Origin: an uncultured bacterium
Lineage (GTDB): Bacteria > Bacteroidota > Bacteroidia > Bacteroidales > CAIXTV01
Direction of reading: 5' to 3'
NCBI GenBank assembly: GCA_903922465.1
Contig: CAIXTV010000010.1
Span: 1 to 48,005 of the forward strand
Length of the DNA: 48,005 nt
This document shows positions 1 through 48,005 of this stretch, in pieces (the stretch's first letter is position 1; each line of letters opens with the position of its first letter). Under the pieces are notes generated by a model. It made no database searches and had not been told where the DNA came from. It saw only the letters and a list, made by a program, of their open reading frames with translations. Made by a program: the position numbers and the translations under genes.

Positions 1-588
1 ACAACAGCAAACTCAAAGGAAGGAGCTCAAGATTCAAAGGATATGATTTCAGCCTCATCGGGAACAACAACAAACTCAAAGGAAGGAGCTCAAGATTCAA
101 AGGAAATGATTTCCGCCTCATCGGGAACAACAGCAAACTCAAAGGAAGGAGCTCAAGATTCAAAGGAAATGATTTCCGCCTCATCGGGAACAACAGCAAA
201 CTCAAAGGAAGGACTTCAAGGTTCAAAGGAAATGATTTCCGGTTCAAAGAAAATGATTTTCGTCTCAAAGGAAATGATTTCCGTCTCACCTAGAGTAAAT
301 CAAGACTCAAGGGAAATTATTCCAGCCTCATCGGAAATTATTTCCGGCTCAAGGAAAATGATTACCGCCTCGTCGGGAATAACAAAAAATTCAAGGGAAA
401 TTATTTCCGGTTCAAGGGAAATGATTTCCGTCTCAAAGGAAATGATTTCCGTCTCAAAGGAAATGATTTCCGGTTCAAAGGAAATGATTTCCGGTTCAAA
501 GGAAATGATTTCAGATTCAAGGAAAATGATTTCCGGTTCAAGGAAAATGATTTTCGTCTCAAAGGAAATGATTTTCGTCTCAATTAAA
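1..588. repeat. 21-bp-period tandem array 1 (28 units, runs off left edge)
   Basis: From base 1 to 588 the sequence divides without indels into 28 units of 21 bp. The commonest core is GGAAATGATTTCC, a 6-bp inverted repeat around one base. From base 1 to about 231 there is a higher-order unit of 63 bp (three 21-mers), with near-identical copies starting at 43, 106 and 169. Because 21 is divisible by 3 and the core is self-complementary, long frames stay open on both strands: plus frame 1-618 reads as heptads such as MISVSKE, minus frame 716-300 as heptads such as EIISFET. Neither frame has a recognisable domain or a convincing start, and the plus frame is open to the window edge. I annotate DNA repeat rather than a gene. 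A repetitive coiled-coil-like protein entering from the left cannot be excluded. Confidence 0.9.
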
Positions 589-865
589 AGAGTTGATTTT
601 ACAAAAAAATGGGGCTGAGATTTGTCAAATTTTGAATTTGACAAATCTTTTGGCTTAGTTTCTAACTTAAAAGGATTTGCCTTATCGGGTAATTGTTTTT
701 CAAAGAATAAATTCATTATTTGGGCTCTTGCTGCATCTATTGTAATTAGCGAATTTAATTTTATCCCATTTTAGCAAGAGTAAATCAGCAATTAAATCAT
801 AATAAATCAGCGTCATCAGCGTTCTATTTTTCCCTTCAAAAAAGTATAACCAGCTCTTGGGCCTT

Positions 866-919
866 GAGATTGCTTCGTGCTTCCCTGCCTGTTGGGCAGG
901 TCAGTTCCTCGCAATGACG
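866..919. repeat. palindromic intergenic repeat element
   Basis: An inverted-repeat element: outer arms GATTGC (868-873) and GCAATG (911-916) are complementary in their cores, and the middle holds a hairpin CCTGCC/GGCAGG near 884-900. Such 'cattgcgagg...gaagcaatc' palindromes occur as dispersed intergenic repeats in many bacterial genomes (general recollection, not searched). Only one copy is in this window. Confidence 0.55.
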
Positions 920-1069
920 TTTCAAAATGAAGGCTTCTCCTTGCAATACCGCTTCAAATATACGGCTTCCCCTCTTGGGTCTTGGAATTTGAAATTTGGG
1001 TCTTGGGTCTTGCCAAAAGTCTATTAATCTATAGGTACCTATATATTCACTAAGGACATAATTAGAACC

Positions 1070-1104
1070 AAAACCTAAGAGGTTTTCAAAACCTGGTAGG
1101 TTTT
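1070..1104. repeat. tandem pair of 17-nt hairpins (AAAACCT-nnn-AGGTTTT)
   Basis: Two adjacent perfect hairpins, 1070-1086 and 1088-1104, each with stem AAAACCT/AGGTTTT and a 3-nt loop (AAG, then GGT). The self-complementary double structure in gene-free DNA is typical of a dispersed Bacteroidota repeat or an RNA-level structure. No coding potential. Confidence 0.6.
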
Positions 1105-1259
1105 CCCAATTAAATAAAATTCCAAAAAGCTAAAAGTCTAATAGTCTAAATGCCTCCTTGGGTCTTGGAATTTGAAATTTGAGTCTTCCTCCTAAAGGCC
1201 TAAACCCCTAAACCCCTTTCCAAATTTCCCCCCTCTTCTCATAGTTTCTGAATAAATAC

Positions 1260-1267
1260 TAACTTTG
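1260..1267 (+). promoter_or_regulatory. candidate -7 promoter element (TAACTTTG)
   Basis: TAACTTTG matches the Bacteroidota -7 consensus TAnnTTTG and lies 26 bp before the ATG at 1294. I see no clean TTTG -33 box at the usual spacing, so the call rests on the -7 match and position. Confidence 0.45.
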
Positions 1268-1293
1268 CACGTTTAAATTCTCTAAACTCATAT

Positions 1294-3333
1294 ATGCATT
1301 TTCTTAATCCGCTTTTTTTATTTGGTTTTTTTGCGCTAAGCATCCCCATTATAGTTCATTTATATAATTTCAGAAGGTATAAAATTGTATATTTTTCGAA
1401 TCTGAGTTATTTGAAAGAACTTCATCAGGAAACCAAAAAACATTCGCAACTTAAGCAGTTGCTCATTCTTATTGCTCGTTTGTTGGCTATTACCTGTCTG
1501 GTTTTGGCATTTGCTCAGCCTTATTTTTCGGCTAGCACCAAGGTTTTGTACAGTAAAAACCATGTGAATGTATATGTCGACAATTCCTTTAGTATGGAGG
1601 CCGCTTCCCTCAATGGTAGTTTGCTGAACGATGCTGTGAATAAGGCCCGCGAAATTGCCATGCAATATGATCCTTCCGATGTTTTTCAACTGCTAACCAA
1701 TGATTTCGAGTTGAAACATCAACGTTGGGTTAACCGCGACGAATTTCTTGAGTTTCTGACCCAAATTAAGATTTCCCCTGCCACTAAAAAACTTTCGGCC
1801 GACATTAATAAACAAATATCGAGCTTTCAGGAAGCTAAGGCAAGCAATAAATTGATGTATGTGCTGTCTGATTTTCAGAAAAACTCCACGAATTTTTCCG
1901 ATTTTAAACGCGATACTTCGCTTTTTGCTTCACTCATACCCATACAATCGAAACAAATTAATAATATTTATATCGACAGTTGCTGGATGTATAGTCCTGT
2001 AATTCAGAAGGGACAGCCCATTCAGATGCTGTGTCGCATTCGCAATGCATCGGTTGTTGATGTTGAAAAAGTTCCCTTAAAACTTACGGTGAATAAACTT
2101 CAGAAAGCCCTGGCAAGTTTCGATTTGAAAGCCGGCGAGTCGACTGAAATAGCGTTGAGGTTTATGCCCGACATTAATTATATACAATTAGGCGAAATTG
2201 AGATTTCTGATTATCCTATTATTTATGACGATAAGTTTTATTTTTCGTTCAACATCGAACCTCAGATACCCATTTTAGTAATTAATCAGAATCAGGAAAA
2301 CCCTTATATTTCGAAGTTGTTTCTTAATGATACTATGTTTCGTTTAGTGAATAATGCAGTAGGAAATATTGATTATTCGGGTCTGAAAAACTATCGCTTG
2401 GTGATTCTTAATGGCCTAACGAAGATTCAGGATGGTTTGAGCGATGAGTTGATTAAGTTTGTGGAAAACGGAGGTTCATTAAGTGTGTTTCCTGGTGAAG
2501 ATATGGGTTCTGATGGATATAAAGATTTCCTAAGTTCTATTGGGTCGACGCCCTACGAAGGAATCGATACTATTAATGCAAAGGCTTCAGAAATAAATCT
2601 GCTGCATTCGATTTATCACGATGTTTTCGAAAAGCTTCCCGAAAATATTGATTTGCCATTAGTGAACAGTCATTATATTTTTAAGAAACAAAATTCATCG
2701 ATGCTTGAACCCCTCGTGAAATTGAATAATGGGGACATCTTTATTGCTTCGCAAAGCATAGGGAAAGGGAAACTTTATTTGTTTACTACTCCGGTAGATA
2801 AGGCTTGGACATCGTTTTTCGAGCATGCTATATGGGTGCCAACCCTTTTGAAGATGGCATTTTTGAGTTTACCTAATTCAAGTCTGTTTAAAGTGATGGG
2901 CGACGATAATGTTATTGAAATAAATAACTTTAATCTTTCGGGCGACATGAATATAAAGCTAAAAAGCGCAGTAGGCAATTTCGAAATGGTGCCAACTTAT
3001 CGAAATGTTGAAAATAATTTTCAGATTCTTTTGCAACAGCAACTGCCCGAGGCAGGGAATTATTTAATTACGACTGAAGGCAAAAACATTACGGGAGTTT
3101 CGTTTAATTATAATCGAATGGAATCGGATAGGGCTGTGTATTCGCCTGACGAATTGAACACCTTAATTAAGAATAGTAATCTCCCTAACTATCAAGTGCT
3201 TAATGTGGGTAATAAATCCATAACAAAAGAAATGCTCAGCCAGCAACAAGGCTTGAAATTGTGGAAAATCTTTGTGGTTTTCTGTCTTTTGTTTTTCACT
3301 GCTGAAGTGCTTCTGATTAGGTTTCTGAAATAA
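1294..3333 (+). CDS. BatA-domain membrane protein with VWA-like region
   Basis: A 679-residue inner-membrane protein. The N-terminus (about 1-80) is the BatA/aerotolerance-type double-transmembrane domain: helix about 5-24, a basic linker, helix about 56-77. A von Willebrand A-like domain follows, with a DxSxS metal site at residues 96-100 (DNSFS). Around residues 355-400 is a glutamine-amidotransferase-like stretch ending in ENGG and a Gly-rich turn. A single C-terminal helix (about 657-676) returns to the membrane. This architecture is common in Bacteroidota beside MoxR and BatABD genes; here the MoxR ATPase is about 12 kb away (15690-16670) and not in an operon with it. Its role is probably envelope stress or maturation of a partner protein, unproven for the family. 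The gene stands alone and faces a convergent neighbour. Confidence 0.85.
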   Translation: MHFLNPLFLFGFFALSIPIIVHLYNFRRYKIVYFSNLSYLKELHQETKKHSQLKQLLILIARLLAITCLVLAFAQPYFSASTKVLYSKNHVNVYVDNSFSMEAASLNGSLLNDAVNKAREIAMQYDPSDVFQLLTNDFELKHQRWVNRDEFLEFLTQIKISPATKKLSADINKQISSFQEAKASNKLMYVLSDFQKNSTNFSDFKRDTSLFASLIPIQSKQINNIYIDSCWMYSPVIQKGQPIQMLCRIRNASVVDVEKVPLKLTVNKLQKALASFDLKAGESTEIALRFMPDINYIQLGEIEISDYPIIYDDKFYFSFNIEPQIPILVINQNQENPYISKLFLNDTMFRLVNNAVGNIDYSGLKNYRLVILNGLTKIQDGLSDELIKFVENGGSLSVFPGEDMGSDGYKDFLSSIGSTPYEGIDTINAKASEINLLHSIYHDVFEKLPENIDLPLVNSHYIFKKQNSSMLEPLVKLNNGDIFIASQSIGKGKLYLFTTPVDKAWTSFFEHAIWVPTLLKMAFLSLPNSSLFKVMGDDNVIEINNFNLSGDMNIKLKSAVGNFEMVPTYRNVENNFQILLQQQLPEAGNYLITTEGKNITGVSFNYNRMESDRAVYSPDELNTLIKNSNLPNYQVLNVGNKSITKEMLSQQQGLKLWKIFVVFCLLFFTAEVLLIRFLK

Positions 3334-3405
3334 AGCTGAAGGCTGAAGACTTTTAGTCTGTAGCTTGCCGATTGTCGACTGAGGATTGCCGATTGCCGAC
3401 TATTC

Positions 3406-4743
3406 TCATTTATGCTTCAAAACAAACAAAGTAATTTCCGGATAAATACCCACTCTTGAGGGGATTCCAATGCATCCTAGGCCAGCATTTACGTATAGAT
3501 ATTGTTTATTAGCCGCAGCGTCATCTCGTTCAGCGATGCCTGCCCAATGCGTATAAATCCATGCGGCCGGACTCCACCGAAAACTCTTGGTTTCGATGCC
3601 AAATTGCATTCCATGGGTGTGCCCTGAAAAGGTAATATCGATTTTATTAGCCACCGTAATATGCGGCCCCCATGCGGTAGGGTCGTGCGATAGCAAAAGT
3701 TTGAAGGGGATGCTGTCGGTATGCATCGAAGCCTTATTAATATCCCCTTTTCTTGGGAAATGATTGCTAATGCTCCAGTTTTCGATGCCGATAATGGCAA
3801 TTTCAGAACTGTCTTTTTGGATGATTTGATGTTGGTTTAATAATAAATTCCAGCCAATTTTTTTCTGAAAATCAACCAAGTCCTTAAGGTTTTTTACTTT
3901 TGCTTCAGGGCTGTCCCAAGGGATATAATCACCATAATCGTGGTTTCCCAGAATAGAAAAAACGCCCATAGGAGCCTTAAATTTACTTAAAATGTTTTCG
4001 AAACGATAGGCCTCACCACTGTAATTATTCACTAAATCCCCCGTAAAGAAAATTAAATCGGGGTGGAGTGAGTCAATGATTTGTAAGGCCTTATTCATAG
4101 GTTTATCGCTTAACATACTACCCAAATGCACATCCGAAATTTGCACTATTTTCAATCCATCAAATTCTTTTGGGAGATTCGTAAAAGAAAGTTCCACCTC
4201 ATGCACCTTGAAATCGTAAACCCAAAGGAAATTTCCCAGTATTATTAAACCAAATAGTATCATTCCTAGAACGAATCCAACCTTAATAAATGGTCGACGA
4301 AAACGATTATGAAGAAAGATGTCTTGCTTGAAAATCCATTTGAATATTATAGTGAAAAAGAAAACGATTTCAGAGATCAATAAGAAAACCAAGAATATGA
4401 GTTTAGCTGTATAATAAGTAATTAGGGCTCCAAAAACATATACGAAAATCGGCGGAGTCCAATAATGAATGGGATGAAACAAAGCCACAATTACAAAAAC
4501 CAGGATGCTAAATAAAGGAAGCCAGAATCCAATAAAAACCACGGCATTCAGCAGCTTCTTATTGAAAAGTTTAGGGAATCCTTTCTTGATGATAATCCAA
4601 CAATACAATTCCACCAGCATAAGAAGCGAAATCATCAACAGCCTAGTGCTATATCTTGGCAGAACAATGGGCGCAATAATGAAAAAAGTAATAATAACTA
4701 TGATGATAGCAAGAGCAAAACGATGTTTTATGAGAAATTTCAT
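3406..4743 (-). CDS. membrane-anchored metallophosphoesterase (YaeI-like)
   Basis: A 445-residue protein. The first about 175 residues form several hydrophobic membrane segments. The rest is a calcineurin-like phosphoesterase with all the metal-binding blocks in order: DVH (in QISDVHLG), GD (in FTGDLVN), GNHD (in ILGNHDYG), a lone His (LLSHDP) and GHTH (FSGHTHG). These ligands build a two-metal site for phosphomonoester or diester hydrolysis. YaeI-type relatives act on lipid-linked or nucleotide phosphates, but the substrate cannot be read from sequence. The active domain follows the membrane segments; which side of the membrane it faces is not clear. The gene is separated by 219 bp from the DUF4301 gene on the same strand and is convergent with the BatA-like gene. 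Confidence 0.88.
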   Translation of the reverse strand: MKFLIKHRFALAIIIVIITFFIIAPIVLPRYSTRLLMISLLMLVELYCWIIIKKGFPKLFNKKLLNAVVFIGFWLPLFSILVFVIVALFHPIHYWTPPIFVYVFGALITYYTAKLIFLVFLLISEIVFFFTIIFKWIFKQDIFLHNRFRRPFIKVGFVLGMILFGLIILGNFLWVYDFKVHEVELSFTNLPKEFDGLKIVQISDVHLGSMLSDKPMNKALQIIDSLHPDLIFFTGDLVNNYSGEAYRFENILSKFKAPMGVFSILGNHDYGDYIPWDSPEAKVKNLKDLVDFQKKIGWNLLLNQHQIIQKDSSEIAIIGIENWSISNHFPRKGDINKASMHTDSIPFKLLLSHDPTAWGPHITVANKIDITFSGHTHGMQFGIETKSFRWSPAAWIYTHWAGIAERDDAAANKQYLYVNAGLGCIGIPSRVGIYPEITLFVLKHK

Positions 4744-4962
4744 TAGAAAAATAAGATTAGATATTATGGGGATAGATGAAAGTAAATTGTAATTATGCTC
4801 TGAAGTTTAAATGTTTAAGTGGTTTATAATTTACGAATCACATCGCTTTAATCAGTGAATCTGTGTCAAGACTTTTTATGTTTTTGTAAGAATCCGCTAA
4901 CTATCCGTTTAATTCTAAGATCCAAAATCCTTTATTCTTGATCTTACATCATTTTCCTTGCC

Positions 4963-6531
4963 TTATAAATGGGTTTCCCTAAGTAAATCGTTGATGGTTT
5001 TAACAGGATTAAAAGTTATCAGAGGAGTTTCGACGAAGAGCGTAATCCATTTATCCATTGCCCCATTCCACAATCCTGGTAGTTCAAGAGCTTTCAGGTT
5101 TCGCCCATCTTTTGATTTGTTTGAAATAAAGCCTGTTTCGGGGTTAGTAAACTGCCTTAAGTCGAAAGGCTGAGCATTATGATCCCTCACACTACAAACC
5201 AAATCAACCGGATTGAAATGAGTTGCCGAATCGAAAATTTTCTTTTGGTCGGGATTGCTTAAATCAATTTGCGAAGATTCAACAATTTGCAAACTTACCC
5301 CCGACTTGTCTTCAACATAAAAGGGGCCACCCCCGGGTTCCCCCACATTCTTTACCATACCACATATCCTCATTGGACGATAAAGAATTTCGTGCAATTT
5401 CTTTTGTTGTTTAGCTAAAGAGTATTGCTCATAGCCTTTAGGCAGTGGAGTTTGTATCTCACTAGTGACGAAATCTGAAATTTCATTGAGCTCGTCAGCG
5501 GTAATAGTATCTTTTTCCAAAAGTAGAAGATATTCATATTGTTTATTTCGGATATCTAAAAGCAAACCAGCCATGGCTTTTTTATACAAACATGTAGTTT
5601 CGCGAAGATTATCTGAGATAATGTTGTCAATATTCTTGATGAAAATGATGTCACCTTTAAGGTCATTCAGATTTTCGATTAAAGCGCCATGCCCACCGGG
5701 CCGAAAGTGTATACTGCCATCTTTTTCCCTGAAAATTTGATTAGATTCGTCAATTGCAACGGTGTCGGTGGAAAGTTTTTGTTGGGAAAAGCTGACATGA
5801 TATTGGACATTAAGCGTGTTTTCGTAATAAGTCTTTTTATTCTCAACAAGTTTAATGAATTCGTCTTCGTGCTCAGGCGAAACAGTAAAATGAATATATA
5901 CATCCCCATTTGAATTTTCCGAATGACAAGCTCCTTCCACAAGATGTTCTTCTAAGGCAGTTCGAGAAGTAGGCATTCCTTTATGAAACAACAGCAATCC
6001 TTTTGGCAAATTGGCATAATTTAATCCATTTTCTGTAAGCAGAAACTCAATAATGATATGGTATTTCTTCTCGTAGAATAATTGCATCAAATCAAGACCT
6101 TTAATAGACAGAGCTCGGTCGAGTGCAGGGAAAAATGCGAATTCAGCAATATGCTGAAGGAAATATGAAACCGAGCCAATAGAATTATCGGCAAGCAATT
6201 GCTCAGCCTCGGATTCTTGAGTTTTATAAGTTTCCAGATAATTGAAAAGATGCTTAAACATACGGCTAGCTGCACCTGAAGCAGGCACAAACTTAGTAAA
6301 CTGACAAATGGGTTTGTAAACCTCATAACAAGCAACATAATGCATTGCTTTGGTTTCGTCCATTTTTATTATACCACTATTCAGCGTGGCCGCTGAATGC
6401 AGTAAAACATAGGGGAATCCCTTAATTAGATGTTGAATTTGGTCTTCAACAGTTTCGGGCGATATCCCTCTTTGGGATAATTGCACTATATCATTAGAAG
6501 TAAATTTAATCATGTTTCTGATTTTTTTCAA
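4963..6531 (-). CDS. DUF4301 family protein (nucleotidyltransferase-like)
   Basis: A 522-residue soluble protein matching the Bacteroidota-restricted DUF4301 family. It contains FVPASGAASRMFKHL (residues 81-95), a Gly-rich loop in the position and style of sugar-nucleotide pyrophosphorylases, and RPGGHGAL (277-284) followed by a hydrophobic strand and an Asn/Asp-rich turn, as in UDP-sugar pyrophosphorylase folds. Function is experimentally unknown as far as I recall; a nucleotidyltransferase role is inference. Residue 7 is a second Met (codon at 6513) that could be the real start, because IKFTSNDI looks like a family N-terminus. It is divergent from rlmD with 212 bp or more between them. Confidence 0.85.
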   Translation of the reverse strand: MKKIRNMIKFTSNDIVQLSQRGISPETVEDQIQHLIKGFPYVLLHSAATLNSGIIKMDETKAMHYVACYEVYKPICQFTKFVPASGAASRMFKHLFNYLETYKTQESEAEQLLADNSIGSVSYFLQHIAEFAFFPALDRALSIKGLDLMQLFYEKKYHIIIEFLLTENGLNYANLPKGLLLFHKGMPTSRTALEEHLVEGACHSENSNGDVYIHFTVSPEHEDEFIKLVENKKTYYENTLNVQYHVSFSQQKLSTDTVAIDESNQIFREKDGSIHFRPGGHGALIENLNDLKGDIIFIKNIDNIISDNLRETTCLYKKAMAGLLLDIRNKQYEYLLLLEKDTITADELNEISDFVTSEIQTPLPKGYEQYSLAKQQKKLHEILYRPMRICGMVKNVGEPGGGPFYVEDKSGVSLQIVESSQIDLSNPDQKKIFDSATHFNPVDLVCSVRDHNAQPFDLRQFTNPETGFISNKSKDGRNLKALELPGLWNGAMDKWITLFVETPLITFNPVKTINDLLRETHL

Positions 6532-6797
6532 AAGTAAGGATTATGACGATAACAAAAGTCATAAAGATGACTTTTTACAATATTTCAGGATGAGATTTCT
6601 AATAATAATTTGAATTATAATTATTTATGGCCATGCTTTGGCTTTGAATTATGCTTGCTGAAAGCTTACTCTATTAAATTTTCTATTCAGAGGCTTCAGA
6701 AATTATTGTTTAAATTGAAGCTTGATGACTGCCCAAAGCAGAAATGAGTATTATGCTGGCTCAAATACTGGCTTTAATGTGTATTTTTGCCAACAGA

Positions 6798-8216
6798 ATG
6801 AGACATAAAAAAAAATACAGAGAACCTGAAATTATAAACGACGTTTTGGTCACTGCTGCAGGAGCTGAAGGGAATGCTATTGCTCGAGTTGATGAGAGAG
6901 TTGTGTTTATTCCTTTTGCTGCCCCCGGTGATATCGTTGATATTAAAATTATTAAATCGAAAAAGAGTTTTGCCGAAGCTCAGATATTAGCAATAAAGGA
7001 AAAATCTTCTGATAGAGTCGAACCTCGATGCGAACATTTCGGAGTTTGTGGCGGCTGTAAGTGGCAACATCTTAGTTATGTGGCCCAACTTAAATTTAAA
7101 CAACAACAGGTTACTGATAATATTGAACGTATCGGGAATGTCAACCCTGAAATCACTCATCCTATCATTGGTTGTGAGAAAGTTTTCGAATACAGAAACA
7201 AACTCGAATATACTTTTTCGGCTCATCGTTGGCTCCTTCCTGAAGAAATTCATTCAGATAGTACATTTGTAGGACAGCCGGCTTTGGGTTTTCATATTCC
7301 GAAATATTTTGATAAAGTTTTGGATATTAAAAATTGTCATTTGCAGGCGGAACCCTCTAATGTTATTAGATTATGGGTGAAAAAATATGCAATTGACCAC
7401 GAGTTTTCATTTTATAATACTCGATTACATTCTGGATTTTTAAGAAATATTCTCATTCGCAATACCATTTCTGGAGAATTGATGGTGATAATGGTTTTTG
7501 GCGAAAACAAGGAAGATGAAATAAAAGAATTCTTAAGTTTATTAAAAGTTGAGTTTCCACAAATAAGTTCCCTGTGGTGGGTTATTAATGAAAAACTCAA
7601 TGATACCATTTCTGATTTAAAGGTTAATTTGTTTTCCGGAAAGGAATTCCTAACGGAGTATTTAGGTGAATCTGAATATCGTATTAGTCCGGTTTCTTTC
7701 TTTCAAACTAACAGTTATCAGGCATTACAATTATATTCGAAAGTGTTGGAATTCGCCGATTTTAAAGGGGATGAAAATGTTTATGATTTATATACCGGAA
7801 CTGGCTCTATTGCTGTTTTTGTTGCTAAACATGTGGCAAAAGTAGTAGGAGTAGAGTATGTTGATACAGCTGTTGAAGATGCCCGCATGAATGCAAAGTT
7901 AAATGGAGCAGACAATACAAGTTTTGTATCGGGCGATCTTGCGAAAGTTTTTACCGATGAATTTGTTTCTATTTATGGTATGCCTGATGTAATTATTACT
8001 GATCCACCTCGGGCTGGGATGCATGAGAAAGTTGTGCTTCAAATTTTGAAACTATTACCCGCAAAGATTGTCTATGTTAGCTGTAATCCTGCTACCCAAG
8101 CTAGAGATTTATTGTTGCTTTCAGAAAAATATTCCTTGAAATGTGTGCAGCCTGTGGATATGTTTCCACATACACATCATGTTGAAAATATTGCCCTGAT
8201 GATTAGAAAGGATTAA
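6798..8216 (+). CDS. rlmD: 23S rRNA (uracil-C5)-methyltransferase RlmD
   Basis: SAM-dependent m5U methyltransferase of the RumA/RlmD/TrmA family. Numbered from the chosen start (472 residues): an N-terminal TRAM domain (about 10-70), then iron-sulfur cysteines C78, C84, C87 and C180 with the C-x5-C-x2-C spacing of RlmD, the SAM site in DLYTGTGSIAV, the DPPRAGM motif, and the catalytic-loop SCNPATQARDL. All four cluster cysteines argue for the rRNA enzyme rather than TrmA. An upstream ATG at 6744 would add 18 mostly hydrophobic residues not typical of the family; the ATG at 6798 (MRHKKKY...) gives the usual basic start. It ends just before a strong bidirectional terminator. Confidence 0.9.
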   Translation: MRHKKKYREPEIINDVLVTAAGAEGNAIARVDERVVFIPFAAPGDIVDIKIIKSKKSFAEAQILAIKEKSSDRVEPRCEHFGVCGGCKWQHLSYVAQLKFKQQQVTDNIERIGNVNPEITHPIIGCEKVFEYRNKLEYTFSAHRWLLPEEIHSDSTFVGQPALGFHIPKYFDKVLDIKNCHLQAEPSNVIRLWVKKYAIDHEFSFYNTRLHSGFLRNILIRNTISGELMVIMVFGENKEDEIKEFLSLLKVEFPQISSLWWVINEKLNDTISDLKVNLFSGKEFLTEYLGESEYRISPVSFFQTNSYQALQLYSKVLEFADFKGDENVYDLYTGTGSIAVFVAKHVAKVVGVEYVDTAVEDARMNAKLNGADNTSFVSGDLAKVFTDEFVSIYGMPDVIITDPPRAGMHEKVVLQILKLLPAKIVYVSCNPATQARDLLLLSEKYSLKCVQPVDMFPHTHHVENIALMIRKD

Positions 8217-8239
8217 AAACAGGGATGATTATAAAAATA

Positions 8240-8264
8240 AAAAACCGCACTTGATGCGGTTTTT
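8240..8264. terminator. bidirectional intrinsic terminator between rlmD and floA
   Basis: Perfect 10-bp stem AAAAACCGCA (8240-8249) and TGCGGTTTTT (8255-8264) around loop CTTGA. Runs of A before and T after make it functional on both strands. It sits exactly between the two convergent genes. Confidence 0.9.
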
Positions 8265-8285
8265 TATTTTTAATATTTACTGTTT

Positions 8286-9287
8286 TTATTTTTGTAATGG
8301 AGCATCTTCTGAAGGTTTCTTCGTATCGGGAATACTGATAGATTGTCTCATATTTGTATCAGCTTTAATGTTCTCGAGTTTATAATAATCCATCACACCA
8401 AAATTGCCATTTCTGAATGCTTCAGCTAATGCCTTAGGGATTTCTGCTTCTGCTTCAATAACTTTAGCACGAGCTTCCTGTGCTTTAGCTTTCATTTCCT
8501 GTTCAAGGGCCACGGCCATTGCACGGCGTTCTTCAGCTTTAGCTTGAGCAATATTCTTATCAGCATTTGCCTGATCGATTTGTAACATAGCACCAATGTT
8601 TTTACCAACATCAACATCTGCAATATCAATAGATAGAATTTCATATGCAGTTCCAGAATCTAATCCTTTTGCTAATACAACTTTTGAAATAGAATCAGGG
8701 TTTTCAAGCACTAATTTGTGAGAGTTAGCAGATCCAATAGCAGTAACAATACCTTCTCCAACTCTTGCAAGCACTGTTTCTTCTCCAGCACCTCCAACCA
8801 ATTGTTTGATGTTAGTTCTAACAGTAACTTTTGCAGTTGCTGTTAGCTGTATCCCATCCTTTGCAACGGCTGCAACAGGAGGAGTGTTGATTACTTTAGG
8901 ATTTACCGACATTTGCACGGCTTCAAAAACATCTCTGCCTGCTAGGTCAATGGCGGTGGCTGTTTTAAAATCGAGAGGGATGTTTGCCTTATCGGCAGAG
9001 ATAAGAGCTCTAACAACTAAATCAATTCTTCCTCCGGCAAGAAAATGGGTTTCCAAATCATTTCTGCTCAATGCCAGACCGGCTTTGTGAGAAGTAATCA
9101 TATTTCGAACAATAACCTGAGGGGGAACTTTACGCCAACGCATAACTACCAGTTGTAATAATGAGATTCTTACATCTGATAAAAGGGCATTAAACCATAG
9201 TCCTACAGGAATAAAATAAAAGATAATCCATAAAGCAAATATTGCTCCAACGCCAATGGCGATTAAAATTCCAACTTGTTCATTCAT
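8286..9287 (-). CDS. floA: flotillin-like protein FloA
   Basis: A 333-residue membrane-associated scaffold matching bacterial FloA throughout. It has an N-terminal hydrophobic hairpin (about 5-30), the SPFH core (blocks such as [10 protein letters not shown] and [11 protein letters not shown]), then a long Ala/Glu/Lys/Arg-rich helical stretch (about 225-290) for oligomerisation, and a short polar tail. FloA organises functional membrane microdomains. The NfeD-like partner is immediately upstream (5-bp gap), the usual flotillin-NfeD pairing, so the two are almost certainly co-transcribed. No missing blocks or truncation. Confidence 0.95.
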
Positions 9288-9292
9288 TGTTT

Positions 9293-9757
9293 TTAGTTTT
9301 TAAGTTTAACGTAAATTTTATTTTCTGATATTTTGATGATTTCAATTTCTTTATTCTGATCAATAAACTCACCGAAAGTGCGAACTTCGAAGAATTCATT
9401 CTTAAATTCAGCCTTACCTGAAGGTGCCAATCGTGAAATGCTTAGACCAATATCTCCTGACTTCACAATGTTTTCATCAATTTCGTTAACTCTCCCCGTA
9501 TTCTGAGTCTTCAACTTAAGTTTGTTCCATGTTTTAGAACGTAAAGTTAGCACCAATAATATAACCGTGAAAATTAGTGTAGCCATTAGGGTGATATTTC
9601 CTGCAAAAAGACCGTAATGGAAATAGGAATTATAGATGCCGAAAACAAGCAATCCAAAACCTGCTATCCCCAAAATAAAACCAGGAACAACTAAGATTTC
9701 GAGGATTAGCATGAGCAATCCAACAACAATCAATGTGATGATTAATAGCCAAGACAT
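9293..9757 (-). CDS. NfeD-family membrane protein
   Basis: A 154-residue protein. Two to three hydrophobic helices fill residues 1-72, with a Gly/Pro-rich turn ([14 protein letters not shown]) typical of NfeD. The C-terminal domain (about 85-154) has the small beta-barrel OB fold of the family, including [18 protein letters not shown] and the closing [14 protein letters not shown] strand pair. It lacks the ClpP-like protease domain of long NfeD1a forms, so it is the short type that pairs with flotillins. It lies 6 bp after clpS and 5 bp before floA. Confidence 0.92.
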
Positions 9758-9763
9758 ATTTTT

Positions 9764-10036
9764 TTATTCTATTGTAACGGTTAATCCAAGTTTAGCCAGT
9801 CTGTTGCCATAAGTTTTTAAAAGTATTAAACTGCCACTCTTAACAGCACATTTCCCTTTATAATGAACAATAATGGAGCATTGCTCTGCTTGTTCTAGGG
9901 TGTGTTTACATATTTTAATCAGAGCGTCTATTACAAAATCAAAAGTGTGTACATCATCATTATGAAGTATTAGATCTTTGAGAACATCAGATGTTTCATC
10001 GGGACTTTCAGCTTTTTTTGTCTTTTCTTTTACCAT
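9764..10036 (-). CDS. clpS: ATP-dependent Clp protease adaptor ClpS
   Basis: A 90-residue cytoplasmic adaptor. The N-terminal 20 residues are charged and flexible. The folded part has the ClpS signature: LHNDDVHTFDFVIDAL (the NDD residues that read N-degrons) and a conserved His in IVHYKGKCAVKSG, ending in the usual short beta-strand. ClpS presents N-end-rule substrates to ClpAP. It sits in the operon with nfeD and floA, an arrangement that may simply be co-transcription. Confidence 0.92.
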   Translation of the reverse strand: MVKEKTKKAESPDETSDVLKDLILHNDDVHTFDFVIDALIKICKHTLEQAEQCSIIVHYKGKCAVKSGSLILLKTYGNRLAKLGLTVTIE

Positions 10037-10096
10037 AATAAATCGAAAACTTATTCCTTACAAATGTAAGATTAAAATTCAATCAAAAAGAAAAAA

Positions 10097-10738
10097 TTAT
10101 TTTATTTTGTTCTGATGATTTATTATTTGGCGGAAACGAGGTGAATCGAAAAAGTATTTTAACTTCTGAATATCCTTGGCATTGGAAGTCTTCAAGTCGA
10201 ATATATCATCGTTAAATTCATTTTTAATTACTAGCCAAATGAGTTCAGAACAATATATACTTGAACTATCTTTTATATCAAATGCATTGTCAAAAGCAAT
10301 GTTTTTTCGCAAATAATATCTTGCTTTTTCTGAAATAGCAGAATTCTTTTTAGAGTGATTGTTTATATACCTAACCACTATGATGGAATTTTCCTGGCTA
10401 TCTCTTATGAAATCTTTTAAATCCTGCTCTTGAACACCGTCTTTTGATGTTAATGATTGAGATACTGAATGAATAACGCTAATCTTGTCAGGTCTTTTAC
10501 AAATGATAGCGCAATGCGATAGACTATACTTTTCTTTTAGGGTTTTAACAATCATATCGCTTACAAAACCAAAGCCGTGCCGCAATATAATATCCCCATC
10601 CTCTATCGAATCAATTTCTGATGGGGTGAAGCAATAGGTAGAAAAAAAATGTTCTTGTTCGCTACGAAGATCGTAGATGAACAAGAACATAATTGAAGAC
10701 ACTATTAAAATAAGAACAACAATGAAAATTCTTTTCAA
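10097..10738 (-). CDS. YiiX/YebB-like NlpC/P60-superfamily cysteine hydrolase
   Basis: A 213-residue protein with an N-terminal membrane anchor or signal (about 3-24). The body has the permuted papain-like order of the YiiX family: GDIILRHG near the start, the His in SLSHCAII, then the Cys in SSSIYCSELIW about 90 residues later. That gives a Cys/His pair for amide or thioester hydrolysis, probably in the periplasm. Family substrates include cell-wall peptides and lipid-linked amides; which applies here is unknown. It lies 24 bp after the DUF4878 lipoprotein on the same strand. Confidence 0.82.
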   Translation of the reverse strand: MKRIFIVVLILIVSSIMFLFIYDLRSEQEHFFSTYCFTPSEIDSIEDGDIILRHGFGFVSDMIVKTLKEKYSLSHCAIICKRPDKISVIHSVSQSLTSKDGVQEQDLKDFIRDSQENSIIVVRYINNHSKKNSAISEKARYYLRKNIAFDNAFDIKDSSSIYCSELIWLVIKNEFNDDIFDLKTSNAKDIQKLKYFFDSPRFRQIINHQNKIK

Positions 10739-10762
10739 GGCAGTCTTGTGTCCAAAAATAAA

Positions 10763-11233
10763 TTATTTTACTTCAGGTGTAGTCGTAGCAGTTGAATCAG
10801 CAGGAGTTTCTGGAGTTGTTGCACCACCACCCATTGAGTCTTCTTTTTTCATATCAACTAACCATTTGCCATCTTTTTTAATCAGGTCTAATTTTTCTTC
10901 TTTTGAATCTTTACCTGTGATGGTTGCTTTGAATGTACAAAGTGCTTTGTCTTCTTTAACTTCGCATTTCATGCCTTCGATTTTGATTTCAGCTTTTTTA
11001 GCTTCTTCCATTTGTTTTTTAGCTTCGTCACCACCCATAGTTGTCATGCTTTTCATCATGTCAAGCATTTTGCCAGTAGCTTCAGTTCCGATAGCTTTAG
11101 CTTCATCATACTCTAATTTTGTTAAGTGTTTGTAGAAGGTTTCTGCTACGTCTTCTGGTTTCCCAGTGTTTTTACATGCGTTAAATGCAACTACTGCTAA
11201 AATTAAAACAGCAAATTTGATAACTTTTTTCAT
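10763..11233 (-). CDS. DUF4878-type lipoprotein
   Basis: A 156-residue lipoprotein. A short signal ends in a lipobox with Cys at residue 20 (AFNAC). The body (PEDVAETFYKHLTKLEYDEAKAI...) has the NTF2-like pattern of DUF4878, with a closing strand KDGKWLVDMKKE. The C-terminus is a Thr/Pro/Ala-rich linker (about 137-156). DUF4878 proteins are envelope proteins of unknown activity. It is the first gene of the minus-strand run towards floA. Upstream, the minus strand reads CTTGCAC, about 20 bp, then CAATTTTG (complement of 11279-11286), one mismatch from a TAnnTTTG promoter. Confidence 0.8.
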   Translation of the reverse strand: MKKVIKFAVLILAVVAFNACKNTGKPEDVAETFYKHLTKLEYDEAKAIGTEATGKMLDMMKSMTTMGGDEAKKQMEEAKKAEIKIEGMKCEVKEDKALCTFKATITGKDSKEEKLDLIKKDGKWLVDMKKEDSMGGGATTPETPADSTATTTPEVK

Positions 11234-11347
11234 CGTTTAATTGTTTTTGTTAGTATTTATTTTATTTCTTTACAACGTGCAAAATTGTAACATTTATTTT
11301 TACTGTGCAAGAAAAAAATGATTTTACCTTAAAATAATATCTATAAC

Positions 11348-11998
11348 ATGATTATTAATAACTTTAGCAATGCCTTAATCACTCGTTTACAGCTTGATTT
11401 ACCCGGTCATGACTCACATCTTAAAATGTCTTCTAAACTCCGAATTAAATGGATTAAATCTTTTGCAGATGCAATTTCGTTTAAAAAAAGTGCTGTTTTG
11501 ATCCTAATCTACTCGAAAAACAACGAACTTTATACTATTCTCATTCAACGTCCAGTTTATAATGGCGTTCATAGCAACCAAATTTGTTTCCCCGGAGGCA
11601 AGTTTGAAATTGATGATACCGACCTCTATCATACTGCAAAAAGAGAATGTTTTGAAGAAGTAGGGGTTGAAATTCACGACACTAATCTTCTTGGCGAACT
11701 CTCCGAACTTTTTATTCCACCAAGTCGCTTTAGGGTACTCCCTGTCATCGCAAGCATTCGTCATCAACCCATTTTTAAACCTAATGAATTAGAAGTTCAA
11801 CAAATTATTGAAGTTAAACTTGCCGATTTATTTAATGAAGTTAACAGCAAGAAAGTATATATGAAGGTCCGCGGAATTCGCTTTAAAACTCCTGCTATTG
11901 TTATTGACCATCACGTCATTTGGGGTGCAACAGCAATGATTATTCAAGAATTTAAAGATGTTTGCAGCGAAATCCCTATTAATTATTTATCAAAATGA
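11348..11998 (+). CDS. NUDIX hydrolase, CoA pyrophosphatase-like
   Basis: A 216-residue cytoplasmic NUDIX enzyme. The box reads FPGGKFEIDDTD...TAKRECFEEVGV, with the REcfEE metal-binding core and an Asp at the position where many NUDIX proteins have Glu, as in the CoA-pyrophosphatase (NudL/YeaB) subgroup. Upstream HSNQICFPGG matches the UPF0035-type motif of the same group. It probably cleaves CoA or CoA derivatives to 4'-phosphopantetheine and 3',5'-ADP. A CoA-specific enzyme fits a genome busy with acyl-CoA metabolism, but the gene is not linked to that cluster. It stands alone, divergent from the DUF4878 lipoprotein. Confidence 0.85.
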   Translation: MIINNFSNALITRLQLDLPGHDSHLKMSSKLRIKWIKSFADAISFKKSAVLILIYSKNNELYTILIQRPVYNGVHSNQICFPGGKFEIDDTDLYHTAKRECFEEVGVEIHDTNLLGELSELFIPPSRFRVLPVIASIRHQPIFKPNELEVQQIIEVKLADLFNEVNSKKVYMKVRGIRFKTPAIVIDHHVIWGATAMIIQEFKDVCSEIPINYLSK

Positions 11999-12028
11999 AT
12001 TTGAAATACAACCATTTCAAATTCTTCA

Positions 12029-12036
12029 TATCTTTG
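12029..12036 (+). promoter_or_regulatory. candidate -7 promoter element (TATCTTTG) for the deformylase
   Basis: TATCTTTG is an exact match to TAnnTTTG, 17 bp before the ATG at 12054. A TTTG at 12000-12003 could be the -33 box, though the 25-bp gap is longer than usual. Confidence 0.5.
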
Positions 12037-12053
12037 TCTAAAATTATTCCATA

Positions 12054-12701
12054 ATGAAAAACCTATTTATCTTAAATTTCGCTTTGTTCGTTTTATTAGG
12101 CGTGTTTTCCTGTTCAAATAAAAAGGACACCATTGAAACCACAATCCCTATCGATACCATTAGTTTTACCACGGCAGAAACTGACACTATAATGCAACAG
12201 GCCGATACCTCCAAAATGCGCTTGCTCACCATTTTCGATTATAACGATTCCCTTAGCCTCCGTAGAGTATCACATTATGTTTTGCCCGATTCAAACAATC
12301 TTGTCCTTCAGCGCCTCATAAAAAGAATGTATAAAACTGTCACCGATCCTGCCAACCCAGGTGTTGGTATCGCCGCCCCTCAAGTAGGAATTAATCGCAA
12401 CATCATTTGGGTGCAACGTCTCGACAAAACCGGAAAACCTTTTGAAGTCTATTTGAATCCCCGAATTCTACTGTATTCAAACAAGCAAATTAACTTCCCG
12501 GGCGATGGCTGTCTGTCAATTCCGGGCATCAATGGCACTTCAAAAAGATATTCTTCTGTTGTTGTTGAATATGATTTATTAGACGGTTCTCATCATATCG
12601 AAATTGTGGAAGGTTACTCCGGTAGCAGCTTTACCGCCGTTATTTGCCAGCACGAAATTGACCATTTATGGGGAACCCTTTTTATCGATCGACTCCTTTA
12701 A
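12054..12701 (+). CDS. def: peptide deformylase with a lipoprotein signal peptide
   Basis: A 215-residue protein whose residues about 70-215 are a peptide deformylase. Motif 1 is GVGIAAPQ (103-110), motif 2 is DGCLS with metal ligand Cys153, and motif 3 is HEIDH with His200, Glu201 and His204. Motif 2 has Asp where the family normally has Glu (EGCLS). The N-terminus is unusual: residues 1-19 are a hydrophobic signal and Cys20 follows VFS, a lipobox, then a polar Thr/Asp-rich linker (21-65). This predicts a lipid-anchored, extracytoplasmic enzyme, although deformylation of nascent chains is cytoplasmic. It may act on formyl-peptides in the envelope, or the signal could be a misleading hydrophobic extension. 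A housekeeping deformylase is presumably elsewhere in the genome. Confidence 0.88.
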   Translation: MKNLFILNFALFVLLGVFSCSNKKDTIETTIPIDTISFTTAETDTIMQQADTSKMRLLTIFDYNDSLSLRRVSHYVLPDSNNLVLQRLIKRMYKTVTDPANPGVGIAAPQVGINRNIIWVQRLDKTGKPFEVYLNPRILLYSNKQINFPGDGCLSIPGINGTSKRYSSVVVEYDLLDGSHHIEIVEGYSGSSFTAVICQHEIDHLWGTLFIDRLL

Positions 12702-12938
12702 GCATTTCTATTATGTCATTTTGACAGGTTTTAATTTGCCTTAATGAAGTTTCGATATTTTAATTTCGCTAAATCATTTTTGATTTAAACTTTTTGCGAT
12801 TTATATCAAAAATCACAATTTGAACGGTAACAATTTCACCCTTAAATCGCAGAAAATTGCTTCAAGATTAAAACATCAGGCAGTTTTATTTCGCACAACA
12901 ATGGCTAAAATCCTTACCCCCATTTATTCAAACCTGAA

Positions 12939-13169
12939 CAGCCTAATACAAAGCCCGAACAGTCTACTACAAAACCCAAACAGTCTACTACAAAACCCAA
13001 ACAGGCTACGTAAAAACCCAAACAGCACTTGAACAAACCCAAACAGCACTTGAACAAACCCAAACAGCGCTTGTACAAACCCGAACAGCGCTTGTACAAA
13101 CCCGAACAGCACTTGAACAAACCCAAACAGCGCTTGTACAAACCTTAACGGCTCATTTACAAATCAAAA
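12939..13169. repeat. 21-bp-period tandem array 2 (11 units)
   Basis: Eleven units of exactly 21 bp, starting at 12939, 12960, 12981 and so on, with no indels. The typical unit is CAG-CGC-TTGTACAA-ACCC-AAA. Variants carry CTACTACAAAA or CACTTGAACAAA, and several units contain the 8-bp palindrome TTGTACAA. A degenerate twelfth unit may follow (13170-13190). The gene-free DNA before it (12702-12938) has no other structure I recognise. Open frames cross the array on both strands (minus-strand heptads like LFGFVQA, plus-strand heptads like TALVQTR or NSLLQNP), but they follow from the 21-bp period. The array separates the convergent ends of the deformylase and prolyl oligopeptidase genes. Confidence 0.9.
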
Positions 13170-13206
13170 TAGCCCTCCGGTTTTTAAAAACTAACTCAAA
13201 AAAATC

Positions 13207-15453
13207 TTATTCTTTCGGCTGTGCTTGTATATTGACTTCCGTAGCCTTTATTTTCTTTTCGGTTTTTTGTGGAGGCAATGATAATGAAGGTGCATTAAGC
13301 CTTATTTTCTTCTCAAGTTCAGTTTCCGTAATCGTTGAACTATCGAAACTCATTCCAAGATTATAAAGCACAAACGACCACACATCCGTCATTTCATCTA
13401 TCACTTTCGAAGTAGGTTTTCCTGCACCATGTCCAGCATTTGTTTCAATCCGAATTATAGTAGGATTCTCACTTGCATTGCATTCTTGCAAACGAGCAGC
13501 AAATTTAAATGAATGCGCAGGAACAACTCTATCGTCATGATCCCCAGTGGTAATAAGGGTTGCAGGGTACTTCCCGTTTTCTTTCAAATGGTGTAAAGGC
13601 GAGTAATTGTAGAGATATTTAAACATTTCTTCTCCGTCATCAAAAGTCCCATAATCCTCTTTCCAAGCCCATCCAATGGTGAATTTTTGATAATGCAACA
13701 TGTCCAATACCCCAACAGCAGGAAGCGCCACTTTAAAAAGATCAGGACGTTGTGTCATGCATGCACCCACAAGCAATCCTCCATTCGACCCACCCGAAAT
13801 AGCAAGTTTCTCTGGCGAAGTATAATTCATTTTAATAAGATATTCGGCAGCCGCAATAAAATCGTCAAACACATTCTGCTTATGGAGTTTGGTGCCAGCC
13901 TTATGCCAATCATCACCATATTCACCACCCCCGCGTATGTTCGCCATCACATAAATACCCCCATTTTCGAGGAAAAGCAAACGACTAATACTAAAATTAG
14001 GGGTTAAACTGATGTTGAAACCACCATAACCATATAGAAGTGTTGGATTATTCCCATCTAAAACAATATTACGTTTATGCACAACAAACATCGGAATTTT
14101 AATATGATCATTACTAGGATAAAACAACTGCTCAGTAACATAATCATCAGCATTAAACTTAATTTTCGACTCCGTATAAATTTCAGATATTCCTGAAGTG
14201 ATGTCGTATTTATAAACAGTATTTGGAAAAGTAAAAGATGTGAACGAATAGAAAGCTGTATTGTCATTTTTCTTACCACTAAAGCCCCCAAGAGTTCCAA
14301 TTCCCGGCAGTTTCAACTCCCCAGTTTGTTTGCCATCAAAAGTATAGATGTATGCCTTACTATATGCATCCCTCATATAAGTAGCAACAATCTTATCATT
14401 CACCAATTCTATCGATTCCAACACTTCTTCCTTTTGTGGAATAATAGTTTTCCAAAATTCAGCTTCAGGTTTCAAAGGATCAACCACCACCAATTGCTTG
14501 TGAGGAGCATTTTTGTTGGTTGTGATAAGAAGTTTTGTTCCAATATTATCCACCACCGAAAAATCATTCTCAAAACCCTTAGCGATTAATCGAAAATCCT
14601 TATCTTTCTTTATCATATCTTTACAGTACAGCGAATTTCCACTCGTCGATTCAGTTTCATAAATAATCAAAAACCTTTCATCCTCTGTGGTTTGTGCCGA
14701 ATAGTTGCGAAGCGGAAAAGCCTTATTCTCATAAATAAGCTTATCGCTCTTTTGCTTAGTATTTATTTTATGATAATAAACTTTATGAAATTCATTCTTC
14801 TTCGAAAGCTCTTTGCCTTTCTCAGGAGCATCGTAACTGCTATAATAAAACCCATCCCCAAGCCAGGCAATCCCCGAAAACTTCACCCATTTAAGTTCAT
14901 CTTTCATCATTAAACCCGTGGCAAGTTCTTTAACATAAATCTCACTCCAATCCGAACCCGCCCTCGAAATAGAATACGCTAAATACTTTCCATCATGCGA
15001 AACCGATATATCACCCAACGAAACCGTTCCATCAGTCGACAAAGTATTAGGGTCAAGAACCACTTTCGATTCAGCATATAATTTCTCCTGCATATACAAT
15101 ACACTCTGGTTTTGAGTGCCTTTATTCAGATAATAAAAATACTTATTCCCAGCCTTAAACGGAACACCATATTTAGGATAATCCCACAATTGAGTAAGAC
15201 GTTTTTTAATATCATTTCTAAAAGGAATCGTGCTAAGATATTGGTTTGTCACTTTATTTTGTGCTTCAACCCACTCAGCAGTCTCTTTCGAATTGTCATC
15301 TTCCAACCATCTATAGTTTTCAATCACTTTAGTGTTGAAATATCCCTCATGGGTTTCAACCTTTTTGGTTTCAGGGTATTTAATATTTTGAGATGAAAGA
15401 TTGGTCATACTTAAAAGGCTTAAAAGAATAGAACTAACATATATTTTATTCAT
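13207..15453 (-). CDS. prolyl oligopeptidase (S9A), exported
   Basis: A 748-residue serine peptidase that cleaves after proline in short peptides. A signal peptide occupies about 1-21. An N-terminal S9A segment and seven-bladed propeller cover about 25-440, and the alpha/beta-hydrolase domain about 450-710. The catalytic triad is visible: Ser556 in GGSNGG, Asp641 in GDHDDRVVP and His675 in NAGHGAGKP. The signal peptide predicts a periplasmic enzyme, as is usual in Bacteroidota. After the catalytic domain come about 50 residues of Lys/Glu/Pro-rich tail that is not part of the family core. The gene stands alone between array 2 and the MoxR cluster. Confidence 0.93.
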   Translation of the reverse strand: MNKIYVSSILLSLLSMTNLSSQNIKYPETKKVETHEGYFNTKVIENYRWLEDDNSKETAEWVEAQNKVTNQYLSTIPFRNDIKKRLTQLWDYPKYGVPFKAGNKYFYYLNKGTQNQSVLYMQEKLYAESKVVLDPNTLSTDGTVSLGDISVSHDGKYLAYSISRAGSDWSEIYVKELATGLMMKDELKWVKFSGIAWLGDGFYYSSYDAPEKGKELSKKNEFHKVYYHKINTKQKSDKLIYENKAFPLRNYSAQTTEDERFLIIYETESTSGNSLYCKDMIKKDKDFRLIAKGFENDFSVVDNIGTKLLITTNKNAPHKQLVVVDPLKPEAEFWKTIIPQKEEVLESIELVNDKIVATYMRDAYSKAYIYTFDGKQTGELKLPGIGTLGGFSGKKNDNTAFYSFTSFTFPNTVYKYDITSGISEIYTESKIKFNADDYVTEQLFYPSNDHIKIPMFVVHKRNIVLDGNNPTLLYGYGGFNISLTPNFSISRLLFLENGGIYVMANIRGGGEYGDDWHKAGTKLHKQNVFDDFIAAAEYLIKMNYTSPEKLAISGGSNGGLLVGACMTQRPDLFKVALPAVGVLDMLHYQKFTIGWAWKEDYGTFDDGEEMFKYLYNYSPLHHLKENGKYPATLITTGDHDDRVVPAHSFKFAARLQECNASENPTIIRIETNAGHGAGKPTSKVIDEMTDVWSFVLYNLGMSFDSSTITETELEKKIRLNAPSLSLPPQKTEKKIKATEVNIQAQPKE

Positions 15454-15689
15454 ATTATTATTTGATTTGATATTTGAAATTGGAATATTTATTTTGATTT
15501 TTCTTTATATATAAGCAATGCCCCTCAACCCAACATCTTCTCCGATGAATTATAAGTTAGAAGTGCTGTTTTTAAAAGAAACACACAAATGTTTTTAATA
15601 CTTAGCTGCATGAATCTTGTTTTATAGATGTAAATAATGACAAGCAAGCCTCATGGGCCGATAGAAGGTTCTTAAATCGTATCGAGACT

Positions 15690-16670
15690 TCAGAATGCAT
15701 CTTTTTTCATGAGTTCTTCAACTATGTTGTTCACCGAAATGTTTTCAGCTTCTGCTTTATAGTTACGAACAATACGATGCTGAAGAACAGCAGTTGCAAC
15801 TGCTTTCACATCTTCAATGTCAGGAGTATATTTACCTTTAATTGCTGCATGACTTTTTGCACCCAATATTAAAAACTGTGAAGCTCTCGGACCAGCGCCC
15901 CACGAAATATATTCATTAGCCCACGCATGCGAATTACTATTCCCCGGACGAGTCATCGAAATCAATTTCACAGCATATTGATACACTGCTTCAGGAACAG
16001 GAATCTTAAGCATCAATTGCTGAAAATATAAAATATCATCTCTATGCAAAGCAATCTCAGGACTAAGGAATTGTTGTGATGTTGTTGTCTTAACAATTTC
16101 AAGTTCCTGCTCAAATGTTGGATAATCAAGCCACAAACTAAACATAAAACGGTCAAGTTGAGCTTCAGGTAGGGGGTAGGTTCCTTCTTGTTCAATTGGG
16201 TTTTGAGTAGCAAGAACAAAGAAAGGCTCCTCTAAAGTATATTTAGACCCCGAAACCGTTATGGTTTTCTCTTGCATAGCTTCCAAAAGTGCCGATTGAG
16301 TTTTAGGAGGAGTACGGTTAATTTCATCTGCCAGAATAATGTTGGCAAATACAGGTCCCTTTACAAATTTAAACTTACGAGTCTCATCAAGAATTTCTGT
16401 ACCTATGATGTCCGAAGGCATTAAGTCAGGTGTAAACTGAATACGGCTATATTTTAAATCTAATGCGCTTGCAATGGTATTTATCATTAAGGTTTTTGCA
16501 AGACCAGGCACCCCAATTAAAAGACAATGGCTCCGACAAAGAATTGAAATGAAAATATCACGAACTATTTTGTCTTGCCCTATAATAACTTTTGCGACCT
16601 CTTTACTAAAGATGTTGTACGAATTTTTTAAACCATCTATAGCTTCAACGTCATTTGAATATAATTTCAT
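15690..16670 (-). CDS. MoxR-family AAA+ ATPase
   Basis: A 326-residue cytoplasmic ATPase. Walker A is GVPGLAKT (53-60), Walker B with the MoxR signature is ILADEINRTPPKTQSALLEAM, sensor 1 is VLATQNPIEQEGTYPLPEAQLDRF, and the C-terminal lid is complete. MoxR ATPases act as chaperones that insert cofactors or activate VWA-domain proteins. Usually DUF58 and Bat genes follow; here the operon instead begins with periplasmic foldases (18-bp gap from the SurA-like gene) and MoxR is the last gene. A 236-bp gene-free gap follows before the peptidase gene. Confidence 0.93.
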   Translation of the reverse strand: MKLYSNDVEAIDGLKNSYNIFSKEVAKVIIGQDKIVRDIFISILCRSHCLLIGVPGLAKTLMINTIASALDLKYSRIQFTPDLMPSDIIGTEILDETRKFKFVKGPVFANIILADEINRTPPKTQSALLEAMQEKTITVSGSKYTLEEPFFVLATQNPIEQEGTYPLPEAQLDRFMFSLWLDYPTFEQELEIVKTTTSQQFLSPEIALHRDDILYFQQLMLKIPVPEAVYQYAVKLISMTRPGNSNSHAWANEYISWGAGPRASQFLILGAKSHAAIKGKYTPDIEDVKAVATAVLQHRIVRNYKAEAENISVNNIVEELMKKDAF

Positions 16671-16688
16671 ATTTCGAACATTTTTAAT

Positions 16689-18032
16689 TTATTTCACCCA
16701 CGAATGAGTAAACACACAATTTTTATAATCTCCATTTATAGCAACATAAGTGAAATTAATTTTTTCTTTAATCCAATCACCTATAGCTTTTTGTTTTTTG
16801 TTTTCAAGAGCAGCCGTTTGAATCCTATCATAATCTTCAACAAGGTTTGCTTTATGAGGTTTTGTTCTTATTTTAAGATATAAAATCCTATAAGCTTGAT
16901 TTCTGTCCTCAGTCAACATAGGTACAGGCTTCGAAAACTCTCCTTGTTTAAGTTTATCCACAATAAAAAAGGCACTTTGATCAACTTCTTTGGCTAAAAA
17001 ACGTGTCGAACCTGAATACGTATTTATCATCATACCCCCATTATACTTATTAGGATCATCAGAATACTTAATAGCAGCTTCTTCAAATTTAAGTGGATTA
17101 TTAATTAAAGCATAAATGCTATCAAGTGAATTCTTTGCTTTTTGCAAATCCTCTTCAGTTACTTTCGGACGAATTAATATATGACGAACATTCACATATT
17201 CCCCTCTTCTTTCAATCAATTGAAGCACATGATATCCCTCTTTGGTCTTTGTGACAGGTGACACATCATTTACAGCTTTTAAAGTAAAAGCAGCAGCTTC
17301 AAATTCAGGAAGCATTTCACCACGAGTGAACATTCCCAATTCACCTCCTTTTTTTGCCGACTCAATATCATCTGAATATAAAGTGGCTAATGCAGCAAAG
17401 TTCTCTCCTTTTTTAACTCTATCATAAAATCCTAAGATTTTTTCTTTAGCAATAGTCTTTGCATCTTCTGTAATCAAAGGTTGTTTCACAATTTGCCCAA
17501 TTTCAAATTCCGATTCAACTAATGGAAGACTATCCTGATTAATGTTCTTGTAAAACAATTTAACTTCACTAGGTGTAATCGTGATTTTCTCCGTTATTTT
17601 GTTTTGCATCATTTCTGATAAGAGTTGTTTCTTAAGCATATCATACATCTCTTCTTTAATCTCAGCAATTGATTTATGGTAATATTCTTCGAGTTTTTCT
17701 TTCGATCCAATTTGACTTATAAAATACCTAAGGTTTCTATTCATTCTATCTTGAACCATTTCATCCTTAACAACTAAACTATCAATCTCTGCTTGGTGCA
17801 ATAATAGTTTCATGAATAAAAGATTCTCTAGTATTTCACACTTAACACTTGCTCCACCTTCTGTGGGATTTTGCAACTGATATTGGGAATATTGCATCTC
17901 TATATCGGATAGTTTTATGTTATTACTCCCCACTACTGCAACCACTTGGTCAATTACTTTATCCTGCGAAAAAAGATTAAAAGGCAAAGCAATTATACAA
18001 AGAACGCTAAAGTATTTTGTTAGTTGTTTCAT
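16689..18032 (-). CDS. SurA-like periplasmic peptidylprolyl isomerase
   Basis: A 447-residue protein with a signal peptide ending near residue 22 (LFSQ). Next is a SurA N-terminal chaperone domain (VIDQVVAVVGSNNIKLSDI...), then two parvulin domains. The first has the GGELGMFTRGEMLPEFEAAAF block and the second begins at VNVRHILIRP. SurA assists folding of outer-membrane proteins, and the isomerase domains catalyse cis/trans proline isomerisation. It is the third foldase-type gene of the guaB-to-moxR operon, 21 bp from the preceding gene. Confidence 0.9.
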   Translation of the reverse strand: MKQLTKYFSVLCIIALPFNLFSQDKVIDQVVAVVGSNNIKLSDIEMQYSQYQLQNPTEGGASVKCEILENLLFMKLLLHQAEIDSLVVKDEMVQDRMNRNLRYFISQIGSKEKLEEYYHKSIAEIKEEMYDMLKKQLLSEMMQNKITEKITITPSEVKLFYKNINQDSLPLVESEFEIGQIVKQPLITEDAKTIAKEKILGFYDRVKKGENFAALATLYSDDIESAKKGGELGMFTRGEMLPEFEAAAFTLKAVNDVSPVTKTKEGYHVLQLIERRGEYVNVRHILIRPKVTEEDLQKAKNSLDSIYALINNPLKFEEAAIKYSDDPNKYNGGMMINTYSGSTRFLAKEVDQSAFFIVDKLKQGEFSKPVPMLTEDRNQAYRILYLKIRTKPHKANLVEDYDRIQTAALENKKQKAIGDWIKEKINFTYVAINGDYKNCVFTHSWVK

Positions 18033-18053
18033 TTATGATTGGTATATTAGTAA

Positions 18054-18908
18054 TTAAAAGATTTCAATTTTATTATTTTCTGCTGCTTGTTGATAAATTT
18101 GCTTCCTATACTTATTGATAATGTCAGTTTTACGTTTACTAATAATGATTTGACGAATGTTTTCTTTTTCGAAATCGAGTGGAGATGTACCTTCTTTGCT
18201 TTTAAAATCTTTTATAGTAACCACGTAGTAGAAAAGAGAATCGCTTGTTTCTATAATCGGATGATTCTTGAGATACTCTTCTTTGTTATAAGTTACAATG
18301 GGTATTTCCTTCAGAATATCATCGAATAGTAGCCAGGTTTCATCATCAATAAAATAGTTAACGGCATTTTCTTTAAAAAACTTTTCTGCTATTTGTTTCT
18401 GTTGTTTTGTTTTGCTTTGAGTGAGTAAATTCTTTGCTTTTGCTTTCATAGGAGAATTTAGCATTAGCTTAACGAAATTAACTCTCACAATATTGCTTCT
18501 AAGTTCAAAGTTAGCTTGATTTTTCAAAAAATAGTCTTCAATTTGCCTATCGGTAATTAAAGTGTCAAGTTTTTGAGAGACAAGTTTTTCTTCGTATTTG
18601 TTTGCTATCAGTGAATTTTTATAAGCATCTATTTGCTTTGAAAAATCCATCTCCGAATTACTGAGAGTACTCTCAGCATTCTGAAGAAATAAACTTTGCT
18701 CAATCCAACTCTGAATATAATTTTTAATTATAGATATACTATCCACGGCAGAAGTTCCTTGTGGAATAATCCCTTCAATATCGGAGCGATAAAGAGATGA
18801 ATTGTTTACACGTGCAATTACATCATTCGATTTTTTTGTTGAACAAGCCGAAGTGATTGACAGAAAAGCAATGTATACTAATATAATATGTCGATAGAAA
18901 TATTTCAG
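18054..18908 (-). CDS. SurA/PpiC-N-like lipoprotein, probable CTG start
   Basis: From the first conventional start (GTG at 18746) the frame encodes 230 residues, but it is open further upstream. Reading from CTG at 18908-18906 gives MKYFYRHIILVYIAFLSITSAC, a textbook lipoprotein signal with the lipidated Cys at residue 22, and a total of 284 residues. No ATG, GTG or TTG lies in frame between the preceding stop and 18746, and the CTG is 10 bp after the upstream gene's stop, a normal operon gap. The body is mostly helical and charged, resembling the chaperone part of SurA-type proteins without a clear parvulin active-site block. It lies between two parvulin genes and probably works with them on outer-membrane proteins. 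The exact start is inference. Confidence 0.72.
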   Translation of the reverse strand: MKYFYRHIILVYIAFLSITSACSTKKSNDVIARVNNSSLYRSDIEGIIPQGTSAVDSISIIKNYIQSWIEQSLFLQNAESTLSNSEMDFSKQIDAYKNSLIANKYEEKLVSQKLDTLITDRQIEDYFLKNQANFELRSNIVRVNFVKLMLNSPMKAKAKNLLTQSKTKQQKQIAEKFFKENAVNYFIDDETWLLFDDILKEIPIVTYNKEEYLKNHPIIETSDSLFYYVVTIKDFKSKEGTSPLDFEKENIRQIIISKRKTDIINKYRKQIYQQAAENNKIEIF

Positions 18909-18918
18909 ATTTTGAAGA

Positions 18919-20910
18919 TTATTTAATAGTTTTCAATACTTCTTTGTTTACGATAATAGCATATTTCGATCGAAGTAAAGTTATCCATTCCTTTTCAAGA
19001 TAATTCTGATAATCGGCTGTTATTAATCCTTTAGCATCAACTAAAGATTTTGGTTCAGGTCCTAAGATTTTACGAATATTAATGAAGATAATTGAAGAAT
19101 CTTGATTGATATTTTCACTTATTCCTTCTTCCCATTGAAATTTGTCGATAGTTGCATTATCTGCTTTTGCATATTTGCCTGAAGTAATTTTAAGGTTTTT
19201 AGGAGCATTTTTGTTGATCTCATCAGAAATATCTTTATCCGATAAATTCTTCTTCGCTGCTTTTTCAACTAGTTTACGTGTTTTTTTTGCAATATCTTCA
19301 TTGGCACATGTGTAAAGTGAAGCGTCAATACGATCGGTCCACATATATTGAGATTTGTACTTGGAATAAAAACCTTCAAGGCCAATACTATCTTTAATGG
19401 CTTTCGACCATACTTTTTGGTCTGTTAAGTCAAATAACAGGATGCCTTCACGATATTCTTTCATGAGCGCTTTAAATTCCGGGTATTTATCTGATAGGTG
19501 ATTGTCTTCCCATGCAATACAAGCGTCTTCAACAAATGATTTGTAGCTTGTGTTTACCTGTTCAACAATACTTTCTCCTTTTTTGCCCTGATTCTTGTAC
19601 ATATAGTTTGCGAAGTCAGGTTGAGTATATACTTTATCTCCAATGCTAAATAAATTAGCTTTTAAAGTAGCTGCTTCTTCCAATTTCCATCTGTTTACGA
19701 AGATGCTATCGGTAATTACTTTGTAGAATGATTCTTTAGCACCTGGGAATTCCTTGAATTGAGCTTCCACTTTTATTTTCGCCACTAAAGATTCTTTTGA
19801 TTTGTTTGAACGTTGGTCGCGAGTGATCTTTACTTTTATGTCTGACTTCACATCATCAAATGAGCCAATGGGTTTGTGGTCGATTAGCTTAATGATGTGC
19901 CAGCCGTATTGTGTCTTAAAAGGAGCAGAGATGTCACCTTTTTCTTTTAATTTAGAAATAGCCACAATGAAATCGGGAACCATGCGATTTACACCAAACC
20001 AAGGTAAAGTACCACCTTTTGGTGCAGAACCTTTATCGTCAGAAAACTCGTTAACAACATCTTCCCATTTTGCACCTGCTTTTATTTTAGCATAGGCAGA
20101 GTCGATGCGAAGTTTCATTTGATTTACAAAATCATTTGAAGAATCGGTAGGTACTAATACTAGGATATGAGCAACCTGTATTTTTCCCATAGCTTCTTTC
20201 TTATCAGTAACTTTAATCATATGGAAGCCATAATCAGTTTTGAAGGGCATAGAGATTTCGCCTTTGGGTGTTTCATATGCGGCACATTCGAAAGGATAAA
20301 CCATATCGAAAGCAGTAAAATATCCTAAATCACCACCATTGCCTTTTGCAAATGGACGGCTTTCAGTTGCTGCCTGATCTTTTGCTGATGGATCATCAGA
20401 GACTTCTGAAGCCACTTTATTAAAGTCTTCTCCTGCAACTAATCTTTTGCGAACATCCATAATCTTTTTCCAGGTAGCTAAAGTGTCGGCTGGGGTAGCG
20501 CCTGGCTTTGTTTTTATCAGGATATGACTTGCACGTACATCCATTTTCATGCGGGAATAGGCTTCCTGCATCAAACCTTCACTAACATCCTTGTCAACTA
20601 GATAGGGTTGAGCTAATTGTTTGCGATAGCCTTCCAATTCATTGATAAACGAAGTAAGGGTATCTAAGCCAAGTTCATGAGCTTCCATCACTTTGAGCTT
20701 AAAGTTGATAAATAACTCCATATATTCATCTAATGATTTTTGATCGATTACCGTTGATTGGTTATTTTTCTTGTAAATATTGATAAATTCCGATTTTTTG
20801 ATGTTATCTTTTCCAATACTGAGAATCACTGGGTCGTTGTTCTGCGAAAAGATAGGGGATGCTCCAAATATCAGGATAATGGCAACAATGTTTCTAATGC
20901 TAAGTTTCAT
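18919..20910 (-). CDS. peptidylprolyl isomerase with two parvulin domains
   Basis: A 663-residue exported protein. The signal peptide is about 1-22. Two PpiC domains follow: the first starts at RASHILIKTKPG and carries GGDLGYFTAFDMVYPFE, the second starts at VAHILVLVPTDS and carries GGTLPWFGVNRMVPDF. Each closes with a strand like YGFHMIKVTDKK or YGWHIIKLIDHK. The remaining about 270 residues are a Lys-rich helical chaperone region. It is the second gene of the operon after guaB (44-bp gap) and probably helps fold or assemble outer-membrane or secreted proteins. Confidence 0.92.
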   Translation of the reverse strand: MKLSIRNIVAIILIFGASPIFSQNNDPVILSIGKDNIKKSEFINIYKKNNQSTVIDQKSLDEYMELFINFKLKVMEAHELGLDTLTSFINELEGYRKQLAQPYLVDKDVSEGLMQEAYSRMKMDVRASHILIKTKPGATPADTLATWKKIMDVRKRLVAGEDFNKVASEVSDDPSAKDQAATESRPFAKGNGGDLGYFTAFDMVYPFECAAYETPKGEISMPFKTDYGFHMIKVTDKKEAMGKIQVAHILVLVPTDSSNDFVNQMKLRIDSAYAKIKAGAKWEDVVNEFSDDKGSAPKGGTLPWFGVNRMVPDFIVAISKLKEKGDISAPFKTQYGWHIIKLIDHKPIGSFDDVKSDIKVKITRDQRSNKSKESLVAKIKVEAQFKEFPGAKESFYKVITDSIFVNRWKLEEAATLKANLFSIGDKVYTQPDFANYMYKNQGKKGESIVEQVNTSYKSFVEDACIAWEDNHLSDKYPEFKALMKEYREGILLFDLTDQKVWSKAIKDSIGLEGFYSKYKSQYMWTDRIDASLYTCANEDIAKKTRKLVEKAAKKNLSDKDISDEINKNAPKNLKITSGKYAKADNATIDKFQWEEGISENINQDSSIIFINIRKILGPEPKSLVDAKGLITADYQNYLEKEWITLLRSKYAIIVNKEVLKTIK

Positions 20911-20954
20911 ATATATCGATTTGTTAATGGTTTTTGTGTTTAGGATGTTTAATG

Positions 20955-22421
20955 TTATCTACTATAATTGGGGGCTTCACGGGTGATAGTGATGTCATGA
21001 GGATGACTTTCAGAAACACCTGCTTGCGTGATTTTAATGAATTTTGCTTTTTGAAGTTCTTCGATATTAGCCGAACCTGTGTAGCCCATACCAGCTCTTA
21101 GGCCACCCACCATTTGGTGAATTACTTCAGAAAGAGAACCTTTGTAAGGAACTCTTCCAACGATACCTTCTGGAACAAGTTTTTTAATGTCGTCCTCAAC
21201 ATCCTGGAAATATCGATCTTTTGAACCTAGTTGCATTGCTTCAATCGAACCCATGCCACGGTATGTTTTGAATTTTCTTCCTTCAAAAATAATGGTTTCC
21301 CCTGGTGATTCGTCAACACCGGCAAACAGTGAACCTGCCATGATAGAATGTGCTCCACCTGCAAGGGCTTTAACAATATCGCCAGTATAACGAATGCCTC
21401 CATCGGCTATGATAGGAACGCCTGTACCTTTTAATCCTTTTGCTACATTCCAGATTGCAGATAATTGTGGAATACCTATTCCTGCAATGATGCGGGTAGT
21501 GCATATAGAACCCGGACCAATTCCGACTTTAACAGCATCGGCACCTGCTTTAACTAGGGCTATAGCTGCTTCAGAAGTGGCTATGTTCCCAACCACCATG
21601 TCAATATGAGGGTATTTCTTTTTGATTTCTGTTACCATGTTGATAACTCCTTTGGAGTGACCATGTGCTGTATCCACAACAATGGCATCAACTCCCATGG
21701 CAACTAGTGCATCAACCCGTTCAAAAGTATCGGATGTGATGCCAACTGCTGCTGCAACTCTTAACCTGCCTCGAGTATCCTTGCATGAGTTGGGTCGGGA
21801 TTTTATCTTAATGATATCTTTATAGGTAATTAAACCAATAAGCTTTTTGTTTTGATCCACTACAGGTAGTTTCTCTATGCGATATTGCTGTAGGATATCA
21901 GCAGCTTTTTCGAAGTCGGTGAATTCGGTAGTAGTGATTACTTTTTTAGTCATAACCTCTGTAATTGGTCGTACAAGGTTACGTTCGAAGCGCAAATCAC
22001 GGTTGGTAACTATGCCAACCAAAGCATTTTTTTTATCAACTACGGGTATTCCTCCAATCTTGTGTTCTTTCATTAATGCCAAAGCATCTTCTACTTTTGA
22101 GGTGGAAATAATGGTAACGGGATCGATAATCATACCGTTTTCGGCACGTTTAACCTTGCGCACTTCGTTTGCTTGGTTTTCAATGCTAGTGTTTTTGTGC
22201 AGTACGCCAATGCCTCCTTCCTGAGCCATAGCAATTGCCATTGCCGATTCGGTGACTGTGTCCATTGCTGCGGAAACAATAGGGATATTGATCTGAATGT
22301 TACGCGTAAACTGTGAAGCAATGCTCACCTCACGAGGTAATACCTCGCTATACGAAGGTATAAGCAATACATCGTCGTAGGTTAAGCCTTCGCCTGTAAA
22401 CTTTTCTGAGTGAGCCAACAT
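20955..22421 (-). CDS. guaB: IMP dehydrogenase
   Basis: Catalyses NAD-dependent IMP to XMP, the committed step to GMP. From the chosen start there are 488 residues: barrel half, two CBS domains (about 95-215), then the rest of the barrel. The catalytic Cys307 is in GPGSICTTR, and the flap and monovalent-cation loops ([21 protein letters not shown]) are present. The frame is open up to an ATG at 22493, but the family N-terminus is [18 protein letters not shown], so 22421 is preferred; the extra 24 residues are atypical. It leads the operon with three foldase-type genes and moxR. Confidence 0.95.
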
Positions 22422-22624
22422 GACATTAAATTTTAATTGTGCAAAAGTAGAAAAAAACACTTTAACTTCTTCATAAAATATGTTAAGCATCATTTTTCAT
22501 TATTATACATTAGCTATTTAGGCTGTAGGATAAAGGCAGATGTGGCACTTATCTCTTGATATTGAGATTATTTTTTCAAACAATTTGCTTAGACAATTGT
22601 TATCGAAGTGTAATAAATAGCCTT

Positions 22625-23758
22625 ATGTTCACAAATAAATCATCTATTCCTTTTGAAAAAAAAATCATTTCTTTGATTTTGCTTTGTAGCACAATAATTC
22701 TACATTCGTGTGGGCAAACTTCAAATTATAATAATATCAATAATTCAACCAATATGGACACAACAAATAGCAAAGCGAGTAATCCTTATTACTCACATGA
22801 AGATACTTCTAAGATAAATATCAGCAATGACGAATGGAAGAAGGTTTTGCCTCCTGATGTATATGAGGTGGCGAGACTTAAGGGCACTGAAAGGGCTTTT
22901 TCAGGTAAACTTTGGGATTTCACTGGGAAAGGCACTTATTATTGTGCTGCATGTGGCAATCCTTTGTTTCGTTCCGATGCAAAGTTTGCAAGTTCGTGTG
23001 GTTGGCCCAGTTTCTTTGAACAAATGAGTGACAATAGTGTCGTTTATCAAAGAGATAACACTTATGGAATGCAACGCACCGAAGCACTTTGTGGCCGATG
23101 TGGTGGGCATCTTGGTCATTTGTTCGATGATGGCCCCAAGCCCACAGGCAAGCGATATTGCATGAATTCGGTTGCGCTCGATTTTACTCCCTACTCGGTG
23201 AATGCGGAAGCACAAGGAAATAATATTGATACTATTACTTTAGGTGGTGGTTGCTATTGGTGTGTAGAAGCTGTGTATGAGAATTTGATGGGTGTGCTAA
23301 ACGTTGAGTCTGGTTTTTCGGGAGGGAAAACAATTAATCCTACATACGAGGATGTTTGTTCTGGAAGTACTCTACATGCAGAAGTGGTACAAATTACTTT
23401 CGATAACAGTATCACTAGCATTGACGAGATATTGAAAGTCTTCTTCACTGTGCACGACCCCACTCAACTAAACCGACAGGGAGCCGATGTAGGCACTCAG
23501 TATCGTTCGGTTATTTTCTACCGCAACGATGAGCAAAAGTCAGCCGCAACCAGCATCGTTAAGCAACTGAACGATGAAAAAGTTTACAAGCAAGCTATTG
23601 TTACTCAGGTTAACAAATTTACTACCTTCTATAGAGCCTCTGATGAACACCAACATTATTATCAAAACAATAAGTTTCAAGGCTACTGTCGCATGGTGAT
23701 TCAACCTAAGCTTGAGAAGTTTGAAAAAGTGTTTAAAAAAAGGTTGAAGAAGTTTTAA
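22625..23758 (+). CDS. exported MsrB-MsrA methionine sulfoxide reductase fusion
   Basis: A 377-residue bifunctional enzyme. Residues about 1-28 are a signal and Cys29 (in LHSC) is a likely lipidation site, though His two before the Cys is not standard. The MsrB domain (about 70-190) reduces methionine-R-sulfoxide, with zinc ligands C107, C110, C156 and C159 and catalytic Cys179 in RYCMNS. The MsrA domain (about 203-377) reduces the S form, with catalytic Cys210 in GGCYWCVE, YRSVIFY and HQHYYQ. Order B then A. It probably repairs oxidised envelope proteins. An ATG at 22556 would add 23 residues before the signal and is less likely. Confidence 0.9.
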   Translation: MFTNKSSIPFEKKIISLILLCSTIILHSCGQTSNYNNINNSTNMDTTNSKASNPYYSHEDTSKINISNDEWKKVLPPDVYEVARLKGTERAFSGKLWDFTGKGTYYCAACGNPLFRSDAKFASSCGWPSFFEQMSDNSVVYQRDNTYGMQRTEALCGRCGGHLGHLFDDGPKPTGKRYCMNSVALDFTPYSVNAEAQGNNIDTITLGGGCYWCVEAVYENLMGVLNVESGFSGGKTINPTYEDVCSGSTLHAEVVQITFDNSITSIDEILKVFFTVHDPTQLNRQGADVGTQYRSVIFYRNDEQKSAATSIVKQLNDEKVYKQAIVTQVNKFTTFYRASDEHQHYYQNNKFQGYCRMVIQPKLEKFEKVFKKRLKKF

Positions 23759-23910
23759 GTATTAAGTGTTAAGGTGAGGCGAGAGTGATGGGAAGATGAA
23801 TTATCCTGGTCTTAAGTAAAACTTGGGGAGTAAGTTTAATTTTGGCATCAAACGCTATTATTGAAAATAAAATTAGATTCAAACTAAGAACGACATATAC
23901 TGTTCTTATA

Positions 23911-23995
23911 CCTGACCCTTGTTTCACTGTAAACAATAGGGTCGGTTCTGAACGAAATGCTGAACGACTCGCTCAAAAACCTTACAAAGGCATGA
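23911..23995 (+). pseudogene. frameshifted fragment related to the gene at 47655
   Basis: Bases 23943-23970 match 47857-47884 at 27 of 28 positions. The preceding stretch (CCTGACC...TAAACAAT) also aligns with 47828-47852, but one extra base before GGTCGG breaks the frame. In the shifted frame the fragment reads VLNEMLNDSLKNLTKA and a stop, against VLNEMLNDSLK in the intact gene. No signal peptide or start survives. This is a remnant of a second family member or of a partial duplication. Confidence 0.7.
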
Positions 23996-23998
23996 ACA

Positions 23999-24040
23999 AC
24001 TTAAAACTTAACACTTAAAACTTAACACTTAAAACTTAAC
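23999..24040. repeat. three direct 14-bp repeats (ACTTAAAACTTAAC)
   Basis: Three perfect copies in tandem at 23999, 24013 and 24027, followed by two copies of CTTAAC (24041-24052). Simple-sequence expansion; no function inferred. Confidence 0.85.
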
Positions 24041-24063
24041 CTTAACCTTAACACTTCCTCCCC

Positions 24064-26433
24064 TCAGTCTGAAATTATATTCTTATATTTATTGTATAGG
24101 AAAGAGATGATAAGCAGCAATATGCCCAAGGTGACGAACACTATGGTTTTGGCTATGGTGTCGAGATAGGCAATGTCGTAGATAAAGAGTTTGATTAGAG
24201 TCACTCCGAATAAGACGATAGCACCAATGCGAAGGTGTTTTTTCTTTTTCCAAATCCCCAACCCTATCAAGAACAAGGAATATACTCCCCAGAAGATGCT
24301 TAAGCCCAGTTTGTAGGATTGAGTTGACTGCATAATATCCATCCAGTTTATCAATTCAGAGCTTATTATCCAAACAAGCGAAATATGCAGCATTAAATCG
24401 AAAGTCGTGTGCAGTTTTATGGCTGTGGATTTCAAAAAATCGCTGCGGATATAATTGTAAATTGCAAACAGCAAGGAGCCCACAAAAACAAAACTGACGT
24501 AGCGTATCATAACATTAAAAGCCCCACTACTAAAATACACAGGATTAGAAGGATTAAGCAAGTTGTCCCTGAGTAGGCTAAGAGTAAACAAACCTTGAGT
24601 TAGATATACGAGCAAAACCAAAACATTTAGACCTAGGTTGATATTTCCCAACAACTGATTTTTAATTCTTTTGATGTTGACTAAGGATAGAATTGAGAAA
24701 AACAATAAGGAATAGTTCAGTGTCCAAATGATGCTGAAATAGGATAAATTTGAATTGTAGATTTTAAGGCTATCGTGACCAGCCAGCTTTATTTCCTTAA
24801 AAGTAGAATTGTATAATTGATTCCAATAGGCAGCAATTTCCAAACGAAATGAAAAATATAAAGTGATAAGCAATATGCCTGGGATGATAAATGAAAATGT
24901 GCGCAGCAATTCTTTCCTTTTTGTGATAGCAGAAGGATAATTAGGATTGACGTTGAGCATGTTGATGTATCCAAAAGAAGCAATGCAAAGCAGCGATGTC
25001 ATGAAGTTAAGATTGAACAATGGAATTCCACTAGCGCTTTCAAGCTCGGTGCCAAATGAGTTGTACACTATCGACCAGTCGATGACCATACAGAAAAAAG
25101 CCAGCAATATCAATGCATAAGAAAGTATTTCGTAAAAGCTCACCTGTTTTTTTCGTCCTATCCAAAACATGAGAGTGGCTTCGCCTGCCCACATGAGGGT
25201 CACCCAATTGCCATCTAATTGCACAGGAATAGCAATAGTGATGAATAGCAGTGCTAAACCCGAAACAAGATAAAATAAGTTGCGGTCGGCCAGCTTCTGT
25301 TTATAAATTATTACGCTTATGAATATATGTATTGCAGCATTGCAAAGAGTGAAAACACCCAGCAGTTGCTCAGTATATTCATTGTTCTGGAAAATGTTAT
25401 AACCTAAGCCATAAAAAATAAATGAATTGGCAAGCAAGAGAACAACATCGAAAACATCAAACTTCTCTTTCTGCAGCAGTTTATAGGCAAGAAACATTAC
25501 ATAGAAGATGGTAAAGAATATTGAAAGAAAGCTCAGCCCTATACTGAAGTGAGTGTCGTTGTCATAGTTAAACAGAAACCAAGACAGATAGATTAGCCAT
25601 GAGAGCAAAAAAGAAGCATAATAGAGTGGTTTCCAGTATTTCCTAAAAGCGATAAACAGTATTCCAATGTTGATGATGGTCATGTAGGAGAACAGCACTA
25701 TCACTTTTCCTGAACCATCGCTCAAAAGAAAAGGCACAGCGTAAGCCCCAACCAATCCAATATGCGCAATCACTTGCTTGTTGTAGCTTATGGCCGCCGC
25801 AACCGTGAAGACCGTAAATACGACCATCAAACCAAAAGCCACAGGCTGGGGCAATAGTTCGTATAAATTATAAGCCGCAAAGGTTATGAAATACATAATG
25901 GTCATAGAGCCGCTCAGCAATACAGAGCTGAAGTTCTCATATTTCTTTTTCAGCCATATGGCAATGCCAAGCAAACCAAGGCCCATCAAATAGCCAAGGA
26001 TTATTCGGGTAGTGGGACTTATCAAGTCGTGATCGATTGCGTATTTTGCACCTATTGCCACCCCAATAATTAAAATGGCAATCCCAATTTTATTAATCAG
26101 GTTTTCGCCAACAAATTTCTCGAGATTCTCTTTGATGTGCGAAGGCTTTTTGTCTTCTTCTGACACATATATTGGTTCGACTATTGGAACTGTCAAAGTG
26201 CTCGAATTATGCTCAGGCTGTTCGGCATTCACAAGGGTTTCATTAAAACGGTCAAACTCAAGTGATTTTTCTTTTTTAATGTCTTCAATAATGGCTTGTT
26301 TTGTTTCATTGACTTTCAGCAAATGTATTTCTTCGCGCAATGTATTAATCTCCTTCGAGAAATGATCTTGTCTTTTCGTAAGGATATCGAGCTTGTCGAG
26401 GAGCTCTTGAATACTGCTATTTTGTTCATTCAT
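24064..26433 (-). CDS. DUF2339 multi-spanning membrane protein
   Basis: A 789-residue protein. Residues 1-50 are a charged, heptad-patterned coiled coil (LLDKLDILTKRQDHFSKEINTLREEIHLL). A linker with NLEKFVGENLINKIGIAILIIGVA leads into the first membrane helix, the standard DUF2339 entry. The remainder is about 20 or more hydrophobic helices. DUF2339 proteins have no established activity; their shape suggests a transport or lipid role in the inner membrane. The gene has its own long upstream region (26434-26865) with an inverted repeat at 26483-26518. Confidence 0.88.
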   Translation of the reverse strand: MNEQNSSIQELLDKLDILTKRQDHFSKEINTLREEIHLLKVNETKQAIIEDIKKEKSLEFDRFNETLVNAEQPEHNSSTLTVPIVEPIYVSEEDKKPSHIKENLEKFVGENLINKIGIAILIIGVAIGAKYAIDHDLISPTTRIILGYLMGLGLLGIAIWLKKKYENFSSVLLSGSMTIMYFITFAAYNLYELLPQPVAFGLMVVFTVFTVAAAISYNKQVIAHIGLVGAYAVPFLLSDGSGKVIVLFSYMTIINIGILFIAFRKYWKPLYYASFLLSWLIYLSWFLFNYDNDTHFSIGLSFLSIFFTIFYVMFLAYKLLQKEKFDVFDVVLLLANSFIFYGLGYNIFQNNEYTEQLLGVFTLCNAAIHIFISVIIYKQKLADRNLFYLVSGLALLFITIAIPVQLDGNWVTLMWAGEATLMFWIGRKKQVSFYEILSYALILLAFFCMVIDWSIVYNSFGTELESASGIPLFNLNFMTSLLCIASFGYINMLNVNPNYPSAITKRKELLRTFSFIIPGILLITLYFSFRLEIAAYWNQLYNSTFKEIKLAGHDSLKIYNSNLSYFSIIWTLNYSLLFFSILSLVNIKRIKNQLLGNINLGLNVLVLLVYLTQGLFTLSLLRDNLLNPSNPVYFSSGAFNVMIRYVSFVFVGSLLFAIYNYIRSDFLKSTAIKLHTTFDLMLHISLVWIISSELINWMDIMQSTQSYKLGLSIFWGVYSLFLIGLGIWKKKKHLRIGAIVLFGVTLIKLFIYDIAYLDTIAKTIVFVTLGILLLIISFLYNKYKNIISD

Positions 26434-26482
26434 AGGCTAAAGTGTTTAAACAATAGTTAAATATTACAATCTTAATTTATAC

Positions 26483-26518
26483 AATATGAACTATCCAGCT
26501 TTATAGAGTGTTCATATT
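26483..26518. promoter_or_regulatory. perfect 9-bp inverted repeat upstream of the DUF2339 gene
   Basis: AATATGAAC (26483-26491) and GTTCATATT (26510-26518) are exact reverse complements with an 18-bp spacer, 50-85 bp upstream of the DUF2339 start. The half-site centres are 27 bp apart. It could be a two-site operator or a leader hairpin; nothing shows which. Confidence 0.4.
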
Positions 26519-26722
26519 AAAACACAAATTTAATATAAATTATTATTACTCTTTCAGTAAATGGCGTTTTTTTTAATTCAAGGATGATTATACTGCAGAT
26601 AAACAGCGTTATAATGAAATTAAGGTGAGAGATAATTAATGCTGTTTTACATTAAAAGATGTAAGATATTGCTAAAAAAACAGATTAATTCAGTTTATCG
26701 GTTTAGGTTTAAATAGTTTTAC

Positions 26723-26730
26723 TAATTTTG
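26723..26730 (+). promoter_or_regulatory. candidate -7 promoter element for butyrate kinase (TAATTTTG)
   Basis: TAATTTTG matches TAnnTTTG. The leader to the ATG at 26866 would be about 130 nt. The region about 20 bp upstream (around 26700) is T-rich but has no exact TTTG. Confidence 0.35.
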
Positions 26731-26865
26731 CTACCCATCTGTATGATTACCCAAACTATTTTATTTAATTCGTTTAAATTTGTATTCAACTCATAATTAG
26801 TGAGTTTTATGCTTATTATGTTGTATTTCGGATAGATGATTTAACCTAAAACAAACACCAAACAA

Positions 26866-27936
26866 ATGTATAAACTGATACTTGTAGTAAATCCTGGTAC
26901 TTTATCAACCAAAATTGCAGTATTTAAGAACAGAGAACAGATATTTTTAATCAATTTAAAGCATACTCCTGAAGCTTTATCTCAATTTAGTAGAATATCT
27001 CAGCAATTCGAATATCGTAAGCAAATGATTACTGCAGAAATTAAGAAAGCAGGTATCGATATGAAGCATATAGATATTGTTGTTGGAACAGGAGGTCTGC
27101 TTCGACCAATGTCGGGTGGAGTGTATCGTGTTAACCGGGCAATGATACGCGACATTGTGAACCCTTTGGGTGAGCACGAATCGAATTTAGGGGGGCTTAT
27201 TGCTTATGAACTTGCCAAAGATTTAGGTCCTAAAGTAATTGCAATTATAGTAGATCCAACTTATGTTGATGAAATGGAGGATATTGCTCGTGTTTCTGGG
27301 GTTCCAGAACTCCCACGCCGAAGCCTGATGAATGCATTAAACCAAAGAGCAGTGGCGCATCGCTATGCTGAACAACTGGATAAGACTTATGATGATATTA
27401 ATGTAATTGTTGCTCATATGGGACGTGGTGTTTCTGTTGGGGCCCATTATAAAGGACGAATTATTGATGTTAACAATTGGCTTAATGGCGATGGTCCTTT
27501 TTCACCCGAGAGGAGTGGAGGCGTTCCTGCAGGTCAGCTTGTTGAGCTTTGCTACTCGGGTCAATTTACAAAACAGGAAATGCGCAAGAAACTTAAAGGT
27601 AACGGTGGTTTGCATGCCTATTTGGGCACTTCCGACGCTATTGAAATTGAAAGACGCATTGAAAATGGTGATAAAGAAGCCGAGCTTATTTATAGTGCCA
27701 TGCCCTATCAGATAGCAAAGGAAATTGGCTCGATGAGCACAGTGTTAAAAGGTGAAGTAGATGGAATTTTACTCACCGGTGGCCTAGCTTATAGCAATAT
27801 GATTGTTGATGATGTTACCTCTAGAGTAAAACATATTGCCCCTGTTCGCATTTTCCCCGGCGACGGAGAAATGGAATCTCTCGCCATGAATGGTTATATG
27901 GCTTTGATGGGAGATGTCGACATTAAGGAATATTAA
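26866..27936 (+). CDS. buk: butyrate kinase
   Basis: A 356-residue ASKHA-fold kinase interconverting butyryl-phosphate + ADP and butyrate + ATP. Family blocks are intact: VVNPGTLSTKIAVF (phosphate 1), VGTGGLLRPMSGGVYRVN, HESNLGG, VDPTYVDEMEDIARVSG, IVAHMGRGVSVGAH (phosphate 2), and GILLTGGLAYS (adenosine). Full length. It is usually next to phosphotransbutyrylase (ptb), but none is in this window: upstream is the divergent DUF2339 gene, downstream the membrane Fe-S pair. It could accept branched or longer acyl-phosphates. Its place beside electron-transfer genes fits acyl-CoA fermentation. Confidence 0.93.
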   Translation: MYKLILVVNPGTLSTKIAVFKNREQIFLINLKHTPEALSQFSRISQQFEYRKQMITAEIKKAGIDMKHIDIVVGTGGLLRPMSGGVYRVNRAMIRDIVNPLGEHESNLGGLIAYELAKDLGPKVIAIIVDPTYVDEMEDIARVSGVPELPRRSLMNALNQRAVAHRYAEQLDKTYDDINVIVAHMGRGVSVGAHYKGRIIDVNNWLNGDGPFSPERSGGVPAGQLVELCYSGQFTKQEMRKKLKGNGGLHAYLGTSDAIEIERRIENGDKEAELIYSAMPYQIAKEIGSMSTVLKGEVDGILLTGGLAYSNMIVDDVTSRVKHIAPVRIFPGDGEMESLAMNGYMALMGDVDIKEY

Positions 27937-28011
27937 CCTAAAAGGCTTGCTTAATTGGTATTTGCATTTAAACGATAAATAAAACTGTTTTAATAGCTAA
28001 TTCTTTAAATT

Positions 28012-29313
28012 ATGATAAAACAAATTGTTTTCACAGCCCTTTTGCTTCTAACAATGGGTGTATTCTCATACACACTCTTGAGGCTGATTTCTTTTTTTAA
28101 GCTCACCAAACCTTTTCCCATAAAAGACATTCCTCGTCGCTTTATGTTGATGTTTGAAGTAGCGTTTGTTCAAACTAAAATATTCAGACGTCCTTTGATT
28201 GGACTGATGCACGCCCTTGTGTTTTGGGGCTTTTGTGTCATATTGATTGGAAGTGTTGAAATAATTATTGATGGTCTTTGTGGAATAGAAAAATCGCTAG
28301 CCTTTCTTGGTAAGTTTTATAATGTCATTTTTGCCTCAGGTGATATTTTCGCTTTTCTAATTCTCATCTTTATCATTTTATTCATAAGCAGAAGAGCCTT
28401 TTTAAATATTAAAAGATTCACAGGCGTTGAAATGACCCATAAAAATCATTTGGATGCCTACATCGCGCTAAGCATTATACTCCTGCTTATGGTTTCTCTT
28501 CTAGGGATGAATACTTTTTATGTTACATCGACGAATCCTGCAGAAATCAAAGGCTTGTATCCTGTGAGCAGTTTTTTCGCAGGTTTATTAGGTAGGGGAG
28601 AAGAAGATGCAATGCTTTATCAAATGTTTTGGTGGATGCACATCCTATTAATCTTCGTTTTCGCCAATATCTTGCCCTATTCAAAGCATTTTCATGTGTT
28701 CTTATCGGTTCCGAATGTGTTTTTAAGCAGGTTGGAACCTCTTGGCAAACTTCCTAACATGGAAAGCATTACTACTGAAGTTAAGATGATGATGAATCCC
28801 GAAACTGCCTTTGCTGCTCCCCCTTCAGATGCTCCTCCTTCTCGCTTTGGAGTTAAGGATGTGGAAGATGTTACGTGGAAGAACTATTTCGACTCACTCT
28901 CATGCACACAATGTGGCCGTTGCACCTCTGTTTGTCCTGCTAATTTGACAGGAAAGAAATTATCGCCCCGAAAAGTGATGATGGATTTACGTGCTAGAAT
29001 GAATGAAATTGGTCCACTGTTAGTTAAAAACGGTAAAGATTATACAGATAATAAATCATTGATACGCGATTATATTTCTGCCGAAGAAATTTGGGCTTGC
29101 ACTACCTGCAATGCCTGTGCACAGGAATGTCCAATCAATATTAATCATCCTACTTTGATTGTTGATATGCGACGATTTCTTGTGATGGAAGAAGCTGCTG
29201 CCCCAACTGGTTTGAATGCCATGTTTACGAATATAGAAAATAATGGTGCTCCATGGCAGTTCTCGGGTCAGGACCGTATGCTTTGGGCTAACGAATTATA
29301 TAGCAAGGAATAG
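28012..29313 (+). CDS. membrane 4Fe-4S dicluster protein, EMO-like N-terminal half
   Basis: A 433-residue protein. Five or so membrane helices lie in residues 1-225 (about 3-24, 62-85, 108-128, 148-170, 203-222), with His67 and His210 inside helices as plausible heme b ligands in the style of NarI. The cytoplasmic part has two ferredoxin-type sites: C298, C301, C304, C308 (CTQCGRCTSVC) and C363, C366, C369, C373. The next gene, 3 bp away, supplies CCG domains. Together they match, split in two, the membrane FeS oxidoreductase (EMO, DUF224 type) that carries electrons from EtfAB to menaquinone. HdrC- or GlpC-like alternatives exist, but etfBA and two acyl-CoA dehydrogenases lie within 12 kb. 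Confidence 0.82.
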   Translation: MIKQIVFTALLLLTMGVFSYTLLRLISFFKLTKPFPIKDIPRRFMLMFEVAFVQTKIFRRPLIGLMHALVFWGFCVILIGSVEIIIDGLCGIEKSLAFLGKFYNVIFASGDIFAFLILIFIILFISRRAFLNIKRFTGVEMTHKNHLDAYIALSIILLLMVSLLGMNTFYVTSTNPAEIKGLYPVSSFFAGLLGRGEEDAMLYQMFWWMHILLIFVFANILPYSKHFHVFLSVPNVFLSRLEPLGKLPNMESITTEVKMMMNPETAFAAPPSDAPPSRFGVKDVEDVTWKNYFDSLSCTQCGRCTSVCPANLTGKKLSPRKVMMDLRARMNEIGPLLVKNGKDYTDNKSLIRDYISAEEIWACTTCNACAQECPININHPTLIVDMRRFLVMEEAAAPTGLNAMFTNIENNGAPWQFSGQDRMLWANELYSKE

Positions 29314-29316
29314 ATT

Positions 29317-30114
29317 ATGGAAAATACCAATAAGATAGTTGTGCCTGTGATGGCAGATGTTTTTGCAAAAGGCGAAAAACCTGAATTCCTTTTTTGGGTG
29401 GGATGTGCCGGTGCTTTCGACGACAGATATAAGAAAGTTGTGCGTGCTTTCACCAAGATTTTAACCCATTTCAAAATAGATTATGCCGTGTTGGGAACTG
29501 AAGAAACCTGCACAGGCGATCCTGCCCGTCGTGCCGGAAACGAAATGCTCTATCAGATGCAAGCCCTCACCAATATTGATACTTTCAGTCGCTATGAGAT
29601 TAAAAAGATATTGACCATCTGCCCTCATTGCTTCAATATATTTAAAAATGATTATCCCGACTTAGGTGGAAATTACGAAGTGATACATTACACCCAGTTT
29701 CTGCAAGGCCTTGTTAAGGGCGGGAAACTTAAGATGGATTCGGACGTCTTTCAATCAAAGAAAATCACTTTTCACGACCCATGTTATTTGGGCAGAGCCA
29801 ACAAAGAATATGCTGCCCCACGTGATGTGCTGGATGCTATCCCAGCTGAAAAAGTTGAGATGCATCGCAACAAAAGCTTTGCCTTGTGTTGTGGAGCTGG
29901 TGGTGGACAAATGTTTAAGGAAGCAGAAGCCGGCGAAAAAGAAATCTTTATCGAACGCACCGAAGAAGCCATTGCCACAGGTGCCAACATCATTGCAAGC
30001 TCTTGTCCATTTTGCATGACGATGCTCACCGATGGTTTGAAATATAAAAATAAGGAAGAAGAAATTCAGAATTTAGACATTGCTGAATTGGTGGTGGGTG
30101 CTTTGAATTTATAG
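29317..30114 (+). CDS. CCG-domain (Fe-S)-binding protein, EMO-like C-terminal half
   Basis: A 265-residue cytoplasmic protein with two cysteine-rich CCG-type repeats. First: C30, C65, C102 and C105 (WVGCAG, EETCTGDPARR, ICPHC). Second: C156 (HDPCYLGR), C191-C192 (CCGAGGG), C230 and C233 (SSCPFC). CCG repeats bind the unusual clusters seen in heterodisulfide reductase HdrB and its relatives. ATG is 3 bp after the upstream stop, so translation is coupled. I read it as the catalytic partner of the membrane dicluster protein, receiving electrons from reduced EtfAB. Direct proof of partner and acceptor is lacking. Confidence 0.85.
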   Translation: MENTNKIVVPVMADVFAKGEKPEFLFWVGCAGAFDDRYKKVVRAFTKILTHFKIDYAVLGTEETCTGDPARRAGNEMLYQMQALTNIDTFSRYEIKKILTICPHCFNIFKNDYPDLGGNYEVIHYTQFLQGLVKGGKLKMDSDVFQSKKITFHDPCYLGRANKEYAAPRDVLDAIPAEKVEMHRNKSFALCCGAGGGQMFKEAEAGEKEIFIERTEEAIATGANIIASSCPFCMTMLTDGLKYKNKEEEIQNLDIAELVVGALNL

Positions 30115-30225
30115 GAAGAATTGACAAGCTATTTCTGAAGTTTTAATGTTGATGAAAGTCCTATTCATCATATTAATGTTAAAGTTTTTTATACCTGATA
30201 CTGATTAAAACCTACTTTATAGCCC

Positions 30226-30432
30226 GTGAAAATAATAGTAGAAATTCCTGATAGTAAAGCTGATTTCTTTATAGAATTGCTTAATAATCTTAAGCATGTT
30301 AAATTCAAAATAATTTCTACAGAAAAGGCTCAATTGATTGAAGAGATTAAAGAGGCTGTTGACAATCTAAATCTCGTAAAGCAGAACAAAGTCAAGGCAA
30401 ATCCTGCAAAAGATTTAATTGATGAATTGTAA
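30226..30432 (+). CDS. small antitoxin-like protein (68 aa, GTG start)
   Basis: A 68-residue acidic/basic protein starting with GTG. The first strand KIIVEIPDSKADFFIELLNNL and the Lys/Glu-rich helix after it resemble small Bacteroidota proteins often called antitoxins (general recollection). A short LIDEL tail follows. No toxin gene lies next to it: the following 227 bp are gene-free and hold an inverted repeat. Function not demonstrated. Confidence 0.6.
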   Translation: MKIIVEIPDSKADFFIELLNNLKHVKFKIISTEKAQLIEEIKEAVDNLNLVKQNKVKANPAKDLIDEL

Positions 30433-30469
30433 AGCAATGTCTTTTAGTAGAGCTTTAAATTCAGAAGGA

Positions 30470-30561
30470 ACCACATAGGCACAGTAGATACATAGAAATT
30501 CACATAGAAAAATTGTACATAAAATCTATGTGAAACCTATGTTCCTATGATCCTATGTGGT
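30470..30561. repeat. long imperfect inverted repeat built of ACATAG/CTATGT
   Basis: Left arm 30470-30507 contains CCACATAG, TACATAG and CACATAG; right arm 30526-30561 contains CTATGTG, CTATGTT, CTATGAT and CTATGTGG. The inner pair TTCACATAG/CTATGTGAA and the outer pair CCACATAG/CTATGTGG are perfect. The loop is about 18 nt. It sits between the ends of two convergent small genes and could act as a bidirectional terminator or a folded RNA; it also has the look of a dispersed intergenic repeat. Confidence 0.75.
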
Positions 30562-30659
30562 AGAGGAATAGAAGATTTTTGCTTAACTAAACGATATTGA
30601 TGGGTAAGTTTTATTTTCGGAATTTTTCGTTTTAAAATCTTATTTGAGTTTTTATAGCC

Positions 30660-30872
30660 CTAATAAGTAACTCCATGTTTTTTGAATTCTTCTTCTATCG
30701 TTTTTTCCGATGCTAATTCGCTTGATAATCCTTCTTCTATCAACTTAGCCATTAACTCCTCCTGGTAATCATCTTCGTCGATGATGCGCATTTTTGCATC
30801 TGTAAAAGCGGAGACTAATTTTTTAAAGATAGGTATTTCTTGTTCTTTTATCTTAATTATGACGATACTCAT
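30660..30872 (-). CDS. second small antitoxin-like protein (70 aa)
   Basis: A 70-residue protein. It starts with a beta-strand (SIVIIKIKEQEIPIFKKLVSAF) of similar layout to the 68-aa protein at 30226, then DAKMRIIDEDD and an acidic helix with LIEEGLSSELASEKTIEEEFKKHG. The two genes are convergent on the inverted repeat at 30470-30561. No toxin partner is adjacent: upstream (30873-30960) is empty and the next gene is a lipoprotein. Probably an orphan antitoxin-type regulator; low certainty. Confidence 0.55.
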   Translation of the reverse strand: MSIVIIKIKEQEIPIFKKLVSAFTDAKMRIIDEDDYQEELMAKLIEEGLSSELASEKTIEEEFKKHGVTY

Positions 30873-30960
30873 GGTTGTTGAGTTTATGAAGATATCCTTT
30901 TTTTATCCAGTTGAATTAATCCCATCAATTTCTATGGAAATTAAAAAATGCAGTAACTTA

Positions 30961-31500
30961 TTAAAAATTGATTTTACAATAAAATGTATCACATTGCATA
31001 CGAACTGTGTCGGGTTCAATTCCACCAGGTATGCCATTAATCATTGTTGCTTTAAAAAAACCAGATAATGTATTCGTTAGGCTATCAATATGAACACGAA
31101 TATAATTATTTAATGAATCACTTTCATAAATATTATATGTAGCATAAATTGCATCTGGATTTGTATAGCAACAAACTTTCATATAACCTATTTCGCATAA
31201 ACTATCTGAATTTTGATAGGAGTGTAAGCGATAGGTGCCATTTTTCAGTAAGGTAACTCCTATATCAAGGGGATAATAATAATAATTGGCATCCGTATTA
31301 TTCATATTAATTACCAATCCCAAATAGCTTAATCCTCTTTTTACTTGAAAATATTTTGGAATACTTACACCATTAATATTTACGTTGGTAATATTTCCCC
31401 AACTTAAAAAATCGGGCTGGAATGTATCAGGTTTTGGTGGATTTTCTACCCTACATGAGAATAAGAAAACAAGTGAAATCAATATAAAATAATATTTCAT
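30961..31500 (-). CDS. small lipoprotein of unknown function
   Basis: A 179-residue lipoprotein from the ATG at 31500 (MKYYFILISLVFLFSC, lipidated Cys at residue 16). An upstream ATG at 31542 adds 14 residues in front of the signal and is unlikely. The mature part is rich in Tyr, Asn and Asp and beta-strand-like, with a small cluster of Cys (CEIGYMKVCCY, MQCDTFYC). No domain recognised. It follows the T9SS-sorted protein and may be the last gene of a three-gene exported set (34084 to 30961). Confidence 0.7.
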   Translation of the reverse strand: MKYYFILISLVFLFSCRVENPPKPDTFQPDFLSWGNITNVNINGVSIPKYFQVKRGLSYLGLVINMNNTDANYYYYPLDIGVTLLKNGTYRLHSYQNSDSLCEIGYMKVCCYTNPDAIYATYNIYESDSLNNYIRVHIDSLTNTLSGFFKATMINGIPGGIEPDTVRMQCDTFYCKINF

Positions 31501-31557
31501 GTTAGCAAGCGTATGCTTTGGGTTTGTAAGAAGGATAAACAACTTAATACATAAGAT

Positions 31558-33108
31558 TTATTTTTTAATAAAGCTTGATTTAAAAAGTATTCCTTGTTTT
31601 GTTTCAATAATAAATTGATAAATCCCTGCTGTAAGAAGAGAGGTATTTACCATAAATTCATTTGAAGATAAGTCAACTTGATCGCTTTTTACTTTTCTGC
31701 CTTGCATATCAAATATTGAATAATATAAATTTTCAGGTAAATTATTTGATTCAGAAATGATTTTTAAATAATCATCTGTTGGATTTGGATAAATAGTAAA
31801 GCTAAGAATTTTCGGAAACGAATATTCAATATTGGATGTTAAATGACCATTAGCATCTAATTTTAGTAGAAATAAATCGAACTGCTGAGTACCACCTAAA
31901 AACCAATCATAAATACCAGCACTTATCAGGCAACCACCATCTGTAGTGGCAGTCACATGATAACAGTAATAGTAAGAATCCCATCCAAAATATTTAACCC
32001 AATTTATTAATCCTGTATTGATATTAATGTTATAAACCATTAGGGCTGTATTGTGATTCCCGAAAATGCTGCTAAAATCATTATTAAAAGTACCTACAAA
32101 ATAAACACTATCCGTATTTATTTTATCAATACATTGATAACCCATCATCTGCAATGTATCTGGATTTATTATTTGTATTGTATCTATTATATCTACACTT
32201 GATTTTCTTAGAACTAATAATACTCCTTTAATATTGCTAAATGGGTCATCATACTTTTCGGGAGAAATGTAGCAAGAATCATTAATTTTTGTAAATGTTG
32301 TACCTACTGCTGAAGCAACCAAAGGCATAGGTCTTGTAATAGTATCGGTAATGTTTAAGCTTGACTTAGAAATTTTATAAGTGTAATAATGCTCGTAACA
32401 AGCAGTTAGAATAAAATTGTCAAATTCAATCGCTTTTACATAAGATTGAAAGAATTGGCTCGAATCATATTTAATATAATTGACTAGATTAAAATTACTG
32501 TCTAATTTCATAAGACTAATAAGTGCTTTATGTGTATCTGAAATATGATACAATTCAATAAATGTCTGTTTGACATTCATATTCATAACTTTAACAATAT
32601 ATCTATCTATTGAGTCCGGTAAAGAAGTTATTTTTTTTGATAATATATTAAATCCCGAATCAAGTATTATTTTGAAAGCCGATAATTGTTTTGTAATGAT
32701 GTCTGAGCATATTCCAATCATTTCAATGCAAGTGTCTTTAACAAACAATCGTAAATCAATAATTTTATTACTTAAATTAAAAGTATCAATATTATATGTC
32801 GTATGTTGAGTTCCTAAAGTATTAATTTTAATAATTTTAATCCCTTGAATAGATTTATTTTTATTAGAAAAGGAAATAATGTTTTTAGGATTTGAAAATT
32901 TTAAATCATCAATATTTTCTTTTGAAGGGGTTTCCTCAAAATATGGAACATAATAATTATTTTTAAACTCAATTGCTTCAATTGGGTTAATAGTAGTAGA
33001 AGGGTCGTTAAAACGAATATAAAAACCTTGTGCCAACAAGTTTTGTGAAACTTGCAAGCACAAGGTAATTATCAATAGAAATAAATACTTAATATGTTTG
33101 AATTGCAT
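31558..33108 (-). CDS. exported protein with T9SS type A sorting domain
   Basis: A 516-residue secreted or surface protein. The signal peptide is about 1-26 (ends LLAQ). The middle is an Asp/Asn/Tyr-rich, beta-propeller-like repeat region (recurring strands of the kind VYFVGTFNND, ISAGIYDW). The last about 75 residues are the classic C-terminal type IX sorting domain: FTIYPNPTDDYLKI, then YSIFDMQGRKV and a final ...AGIYQFIIETKQG. So it is exported across the outer membrane and anchored or released. Its first 20 bp overlap the 3' end of the upstream lipoprotein gene, implying translational coupling. Ligand or activity unknown. Confidence 0.85.
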   Translation of the reverse strand: MQFKHIKYLFLLIITLCLQVSQNLLAQGFYIRFNDPSTTINPIEAIEFKNNYYVPYFEETPSKENIDDLKFSNPKNIISFSNKNKSIQGIKIIKINTLGTQHTTYNIDTFNLSNKIIDLRLFVKDTCIEMIGICSDIITKQLSAFKIILDSGFNILSKKITSLPDSIDRYIVKVMNMNVKQTFIELYHISDTHKALISLMKLDSNFNLVNYIKYDSSQFFQSYVKAIEFDNFILTACYEHYYTYKISKSSLNITDTITRPMPLVASAVGTTFTKINDSCYISPEKYDDPFSNIKGVLLVLRKSSVDIIDTIQIINPDTLQMMGYQCIDKINTDSVYFVGTFNNDFSSIFGNHNTALMVYNININTGLINWVKYFGWDSYYYCYHVTATTDGGCLISAGIYDWFLGGTQQFDLFLLKLDANGHLTSNIEYSFPKILSFTIYPNPTDDYLKIISESNNLPENLYYSIFDMQGRKVKSDQVDLSSNEFMVNTSLLTAGIYQFIIETKQGILFKSSFIKK

Positions 33109-34084
33109 AAGGTGGACTAATATATCTTCCTGAAGTTACTTTCATCGAATGGCAAGCATCTGCCGGATTAGTTGTTAGCTGATCACAATAAACATCTACG
33201 CCAAGTAAAATTCTTTTTAACCCTAAAGGAAGAGCGTTAAATTCTGTTTGTACGGTATTTAGAAGATCCCATCCACTCCAAAGCCAAACATTCCAATAAG
33301 AATAACTGAAGGATTCTGAACACAGTCCTCCAGCCCATAGATAATCAGTAAAATCCATTTGCATATATGGCTGCCAATACACATTTGCATAAATATTGTC
33401 TTCATAATAAGGATCTCCCCAAGTTAAGCTGACAATATTATGTATTGCAAATGCATTCGTCCACCTTAATTTAAACTGATTAACAACTTGACCAGAAGAA
33501 TATGCGCCAGAGGAAAGAGGAATTGGAGTACAACCTTGTCCATAAATTGATTTTACACCATATACAATCTTATAAGTTAAGATGTAATTATTATGGTTTA
33601 TTGAGTATTCTTGATCAATTACTGAAATTGAAAGGTTGTCATGCGAAGTAATATTCTCAATAGCCAATTTTAATAGGCTATAAGTGTGACACATGTCAGT
33701 ACCCAATACCATTATATTTTCTTCCTCATCAGTATAAAATGCTAAACTCAAGGTTATAGTGGTATCCTCAATTTTATCAAAAGCTCCGTTAGATCTTAAA
33801 GTAAAGGCATAATTTGCAGATGCCTCAAGAGTCCATAATGCTTGATCTGCATTCCATGGGTTTATTTCATTAGGGTTAGAGTTAATATAATTATACCGAT
33901 CTTTAAAAAATTTAGTAACTAGATCCACAGCTATGCTGTCTGAAGGCGTGTATTCTTCAGAATTATAAATTTTAACAGGTTTTAAGCTATTATTGTCAGT
34001 TTTTACTGTATCTTTAAATTCCTTCTTACATGAGGAAATAAAGAATATCGGTAAAATAAGTATATACCAATATATTTTTTTCAT
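33089..34084 (-). CDS. lipoprotein of unknown function
   Basis: A 331-residue lipoprotein from the ATG at 34084 (signal ends ISSC, Cys at residue 19). An ATG at 34120 would add 12 residues before the signal. The mature part has SIAVDLVTKFFKDRYNYIN, then a Trp/Tyr-rich C-terminal half (WNVWLWSGWDLLNT, WQPYMQMDFTDYLW). No family recognised. It overlaps the T9SS-sorted protein gene and is probably its operon partner, acting at the cell surface. The 34085-34432 stretch upstream holds only a hairpin (34378-34421). Confidence 0.7.
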   Translation of the reverse strand: MKKIYWYILILPIFFISSCKKEFKDTVKTDNNSLKPVKIYNSEEYTPSDSIAVDLVTKFFKDRYNYINSNPNEINPWNADQALWTLEASANYAFTLRSNGAFDKIEDTTITLSLAFYTDEEENIMVLGTDMCHTYSLLKLAIENITSHDNLSISVIDQEYSINHNNYILTYKIVYGVKSIYGQGCTPIPLSSGAYSSGQVVNQFKLRWTNAFAIHNIVSLTWGDPYYEDNIYANVYWQPYMQMDFTDYLWAGGLCSESFSYSYWNVWLWSGWDLLNTVQTEFNALPLGLKRILLGVDVYCDQLTTNPADACHSMKVTSGRYISPPYAIQTY

Positions 34085-34377
34085 TTTATTTAATTTAGTG
34101 TTGCTAATTATATTTCTCACTTTTCAGAAATTGAAGGTAGCTAGCTCCTTAGGAAAAAGATGACATAAAAATTGTTTTTTCATTCATCTTCGTAAAAAAA
34201 CATTTCTCATTTATTTCTTAGCCATTGCAATCAAAGAATATTGCAATGGCAAGATTTTATTCTGTACATAATTTTTGATTTTTTTGGTAAATCTATTTTA
34301 ATTGAATACATAGTACGTTGAATATCTGTATTTATTTTTGCAAAATAAGTTTTCAAAATAGACATTTTTTTCATTAG

Positions 34378-34421
34378 TTTCAACAAGCTCAACTACCGCC
34401 CGGTGGTTGAGCCTATCGAAA
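34378..34421. terminator. 21-bp imperfect hairpin at the 3' end of the 34433 gene
   Basis: Arms 34378-34398 and 34401-34421 pair at 18 of 21 positions (one G-T) around a 2-nt loop, with an uninterrupted inner 12-bp stem. It is 12 bp past the stop of the minus-strand gene and followed, in that gene's direction, by a run of A/T. It could terminate transcription or be a dispersed palindrome. The rest of the about 350-bp gap (34085-34432) shows no other structure. Confidence 0.6.
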
Positions 34422-34432
34422 CCATATTATCA

Positions 34433-35134
34433 TTATGTAATCGTCAATTTAGCAATGATACTAACGGTAGAAACAGGTTTTCCAGTAATTTTACTGGTGT
34501 AAACTGCAATATAATAAGCAGTTTTCCCAATATCAGCAGTTACAAAAGTATGTGAAAATTTACCTTTTTGGGTAACGCCCAAATAAGTCATTTTAAAAAT
34601 ATCGGTAGGTTCTGTTGTACCTACTAAAAGGAATATAGCACAATCTTTAGCACCAGCTGGCAATCTGCTGCCTTTAGTGTTACTGTTAATAACTTCCATC
34701 TCTTGTTTTAGAGACTGATTAGTAGTTAAATTAATAATTGTTGGAATACTATTGTTAATAGTAACAACAGGTGGTGTTTTATCTTCACCCTTCGAACTAA
34801 AACAAAGTGTTTTTACAAAATTAGCATCGCCATCGGCAGCTTTTTGGATAGCCGGAGCCCAATCGCTTGTCATAATATTAGTAACTTCCGTTATTAAATC
34901 TTTAATTTCTCCGGTAAGGTCTTTTACTTTTTGTACTAATACCTTACGTTCAGTGTTCTTGTCGTCAATAGCTTTGATCTTCAGCTTTACAGTAGGTGCA
35001 TCAGGATCTAAACCCGGCACCATAGTAGGATTGTCTTCCTGCGCTTTTACCATTGCTTTGGTTTTTGTCAGGAATCTCCCCAAAGACAGTCCTTTAAGTT
35101 TGACTGTCACAATTAATTTTACAAATACGTTCAT
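34433..35134 (-). CDS. unknown protein with a helical N-terminus and Fn3-like C-terminus
   Basis: A 233-residue protein without a signal peptide. Residues about 20-115 are helical and charged (KIKAIDDKNTERKVLVQKVKDLTGEIKDL). Residues about 155-233 look like a small beta-sandwich, with AGAKDCAIFLLVGTTEP, TYLGVTQKGKFSHTF and DIGKTAYYIAVYTSKITGKP. This resembles Bacteroidota proteins with a helical part followed by a GKTAYY-type domain (recollection only). The gene starts 94 bp from the 21-bp array 3, which lies in its upstream region. Role unknown. Confidence 0.6.
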   Translation of the reverse strand: MNVFVKLIVTVKLKGLSLGRFLTKTKAMVKAQEDNPTMVPGLDPDAPTVKLKIKAIDDKNTERKVLVQKVKDLTGEIKDLITEVTNIMTSDWAPAIQKAADGDANFVKTLCFSSKGEDKTPPVVTINNSIPTIINLTTNQSLKQEMEVINSNTKGSRLPAGAKDCAIFLLVGTTEPTDIFKMTYLGVTQKGKFSHTFVTADIGKTAYYIAVYTSKITGKPVSTVSIIAKLTIT

Positions 35135-35227
35135 TGATAATGTTTTTTAAAATGAATAAAATAATGCTTTGTTTATGTAATAATACATAAGGCAGGTGGC
35201 ATTTCGAACTCATTTAAGGAAAATTTT

Positions 35228-35584
35228 CTTTCAGTTGGAGAAGATTTCACTGAAGATAAACTAACATTATTTAAGGGAAAAATGGCTTTACCCTAAGGGA
35301 AAAGAACTTTTACTAAGGGGATGTATCGTTTTTCTTAAAAGTATAATGGTTTTGCCTGAGGGCAAGGTGACTCATCCCTTGGGCAAAGCGACACAACTTG
35401 TGGGCACGGCTGTTCAACTTGTAAGTAAAACGACTTTGCCCGAGGGTATAAGTGATTTTGCCCTTAAGTAAACTTACTTTACCCGTGGGTAACGCTCCAC
35501 AACTTGCAGGCAACGCTCCACTACTTACGGGCAAAGTCATACAAATTACGGGTAAAACTACTTTGCCCGTAATTATAAATTCAT
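35228..35584. repeat. 21-bp-period tandem array 3 (about 17 degenerate units)
   Basis: About 17 units of 21 bp from near 35228 to 35584, boundaries kept without indels (for example 35270, 35291, 35312, 35333, 35354, 35375, 35396 and onward to 35564). Units are more diverged than in arrays 1 and 2. Many carry a self-complementary core such as TTACCCGTGGGTAA (35478-35491) or TTGCCTGAGGGCAA (35352-35365), or half of it as TTTGCCC or GGGCAAA. The minus-strand frame 35771-35313 (152 codons) crosses it as heptads such as GKITYTL. I do not accept that frame as a gene: no domain, and the openness is explained by the period. The array sits just upstream of the 34433 gene. Confidence 0.85.
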
Positions 35585-35771
35585 ATTTTGAAGGAAAAAT
35601 TGCTTTAATACATTGATATATTGTGTTATCCAAATAATGAGTTCCAAAATTGATATTTGAGAGACTAATAATACCAGATGTTGGAATATTGGATGAAAAT
35701 TTCATTTCTCTTGCAACCGAAAACCGAAATTCAGATTTTGAAATTATAGTATCGAAAGCAAGGGATGACAT

Positions 35772-36265
35772 AAAAATTATTTATCAGTAATAAAAGAGTG
35801 TAAAGGTAAACAATTAAATCGAGCTTTCGTAAATAGCAACAAAAAATAAAAGTTAAAAAAAGTTAAAAAAGTTAAAAAAAATTAATTGAAAATAAAATAA
35901 TTTCTACAGTCCCTATCCTTAGCTCTTTAAGAAAAATTAAAAGTTGAGATTGTTGATAAATAAATTGCATCAACAGTTTTATTTGCCAAAATCCGACATC
36001 ATACTATATATATAAGGAGTGTTCTTTCGGAATAAATGAAGAAAAAATAGGAGTTTGAACACTAAGAACACTAAGATTTACACAAGGGACACGAAGAGAT
36101 TAATGCTAAATCACCTCAATCAACATAAAATATATCAAACAAAAAAAAGCCTCAAACCAACAAAAGTTCACCCTTTGCTGCCTTGAGACTTGTATCCTGG
36201 AATTTGAGACTTGGGACTTATTCCCAGACTTTTCCTCCTGACGCCTGACGTCTGACCCCTGTCGC
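35772..36265. other. gene-free stretch before etfA
   Basis: About 494 bp without a credible gene. It includes a slipped simple repeat (AAAAAAGTT type, 35842-35884), a phrase ACACTAAGAACACTAAG near 36057 like the dispersed 'acacaaag' intergenic repeats, and copies of the GGGACTTG/GAGACTTG phrase near 36185-36220 that recall 960-1180. No clear terminator for etfA was seen. Confidence 0.5.
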
Positions 36266-37237
36266 CTAATTCCCTTTTAGCTCTTTAACCGCTGTAATCA
36301 TCTCCGGCAACACCTTCAGCACATCGCCCACAATACCATAGTCAGCCGCTTCAAAAATAGGTGCATCAGGGTCTTTGTTGATAGCCACAATGCATTTCGA
36401 ACCACTGATACCACCAAGATGCTGAATAGCACCCGAAATACCGCAAGCGATATACAGATTAGGTGCAAGTATCTTGCCAGTTTGGCCGGTATGTTCTTCA
36501 TGAGGACGCCAGCCTTCGTCTGAAACAGGGCGGGAGCAAGCAGTTCCGGCGCCTAATAAGGTAGCAAGTTCTTCTATGCTTCCCCAGTTTTCGGGACCTT
36601 TCATTCCTCTGCCACCCGAAACCACAATTTCGGCATCGGTAAGCAATATTTTGCCGCTTACTTTATTCACGTCCTTCACTTCGGTCTTTAATTCGTTGTC
36701 CTTAATTTCAGGATTGAATGCCTCAATGCTAGCAGCAACAGGGGTTTCGAAAACACCAAAAGCATTCTGCAACAAAGTGACGATGCTCACCGGAGTTTTG
36801 ATCACCACATTGGCAATTGCCTTAGCAGTAAATACCTTTTTGGCAATGGTGAAAGGTTGGAAATTTGAAGGTAAAGCAAGTACGCCTGTTGCTAAACCAG
36901 CTTTCAATCTAACAGAAAGGCGGGGTGCGATGGCTTTTCCTGTATTGTTATGAGCAAAAACAATAAGTGTGGCACCTTCTTTAGCAGCGGCTTGTGCCAA
37001 AACAGAAGTGTAAGCTTGGTTGTTCAAGTTGATCAAATTTTCATTTTGAACATTCAATATTTTTGAAGCACCATAAGTGCCCAATTTATTTAATTCATCG
37101 TCATTCACTTTTCCAATAGATAAAGCAACAACGTTTGTGTTTAGGGTTTTTGCAATTTCGCAAGCAAATGAAACTAATTCAAATGATAGTTTTTTGAATT
37201 TCCCGTCCCAGTTTTCTGTATAAACAAGTACTGACAT
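36266..37237 (-). CDS. etfA: electron transfer flavoprotein, alpha subunit
   Basis: A 323-residue FAD-binding subunit. The N-terminal alpha/beta domain (1-190) is followed by the signature FAD domain: VVSGGRGMKGPENWG, SRPVSDEGWRPHEEHTGQTGK, YIACGISGAIQHLGGI and NKDPDAPIFEAADYGIVGD. It takes electrons from acyl-CoA dehydrogenases together with EtfB. Same strand as etfB and the acyl-CoA dehydrogenase, but with a 159-bp gap after etfB. Confidence 0.95.
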   Translation of the reverse strand: MSVLVYTENWDGKFKKLSFELVSFACEIAKTLNTNVVALSIGKVNDDELNKLGTYGASKILNVQNENLINLNNQAYTSVLAQAAAKEGATLIVFAHNNTGKAIAPRLSVRLKAGLATGVLALPSNFQPFTIAKKVFTAKAIANVVIKTPVSIVTLLQNAFGVFETPVAASIEAFNPEIKDNELKTEVKDVNKVSGKILLTDAEIVVSGGRGMKGPENWGSIEELATLLGAGTACSRPVSDEGWRPHEEHTGQTGKILAPNLYIACGISGAIQHLGGISGSKCIVAINKDPDAPIFEAADYGIVGDVLKVLPEMITAVKELKGN

Positions 37238-37396
37238 ATATTTAGTTTTATTTTTTGTATTTATTTTTTGTTTGAGATTATTAAGGCTTTAAAGTGTCAT
37301 TCTTTTAAAAGTTGGAACACAAAGTTTCACAAAGGCTTCATTAGGTGATTAGGTTTCGTTTTCCTTCAGTCTAACAGTCTTTAGCCCATCCACCTT

Positions 37397-38146
37397 CTAT
37401 ATTACCTTCGCCTCGTTGTGTAACAATTGAACAAGTTCCTTAACGTTATCGGGGTCAATCTTTTTGCAGGCAGCCTTAGGTTTTGGTAAATCATAAGTTG
37501 CAAATTCTGTCAAAGTTTCCGTTTGAATGGCTTCAATCACTTGTAAAGGTTTGGTGCGAGCGCCCATAATCCCTCTCATCGAAGGAATGCGTGGTTCTTT
37601 AGCAATACCTTTCTGTACAATTCCAACAAAAGGAATAGGAGTGCTCACGGTTTCTTGTCCCCCATCAATTTCTCTTTTTAGTTCAACTTTTCCATCTTTA
37701 ATATCGAAATGCGAAACCGACGAAACCGAAGGCATATCAAGCAATTCGGAAAGCATACCCCCAACATTGTTTCCGTTCGAATCGCTCGATTCAATTCCGC
37801 AAAGAATAATGTCGAAAGATTCCTTACTGATGACATCAGCCAATTGGCTTGCCACAGTGAATGCATCTTTAGGCTCAGCATTAATACGAATCCCTTTGTC
37901 GGCTCCAATTGCTAAAGCTTTTCTAATGGTAGGTTCGGTAGCTGCCAAACCTACATTAATAACTGTAATTTCTTCAACCATTCCGGCTTGTGCATCTTTA
38001 ATGTCAAGTGCTCTGGTAAGGGCAAGTTCATCCCAGGGGTTAATTATCCATTGAACACCTGCTTGATCAAATGCCGTATTGTTATCGGTAAATTTGATTT
38101 TTGTGGTAGTATCAGGGACATTGCTAATACAAACGAGTATTTTCAT
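37397..38146 (-). CDS. etfB: electron transfer flavoprotein, beta subunit
   Basis: A 249-residue AMP/FAD-binding subunit: VCISNVPDTTTKIKF, INPWDELALTRALDIK, DIILCGIESSDSNGNNVGGMLSELL and the C-terminal block MRGIMGARTKPLQVIE. Pairs with EtfA. It sits 118 bp downstream of the acyl-CoA dehydrogenase gene, giving the classic dehydrogenase-etfB-etfA order. Whether this ETF bifurcates cannot be decided from motifs I can read; the presence of an EMO-like pair in the window favours ordinary transfer to quinone. Confidence 0.95.
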   Translation of the reverse strand: MKILVCISNVPDTTTKIKFTDNNTAFDQAGVQWIINPWDELALTRALDIKDAQAGMVEEITVINVGLAATEPTIRKALAIGADKGIRINAEPKDAFTVASQLADVISKESFDIILCGIESSDSNGNNVGGMLSELLDMPSVSSVSHFDIKDGKVELKREIDGGQETVSTPIPFVGIVQKGIAKEPRIPSMRGIMGARTKPLQVIEAIQTETLTEFATYDLPKPKAACKKIDPDNVKELVQLLHNEAKVI

Positions 38147-38264
38147 ATCTGTTTTTTAATTTATTTTAGTTGTAATTATTCACTTTTTCTGTGTGATTTT
38201 GAAAGTTTTGAAGCCTTATTGAAAGGTAAAGAATAAACTTTATCTTGCCTCCAATCAATCACGA

Positions 38265-39404
38265 TTATTTCAAAAGCGATCTCGAAATAACAATTTTCTG
38301 AACTTCTGATGTTCCTTCGTAAATTTGTGTGAGTTTGGCTTCACGCATAAGTCTTTCAACATGATATTCTCTAACGTAACCATATCCGCCAAAAATCTGA
38401 ACAGCTTCTGTAGTAACTTCCATTGCCATGTCGGCACAATATTGTTTAGCCATTGCGCTAGCAGTTCCATAAGGCAAATGTTGATCTTTTAGCCAGGCTG
38501 CTTTTAAACACAGATTTCTTCCATTTTCGATTTTCACAGCCATATCCGATAATTTAAAAGCAACGGATTGGTGATTGAAGATTTCAGTTCCAAAAGCTTT
38601 TCTTTCCATAGAATATTTTAAGGCACGTTCAAAAGCACCTGAAGCAATACCTAAAGCTTGAGAAGCGATTCCGATTCGGCCTCCTTCTAAAGTCTTCATT
38701 GCGAAAGGAAATCCAAATCCATCTTCCCCAATTCTGTTTTCTTTTGGGACTTTCACGTCATTAAACATTACCGAATGTGTATCTGAACTTCTCATCCCCA
38801 TTTTATTTTCATGAGGTCCTAAAGTGATGCCTGCTGAATTTTTATCCACAATCAAAGCATTAATGCCTTTGTGTTTCTTTTCGGGATTAGTTTGGGCAAT
38901 TACTATGTAGGTTGAAGCTGAATTGGCATTGGTAATCCAGTTTTTGGTGCCATTTAGTAAATAATGGTCTCCTTTGTCTTCAGCTGTGGTTCTTTGAGAA
39001 GTTGCATCTGAACCAGCTTCAGGCTCCGATAAAAGGAAAGCCCCGATTTTTTGGCCACTGGCCAAAGGTCTCAGGAACTTTTGTTTTTGTTCTTCATTCC
39101 CATAAGTTTCAATTCCCCAAATAACAAGGGAGTTGCAAACAGACATTAACACTGCCACAGATGAATCAATTTTAGAGATTTCTTCCATTGCCAATACGTA
39201 TGAAATGGTATCCATGCCTCCTCCATCATACTTTGGATCGGTCATCATGCCTAAAAATCCCAATTCAGCTAACTTCTTAACATGTTCGGTAGCAAATTCT
39301 GATTTCTCGTCTCTCTCGATAACATCTTGTAGTAATTCCCTTTCAGCAAAGTCTTTAGCGGCTTGCTGTATCATTTTTTGTTCTTCAGTAAATTCGAAAT
39401 TCAT
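38265..39404 (-). CDS. acyl-CoA dehydrogenase (short/medium-chain, butyryl-CoA-type)
   Basis: A 379-residue flavoenzyme from the ATG at 39404 (NFEFTEEQKMIQQAAKDF, a standard start). The frame stays open to 39590, but those 62 residues are hydrophobic and atypical and I reject them. Blocks: AFLLSEPEAGSDATSQ (FAD/substrate), NWITNANSA, ERKAFG, the FGGYGYVREYHVER region, and the catalytic base Glu363 in YEGTSE. It oxidises acyl-CoA to enoyl-CoA and passes electrons to EtfBA encoded next to it. Chain length is probably short. A TATCTTTG promoter element lies at 39467-39474. Confidence 0.92.
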   Translation of the reverse strand: MNFEFTEEQKMIQQAAKDFAERELLQDVIERDEKSEFATEHVKKLAELGFLGMMTDPKYDGGGMDTISYVLAMEEISKIDSSVAVLMSVCNSLVIWGIETYGNEEQKQKFLRPLASGQKIGAFLLSEPEAGSDATSQRTTAEDKGDHYLLNGTKNWITNANSASTYIVIAQTNPEKKHKGINALIVDKNSAGITLGPHENKMGMRSSDTHSVMFNDVKVPKENRIGEDGFGFPFAMKTLEGGRIGIASQALGIASGAFERALKYSMERKAFGTEIFNHQSVAFKLSDMAVKIENGRNLCLKAAWLKDQHLPYGTASAMAKQYCADMAMEVTTEAVQIFGGYGYVREYHVERLMREAKLTQIYEGTSEVQKIVISRSLLK

Positions 39405-39466
39405 TGATAAAAGTTTTATTTTGATTATGTATTGGATTAATCGCCTAATGGTAATTAGTAATGCAA

Positions 39467-39474
39467 CAAAGATA
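39467..39474 (-). promoter_or_regulatory. candidate -7 promoter element for the acyl-CoA dehydrogenase/etf genes
   Basis: On the minus strand this reads TATCTTTG, an exact TAnnTTTG match, 62 bp before the ATG at 39404. The same octamer drives the divergent gene (39710-39717). Confidence 0.5.
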
Positions 39475-39602
39475 AAAAGATTTGAATTAAATGGAATAAT
39501 AATTTGTCTTATTTTTTTTGAAGACACATATAATGCTAGTAAAACTGAATGGAAATGAGTGTTTAACGAATAATAAAATTTCTGTTTCATTGTAAAACAT
39601 GG

Positions 39603-39673
39603 GAGTGCAAATACCTTTTTTCAATAATAATAGCTTGCACTCATTCCATGCTTTTTAGCATCGAATTGCACTT
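39603..39673. promoter_or_regulatory. three TTGCACT sites spaced 31-32 bp in a divergent promoter region
   Basis: GAGTGCAA (39603-39610), TTGCACTC (39635-39642) and TTGCACTT (39666-39673). The first two form a perfect 8-bp inverted repeat; the third repeats the core TTGCACT. Centres are 32 and 31 bp apart, close to three helical turns, so all would face one side of the DNA. The cluster lies in the 341-bp gene-free region between the two divergent acyl-CoA gene sets and between their two candidate promoters. Likely operators for a shared regulator; the protein is not in this window. Confidence 0.5.
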
Positions 39674-39709
39674 TAACAGAATATTATATATCGTTCTATG
39701 ATTTAATTT

Positions 39710-39717
39710 TATCTTTG
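39710..39717 (+). promoter_or_regulatory. candidate -7 promoter element for the glutaryl-CoA dehydrogenase operon
   Basis: TATCTTTG, an exact TAnnTTTG match, 28 bp before the ATG at 39746 and about 37 bp after the last TTGCACT site. Confidence 0.5.
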
Positions 39718-39745
39718 CGTAAAATATTAAACCAATAATTTCCCT

Positions 39746-40924
39746 ATGGCTACAAATCAATACAAAGCCCCCGATTACTATTTATTAGATGACCTTTTAA
39801 CTGAAGAACATAAGCTAGTTCGTGGCGCAGTAAGAGATTGGGTAAATCGATCCGTAATTCCTATAATTGATGAGGCTTGTCAATCTCATACTTTTCCACG
39901 ACATTTAGTTAAAGAACTTGGCGAAATAGGAGCTTTTGGACCTTACATTCCTCAACAATATGGTGGTGCAGGATTAGACCATATTGCTTATGGTTTGATT
40001 ATGCAAGAACTCGAGCGTGGTGATTCGGGTATACGTTCTATGGCTTCAGTTCAATCATCACTTGTGATGTATCCTATTTATAGTTTTGGAACCGAGGAGC
40101 AAAAGATGAAGTATTTGCCTCTGCTTGCCTCAGGTGAAATCATAGGATGTTTTGGATTAACGGAACCCAATCACGGCTCTGATCCTGGAAGTATGATTAC
40201 AAGAATTACTGATAAAGGTGATCATTATATACTTAATGGAGCAAAAATGTGGATAACCAATTCTCCTATTGCTGATATAGGTGTGGTTTGGGCAAAGGAT
40301 GATGAGGGTGTTGTAAGAGGAATGATAGTCGAGCGAGGGATGAAAGGATTCACAACTCCCGAAACCACTAAGAAATGGTCATTAAGAGCATCATATACAG
40401 GTGAGATGGTATTTGATGATGTTGTCATTCCTAAAGAAAATATACTACCAAATGTTAAGGGATTGAAAGGCCCAATGATGTGTTTGAATTCAGCAAGGTT
40501 TGGTATCGCATGGGGTGTAGTTGGCGCTGCAATGGATTGTTATGATGTTGCATTAAATTATTCGAAAGAAAGAATTCAATTCAAAAAACCAATTGCAGCT
40601 TTTCAATTAACGCAAAAGAAGCTTGCCGAAATACTTACCGAAATAACAAAAGCGCAATTATTAGCTTGGCGTTTAGGTGTGCTGCGTAATGAGAATAGGG
40701 CTACACCAGCACAAATATCGATGGCGAAAAGGAATAATGTTAAAATGGCTCTCGATACAGCAAGGGAATCGAGGCAGATATTAGGAGCAATGGGGATAAC
40801 AGGTGATTTTCCTATGATGCGACACATGATGAATCTCGAATCGGTTATCACTTACGAAGGAACCCATGATGTTCATCTGCTTATAACAGGTATGGACATT
40901 ACAGGCGAAAGCGCTTTTTCCTAA
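39746..40924 (+). CDS. gcdH: glutaryl-CoA dehydrogenase-like enzyme
   Basis: A 392-residue acyl-CoA dehydrogenase of the glutaryl-CoA type. The glutarate-binding signature is intact: Glu90 and Arg97 in ELERGDSGIRSMASVQSSLVM (same 7-residue spacing as human Glu87/Arg94). Also LTEPNHGSDPGSM, KMWITNSP and catalytic base Glu371 in TYEGTHD. It oxidises and decarboxylates glutaryl-CoA to crotonyl-CoA, an intermediate of lysine/tryptophan and of anaerobic benzoyl-CoA breakdown. First gene of the plus-strand operon; the Mo-enzyme gene follows after 30 bp. Electrons presumably go to the EtfBA encoded divergently. Confidence 0.88.
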   Translation: MATNQYKAPDYYLLDDLLTEEHKLVRGAVRDWVNRSVIPIIDEACQSHTFPRHLVKELGEIGAFGPYIPQQYGGAGLDHIAYGLIMQELERGDSGIRSMASVQSSLVMYPIYSFGTEEQKMKYLPLLASGEIIGCFGLTEPNHGSDPGSMITRITDKGDHYILNGAKMWITNSPIADIGVVWAKDDEGVVRGMIVERGMKGFTTPETTKKWSLRASYTGEMVFDDVVIPKENILPNVKGLKGPMMCLNSARFGIAWGVVGAAMDCYDVALNYSKERIQFKKPIAAFQLTQKKLAEILTEITKAQLLAWRLGVLRNENRATPAQISMAKRNNVKMALDTARESRQILGAMGITGDFPMMRHMMNLESVITYEGTHDVHLLITGMDITGESAFS

Positions 40925-40954
40925 ACCCAAGATTATTATACACAATTTGGTCGA

Positions 40955-43753
40955 ATGAAGCAACTAAATATAAAAATCAATGGCAAGCAATTTCATCTGA
41001 TGGTGAAAGAGCATGAGATGCTGTCAACTGTTATTCGTGAAAAAGCAGGCCTAACGGGAACCAAGATTGGTTGCGAACAAGGAAGTTGTGGGGCATGCAC
41101 TGTTTTGATAAACAATGAAGCAGTGCTGAGTTGCATAAGCCCTGCATTACGATATGAGAATGCTGAAATTACCACCATCGAAGCTCTTGCTAAAGATGGG
41201 GTTCTGCATAAGCTTCAGAAGAAATTCGTTGAAAAAGGAGCTATTCAATGTGGATTCTGCACTCCCGGTATGGTTTTGACTGCACTCAGTTTGACGCCAA
41301 GCCTTAATTTAGAGGATGGAATGGAGGTTCTCACTCGTCAGGTTAAGGAAGGCTTGTCAGGAAATTTATGTCGGTGTACGGGTTATAAAAAAGTAATTGA
41401 TGCGGTAGTAGAATATGCTATTGAATCTTCGGAATCGATAGAAGAAGATGTTGAGCCTTTAAGTAGCAGTGTAGCTGTAGGAGTAAGCAGGCCTTATATT
41501 GAAGCAGAAAAAAAAGTTAAAGGTGCTGCGGAATATGCCGACGATATTGTGATGAAAAACACTTTGCATTGCAAATTGTTACGCAGTAAATATCCACATG
41601 CCAAAATTGTTGAGATTGACACTTCAGAAGCACTTAAGCTGGATGGAGTGCATTATATTGCAACAGGAAAAGAACTCCCCATTACTTTTGGAGTACTTCC
41701 CATTTCACAGGATGAGACAGCTATGGCTGTTGATAAAGTGAGATACGTAGGTGAAGTTGTTGCTGCAGTTGCTGCTGATAGTGAGGGTATTGCTGGTGAA
41801 GCATGTAAACTTATTAAAATCACCTATAAGCAACTTCAACCATTTTTAAATATTGACGAGTCATTGAATGATGTTGGCGAAAATGAAAGGATTCATGATA
41901 CTGGCAAGTTTAATAACAATATTCATAAGAAAGCTGAGTTGAGATTTGGTGACCAGCAAAAAGGATTAACAGAAGCTGATGTCACCACTAAAATGTCATT
42001 TGAGTTTTTGGGAATTAATCATGGTTTTACTGAACCTCATGCAGCTACAGCTTTTTGGGATGAAAACGGATTGACAATTACTACAGCGACTCAGGTGCCA
42101 CATTATTTGCATCGCGCTTTGGCAAAGGTGATGGAGGTTCCGTTAAGCAGGGTTAGAGTAATAAAACCTTATCTTGGTGGTGGTTTTGGTGGGAAAAGTG
42201 ATCCATTTCCACATGAAATGATTGTTTCACATTTAGCTCGGAAAACAGGACGACCCGTGAGAGTGAGATTATCTCGCGAGGAAGTTTTCATAACAAATCA
42301 CGGTAGGCATCCTTCTAAGATGTCAGTTGAAATGGGTGTTTCATTGAATGGAGAATTTAAAGCATTAGATGCTGATATTGCAATAGATGGTGGTGCTTAC
42401 GGTAGTTTTGGTGTTGTGACTTCTTATTATAATGGAGTCTTATTACAAGCACCTTATAAGTTAGATAACTTTGGGTTTCGGGCTTTTAGAGTTAACACCA
42501 ATAAACCTCAATGCGGTGCGATGAGGGGACATGGTGCTGTTAACTCTCGTTTTGCTGTTGAATCAATTATTGATGATTTAGCAATGAAAATTAATATTGA
42601 TCCCTGCAAGTTGCGTTTACAGAACTTTTTAACATCCAATACTCAAACGGTTGGGCAATATCGTATCACTTCAAATGGAAGTCGAGAAGCTTTACTTAAA
42701 GTAATGGAGCAATCGGAATGGGATAAGAAAATAGGGACATTGGAAAGCGGACATGGATTGGGCGTGGCTTGTGGGTTTTTTATTAGCGGAAGCGCGTTGC
42801 CTATTATTTGGAATGAGTTGCCTCAGTCGGTTGTGCATTTGAAACTCGACTTTGACGGCAGGGTGTTGGTAACTTCAGGCTCAAGCGATATTGGACAGGG
42901 TAGCGATACTATGTTGGCGATTATTGTTGCCGAAGTTCTTGGAATTAGTATGGATAAGATTTTTGTTCTTGCTGCTGATACTTTGCTAACTCCTGTTGAT
43001 TTTGGAAGCTATTCGAGTAGGGTTACTTTTATGGCTGGCAATGCAGCAAAGGATGCAGCTGAGAATTTGAAAAAAGAAATTATCGAAGCCATCGTTAAAG
43101 CTAAAGGTGTTGATGCGGAAGAACTGAGTTTTTCGGATAGCAGGGTGTTTAGTTTTGATAAGGCAGTAGATTTATCGTGGATGGAAACTGTTGATATACT
43201 CACCGCAAAACGTGGTGCGGTTTCTGTTAGTGGAAAATATATTTCACCCAAGCTTGGTGGAGACTTTAAGGGTGCAGGTGCAGGTTTAAGTCCTTCTTAT
43301 ACTTTTGGTGCTTGTATTGCTGAGGTCAAGGTAGATATAGAAACAGGCCAAGTGAAAGTGATGAACGTTTGGGGAGCACATGACTGTGGGAAGGCTATAA
43401 ATCCTATGGCTGTTGAAGGGCAGCTAGAAGGTTCGTGGCATATGGGAGTGGGGCAAGCCATCAGCGAGCAGATGAAATACTATAAAGGACTATTATTAAA
43501 TAATAACTTCCTCGATTATAAAATCCCAACCTCGCTTGATACTCCTGATATTCATGCAAACATAATTGAAACCATTGACCCTGAAGGACCCTTTGGCGCA
43601 AAAGAAGCAGGGGAGGGGGCAATTCATCCTGTGATTCCTGCCATTGCAAATGCAGTGTTTAATGCTGTTGGTGTTCGGATAACAAAATTGCCGATCAATG
43701 CAGAAGATGTGCTAGCTCAGATTAGAGATCATCAAATTTCAAACAATAAATAA
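40955..43753 (+). CDS. fused HcrC-HcrA-type molybdenum hydroxylase (4-hydroxybenzoyl-CoA reductase-like)
   Basis: A 932-residue fusion. Residues 1-160 are the [2Fe-2S] subunit: C40, C45, C48, C60 and C99, C102, C139, C141. After a linker come the a/b hammerhead (about 180-285) and molybdopterin domains (to about 920), with YLGGGFGGKSDPF, MRGHGAVNSRFAVE, GQGSDTML, SYSSRVTFMAGNAA and Glu887 in GAKEAGEGA. The small plus large subunits of 4-hydroxybenzoyl-CoA reductase are about 161 and 769 residues, which sums to this length, and several blocks resemble that enzyme more than xanthine dehydrogenase. The gene for the FAD subunit follows directly. Function as an aryl-CoA reductase or hydroxylase is inference from family and partner. 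Confidence 0.82.
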   Translation: MKQLNIKINGKQFHLMVKEHEMLSTVIREKAGLTGTKIGCEQGSCGACTVLINNEAVLSCISPALRYENAEITTIEALAKDGVLHKLQKKFVEKGAIQCGFCTPGMVLTALSLTPSLNLEDGMEVLTRQVKEGLSGNLCRCTGYKKVIDAVVEYAIESSESIEEDVEPLSSSVAVGVSRPYIEAEKKVKGAAEYADDIVMKNTLHCKLLRSKYPHAKIVEIDTSEALKLDGVHYIATGKELPITFGVLPISQDETAMAVDKVRYVGEVVAAVAADSEGIAGEACKLIKITYKQLQPFLNIDESLNDVGENERIHDTGKFNNNIHKKAELRFGDQQKGLTEADVTTKMSFEFLGINHGFTEPHAATAFWDENGLTITTATQVPHYLHRALAKVMEVPLSRVRVIKPYLGGGFGGKSDPFPHEMIVSHLARKTGRPVRVRLSREEVFITNHGRHPSKMSVEMGVSLNGEFKALDADIAIDGGAYGSFGVVTSYYNGVLLQAPYKLDNFGFRAFRVNTNKPQCGAMRGHGAVNSRFAVESIIDDLAMKINIDPCKLRLQNFLTSNTQTVGQYRITSNGSREALLKVMEQSEWDKKIGTLESGHGLGVACGFFISGSALPIIWNELPQSVVHLKLDFDGRVLVTSGSSDIGQGSDTMLAIIVAEVLGISMDKIFVLAADTLLTPVDFGSYSSRVTFMAGNAAKDAAENLKKEIIEAIVKAKGVDAEELSFSDSRVFSFDKAVDLSWMETVDILTAKRGAVSVSGKYISPKLGGDFKGAGAGLSPSYTFGACIAEVKVDIETGQVKVMNVWGAHDCGKAINPMAVEGQLEGSWHMGVGQAISEQMKYYKGLLLNNNFLDYKIPTSLDTPDIHANIIETIDPEGPFGAKEAGEGAIHPVIPAIANAVFNAVGVRITKLPINAEDVLAQIRDHQISNNK

Positions 43754-43759
43754 GTGAAT

Positions 43760-44692
43760 ATGTTAACAGAACAAGGCTACATCAAAGCAAAGTCAGTAGA
43801 AGAAGCATTTGTTAATGCAAACAATCACCTTGATGGTTTTCGATATGTTGCTGGAGGGACTGATGTTATTGTCAATAAATTTCAGGGGAATGAAGATGCC
43901 CAAATCTTGATTGATATTTCGGGAATTGAAGAACTAAAGCATATAAAAATCAAGGAAGATTACATCGAAATTGGTGCTTTAACAAAGTTAGACGATTTAA
44001 AGAAACACAATATCATTTCCGATAGGTTCCCATCGCTGATTGAAGCTGCAGAGGCTGTTGCTTCACCCGTCATTAGAAAAACCGCTACTATAGGTGGTAA
44101 TATTCTTTGTGAGAATCGTTGCACCTTTTATAATCAAAGTGAATGGTGGAGAAGTGCTGCTGGATATTGCCTGAAATGTAATGGCGATATTTGCATTGCA
44201 ACAGGGGGTAAAAACAATTGTTTATCGAAATTCGTTTCCGATACTGCAATTGTTTTGATTAGTATAGATGCGAAGATTGAGGTGTCCGATCATCAACAAA
44301 CAAGCATCATCCCTATCGAAAGCATTTATTCGGGCGATGGGGTGAATTCACGGAATTTAAGCAAAACAGCCCTCTTGAAATCTATTCTGATTTCTAATAC
44401 AGAAGAATATCAAACCATTTATAAGAAATTGCGTCAACGCGAGACTATCGATTTCGGATCGTTGATGACAGCAGTGAGCCTGAACAATGAGAAAGTGAAA
44501 ATAGTGTTGGGTGGAGTTGATCCTAAGCCTATTGTGGTGGAAGGAAATATTGAGGATGATTTAAATGAGTTGATACTTCAGGCAACAAAAAAAGCAAGAA
44601 CTGTTGATAATGATGTATATTCGAGGAAGTATAGAAAGGAAATGATTGCGGTGTTTTTGAAGAGAAGTTTGCAGGAATTGAAGCTCATGTAG
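43760..44692 (+). CDS. HcrB-like FAD subunit with an extra [4Fe-4S] cluster loop
   Basis: A 310-residue FAD-binding subunit (CO dehydrogenase/xanthine dehydrogenase type). FAD blocks are YVAGGTDVIV and IRKTATIGGNILCE. An inserted loop of about 40 residues holds cysteines at 121, 137, 145 and 154 (NRC, GYC, DIC, NNC) with spacings 16, 8 and 9. To my recollection this is the spacing of the four cluster cysteines of 4-hydroxybenzoyl-CoA reductase HcrB (C122, C138, C146, C155), a feature ordinary xanthine dehydrogenases lack. A GTG at 43754 in frame is an alternative start. Located 6 bp after the fused Mo subunit; the two surely form one enzyme. Confidence 0.85.
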   Translation: MLTEQGYIKAKSVEEAFVNANNHLDGFRYVAGGTDVIVNKFQGNEDAQILIDISGIEELKHIKIKEDYIEIGALTKLDDLKKHNIISDRFPSLIEAAEAVASPVIRKTATIGGNILCENRCTFYNQSEWWRSAAGYCLKCNGDICIATGGKNNCLSKFVSDTAIVLISIDAKIEVSDHQQTSIIPIESIYSGDGVNSRNLSKTALLKSILISNTEEYQTIYKKLRQRETIDFGSLMTAVSLNNEKVKIVLGGVDPKPIVVEGNIEDDLNELILQATKKARTVDNDVYSRKYRKEMIAVFLKRSLQELKLM

Positions 44693-44728
44693 TGGTTTAT
44701 AGAATATTGATATTAAAACAAAATAATT

Positions 44729-45463
44729 ATGGATTTAACAGGTAAAACCGCTGTTGTAACAGGGGGAAGTCAGGGGATAGGTGCAGCAATAGCCATAACT
44801 TTAGCTGAACTTGGGGCAAATATTGCCATCATCGATCGCAAAGAAGCCGATGAAACCCTCTCTGATATTAAAAAGTTGGGAAGAAAAGCTTGTATGTTTA
44901 TTGCCGATATTTCGAATTTCAAAGAAGCACAACTGACTGTGGATGCTATTGTTAAAGAATTTGGTTCGGTGGATATTCTTGTGAATAATGCAGGGATTAA
45001 CCAAGATGGAGTGATTTGGAAAATGACAGAAGAGCAATGGGATAATGTTATCAGTGTGAATCTTAAAGGCTATTTTAATTATATACGTGCAGTTTCGCCC
45101 ATCTTTAGAGAACAAAAATCGGGGAAGATTATCAATATTACCTCCATTAATGGTTTAAGAGGGAAGTTTGGGCAGTCGAATTATGCTGCTTCAAAGGCTG
45201 GGATAGTTGGACTGACCAAAACTGTTGCCAAGGAGCTAGGGAAATATAATGTTAACGTCAATGCTGTGGCGCCCGGCTTAATTGAAACTGAAATGATGAA
45301 AAATGCTGATGATGTTGTAAGAGAGGCGGCTATGGGAGAGATAGTGTTGGGACGATTTGGGCAGGCCAAAGATATTGCCAATACGGTTGCATTTCTTGCC
45401 TCCGAATTATCGAGGCATATAACAGGAGAAGTGATTAAAGTGGATGGTGGTCAATATATTTAA
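44729..45463 (+). CDS. SDR-family 3-oxoacyl reductase / 3-hydroxyacyl-CoA dehydrogenase
   Basis: A 244-residue short-chain dehydrogenase. Cofactor motif TGGSQGIG (11-18), NNAG (86-89), and the catalytic triad Ser139, Tyr152, Lys156 (Y-x3-K in SNYAASK). Asp36 at the end of beta-strand 2 (IIDRKE) favours NAD(H) over NADP(H), which suits oxidation of a 3-hydroxyacyl-CoA rather than fatty-acid synthesis. C-terminal PGLIETEMM and DGGQYI are standard. Between the Mo enzyme and the thiolase, it likely acts on a beta-oxidation intermediate; FabG/PhaB-like activity is the alternative. Confidence 0.85.
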   Translation: MDLTGKTAVVTGGSQGIGAAIAITLAELGANIAIIDRKEADETLSDIKKLGRKACMFIADISNFKEAQLTVDAIVKEFGSVDILVNNAGINQDGVIWKMTEEQWDNVISVNLKGYFNYIRAVSPIFREQKSGKIINITSINGLRGKFGQSNYAASKAGIVGLTKTVAKELGKYNVNVNAVAPGLIETEMMKNADDVVREAAMGEIVLGRFGQAKDIANTVAFLASELSRHITGEVIKVDGGQYI

Positions 45464-45505
45464 CAAAGTAGAACTTAGCTCATCATCAAAATAACAAATA
45501 TAAAT

Positions 45506-46696
45506 ATGGACGTAAATGATATCGTAATTGTTTCAGCATGCAGGACTGCTATGGGCAGGTTTGGTGGGACACTCAAAAGCATACCTTCTTATGATTTAGG
45601 GGCTGTTGTGATAAAAGAAGCTCTGAAAAGGGCTGCTTTGTCGGGAGATCAAATTGATGATGTGATATTGGGAAGTTGCCGACAGGCGGGGAATGGGCCC
45701 AATCCGGCACGAAGTGCTGCTGTTAAGGGGGGCATTGCCATGGAAACCCCTGCTATTACGCTGAATATGGCTTGCCCTTCGGGGATGAGGGCTGTGGCTA
45801 TGGCTTCTCAAGCCATTCGTTTGGGCGAAGCTGAGATTATGCTAGTTGGTGGGTTCGAAAGCATGAGTTCTATTCCTTATTTATTAAAAAATGCACGTTG
45901 GGATGGCTTTAAGATGGGTAATAAAACCCTCGAAGATGGTTGGAGCGACAGCATCGACCCCTTAATAGGGCAGGGGATGGGCGAAACGGCCGAAAATCTT
46001 TCCGATAAATATAAAATATCAAGAGAAGAACAAGACGAATATGCCATGAACAGTCATCTGAAGGCGGCTCATGCTCAGAAAAGCGGATGGTTCGACGAAG
46101 AAATTGTGAGTATTGAAGTAGAAGGAAGCAAAAATGCCACTTCAATTGTGTTTGATAAAGACGAAACCATACGCACATCAATAAATATGAATGATCTAGC
46201 TAAAATTAAGCCCGCTTTTCGCAAGGAGGGAACGGTTACGGCAGGAAATTCGTGTGGCTTGAGCGATGGAGCGACGGCTTTGGTGATGATGAGCCGTAAG
46301 AAAGCTGCCGAAATGAATCTAAGTCCCTTGTTTTCGATAGTTTCATATGCTCAGTTGGCTGTTAATCCATCAACTATGGGCGAAGGGCCATCTTTTGCGA
46401 TTCCTGCGGCTTTGAAAAATGCAAACATGACACTCGATGAAATCGACCTCTTTGAAATTAATGAAGCCTTTGCTATTCAGGCTTTGGTAAATCAAAAAAC
46501 GTTGCAGATTGAGCCTGAGAAATTAAATGTCAATGGGGGTGCAATCGCCCTTGGTCATCCTACAGGAATCAGCGGTGCGCGCATTTTGGTCACGGCTTAT
46601 TATGCTTTAAAAAGACTTCAGAAAACCTATTGCGTTGCTTCCATTTGTGGTGGGGGCGGAGTGAGCTCGGCTATGGTTATTAAAAGAGAATCGTAA
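45506..46696 (+). CDS. thiolase (acetyl-CoA C-acetyltransferase type)
   Basis: A 396-residue thiolase. Nucleophile Cys90 in NMACPSGMRAV, NEAFAIQALV, His351 in ALGHPTGISGARI, and Cys381 in CGGGGVSSA. It cleaves or forms 3-oxoacyl-CoA with CoA. Cys90 is followed by Pro where classical thiolases often have Ala (CASG). Probable partner of the upstream SDR in the last steps of beta-oxidation to acetyl-CoA. Last gene of the operon, ending shortly before a weak hairpin. Confidence 0.92.
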   Translation: MDVNDIVIVSACRTAMGRFGGTLKSIPSYDLGAVVIKEALKRAALSGDQIDDVILGSCRQAGNGPNPARSAAVKGGIAMETPAITLNMACPSGMRAVAMASQAIRLGEAEIMLVGGFESMSSIPYLLKNARWDGFKMGNKTLEDGWSDSIDPLIGQGMGETAENLSDKYKISREEQDEYAMNSHLKAAHAQKSGWFDEEIVSIEVEGSKNATSIVFDKDETIRTSINMNDLAKIKPAFRKEGTVTAGNSCGLSDGATALVMMSRKKAAEMNLSPLFSIVSYAQLAVNPSTMGEGPSFAIPAALKNANMTLDEIDLFEINEAFAIQALVNQKTLQIEPEKLNVNGGAIALGHPTGISGARILVTAYYALKRLQKTYCVASICGGGGVSSAMVIKRES

Positions 46697-46711
46697 TACT
46701 TCAGTTGTTAG

Positions 46712-46748
46712 GAGGATTTTCCACACAATAATACCCCCTTAAATCCTC
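46712..46748. terminator. weak hairpin between thiolase and DUF4468 genes
   Basis: GAGGATTT (46712-46719) pairs with AAATCCTC (46741-46748) around a 21-nt loop, followed by GTTTTCTT. It lies between convergent genes, a natural terminator position, but the loop is long and the T tract is broken. Confidence 0.35.
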
Positions 46749-46754
46749 GTTTTC

Positions 46755-47324
46755 TTACTCTTCGTCTTGATGTTTTTTCTTCCTAATTGGCGTTTCAACA
46801 ACAACTTTTCGTAGAGATTGAGCATAACCCTCAACTATGCCTTGCAACTCCTGTCTGATGAAATTCATCATCTGAATTGCCTTTATTTTGGGCAATCCCG
46901 GCGATTTAGCCTTAGGGGTTTCAGGATATTTATCGCCTTCGAAAGGCTCAATCTTTTCGATAGGAGTTTTCCCTTTTGTGATATAGGCAGAATCGCAAAA
47001 CACATGGTCGAGGTTGCATTTAAATTGTTTGTCTTTCAGCTTAAAAGTAAGGGTGTATTTATAGGAGTAAACATATTCCTCGGATTGAATATTCAATTTT
47101 CTGACGATTGAACTATTTACGATAATAGTCCCCGACTCCTTGTCATCTTTCTGAATAACATTATTGGAAGTGCCCCATGTTTCGGCAATAAATTGCTTAG
47201 TTTCAGCATAAAGCTGGGCGAAATCCTCAGAGATGGTATCCTTCTTTTCCCAAATAAAATTCTTTTGTGCCTGTGCAAATTGAATTAAAAATGCGCTCAG
47301 CACCATCAAATAGATTCTTTTCAT
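46755..47324 (-). CDS. DUF4468-like exported protein
   Basis: A 189-residue protein with a signal peptide (about 1-19, ending FAQAQ). The middle fits DUF4468 (TBP-like fold): LYAETKQFIAETWGTSNNVIQKDDKESGTIIV, then alternating strands YSYKYTLTFKLKDKQFKCNL. The C-terminal tail is Lys/Arg-rich. Periplasmic, function unknown. Convergent with the thiolase gene. Confidence 0.7.
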   Translation of the reverse strand: MKRIYLMVLSAFLIQFAQAQKNFIWEKKDTISEDFAQLYAETKQFIAETWGTSNNVIQKDDKESGTIIVNSSIVRKLNIQSEEYVYSYKYTLTFKLKDKQFKCNLDHVFCDSAYITKGKTPIEKIEPFEGDKYPETPKAKSPGLPKIKAIQMMNFIRQELQGIVEGYAQSLRKVVVETPIRKKKHQDEE

Positions 47325-47654
47325 AACAAATGATTCCTTTTTTTACTATTATTTTTGTTTATTTATTTTCACTACTCATTTCTCAATCAGCATCCTAAAC
47401 AATTGCTTCTTAGGACATACTCGCAATTATGCTCTTGAAAACTCCGGCAAAGATAATCATTATTGAATTTCAATTCCATCTGTGGCAATTTGAGCTTATA
47501 TTCTTACTTTAGATATAATTCGAAATCAATATATTATATATTCGATTCAAATAAATGTAAATAAAATGCCATATTTTGTAACCCTTTACGAAATAATGTG
47601 GTATAATCCTATAGATATAAGTCGAAATACAAACTAAAAATCAATTAGCCCAAC
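47325..47654. other. divergent intergenic region
   Basis: About 330 bp, A/T-rich, no gene. It contains the near-palindrome TATATTATATA at 47540-47550 flanked by TTCGA half-sites, and a TATTTTG near 47573-47579 that resembles but does not match a -7 element. Confidence 0.5.
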
Positions 47655-48005
47655 ATGAAACTTAAAATGCTATTTATCGCCTGCCTTGTTTGCAATGCCA
47701 CTATTTTAGTTGCACAGAAAGGAATTTCTAATTCAACTAAGCAATGCACCGAGGCTTACCTGAAAAGCAGAGTGAAAGAGCTCATTTACGAAAACATCAA
47801 CCACGATTCACCAGGCGTGCTTAAACCTGACCTAAGTTTTGCCGTGAACAATGGAGCGGTTCTGAACGAAATGCTAAACGACTCATTGAAGCTCGTTATC
47901 AGCCAACAAATCACCATTGAGTTTAAAGGTTGTAGCATAGTGGGCGAAAATTTCCATTTATTTTCTACATCGAGTAAGCAGAATCCCCCACTAGGAAACT
48001 CTACT
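47655..48005 (+). CDS. exported protein of unknown function, truncated by window end
   Basis: Open from ATG at 47655 to the end of the window, 117 codons with no stop. A signal peptide (about 1-21, ending ILVAQ) is followed by a polar body with YLKSRVKELIYENINHD, VLNEMLNDSLKLVISQ and FKGCSIVGENFHLF. No domain recognised. A frameshifted fragment of the same sequence is at 23911-23995, so the family is present at least twice in the genome. Probably periplasmic. Confidence 0.7.
   Translation, partial: MKLKMLFIACLVCNATILVAQKGISNSTKQCTEAYLKSRVKELIYENINHDSPGVLKPDLSFAVNNGAVLNEMLNDSLKLVISQQITIEFKGCSIVGENFHLFSTSSKQNPPLGNST

Follow-up and report, generated by a model that had tools for sequence, protein, structure and literature searches.

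An uncultured bacterium of the Bacteroidota (Bacteroidales, CAIXTV01; assembly GCA_903922465.1, contig CAIXTV010000010.1) carries adjoining genes for two polypeptides that, judging from sequence comparison, are probably a ferredoxin-fed 4-hydroxybenzoyl-CoA reductase (HCR) of the anaerobic benzoyl-CoA pathway. In this pair the small and large subunits of the enzyme are fused into one protein. The relevant features of the window, that is, the whole stretch of 48,005 nucleotides analysed (positions 1-48,005, forward), are these:

36266..37237, minus strand: electron transfer flavoprotein, alpha
37397..38146, minus strand: electron transfer flavoprotein, beta-like (read from sequence; homologue in locus L059)
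38265..39590, minus strand: acyl-CoA dehydrogenase, divergent, beta-oxidation context
39746..40924, plus strand: glutaryl-CoA dehydrogenase-like gene upstream of the fused gene (best PDB matches 2.3e-130; under NCBIfam cut-offs)
40955..43753, plus strand: hcrCA-like fused gene, 932 aa, small subunit with two [2Fe-2S] sites and large molybdenum subunit in one polypeptide
40970..41152, plus strand: Fer2, plant-type [2Fe-2S] domain (Pfam), residues 6-66, Cys 40/45/48/60
41174..41407, plus strand: Fer2_2, second [2Fe-2S] domain (Pfam), residues 74-151, Cys 99/102/139/141
41408..41521, plus strand: linker from the small-subunit-like to the Mo-subunit-like part, a gap between Pfam domains, variable in the middle and partly without clear consensus
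41522..41836, plus strand: Ald_Xan_dh_C, a/b hammerhead (Pfam), residues 190-294
41912..42628, plus strand: MoCoBD_1 (Pfam), residues 320-558, containing Tyr492 (codon 42428-42430)
42701..43546, plus strand: MoCoBD_2 (Pfam), residues 583-864
43754..44692, plus strand: hcrB-like FAD subunit, 312 aa (Pfam FAD_binding_5; 1rm6_B at 1.4e-41, also the top Foldseek match)
44120..44221, plus strand: putative [4Fe-4S]-type insertion in the FAD subunit, Cys 123/139/147/156, gaps 16/8/9, with an extra Cys142
44729..45463, plus strand: SDR dehydrogenase (homologue in 42/80 loci)
45506..46696, plus strand: thiolase (profile matches)

An earlier note on this DNA had described the small and large subunits as one protein, and the 932-aa open frame with its Pfam domains bears this out. 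HCR usually consists of alpha, beta and gamma as three subunits; here alpha and gamma are joined, and the FAD-subunit frame opens with a GTG immediately after the stop codon of the fused gene. The AlphaFold model of the fused protein is moderate overall (mean pLDDT 68.8) and that of the FAD subunit falls below pLDDT 50 over residues 121-159, which are exactly the Cys insertion, so neither model gives a confident cluster geometry.

The cysteines themselves are conserved. All eight residues of the two [2Fe-2S] sites (C40, C45, C48, C60, C99, C102, C139 and C141) are invariant in 21/21 aligned proteins, and both motifs occur in 69/69 full-length fused proteins. In the FAD subunit the gaps of 16/8/9 between C123, C139, C147 and C156, which the earlier note had pointed out, are exactly those of Thauera HcrB (1rm6_B). 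Across the family alignment that it had suggested as a check the four Cys are conserved, and 79/80 homologous loci (the best 80 of 261 relatives) keep the exact spacing, which therefore does not reflect chance; the one exception, L116, has all four with a short insertion between them. An additional cysteine, C142, is invariant across 32 aligned proteins. A [4Fe-4S] cluster is predicted in this subunit. The earlier note's further claim, that such an insertion sets HcrB apart, holds for the spacing but not for the insertion itself, because PaoB-type proteins also have one, and a Cys-rich insertion alone was rejected as proof of HCR. The gaps are 10/9/19 in E. coli PaoB (5g5g_B) and 12/9/19 in 5y6q_B, a pattern that the window's FAD subunit does not show; these systems also differ in having three separate subunits and in being oxidative (named aldehyde enzymes).

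Similarity scores and phylogeny place the pair with HCR as well. The best PDB match of the fused protein is 1rm6_A (E 2.5e-177; 595 bits vs 339 for the next solved family), and the FAD subunit scores 146 bits with 1rm6_B vs 68 for the next. The top NCBIfam model for the fused protein is TIGR03194 (823.5 bits, the runner-up reaching 562.5). None of the three equivalog cut-offs for HCR (TIGR03193, 03194 and 03195) is reached, however: gamma scores 139.6 against 257.8, alpha 823.5 against 994.55 and beta 213.8 against 404.55, and the small domain scores slightly more with XDH-type XdhC (159.6) than with HcrC. In the Mo-domain tree, which samples the full-length fused proteins by taking one in three along with the window (24 of 69, L008 being removed), the fused group is sister to HcrA (1rm6_A) with an ultrafast bootstrap of 100, and apart from XDH, CoxL, AOR, glyceraldehyde and pseudooxynicotine enzymes. 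The earlier note had called for such a tree, and the grouping with HcrA outside XDH and CoxL agrees with its reading. The tree includes a single classical HcrA, since no further classical HCR sequences were obtained: matches in plasmid records were below 60% identity throughout, with none of those listed named hydroxybenzoyl-CoA reductase, and viral contigs yielded none.

Tyr492 of the fused protein aligns with HcrA Tyr326, the HCR-type active-site Tyr. This column is Tyr in 69/69 full-length fused proteins (the window, genome G118 and 67 loci), and in five oxidative references it is Arg (XDH), Arg (AOR), Ile (7dqx), Pro (CoxL) and Ser (4zoh). The column of the catalytic Glu holds Glu in every row compared except the gapped T2_G046C3. 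The pair shares with Thauera aromatica HcrABC (1rm6/1sb3) its domain set, four-Cys spacing, Tyr column, sister Mo domain and benzoyl-CoA pathway context, and differs in the fusion, the Bacteroidota host, the conserved C142 and the scores below cut-off.

How widespread is the fused pair? Among the best 80 of 261 relatives, a view that leaves any classical HCRs in the other 181 outside it, 76 loci are titled as Bacteroidota groups and two as Ignavibacteria, and several of the genomes are titled as lake or groundwater. The fused gene is full length (open frame of at least 900 aa) in 69/80 loci, in pieces in two (L063, L080) and cut by a contig end in nine. An even sampling of the phylum finds the four-Cys pair in only 1/395 genomes. 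A search of the same 395 genomes for the FAD subunit gave some match in 79; of the 30 stronger loci compared, two have HCR spacing (the window and G118 only), 14 the Pao pattern, and 14 neither, most of these being Cys-rich. Within the order, 60 genomes yielded no close orthologue, the best match being 43% identical. The suggestion that a fused HcrCA would be unusual in Bacteroidota is therefore right as to rarity, but the 80 homologous loci show that it is no one-off.

Most of the searched genomes with the pair also carry genes expected to consume its product. Class I BcrB exceeds its curated cut-off in 44/50 searched genomes with the pair vs 2/395 phylum genomes; three of the 50, in assemblies that may be incomplete, have neither BcrB nor BamB detected. 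No BcrB was found in the window's own genome (G000), which has class II BamB (4z3w_A, 1258.5 bits) with BamC (4z3w_E, 5.8e-79) adjacent to it, as well as Had and Oah over cut-off and a Dch-like gene. The best models at the BamE and BamH positions are HdrA2 and NuoF, both under their cut-offs, and BamF, G and I were assigned from gene order alone. Within the fetched flanks, at least one of BcrB, BcrC, BcrD, Oah, Dch and Had occurs in 31/80 loci, ferredoxin-reducing KorA or NifJ in 16/80 and XdhC/MobA-type maturation genes in 38/80 (families were clustered by single linkage at an identity of at least 35%, with one or few members of each scanned against libraries). In G118 the pathway is contiguous, with HADH-dch-oah-had-thiolase-...-bcrDABC adjoining MobA-XdhC-SDR-fused HCR-HcrB-KorAB (the HADH label comes from a reading of its sequence). 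The glutaryl-CoA dehydrogenase noted earlier beside the fused gene is supported by its best PDB matches, which are glutaryl-CoA dehydrogenases, and a homologue (GCDH) lies immediately upstream in L059, L067, L068, L096 and L099. The pathway association, the grouping with HcrA and the conserved four Cys together support the earlier reading of an HCR-like enzyme.

The alternative that deserves most attention, although I consider it unlikely, is a reductive dehydroxylase of the same mechanism acting on another hydroxyaryl-CoA or a phenol (with the hydroxyl elsewhere on the ring, for example, or a bulkier molecule). The missed equivalog cut-offs would suit it, as would the three genomes with the pair and no detected dearomatising reductase. 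It also has a precedent in a second reductive enzyme of the xanthine oxidase family, the urolithin C dehydroxylase Ucdh of Enterocloster bolteae, whose closest characterised relative is HCR at 32.7% identity (PMC12771579). Ucdh likewise removes a hydroxyl para to an electron-withdrawing group, but it has three separate subunits, a non-acyl-CoA substrate and a gut bacterium as host (PMC12771579). Against such a change of substrate stand the 41% Mo-domain identity to HcrA (trimmed alignment), the retained Tyr and an association specific to benzoyl-CoA-consuming enzymes.

It is less probable still that the pair is oxidative, either hydroxylating like XDH or acting as an aldehyde oxidoreductase, with electrons leaving the Mo site for FAD/NAD or a quinone. 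Most of the xanthine oxidase family is indeed oxidative (PMC12771579). The Desulfovibrio aldehyde oxidoreductase (1sij/1dgj) has its [2Fe-2S] domains fused to the Mo domain in the same layout, and 1sij is of the second-best family by both sequence and Foldseek. Yet it lies on a separate branch, its active-site column holds Arg where the window has Tyr, and its chains are not known to have an FAD/[4Fe-4S] partner. A Cys insertion with HCR spacing suits a reductive role, as do the genes for ferredoxin oxidoreductases and benzoyl-CoA reductases, and an ordinary xanthine, CO or aldehyde enzyme was rejected on phylogeny, on the Tyr column and on how the Cys are spaced. A different kind of doubt concerns the genome itself, in which the pathway link could be a binning accident, one of the two contigs, that of bam or that of the window, having come from another organism: the assembly has 312 contigs and 3.98% contamination, with the fused pair on C10 and the bam cluster on C179. 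This seems very improbable, as an independent MAG (locus L062, genome G456) carries the fused gene (83% identical) together with BamB (90% identical), and the closest relative, L059, has the matching GCDH-fused HCR-FAD-SDR-thiolase block, with the ATPase, HgdD2, dch and oah genes some 4 to 8 kb away; its HgdD2 is 89% identical to that on C179.

If the pair is a 4-hydroxybenzoyl-CoA reductase, the 932-aa protein would correspond to HcrC joined to HcrA, and the 312-aa protein to HcrB. Low-potential electrons from ferredoxin would most likely be taken up at the putative [4Fe-4S] cluster in the FAD subunit and travel by way of FAD and then both [2Fe-2S] clusters to the molybdenum centre, where the para-hydroxyl of 4-hydroxybenzoyl-CoA would leave as water to yield benzoyl-CoA; exact substrate, direction of electron flow, ferredoxin donor and bound cofactors are all what I infer from the sequences. 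Benzoyl-CoA would then be dearomatised, here by the class II BamB-type enzyme and in most relatives searched by class I BcrABCD. Ring opening would follow through Dch, Had and Oah, and beta-oxidation would take the product via glutaryl-CoA (handled by the glutaryl-CoA dehydrogenase encoded upstream) to acetyl-CoA.

Breaking aromatic rings anaerobically is a bottleneck when lignin, humic matter and pollutants are degraded, and oxygen-independent breakage of the benzene ring is seldom reported for Bacteroidota. A 2024 study gives no bcr/bam genes in 37 representative genomes of the FCB superphylum, and bcr in 16/40 MAGs of Krumholzibacteriota, of the same superphylum (PMC10936416). Neither a fused HCR nor bcr/bam genes in Bacteroidota were described in the literature searched, in which subscription journals are poorly covered. 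A broader proposal, which I find as easy to doubt as to believe, is that uncultured members of several Bacteroidota orders possess an anaerobic benzoyl-CoA pathway whose hallmark entry enzyme is the fused HCR and whose dearomatising enzyme is interchangeable (ATP-driven class I in most lineages, tungsten class II in that of the window). The fusion would hold the Mo site and its [2Fe-2S] relay together, leaving only the ferredoxin-accepting flavin/[4Fe-4S] subunit separate. Fused HCR here marks Bacteroidota genomes with bcr/bam genes, class I and class II reductases being swapped behind one entry enzyme. If true, this provides a marker gene by which to recognise an overlooked guild, and a simpler enzyme of two polypeptides in which to study reductive dehydroxylation.

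Finally, a second fused type occurs in G352 (L146:4194-6995), a bcr-bearing genome without the four-Cys pair, and in G046 (L054). Both have the small subunit fused to the Mo domain and Tyr in the active-site column, and the G352 protein, whose best model is TIGR03194 (947.7 bits), has bcr genes adjoining. However, this type branches outside the window group plus HcrA, and in G352 the four-Cys insertion is missing from its FAD partner.

The earlier note had described both [2Fe-2S] sites and the molybdenum (Mo) domain as fused in one 932-residue protein, and the order of Pfam domains agrees; the four-Cys insertion it placed in the adjoining FAD subunit is present, at gaps of 16/8/9, the spacing of Thauera HcrB (1rm6_B).

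40955-43753, + strand: fused gene, 932 aa; Pfam order Fer2, Fer2_2, Ald_Xan_dh_C, MoCoBD_1, MoCoBD_2
43754-44692, + strand: FAD subunit gene, 312 aa; Pfam FAD_binding_5

The second gene starts immediately 3' of the stop codon of the first, and all 21 aligned proteins share the eight [2Fe-2S] Cys of the fused protein. The FAD subunits PaoB and 5y6q_B, in contrast, have Cys gaps of 10/9/19 and 12/9/19.

Among solved structures, the Mo part scores 595 bits against Thauera HcrA (1rm6_A) and 339 against the next family, aldehyde oxidoreductase, and the FAD part 146 bits against 1rm6_B and 68 against the next. Foldseek likewise ranks 1rm6_A first for the fused model and 1rm6_B first for the FAD-subunit model, in which the Cys insertion is modelled at low confidence. 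The Mo-domain tree that the earlier note had proposed (maximum likelihood, 36 sequences, 742 columns, LG+G4+F, 1000 ultrafast bootstraps), taking in 24 of the 69 full-length fused proteins, makes the fused group the sister of HcrA with a support of 100; two fused proteins of a second type (97) and one further relative (98) branch next, and AOR, CoxL, 7dqx, and the glyceraldehyde and xanthine enzymes lie outside. At the column of HcrA Tyr326, each of the 69 full-length fused proteins (from the window, genome G118 and 67 loci) has Tyr, as do HcrA and both second-type proteins; none of the table's remaining ten rows has it. 4-Hydroxybenzoyl-CoA reductase (HCR) is the closest known relative of the fused pair in these tests, and as far as can be seen the pair would work like HCR. 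The NCBIfam models ranked first were HcrA for the Mo part (823.5 bits, below its cut-off of 994.55) and HcrB for the FAD part (213.8 against 404.55), whereas the small part scored higher with XdhC (159.6) than with HcrC (139.6 against a cut-off of 257.8). Because these equivalog cut-offs are missed, and because alpha and gamma are separate subunits in Thauera HCR but fused here, I file the pair as an HCR variant rather than a certified member.

Within the order, 17 of the 60 genomes searched have some match to the fused protein, none above 43% identity, the closest being the second-type protein of G046. When 395 genomes were drawn evenly across the phylum, a close FAD subunit turned up in one other genome, G118 (54% identity). 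Its large gene is fused too (73% identity across the whole protein), and its FAD subunit has the 16/8/9 spacing, which none of the remaining 28 loci stored from this draw shows. Scanning 84,980 species genomes yielded 261 relatives of the FAD subunit, and the best 80 were analysed. By record title, these comprise 76 from Bacteroidota groups, two Ignavibacteria, one Competibacteraceae (L131) and one Thermoanaerobaculia (L124). The four Cys, whose family-wide presence the earlier note had set as a test, keep the exact spacing in 79 of these best 80 of 261; in L116, the sole exception, a short insertion separates them. The fused gene is full-length in 69 loci, in pieces in two (L063, L080) and cut by the contig end in nine, and separate intact small and large genes were seen in its place in none of the 80. 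L131 and L124 also carry the fused pair, through either transfer or misbinning.

Neighbours were counted over the 80 loci, many of them shorter than the full flanks. The most frequent were hemerythrin-like proteins (43), SDR (42), XdhC/MobA (38), BcrA-type ATPase (20) and dch (17), followed by oah and HADH (16 each), thiolase (14), BcrB and Had (13 each), BcrC (12), NifJ (10) and KorAB (6); 31 loci carry one or more of BcrB, BcrC, BcrD, Oah, Dch and Had, of class I benzoyl-CoA reductase and the downstream pathway. The hemerythrin-domain protein (member scanned, L057:17798-18352) may serve an oxygen-sensitive pathway by sensing or scavenging oxygen. Seven loci have an enzyme of the tryptophanase/tyrosine phenol-lyase family near the pair, including L070:12086-13459, which scores above the subfamily cut-off and below both equivalogs; a phenol-releasing lyase would supply the 4-hydroxybenzoate route.

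By analogy with Thauera HCR, for which this course is well established, electrons would enter the fused pair via the [4Fe-4S] cluster of the FAD subunit and pass to FAD, the two [2Fe-2S] clusters and Mo, where 4-hydroxybenzoyl-CoA would lose its para-hydroxyl; KorA or NifJ, present in 16 of the 80 loci, could provide reduced ferredoxin. I infer this route and the dehydroxylation from the anatomy and context of the pair.

In G118 one stretch runs HADH-dch-oah-had-thiolase-ATPase-HgdD2-ligase-bcrD-(saccharopine dehydrogenase-like)-bcrA-bcrB-bcrC and adjoins MobA-XdhC-SDR-fused HCR-FAD subunit-KorAB-hemerythrin; BcrB, BcrC and BcrD lie above their curated cut-offs and BcrA below its own. BcrB was sought in 50 of the 80 pair-bearing genomes (the 50 best-scoring loci) and was above cut-off in 44 and in two pieces in two more (G457, G489); G456 (L062) gave a weaker HgdD2-type match only, and three (G465, G473, G481) gave no match. 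The phylum draw had BcrB above cut-off in 2 of 395 genomes, G118 and G352, the latter without the four-Cys pair. Fisher's exact test (44/50 vs 1/394) gives p ~6e-53, a guide only, as related genomes are not independent.

The window's own genome (G000) has no BcrB above cut-off, with only an HgdD2-type match of 146.6 bits. Another of its contigs (C179) carries a class II cluster.

L144:625-11321 (G000:C179): bamB-I cluster, complete-looking, for a class II benzoyl-CoA reductase of the tungsten type; matches to 4z3w confirm BamB and BamC

BamB matches 4z3w_A with 1258.5 bits and BamC 4z3w_E at 5.8e-79, alongside a BamD-position protein, HdrA-like BamE, NuoF-like BamH and the BamF, BamG and BamI positions. 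Had and Oah (above cut-off) and Dch (below, 204.7 vs 292.5) follow, and the contig also has an HgdD2-type protein, its ATPase and, by similarity to other loci, a thiolase and a 3-hydroxyacyl-CoA dehydrogenase. Among 22 genomes searched, BamB is at full strength in G000 and G456; G046 has relatives only 35% identical, and the rest gave nothing at E 1e-30. In G000 and G456, moreover, BcrB was seen neither whole nor in pieces. From these two class II cases, either class of reductase thus seems able to stand behind the one fused enzyme in place of the other. The gene upstream of the fused gene is glutaryl-CoA dehydrogenase-like (the seven best PDB matches are so named), which fits the lower end of the benzoyl-CoA pathway. 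Two genes at window 28012-30114 encode 4Fe-4S dicluster and CCG domains; the product of the second is 38% identical to the C179 BamD-position protein.

A 2024 paper (PMC10936416) reports neither bcr nor bam genes for 37 representative FCB genomes but places bcr in Krumholzibacteriota. In what PMC5946492, PMC4846661, PMC10477309, PMC8099898 and PMC8166890 say on benzoyl-CoA, no benzoyl-CoA reductase is described for Bacteroidota; coming from open-licence literature, this does not establish absence from print.

A single HgdD-type protein of ~410 aa accompanies had, oah and dch in genomes of either class, in most cases together with one BcrA-type ATPase.

L144:18445-19698 (G000:C179): HgdD-type protein
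L059:16937-18969: HgdD-type protein
L146:8959-10155: HgdD-type protein
L151: HgdD-type protein

G046 and G219 have Oah above cut-off and an HgdD-type protein (not adjoining oah in G219), without BcrB above cut-off or a strong BamB match; this protein is a candidate for a third dearomatising route. The second fused HcrCA-like type (L146:4194-7898 in G352; L054:1752-4406 in G046) is ~45% identical and has retained Tyr at the HcrA Tyr326 column in both genomes. In G352, one of the two bcr-bearing genomes of the draw, its FAD partner is without the four-Cys insertion and the pair adjoins bcr genes; this type may do the same job with a different electron donor.
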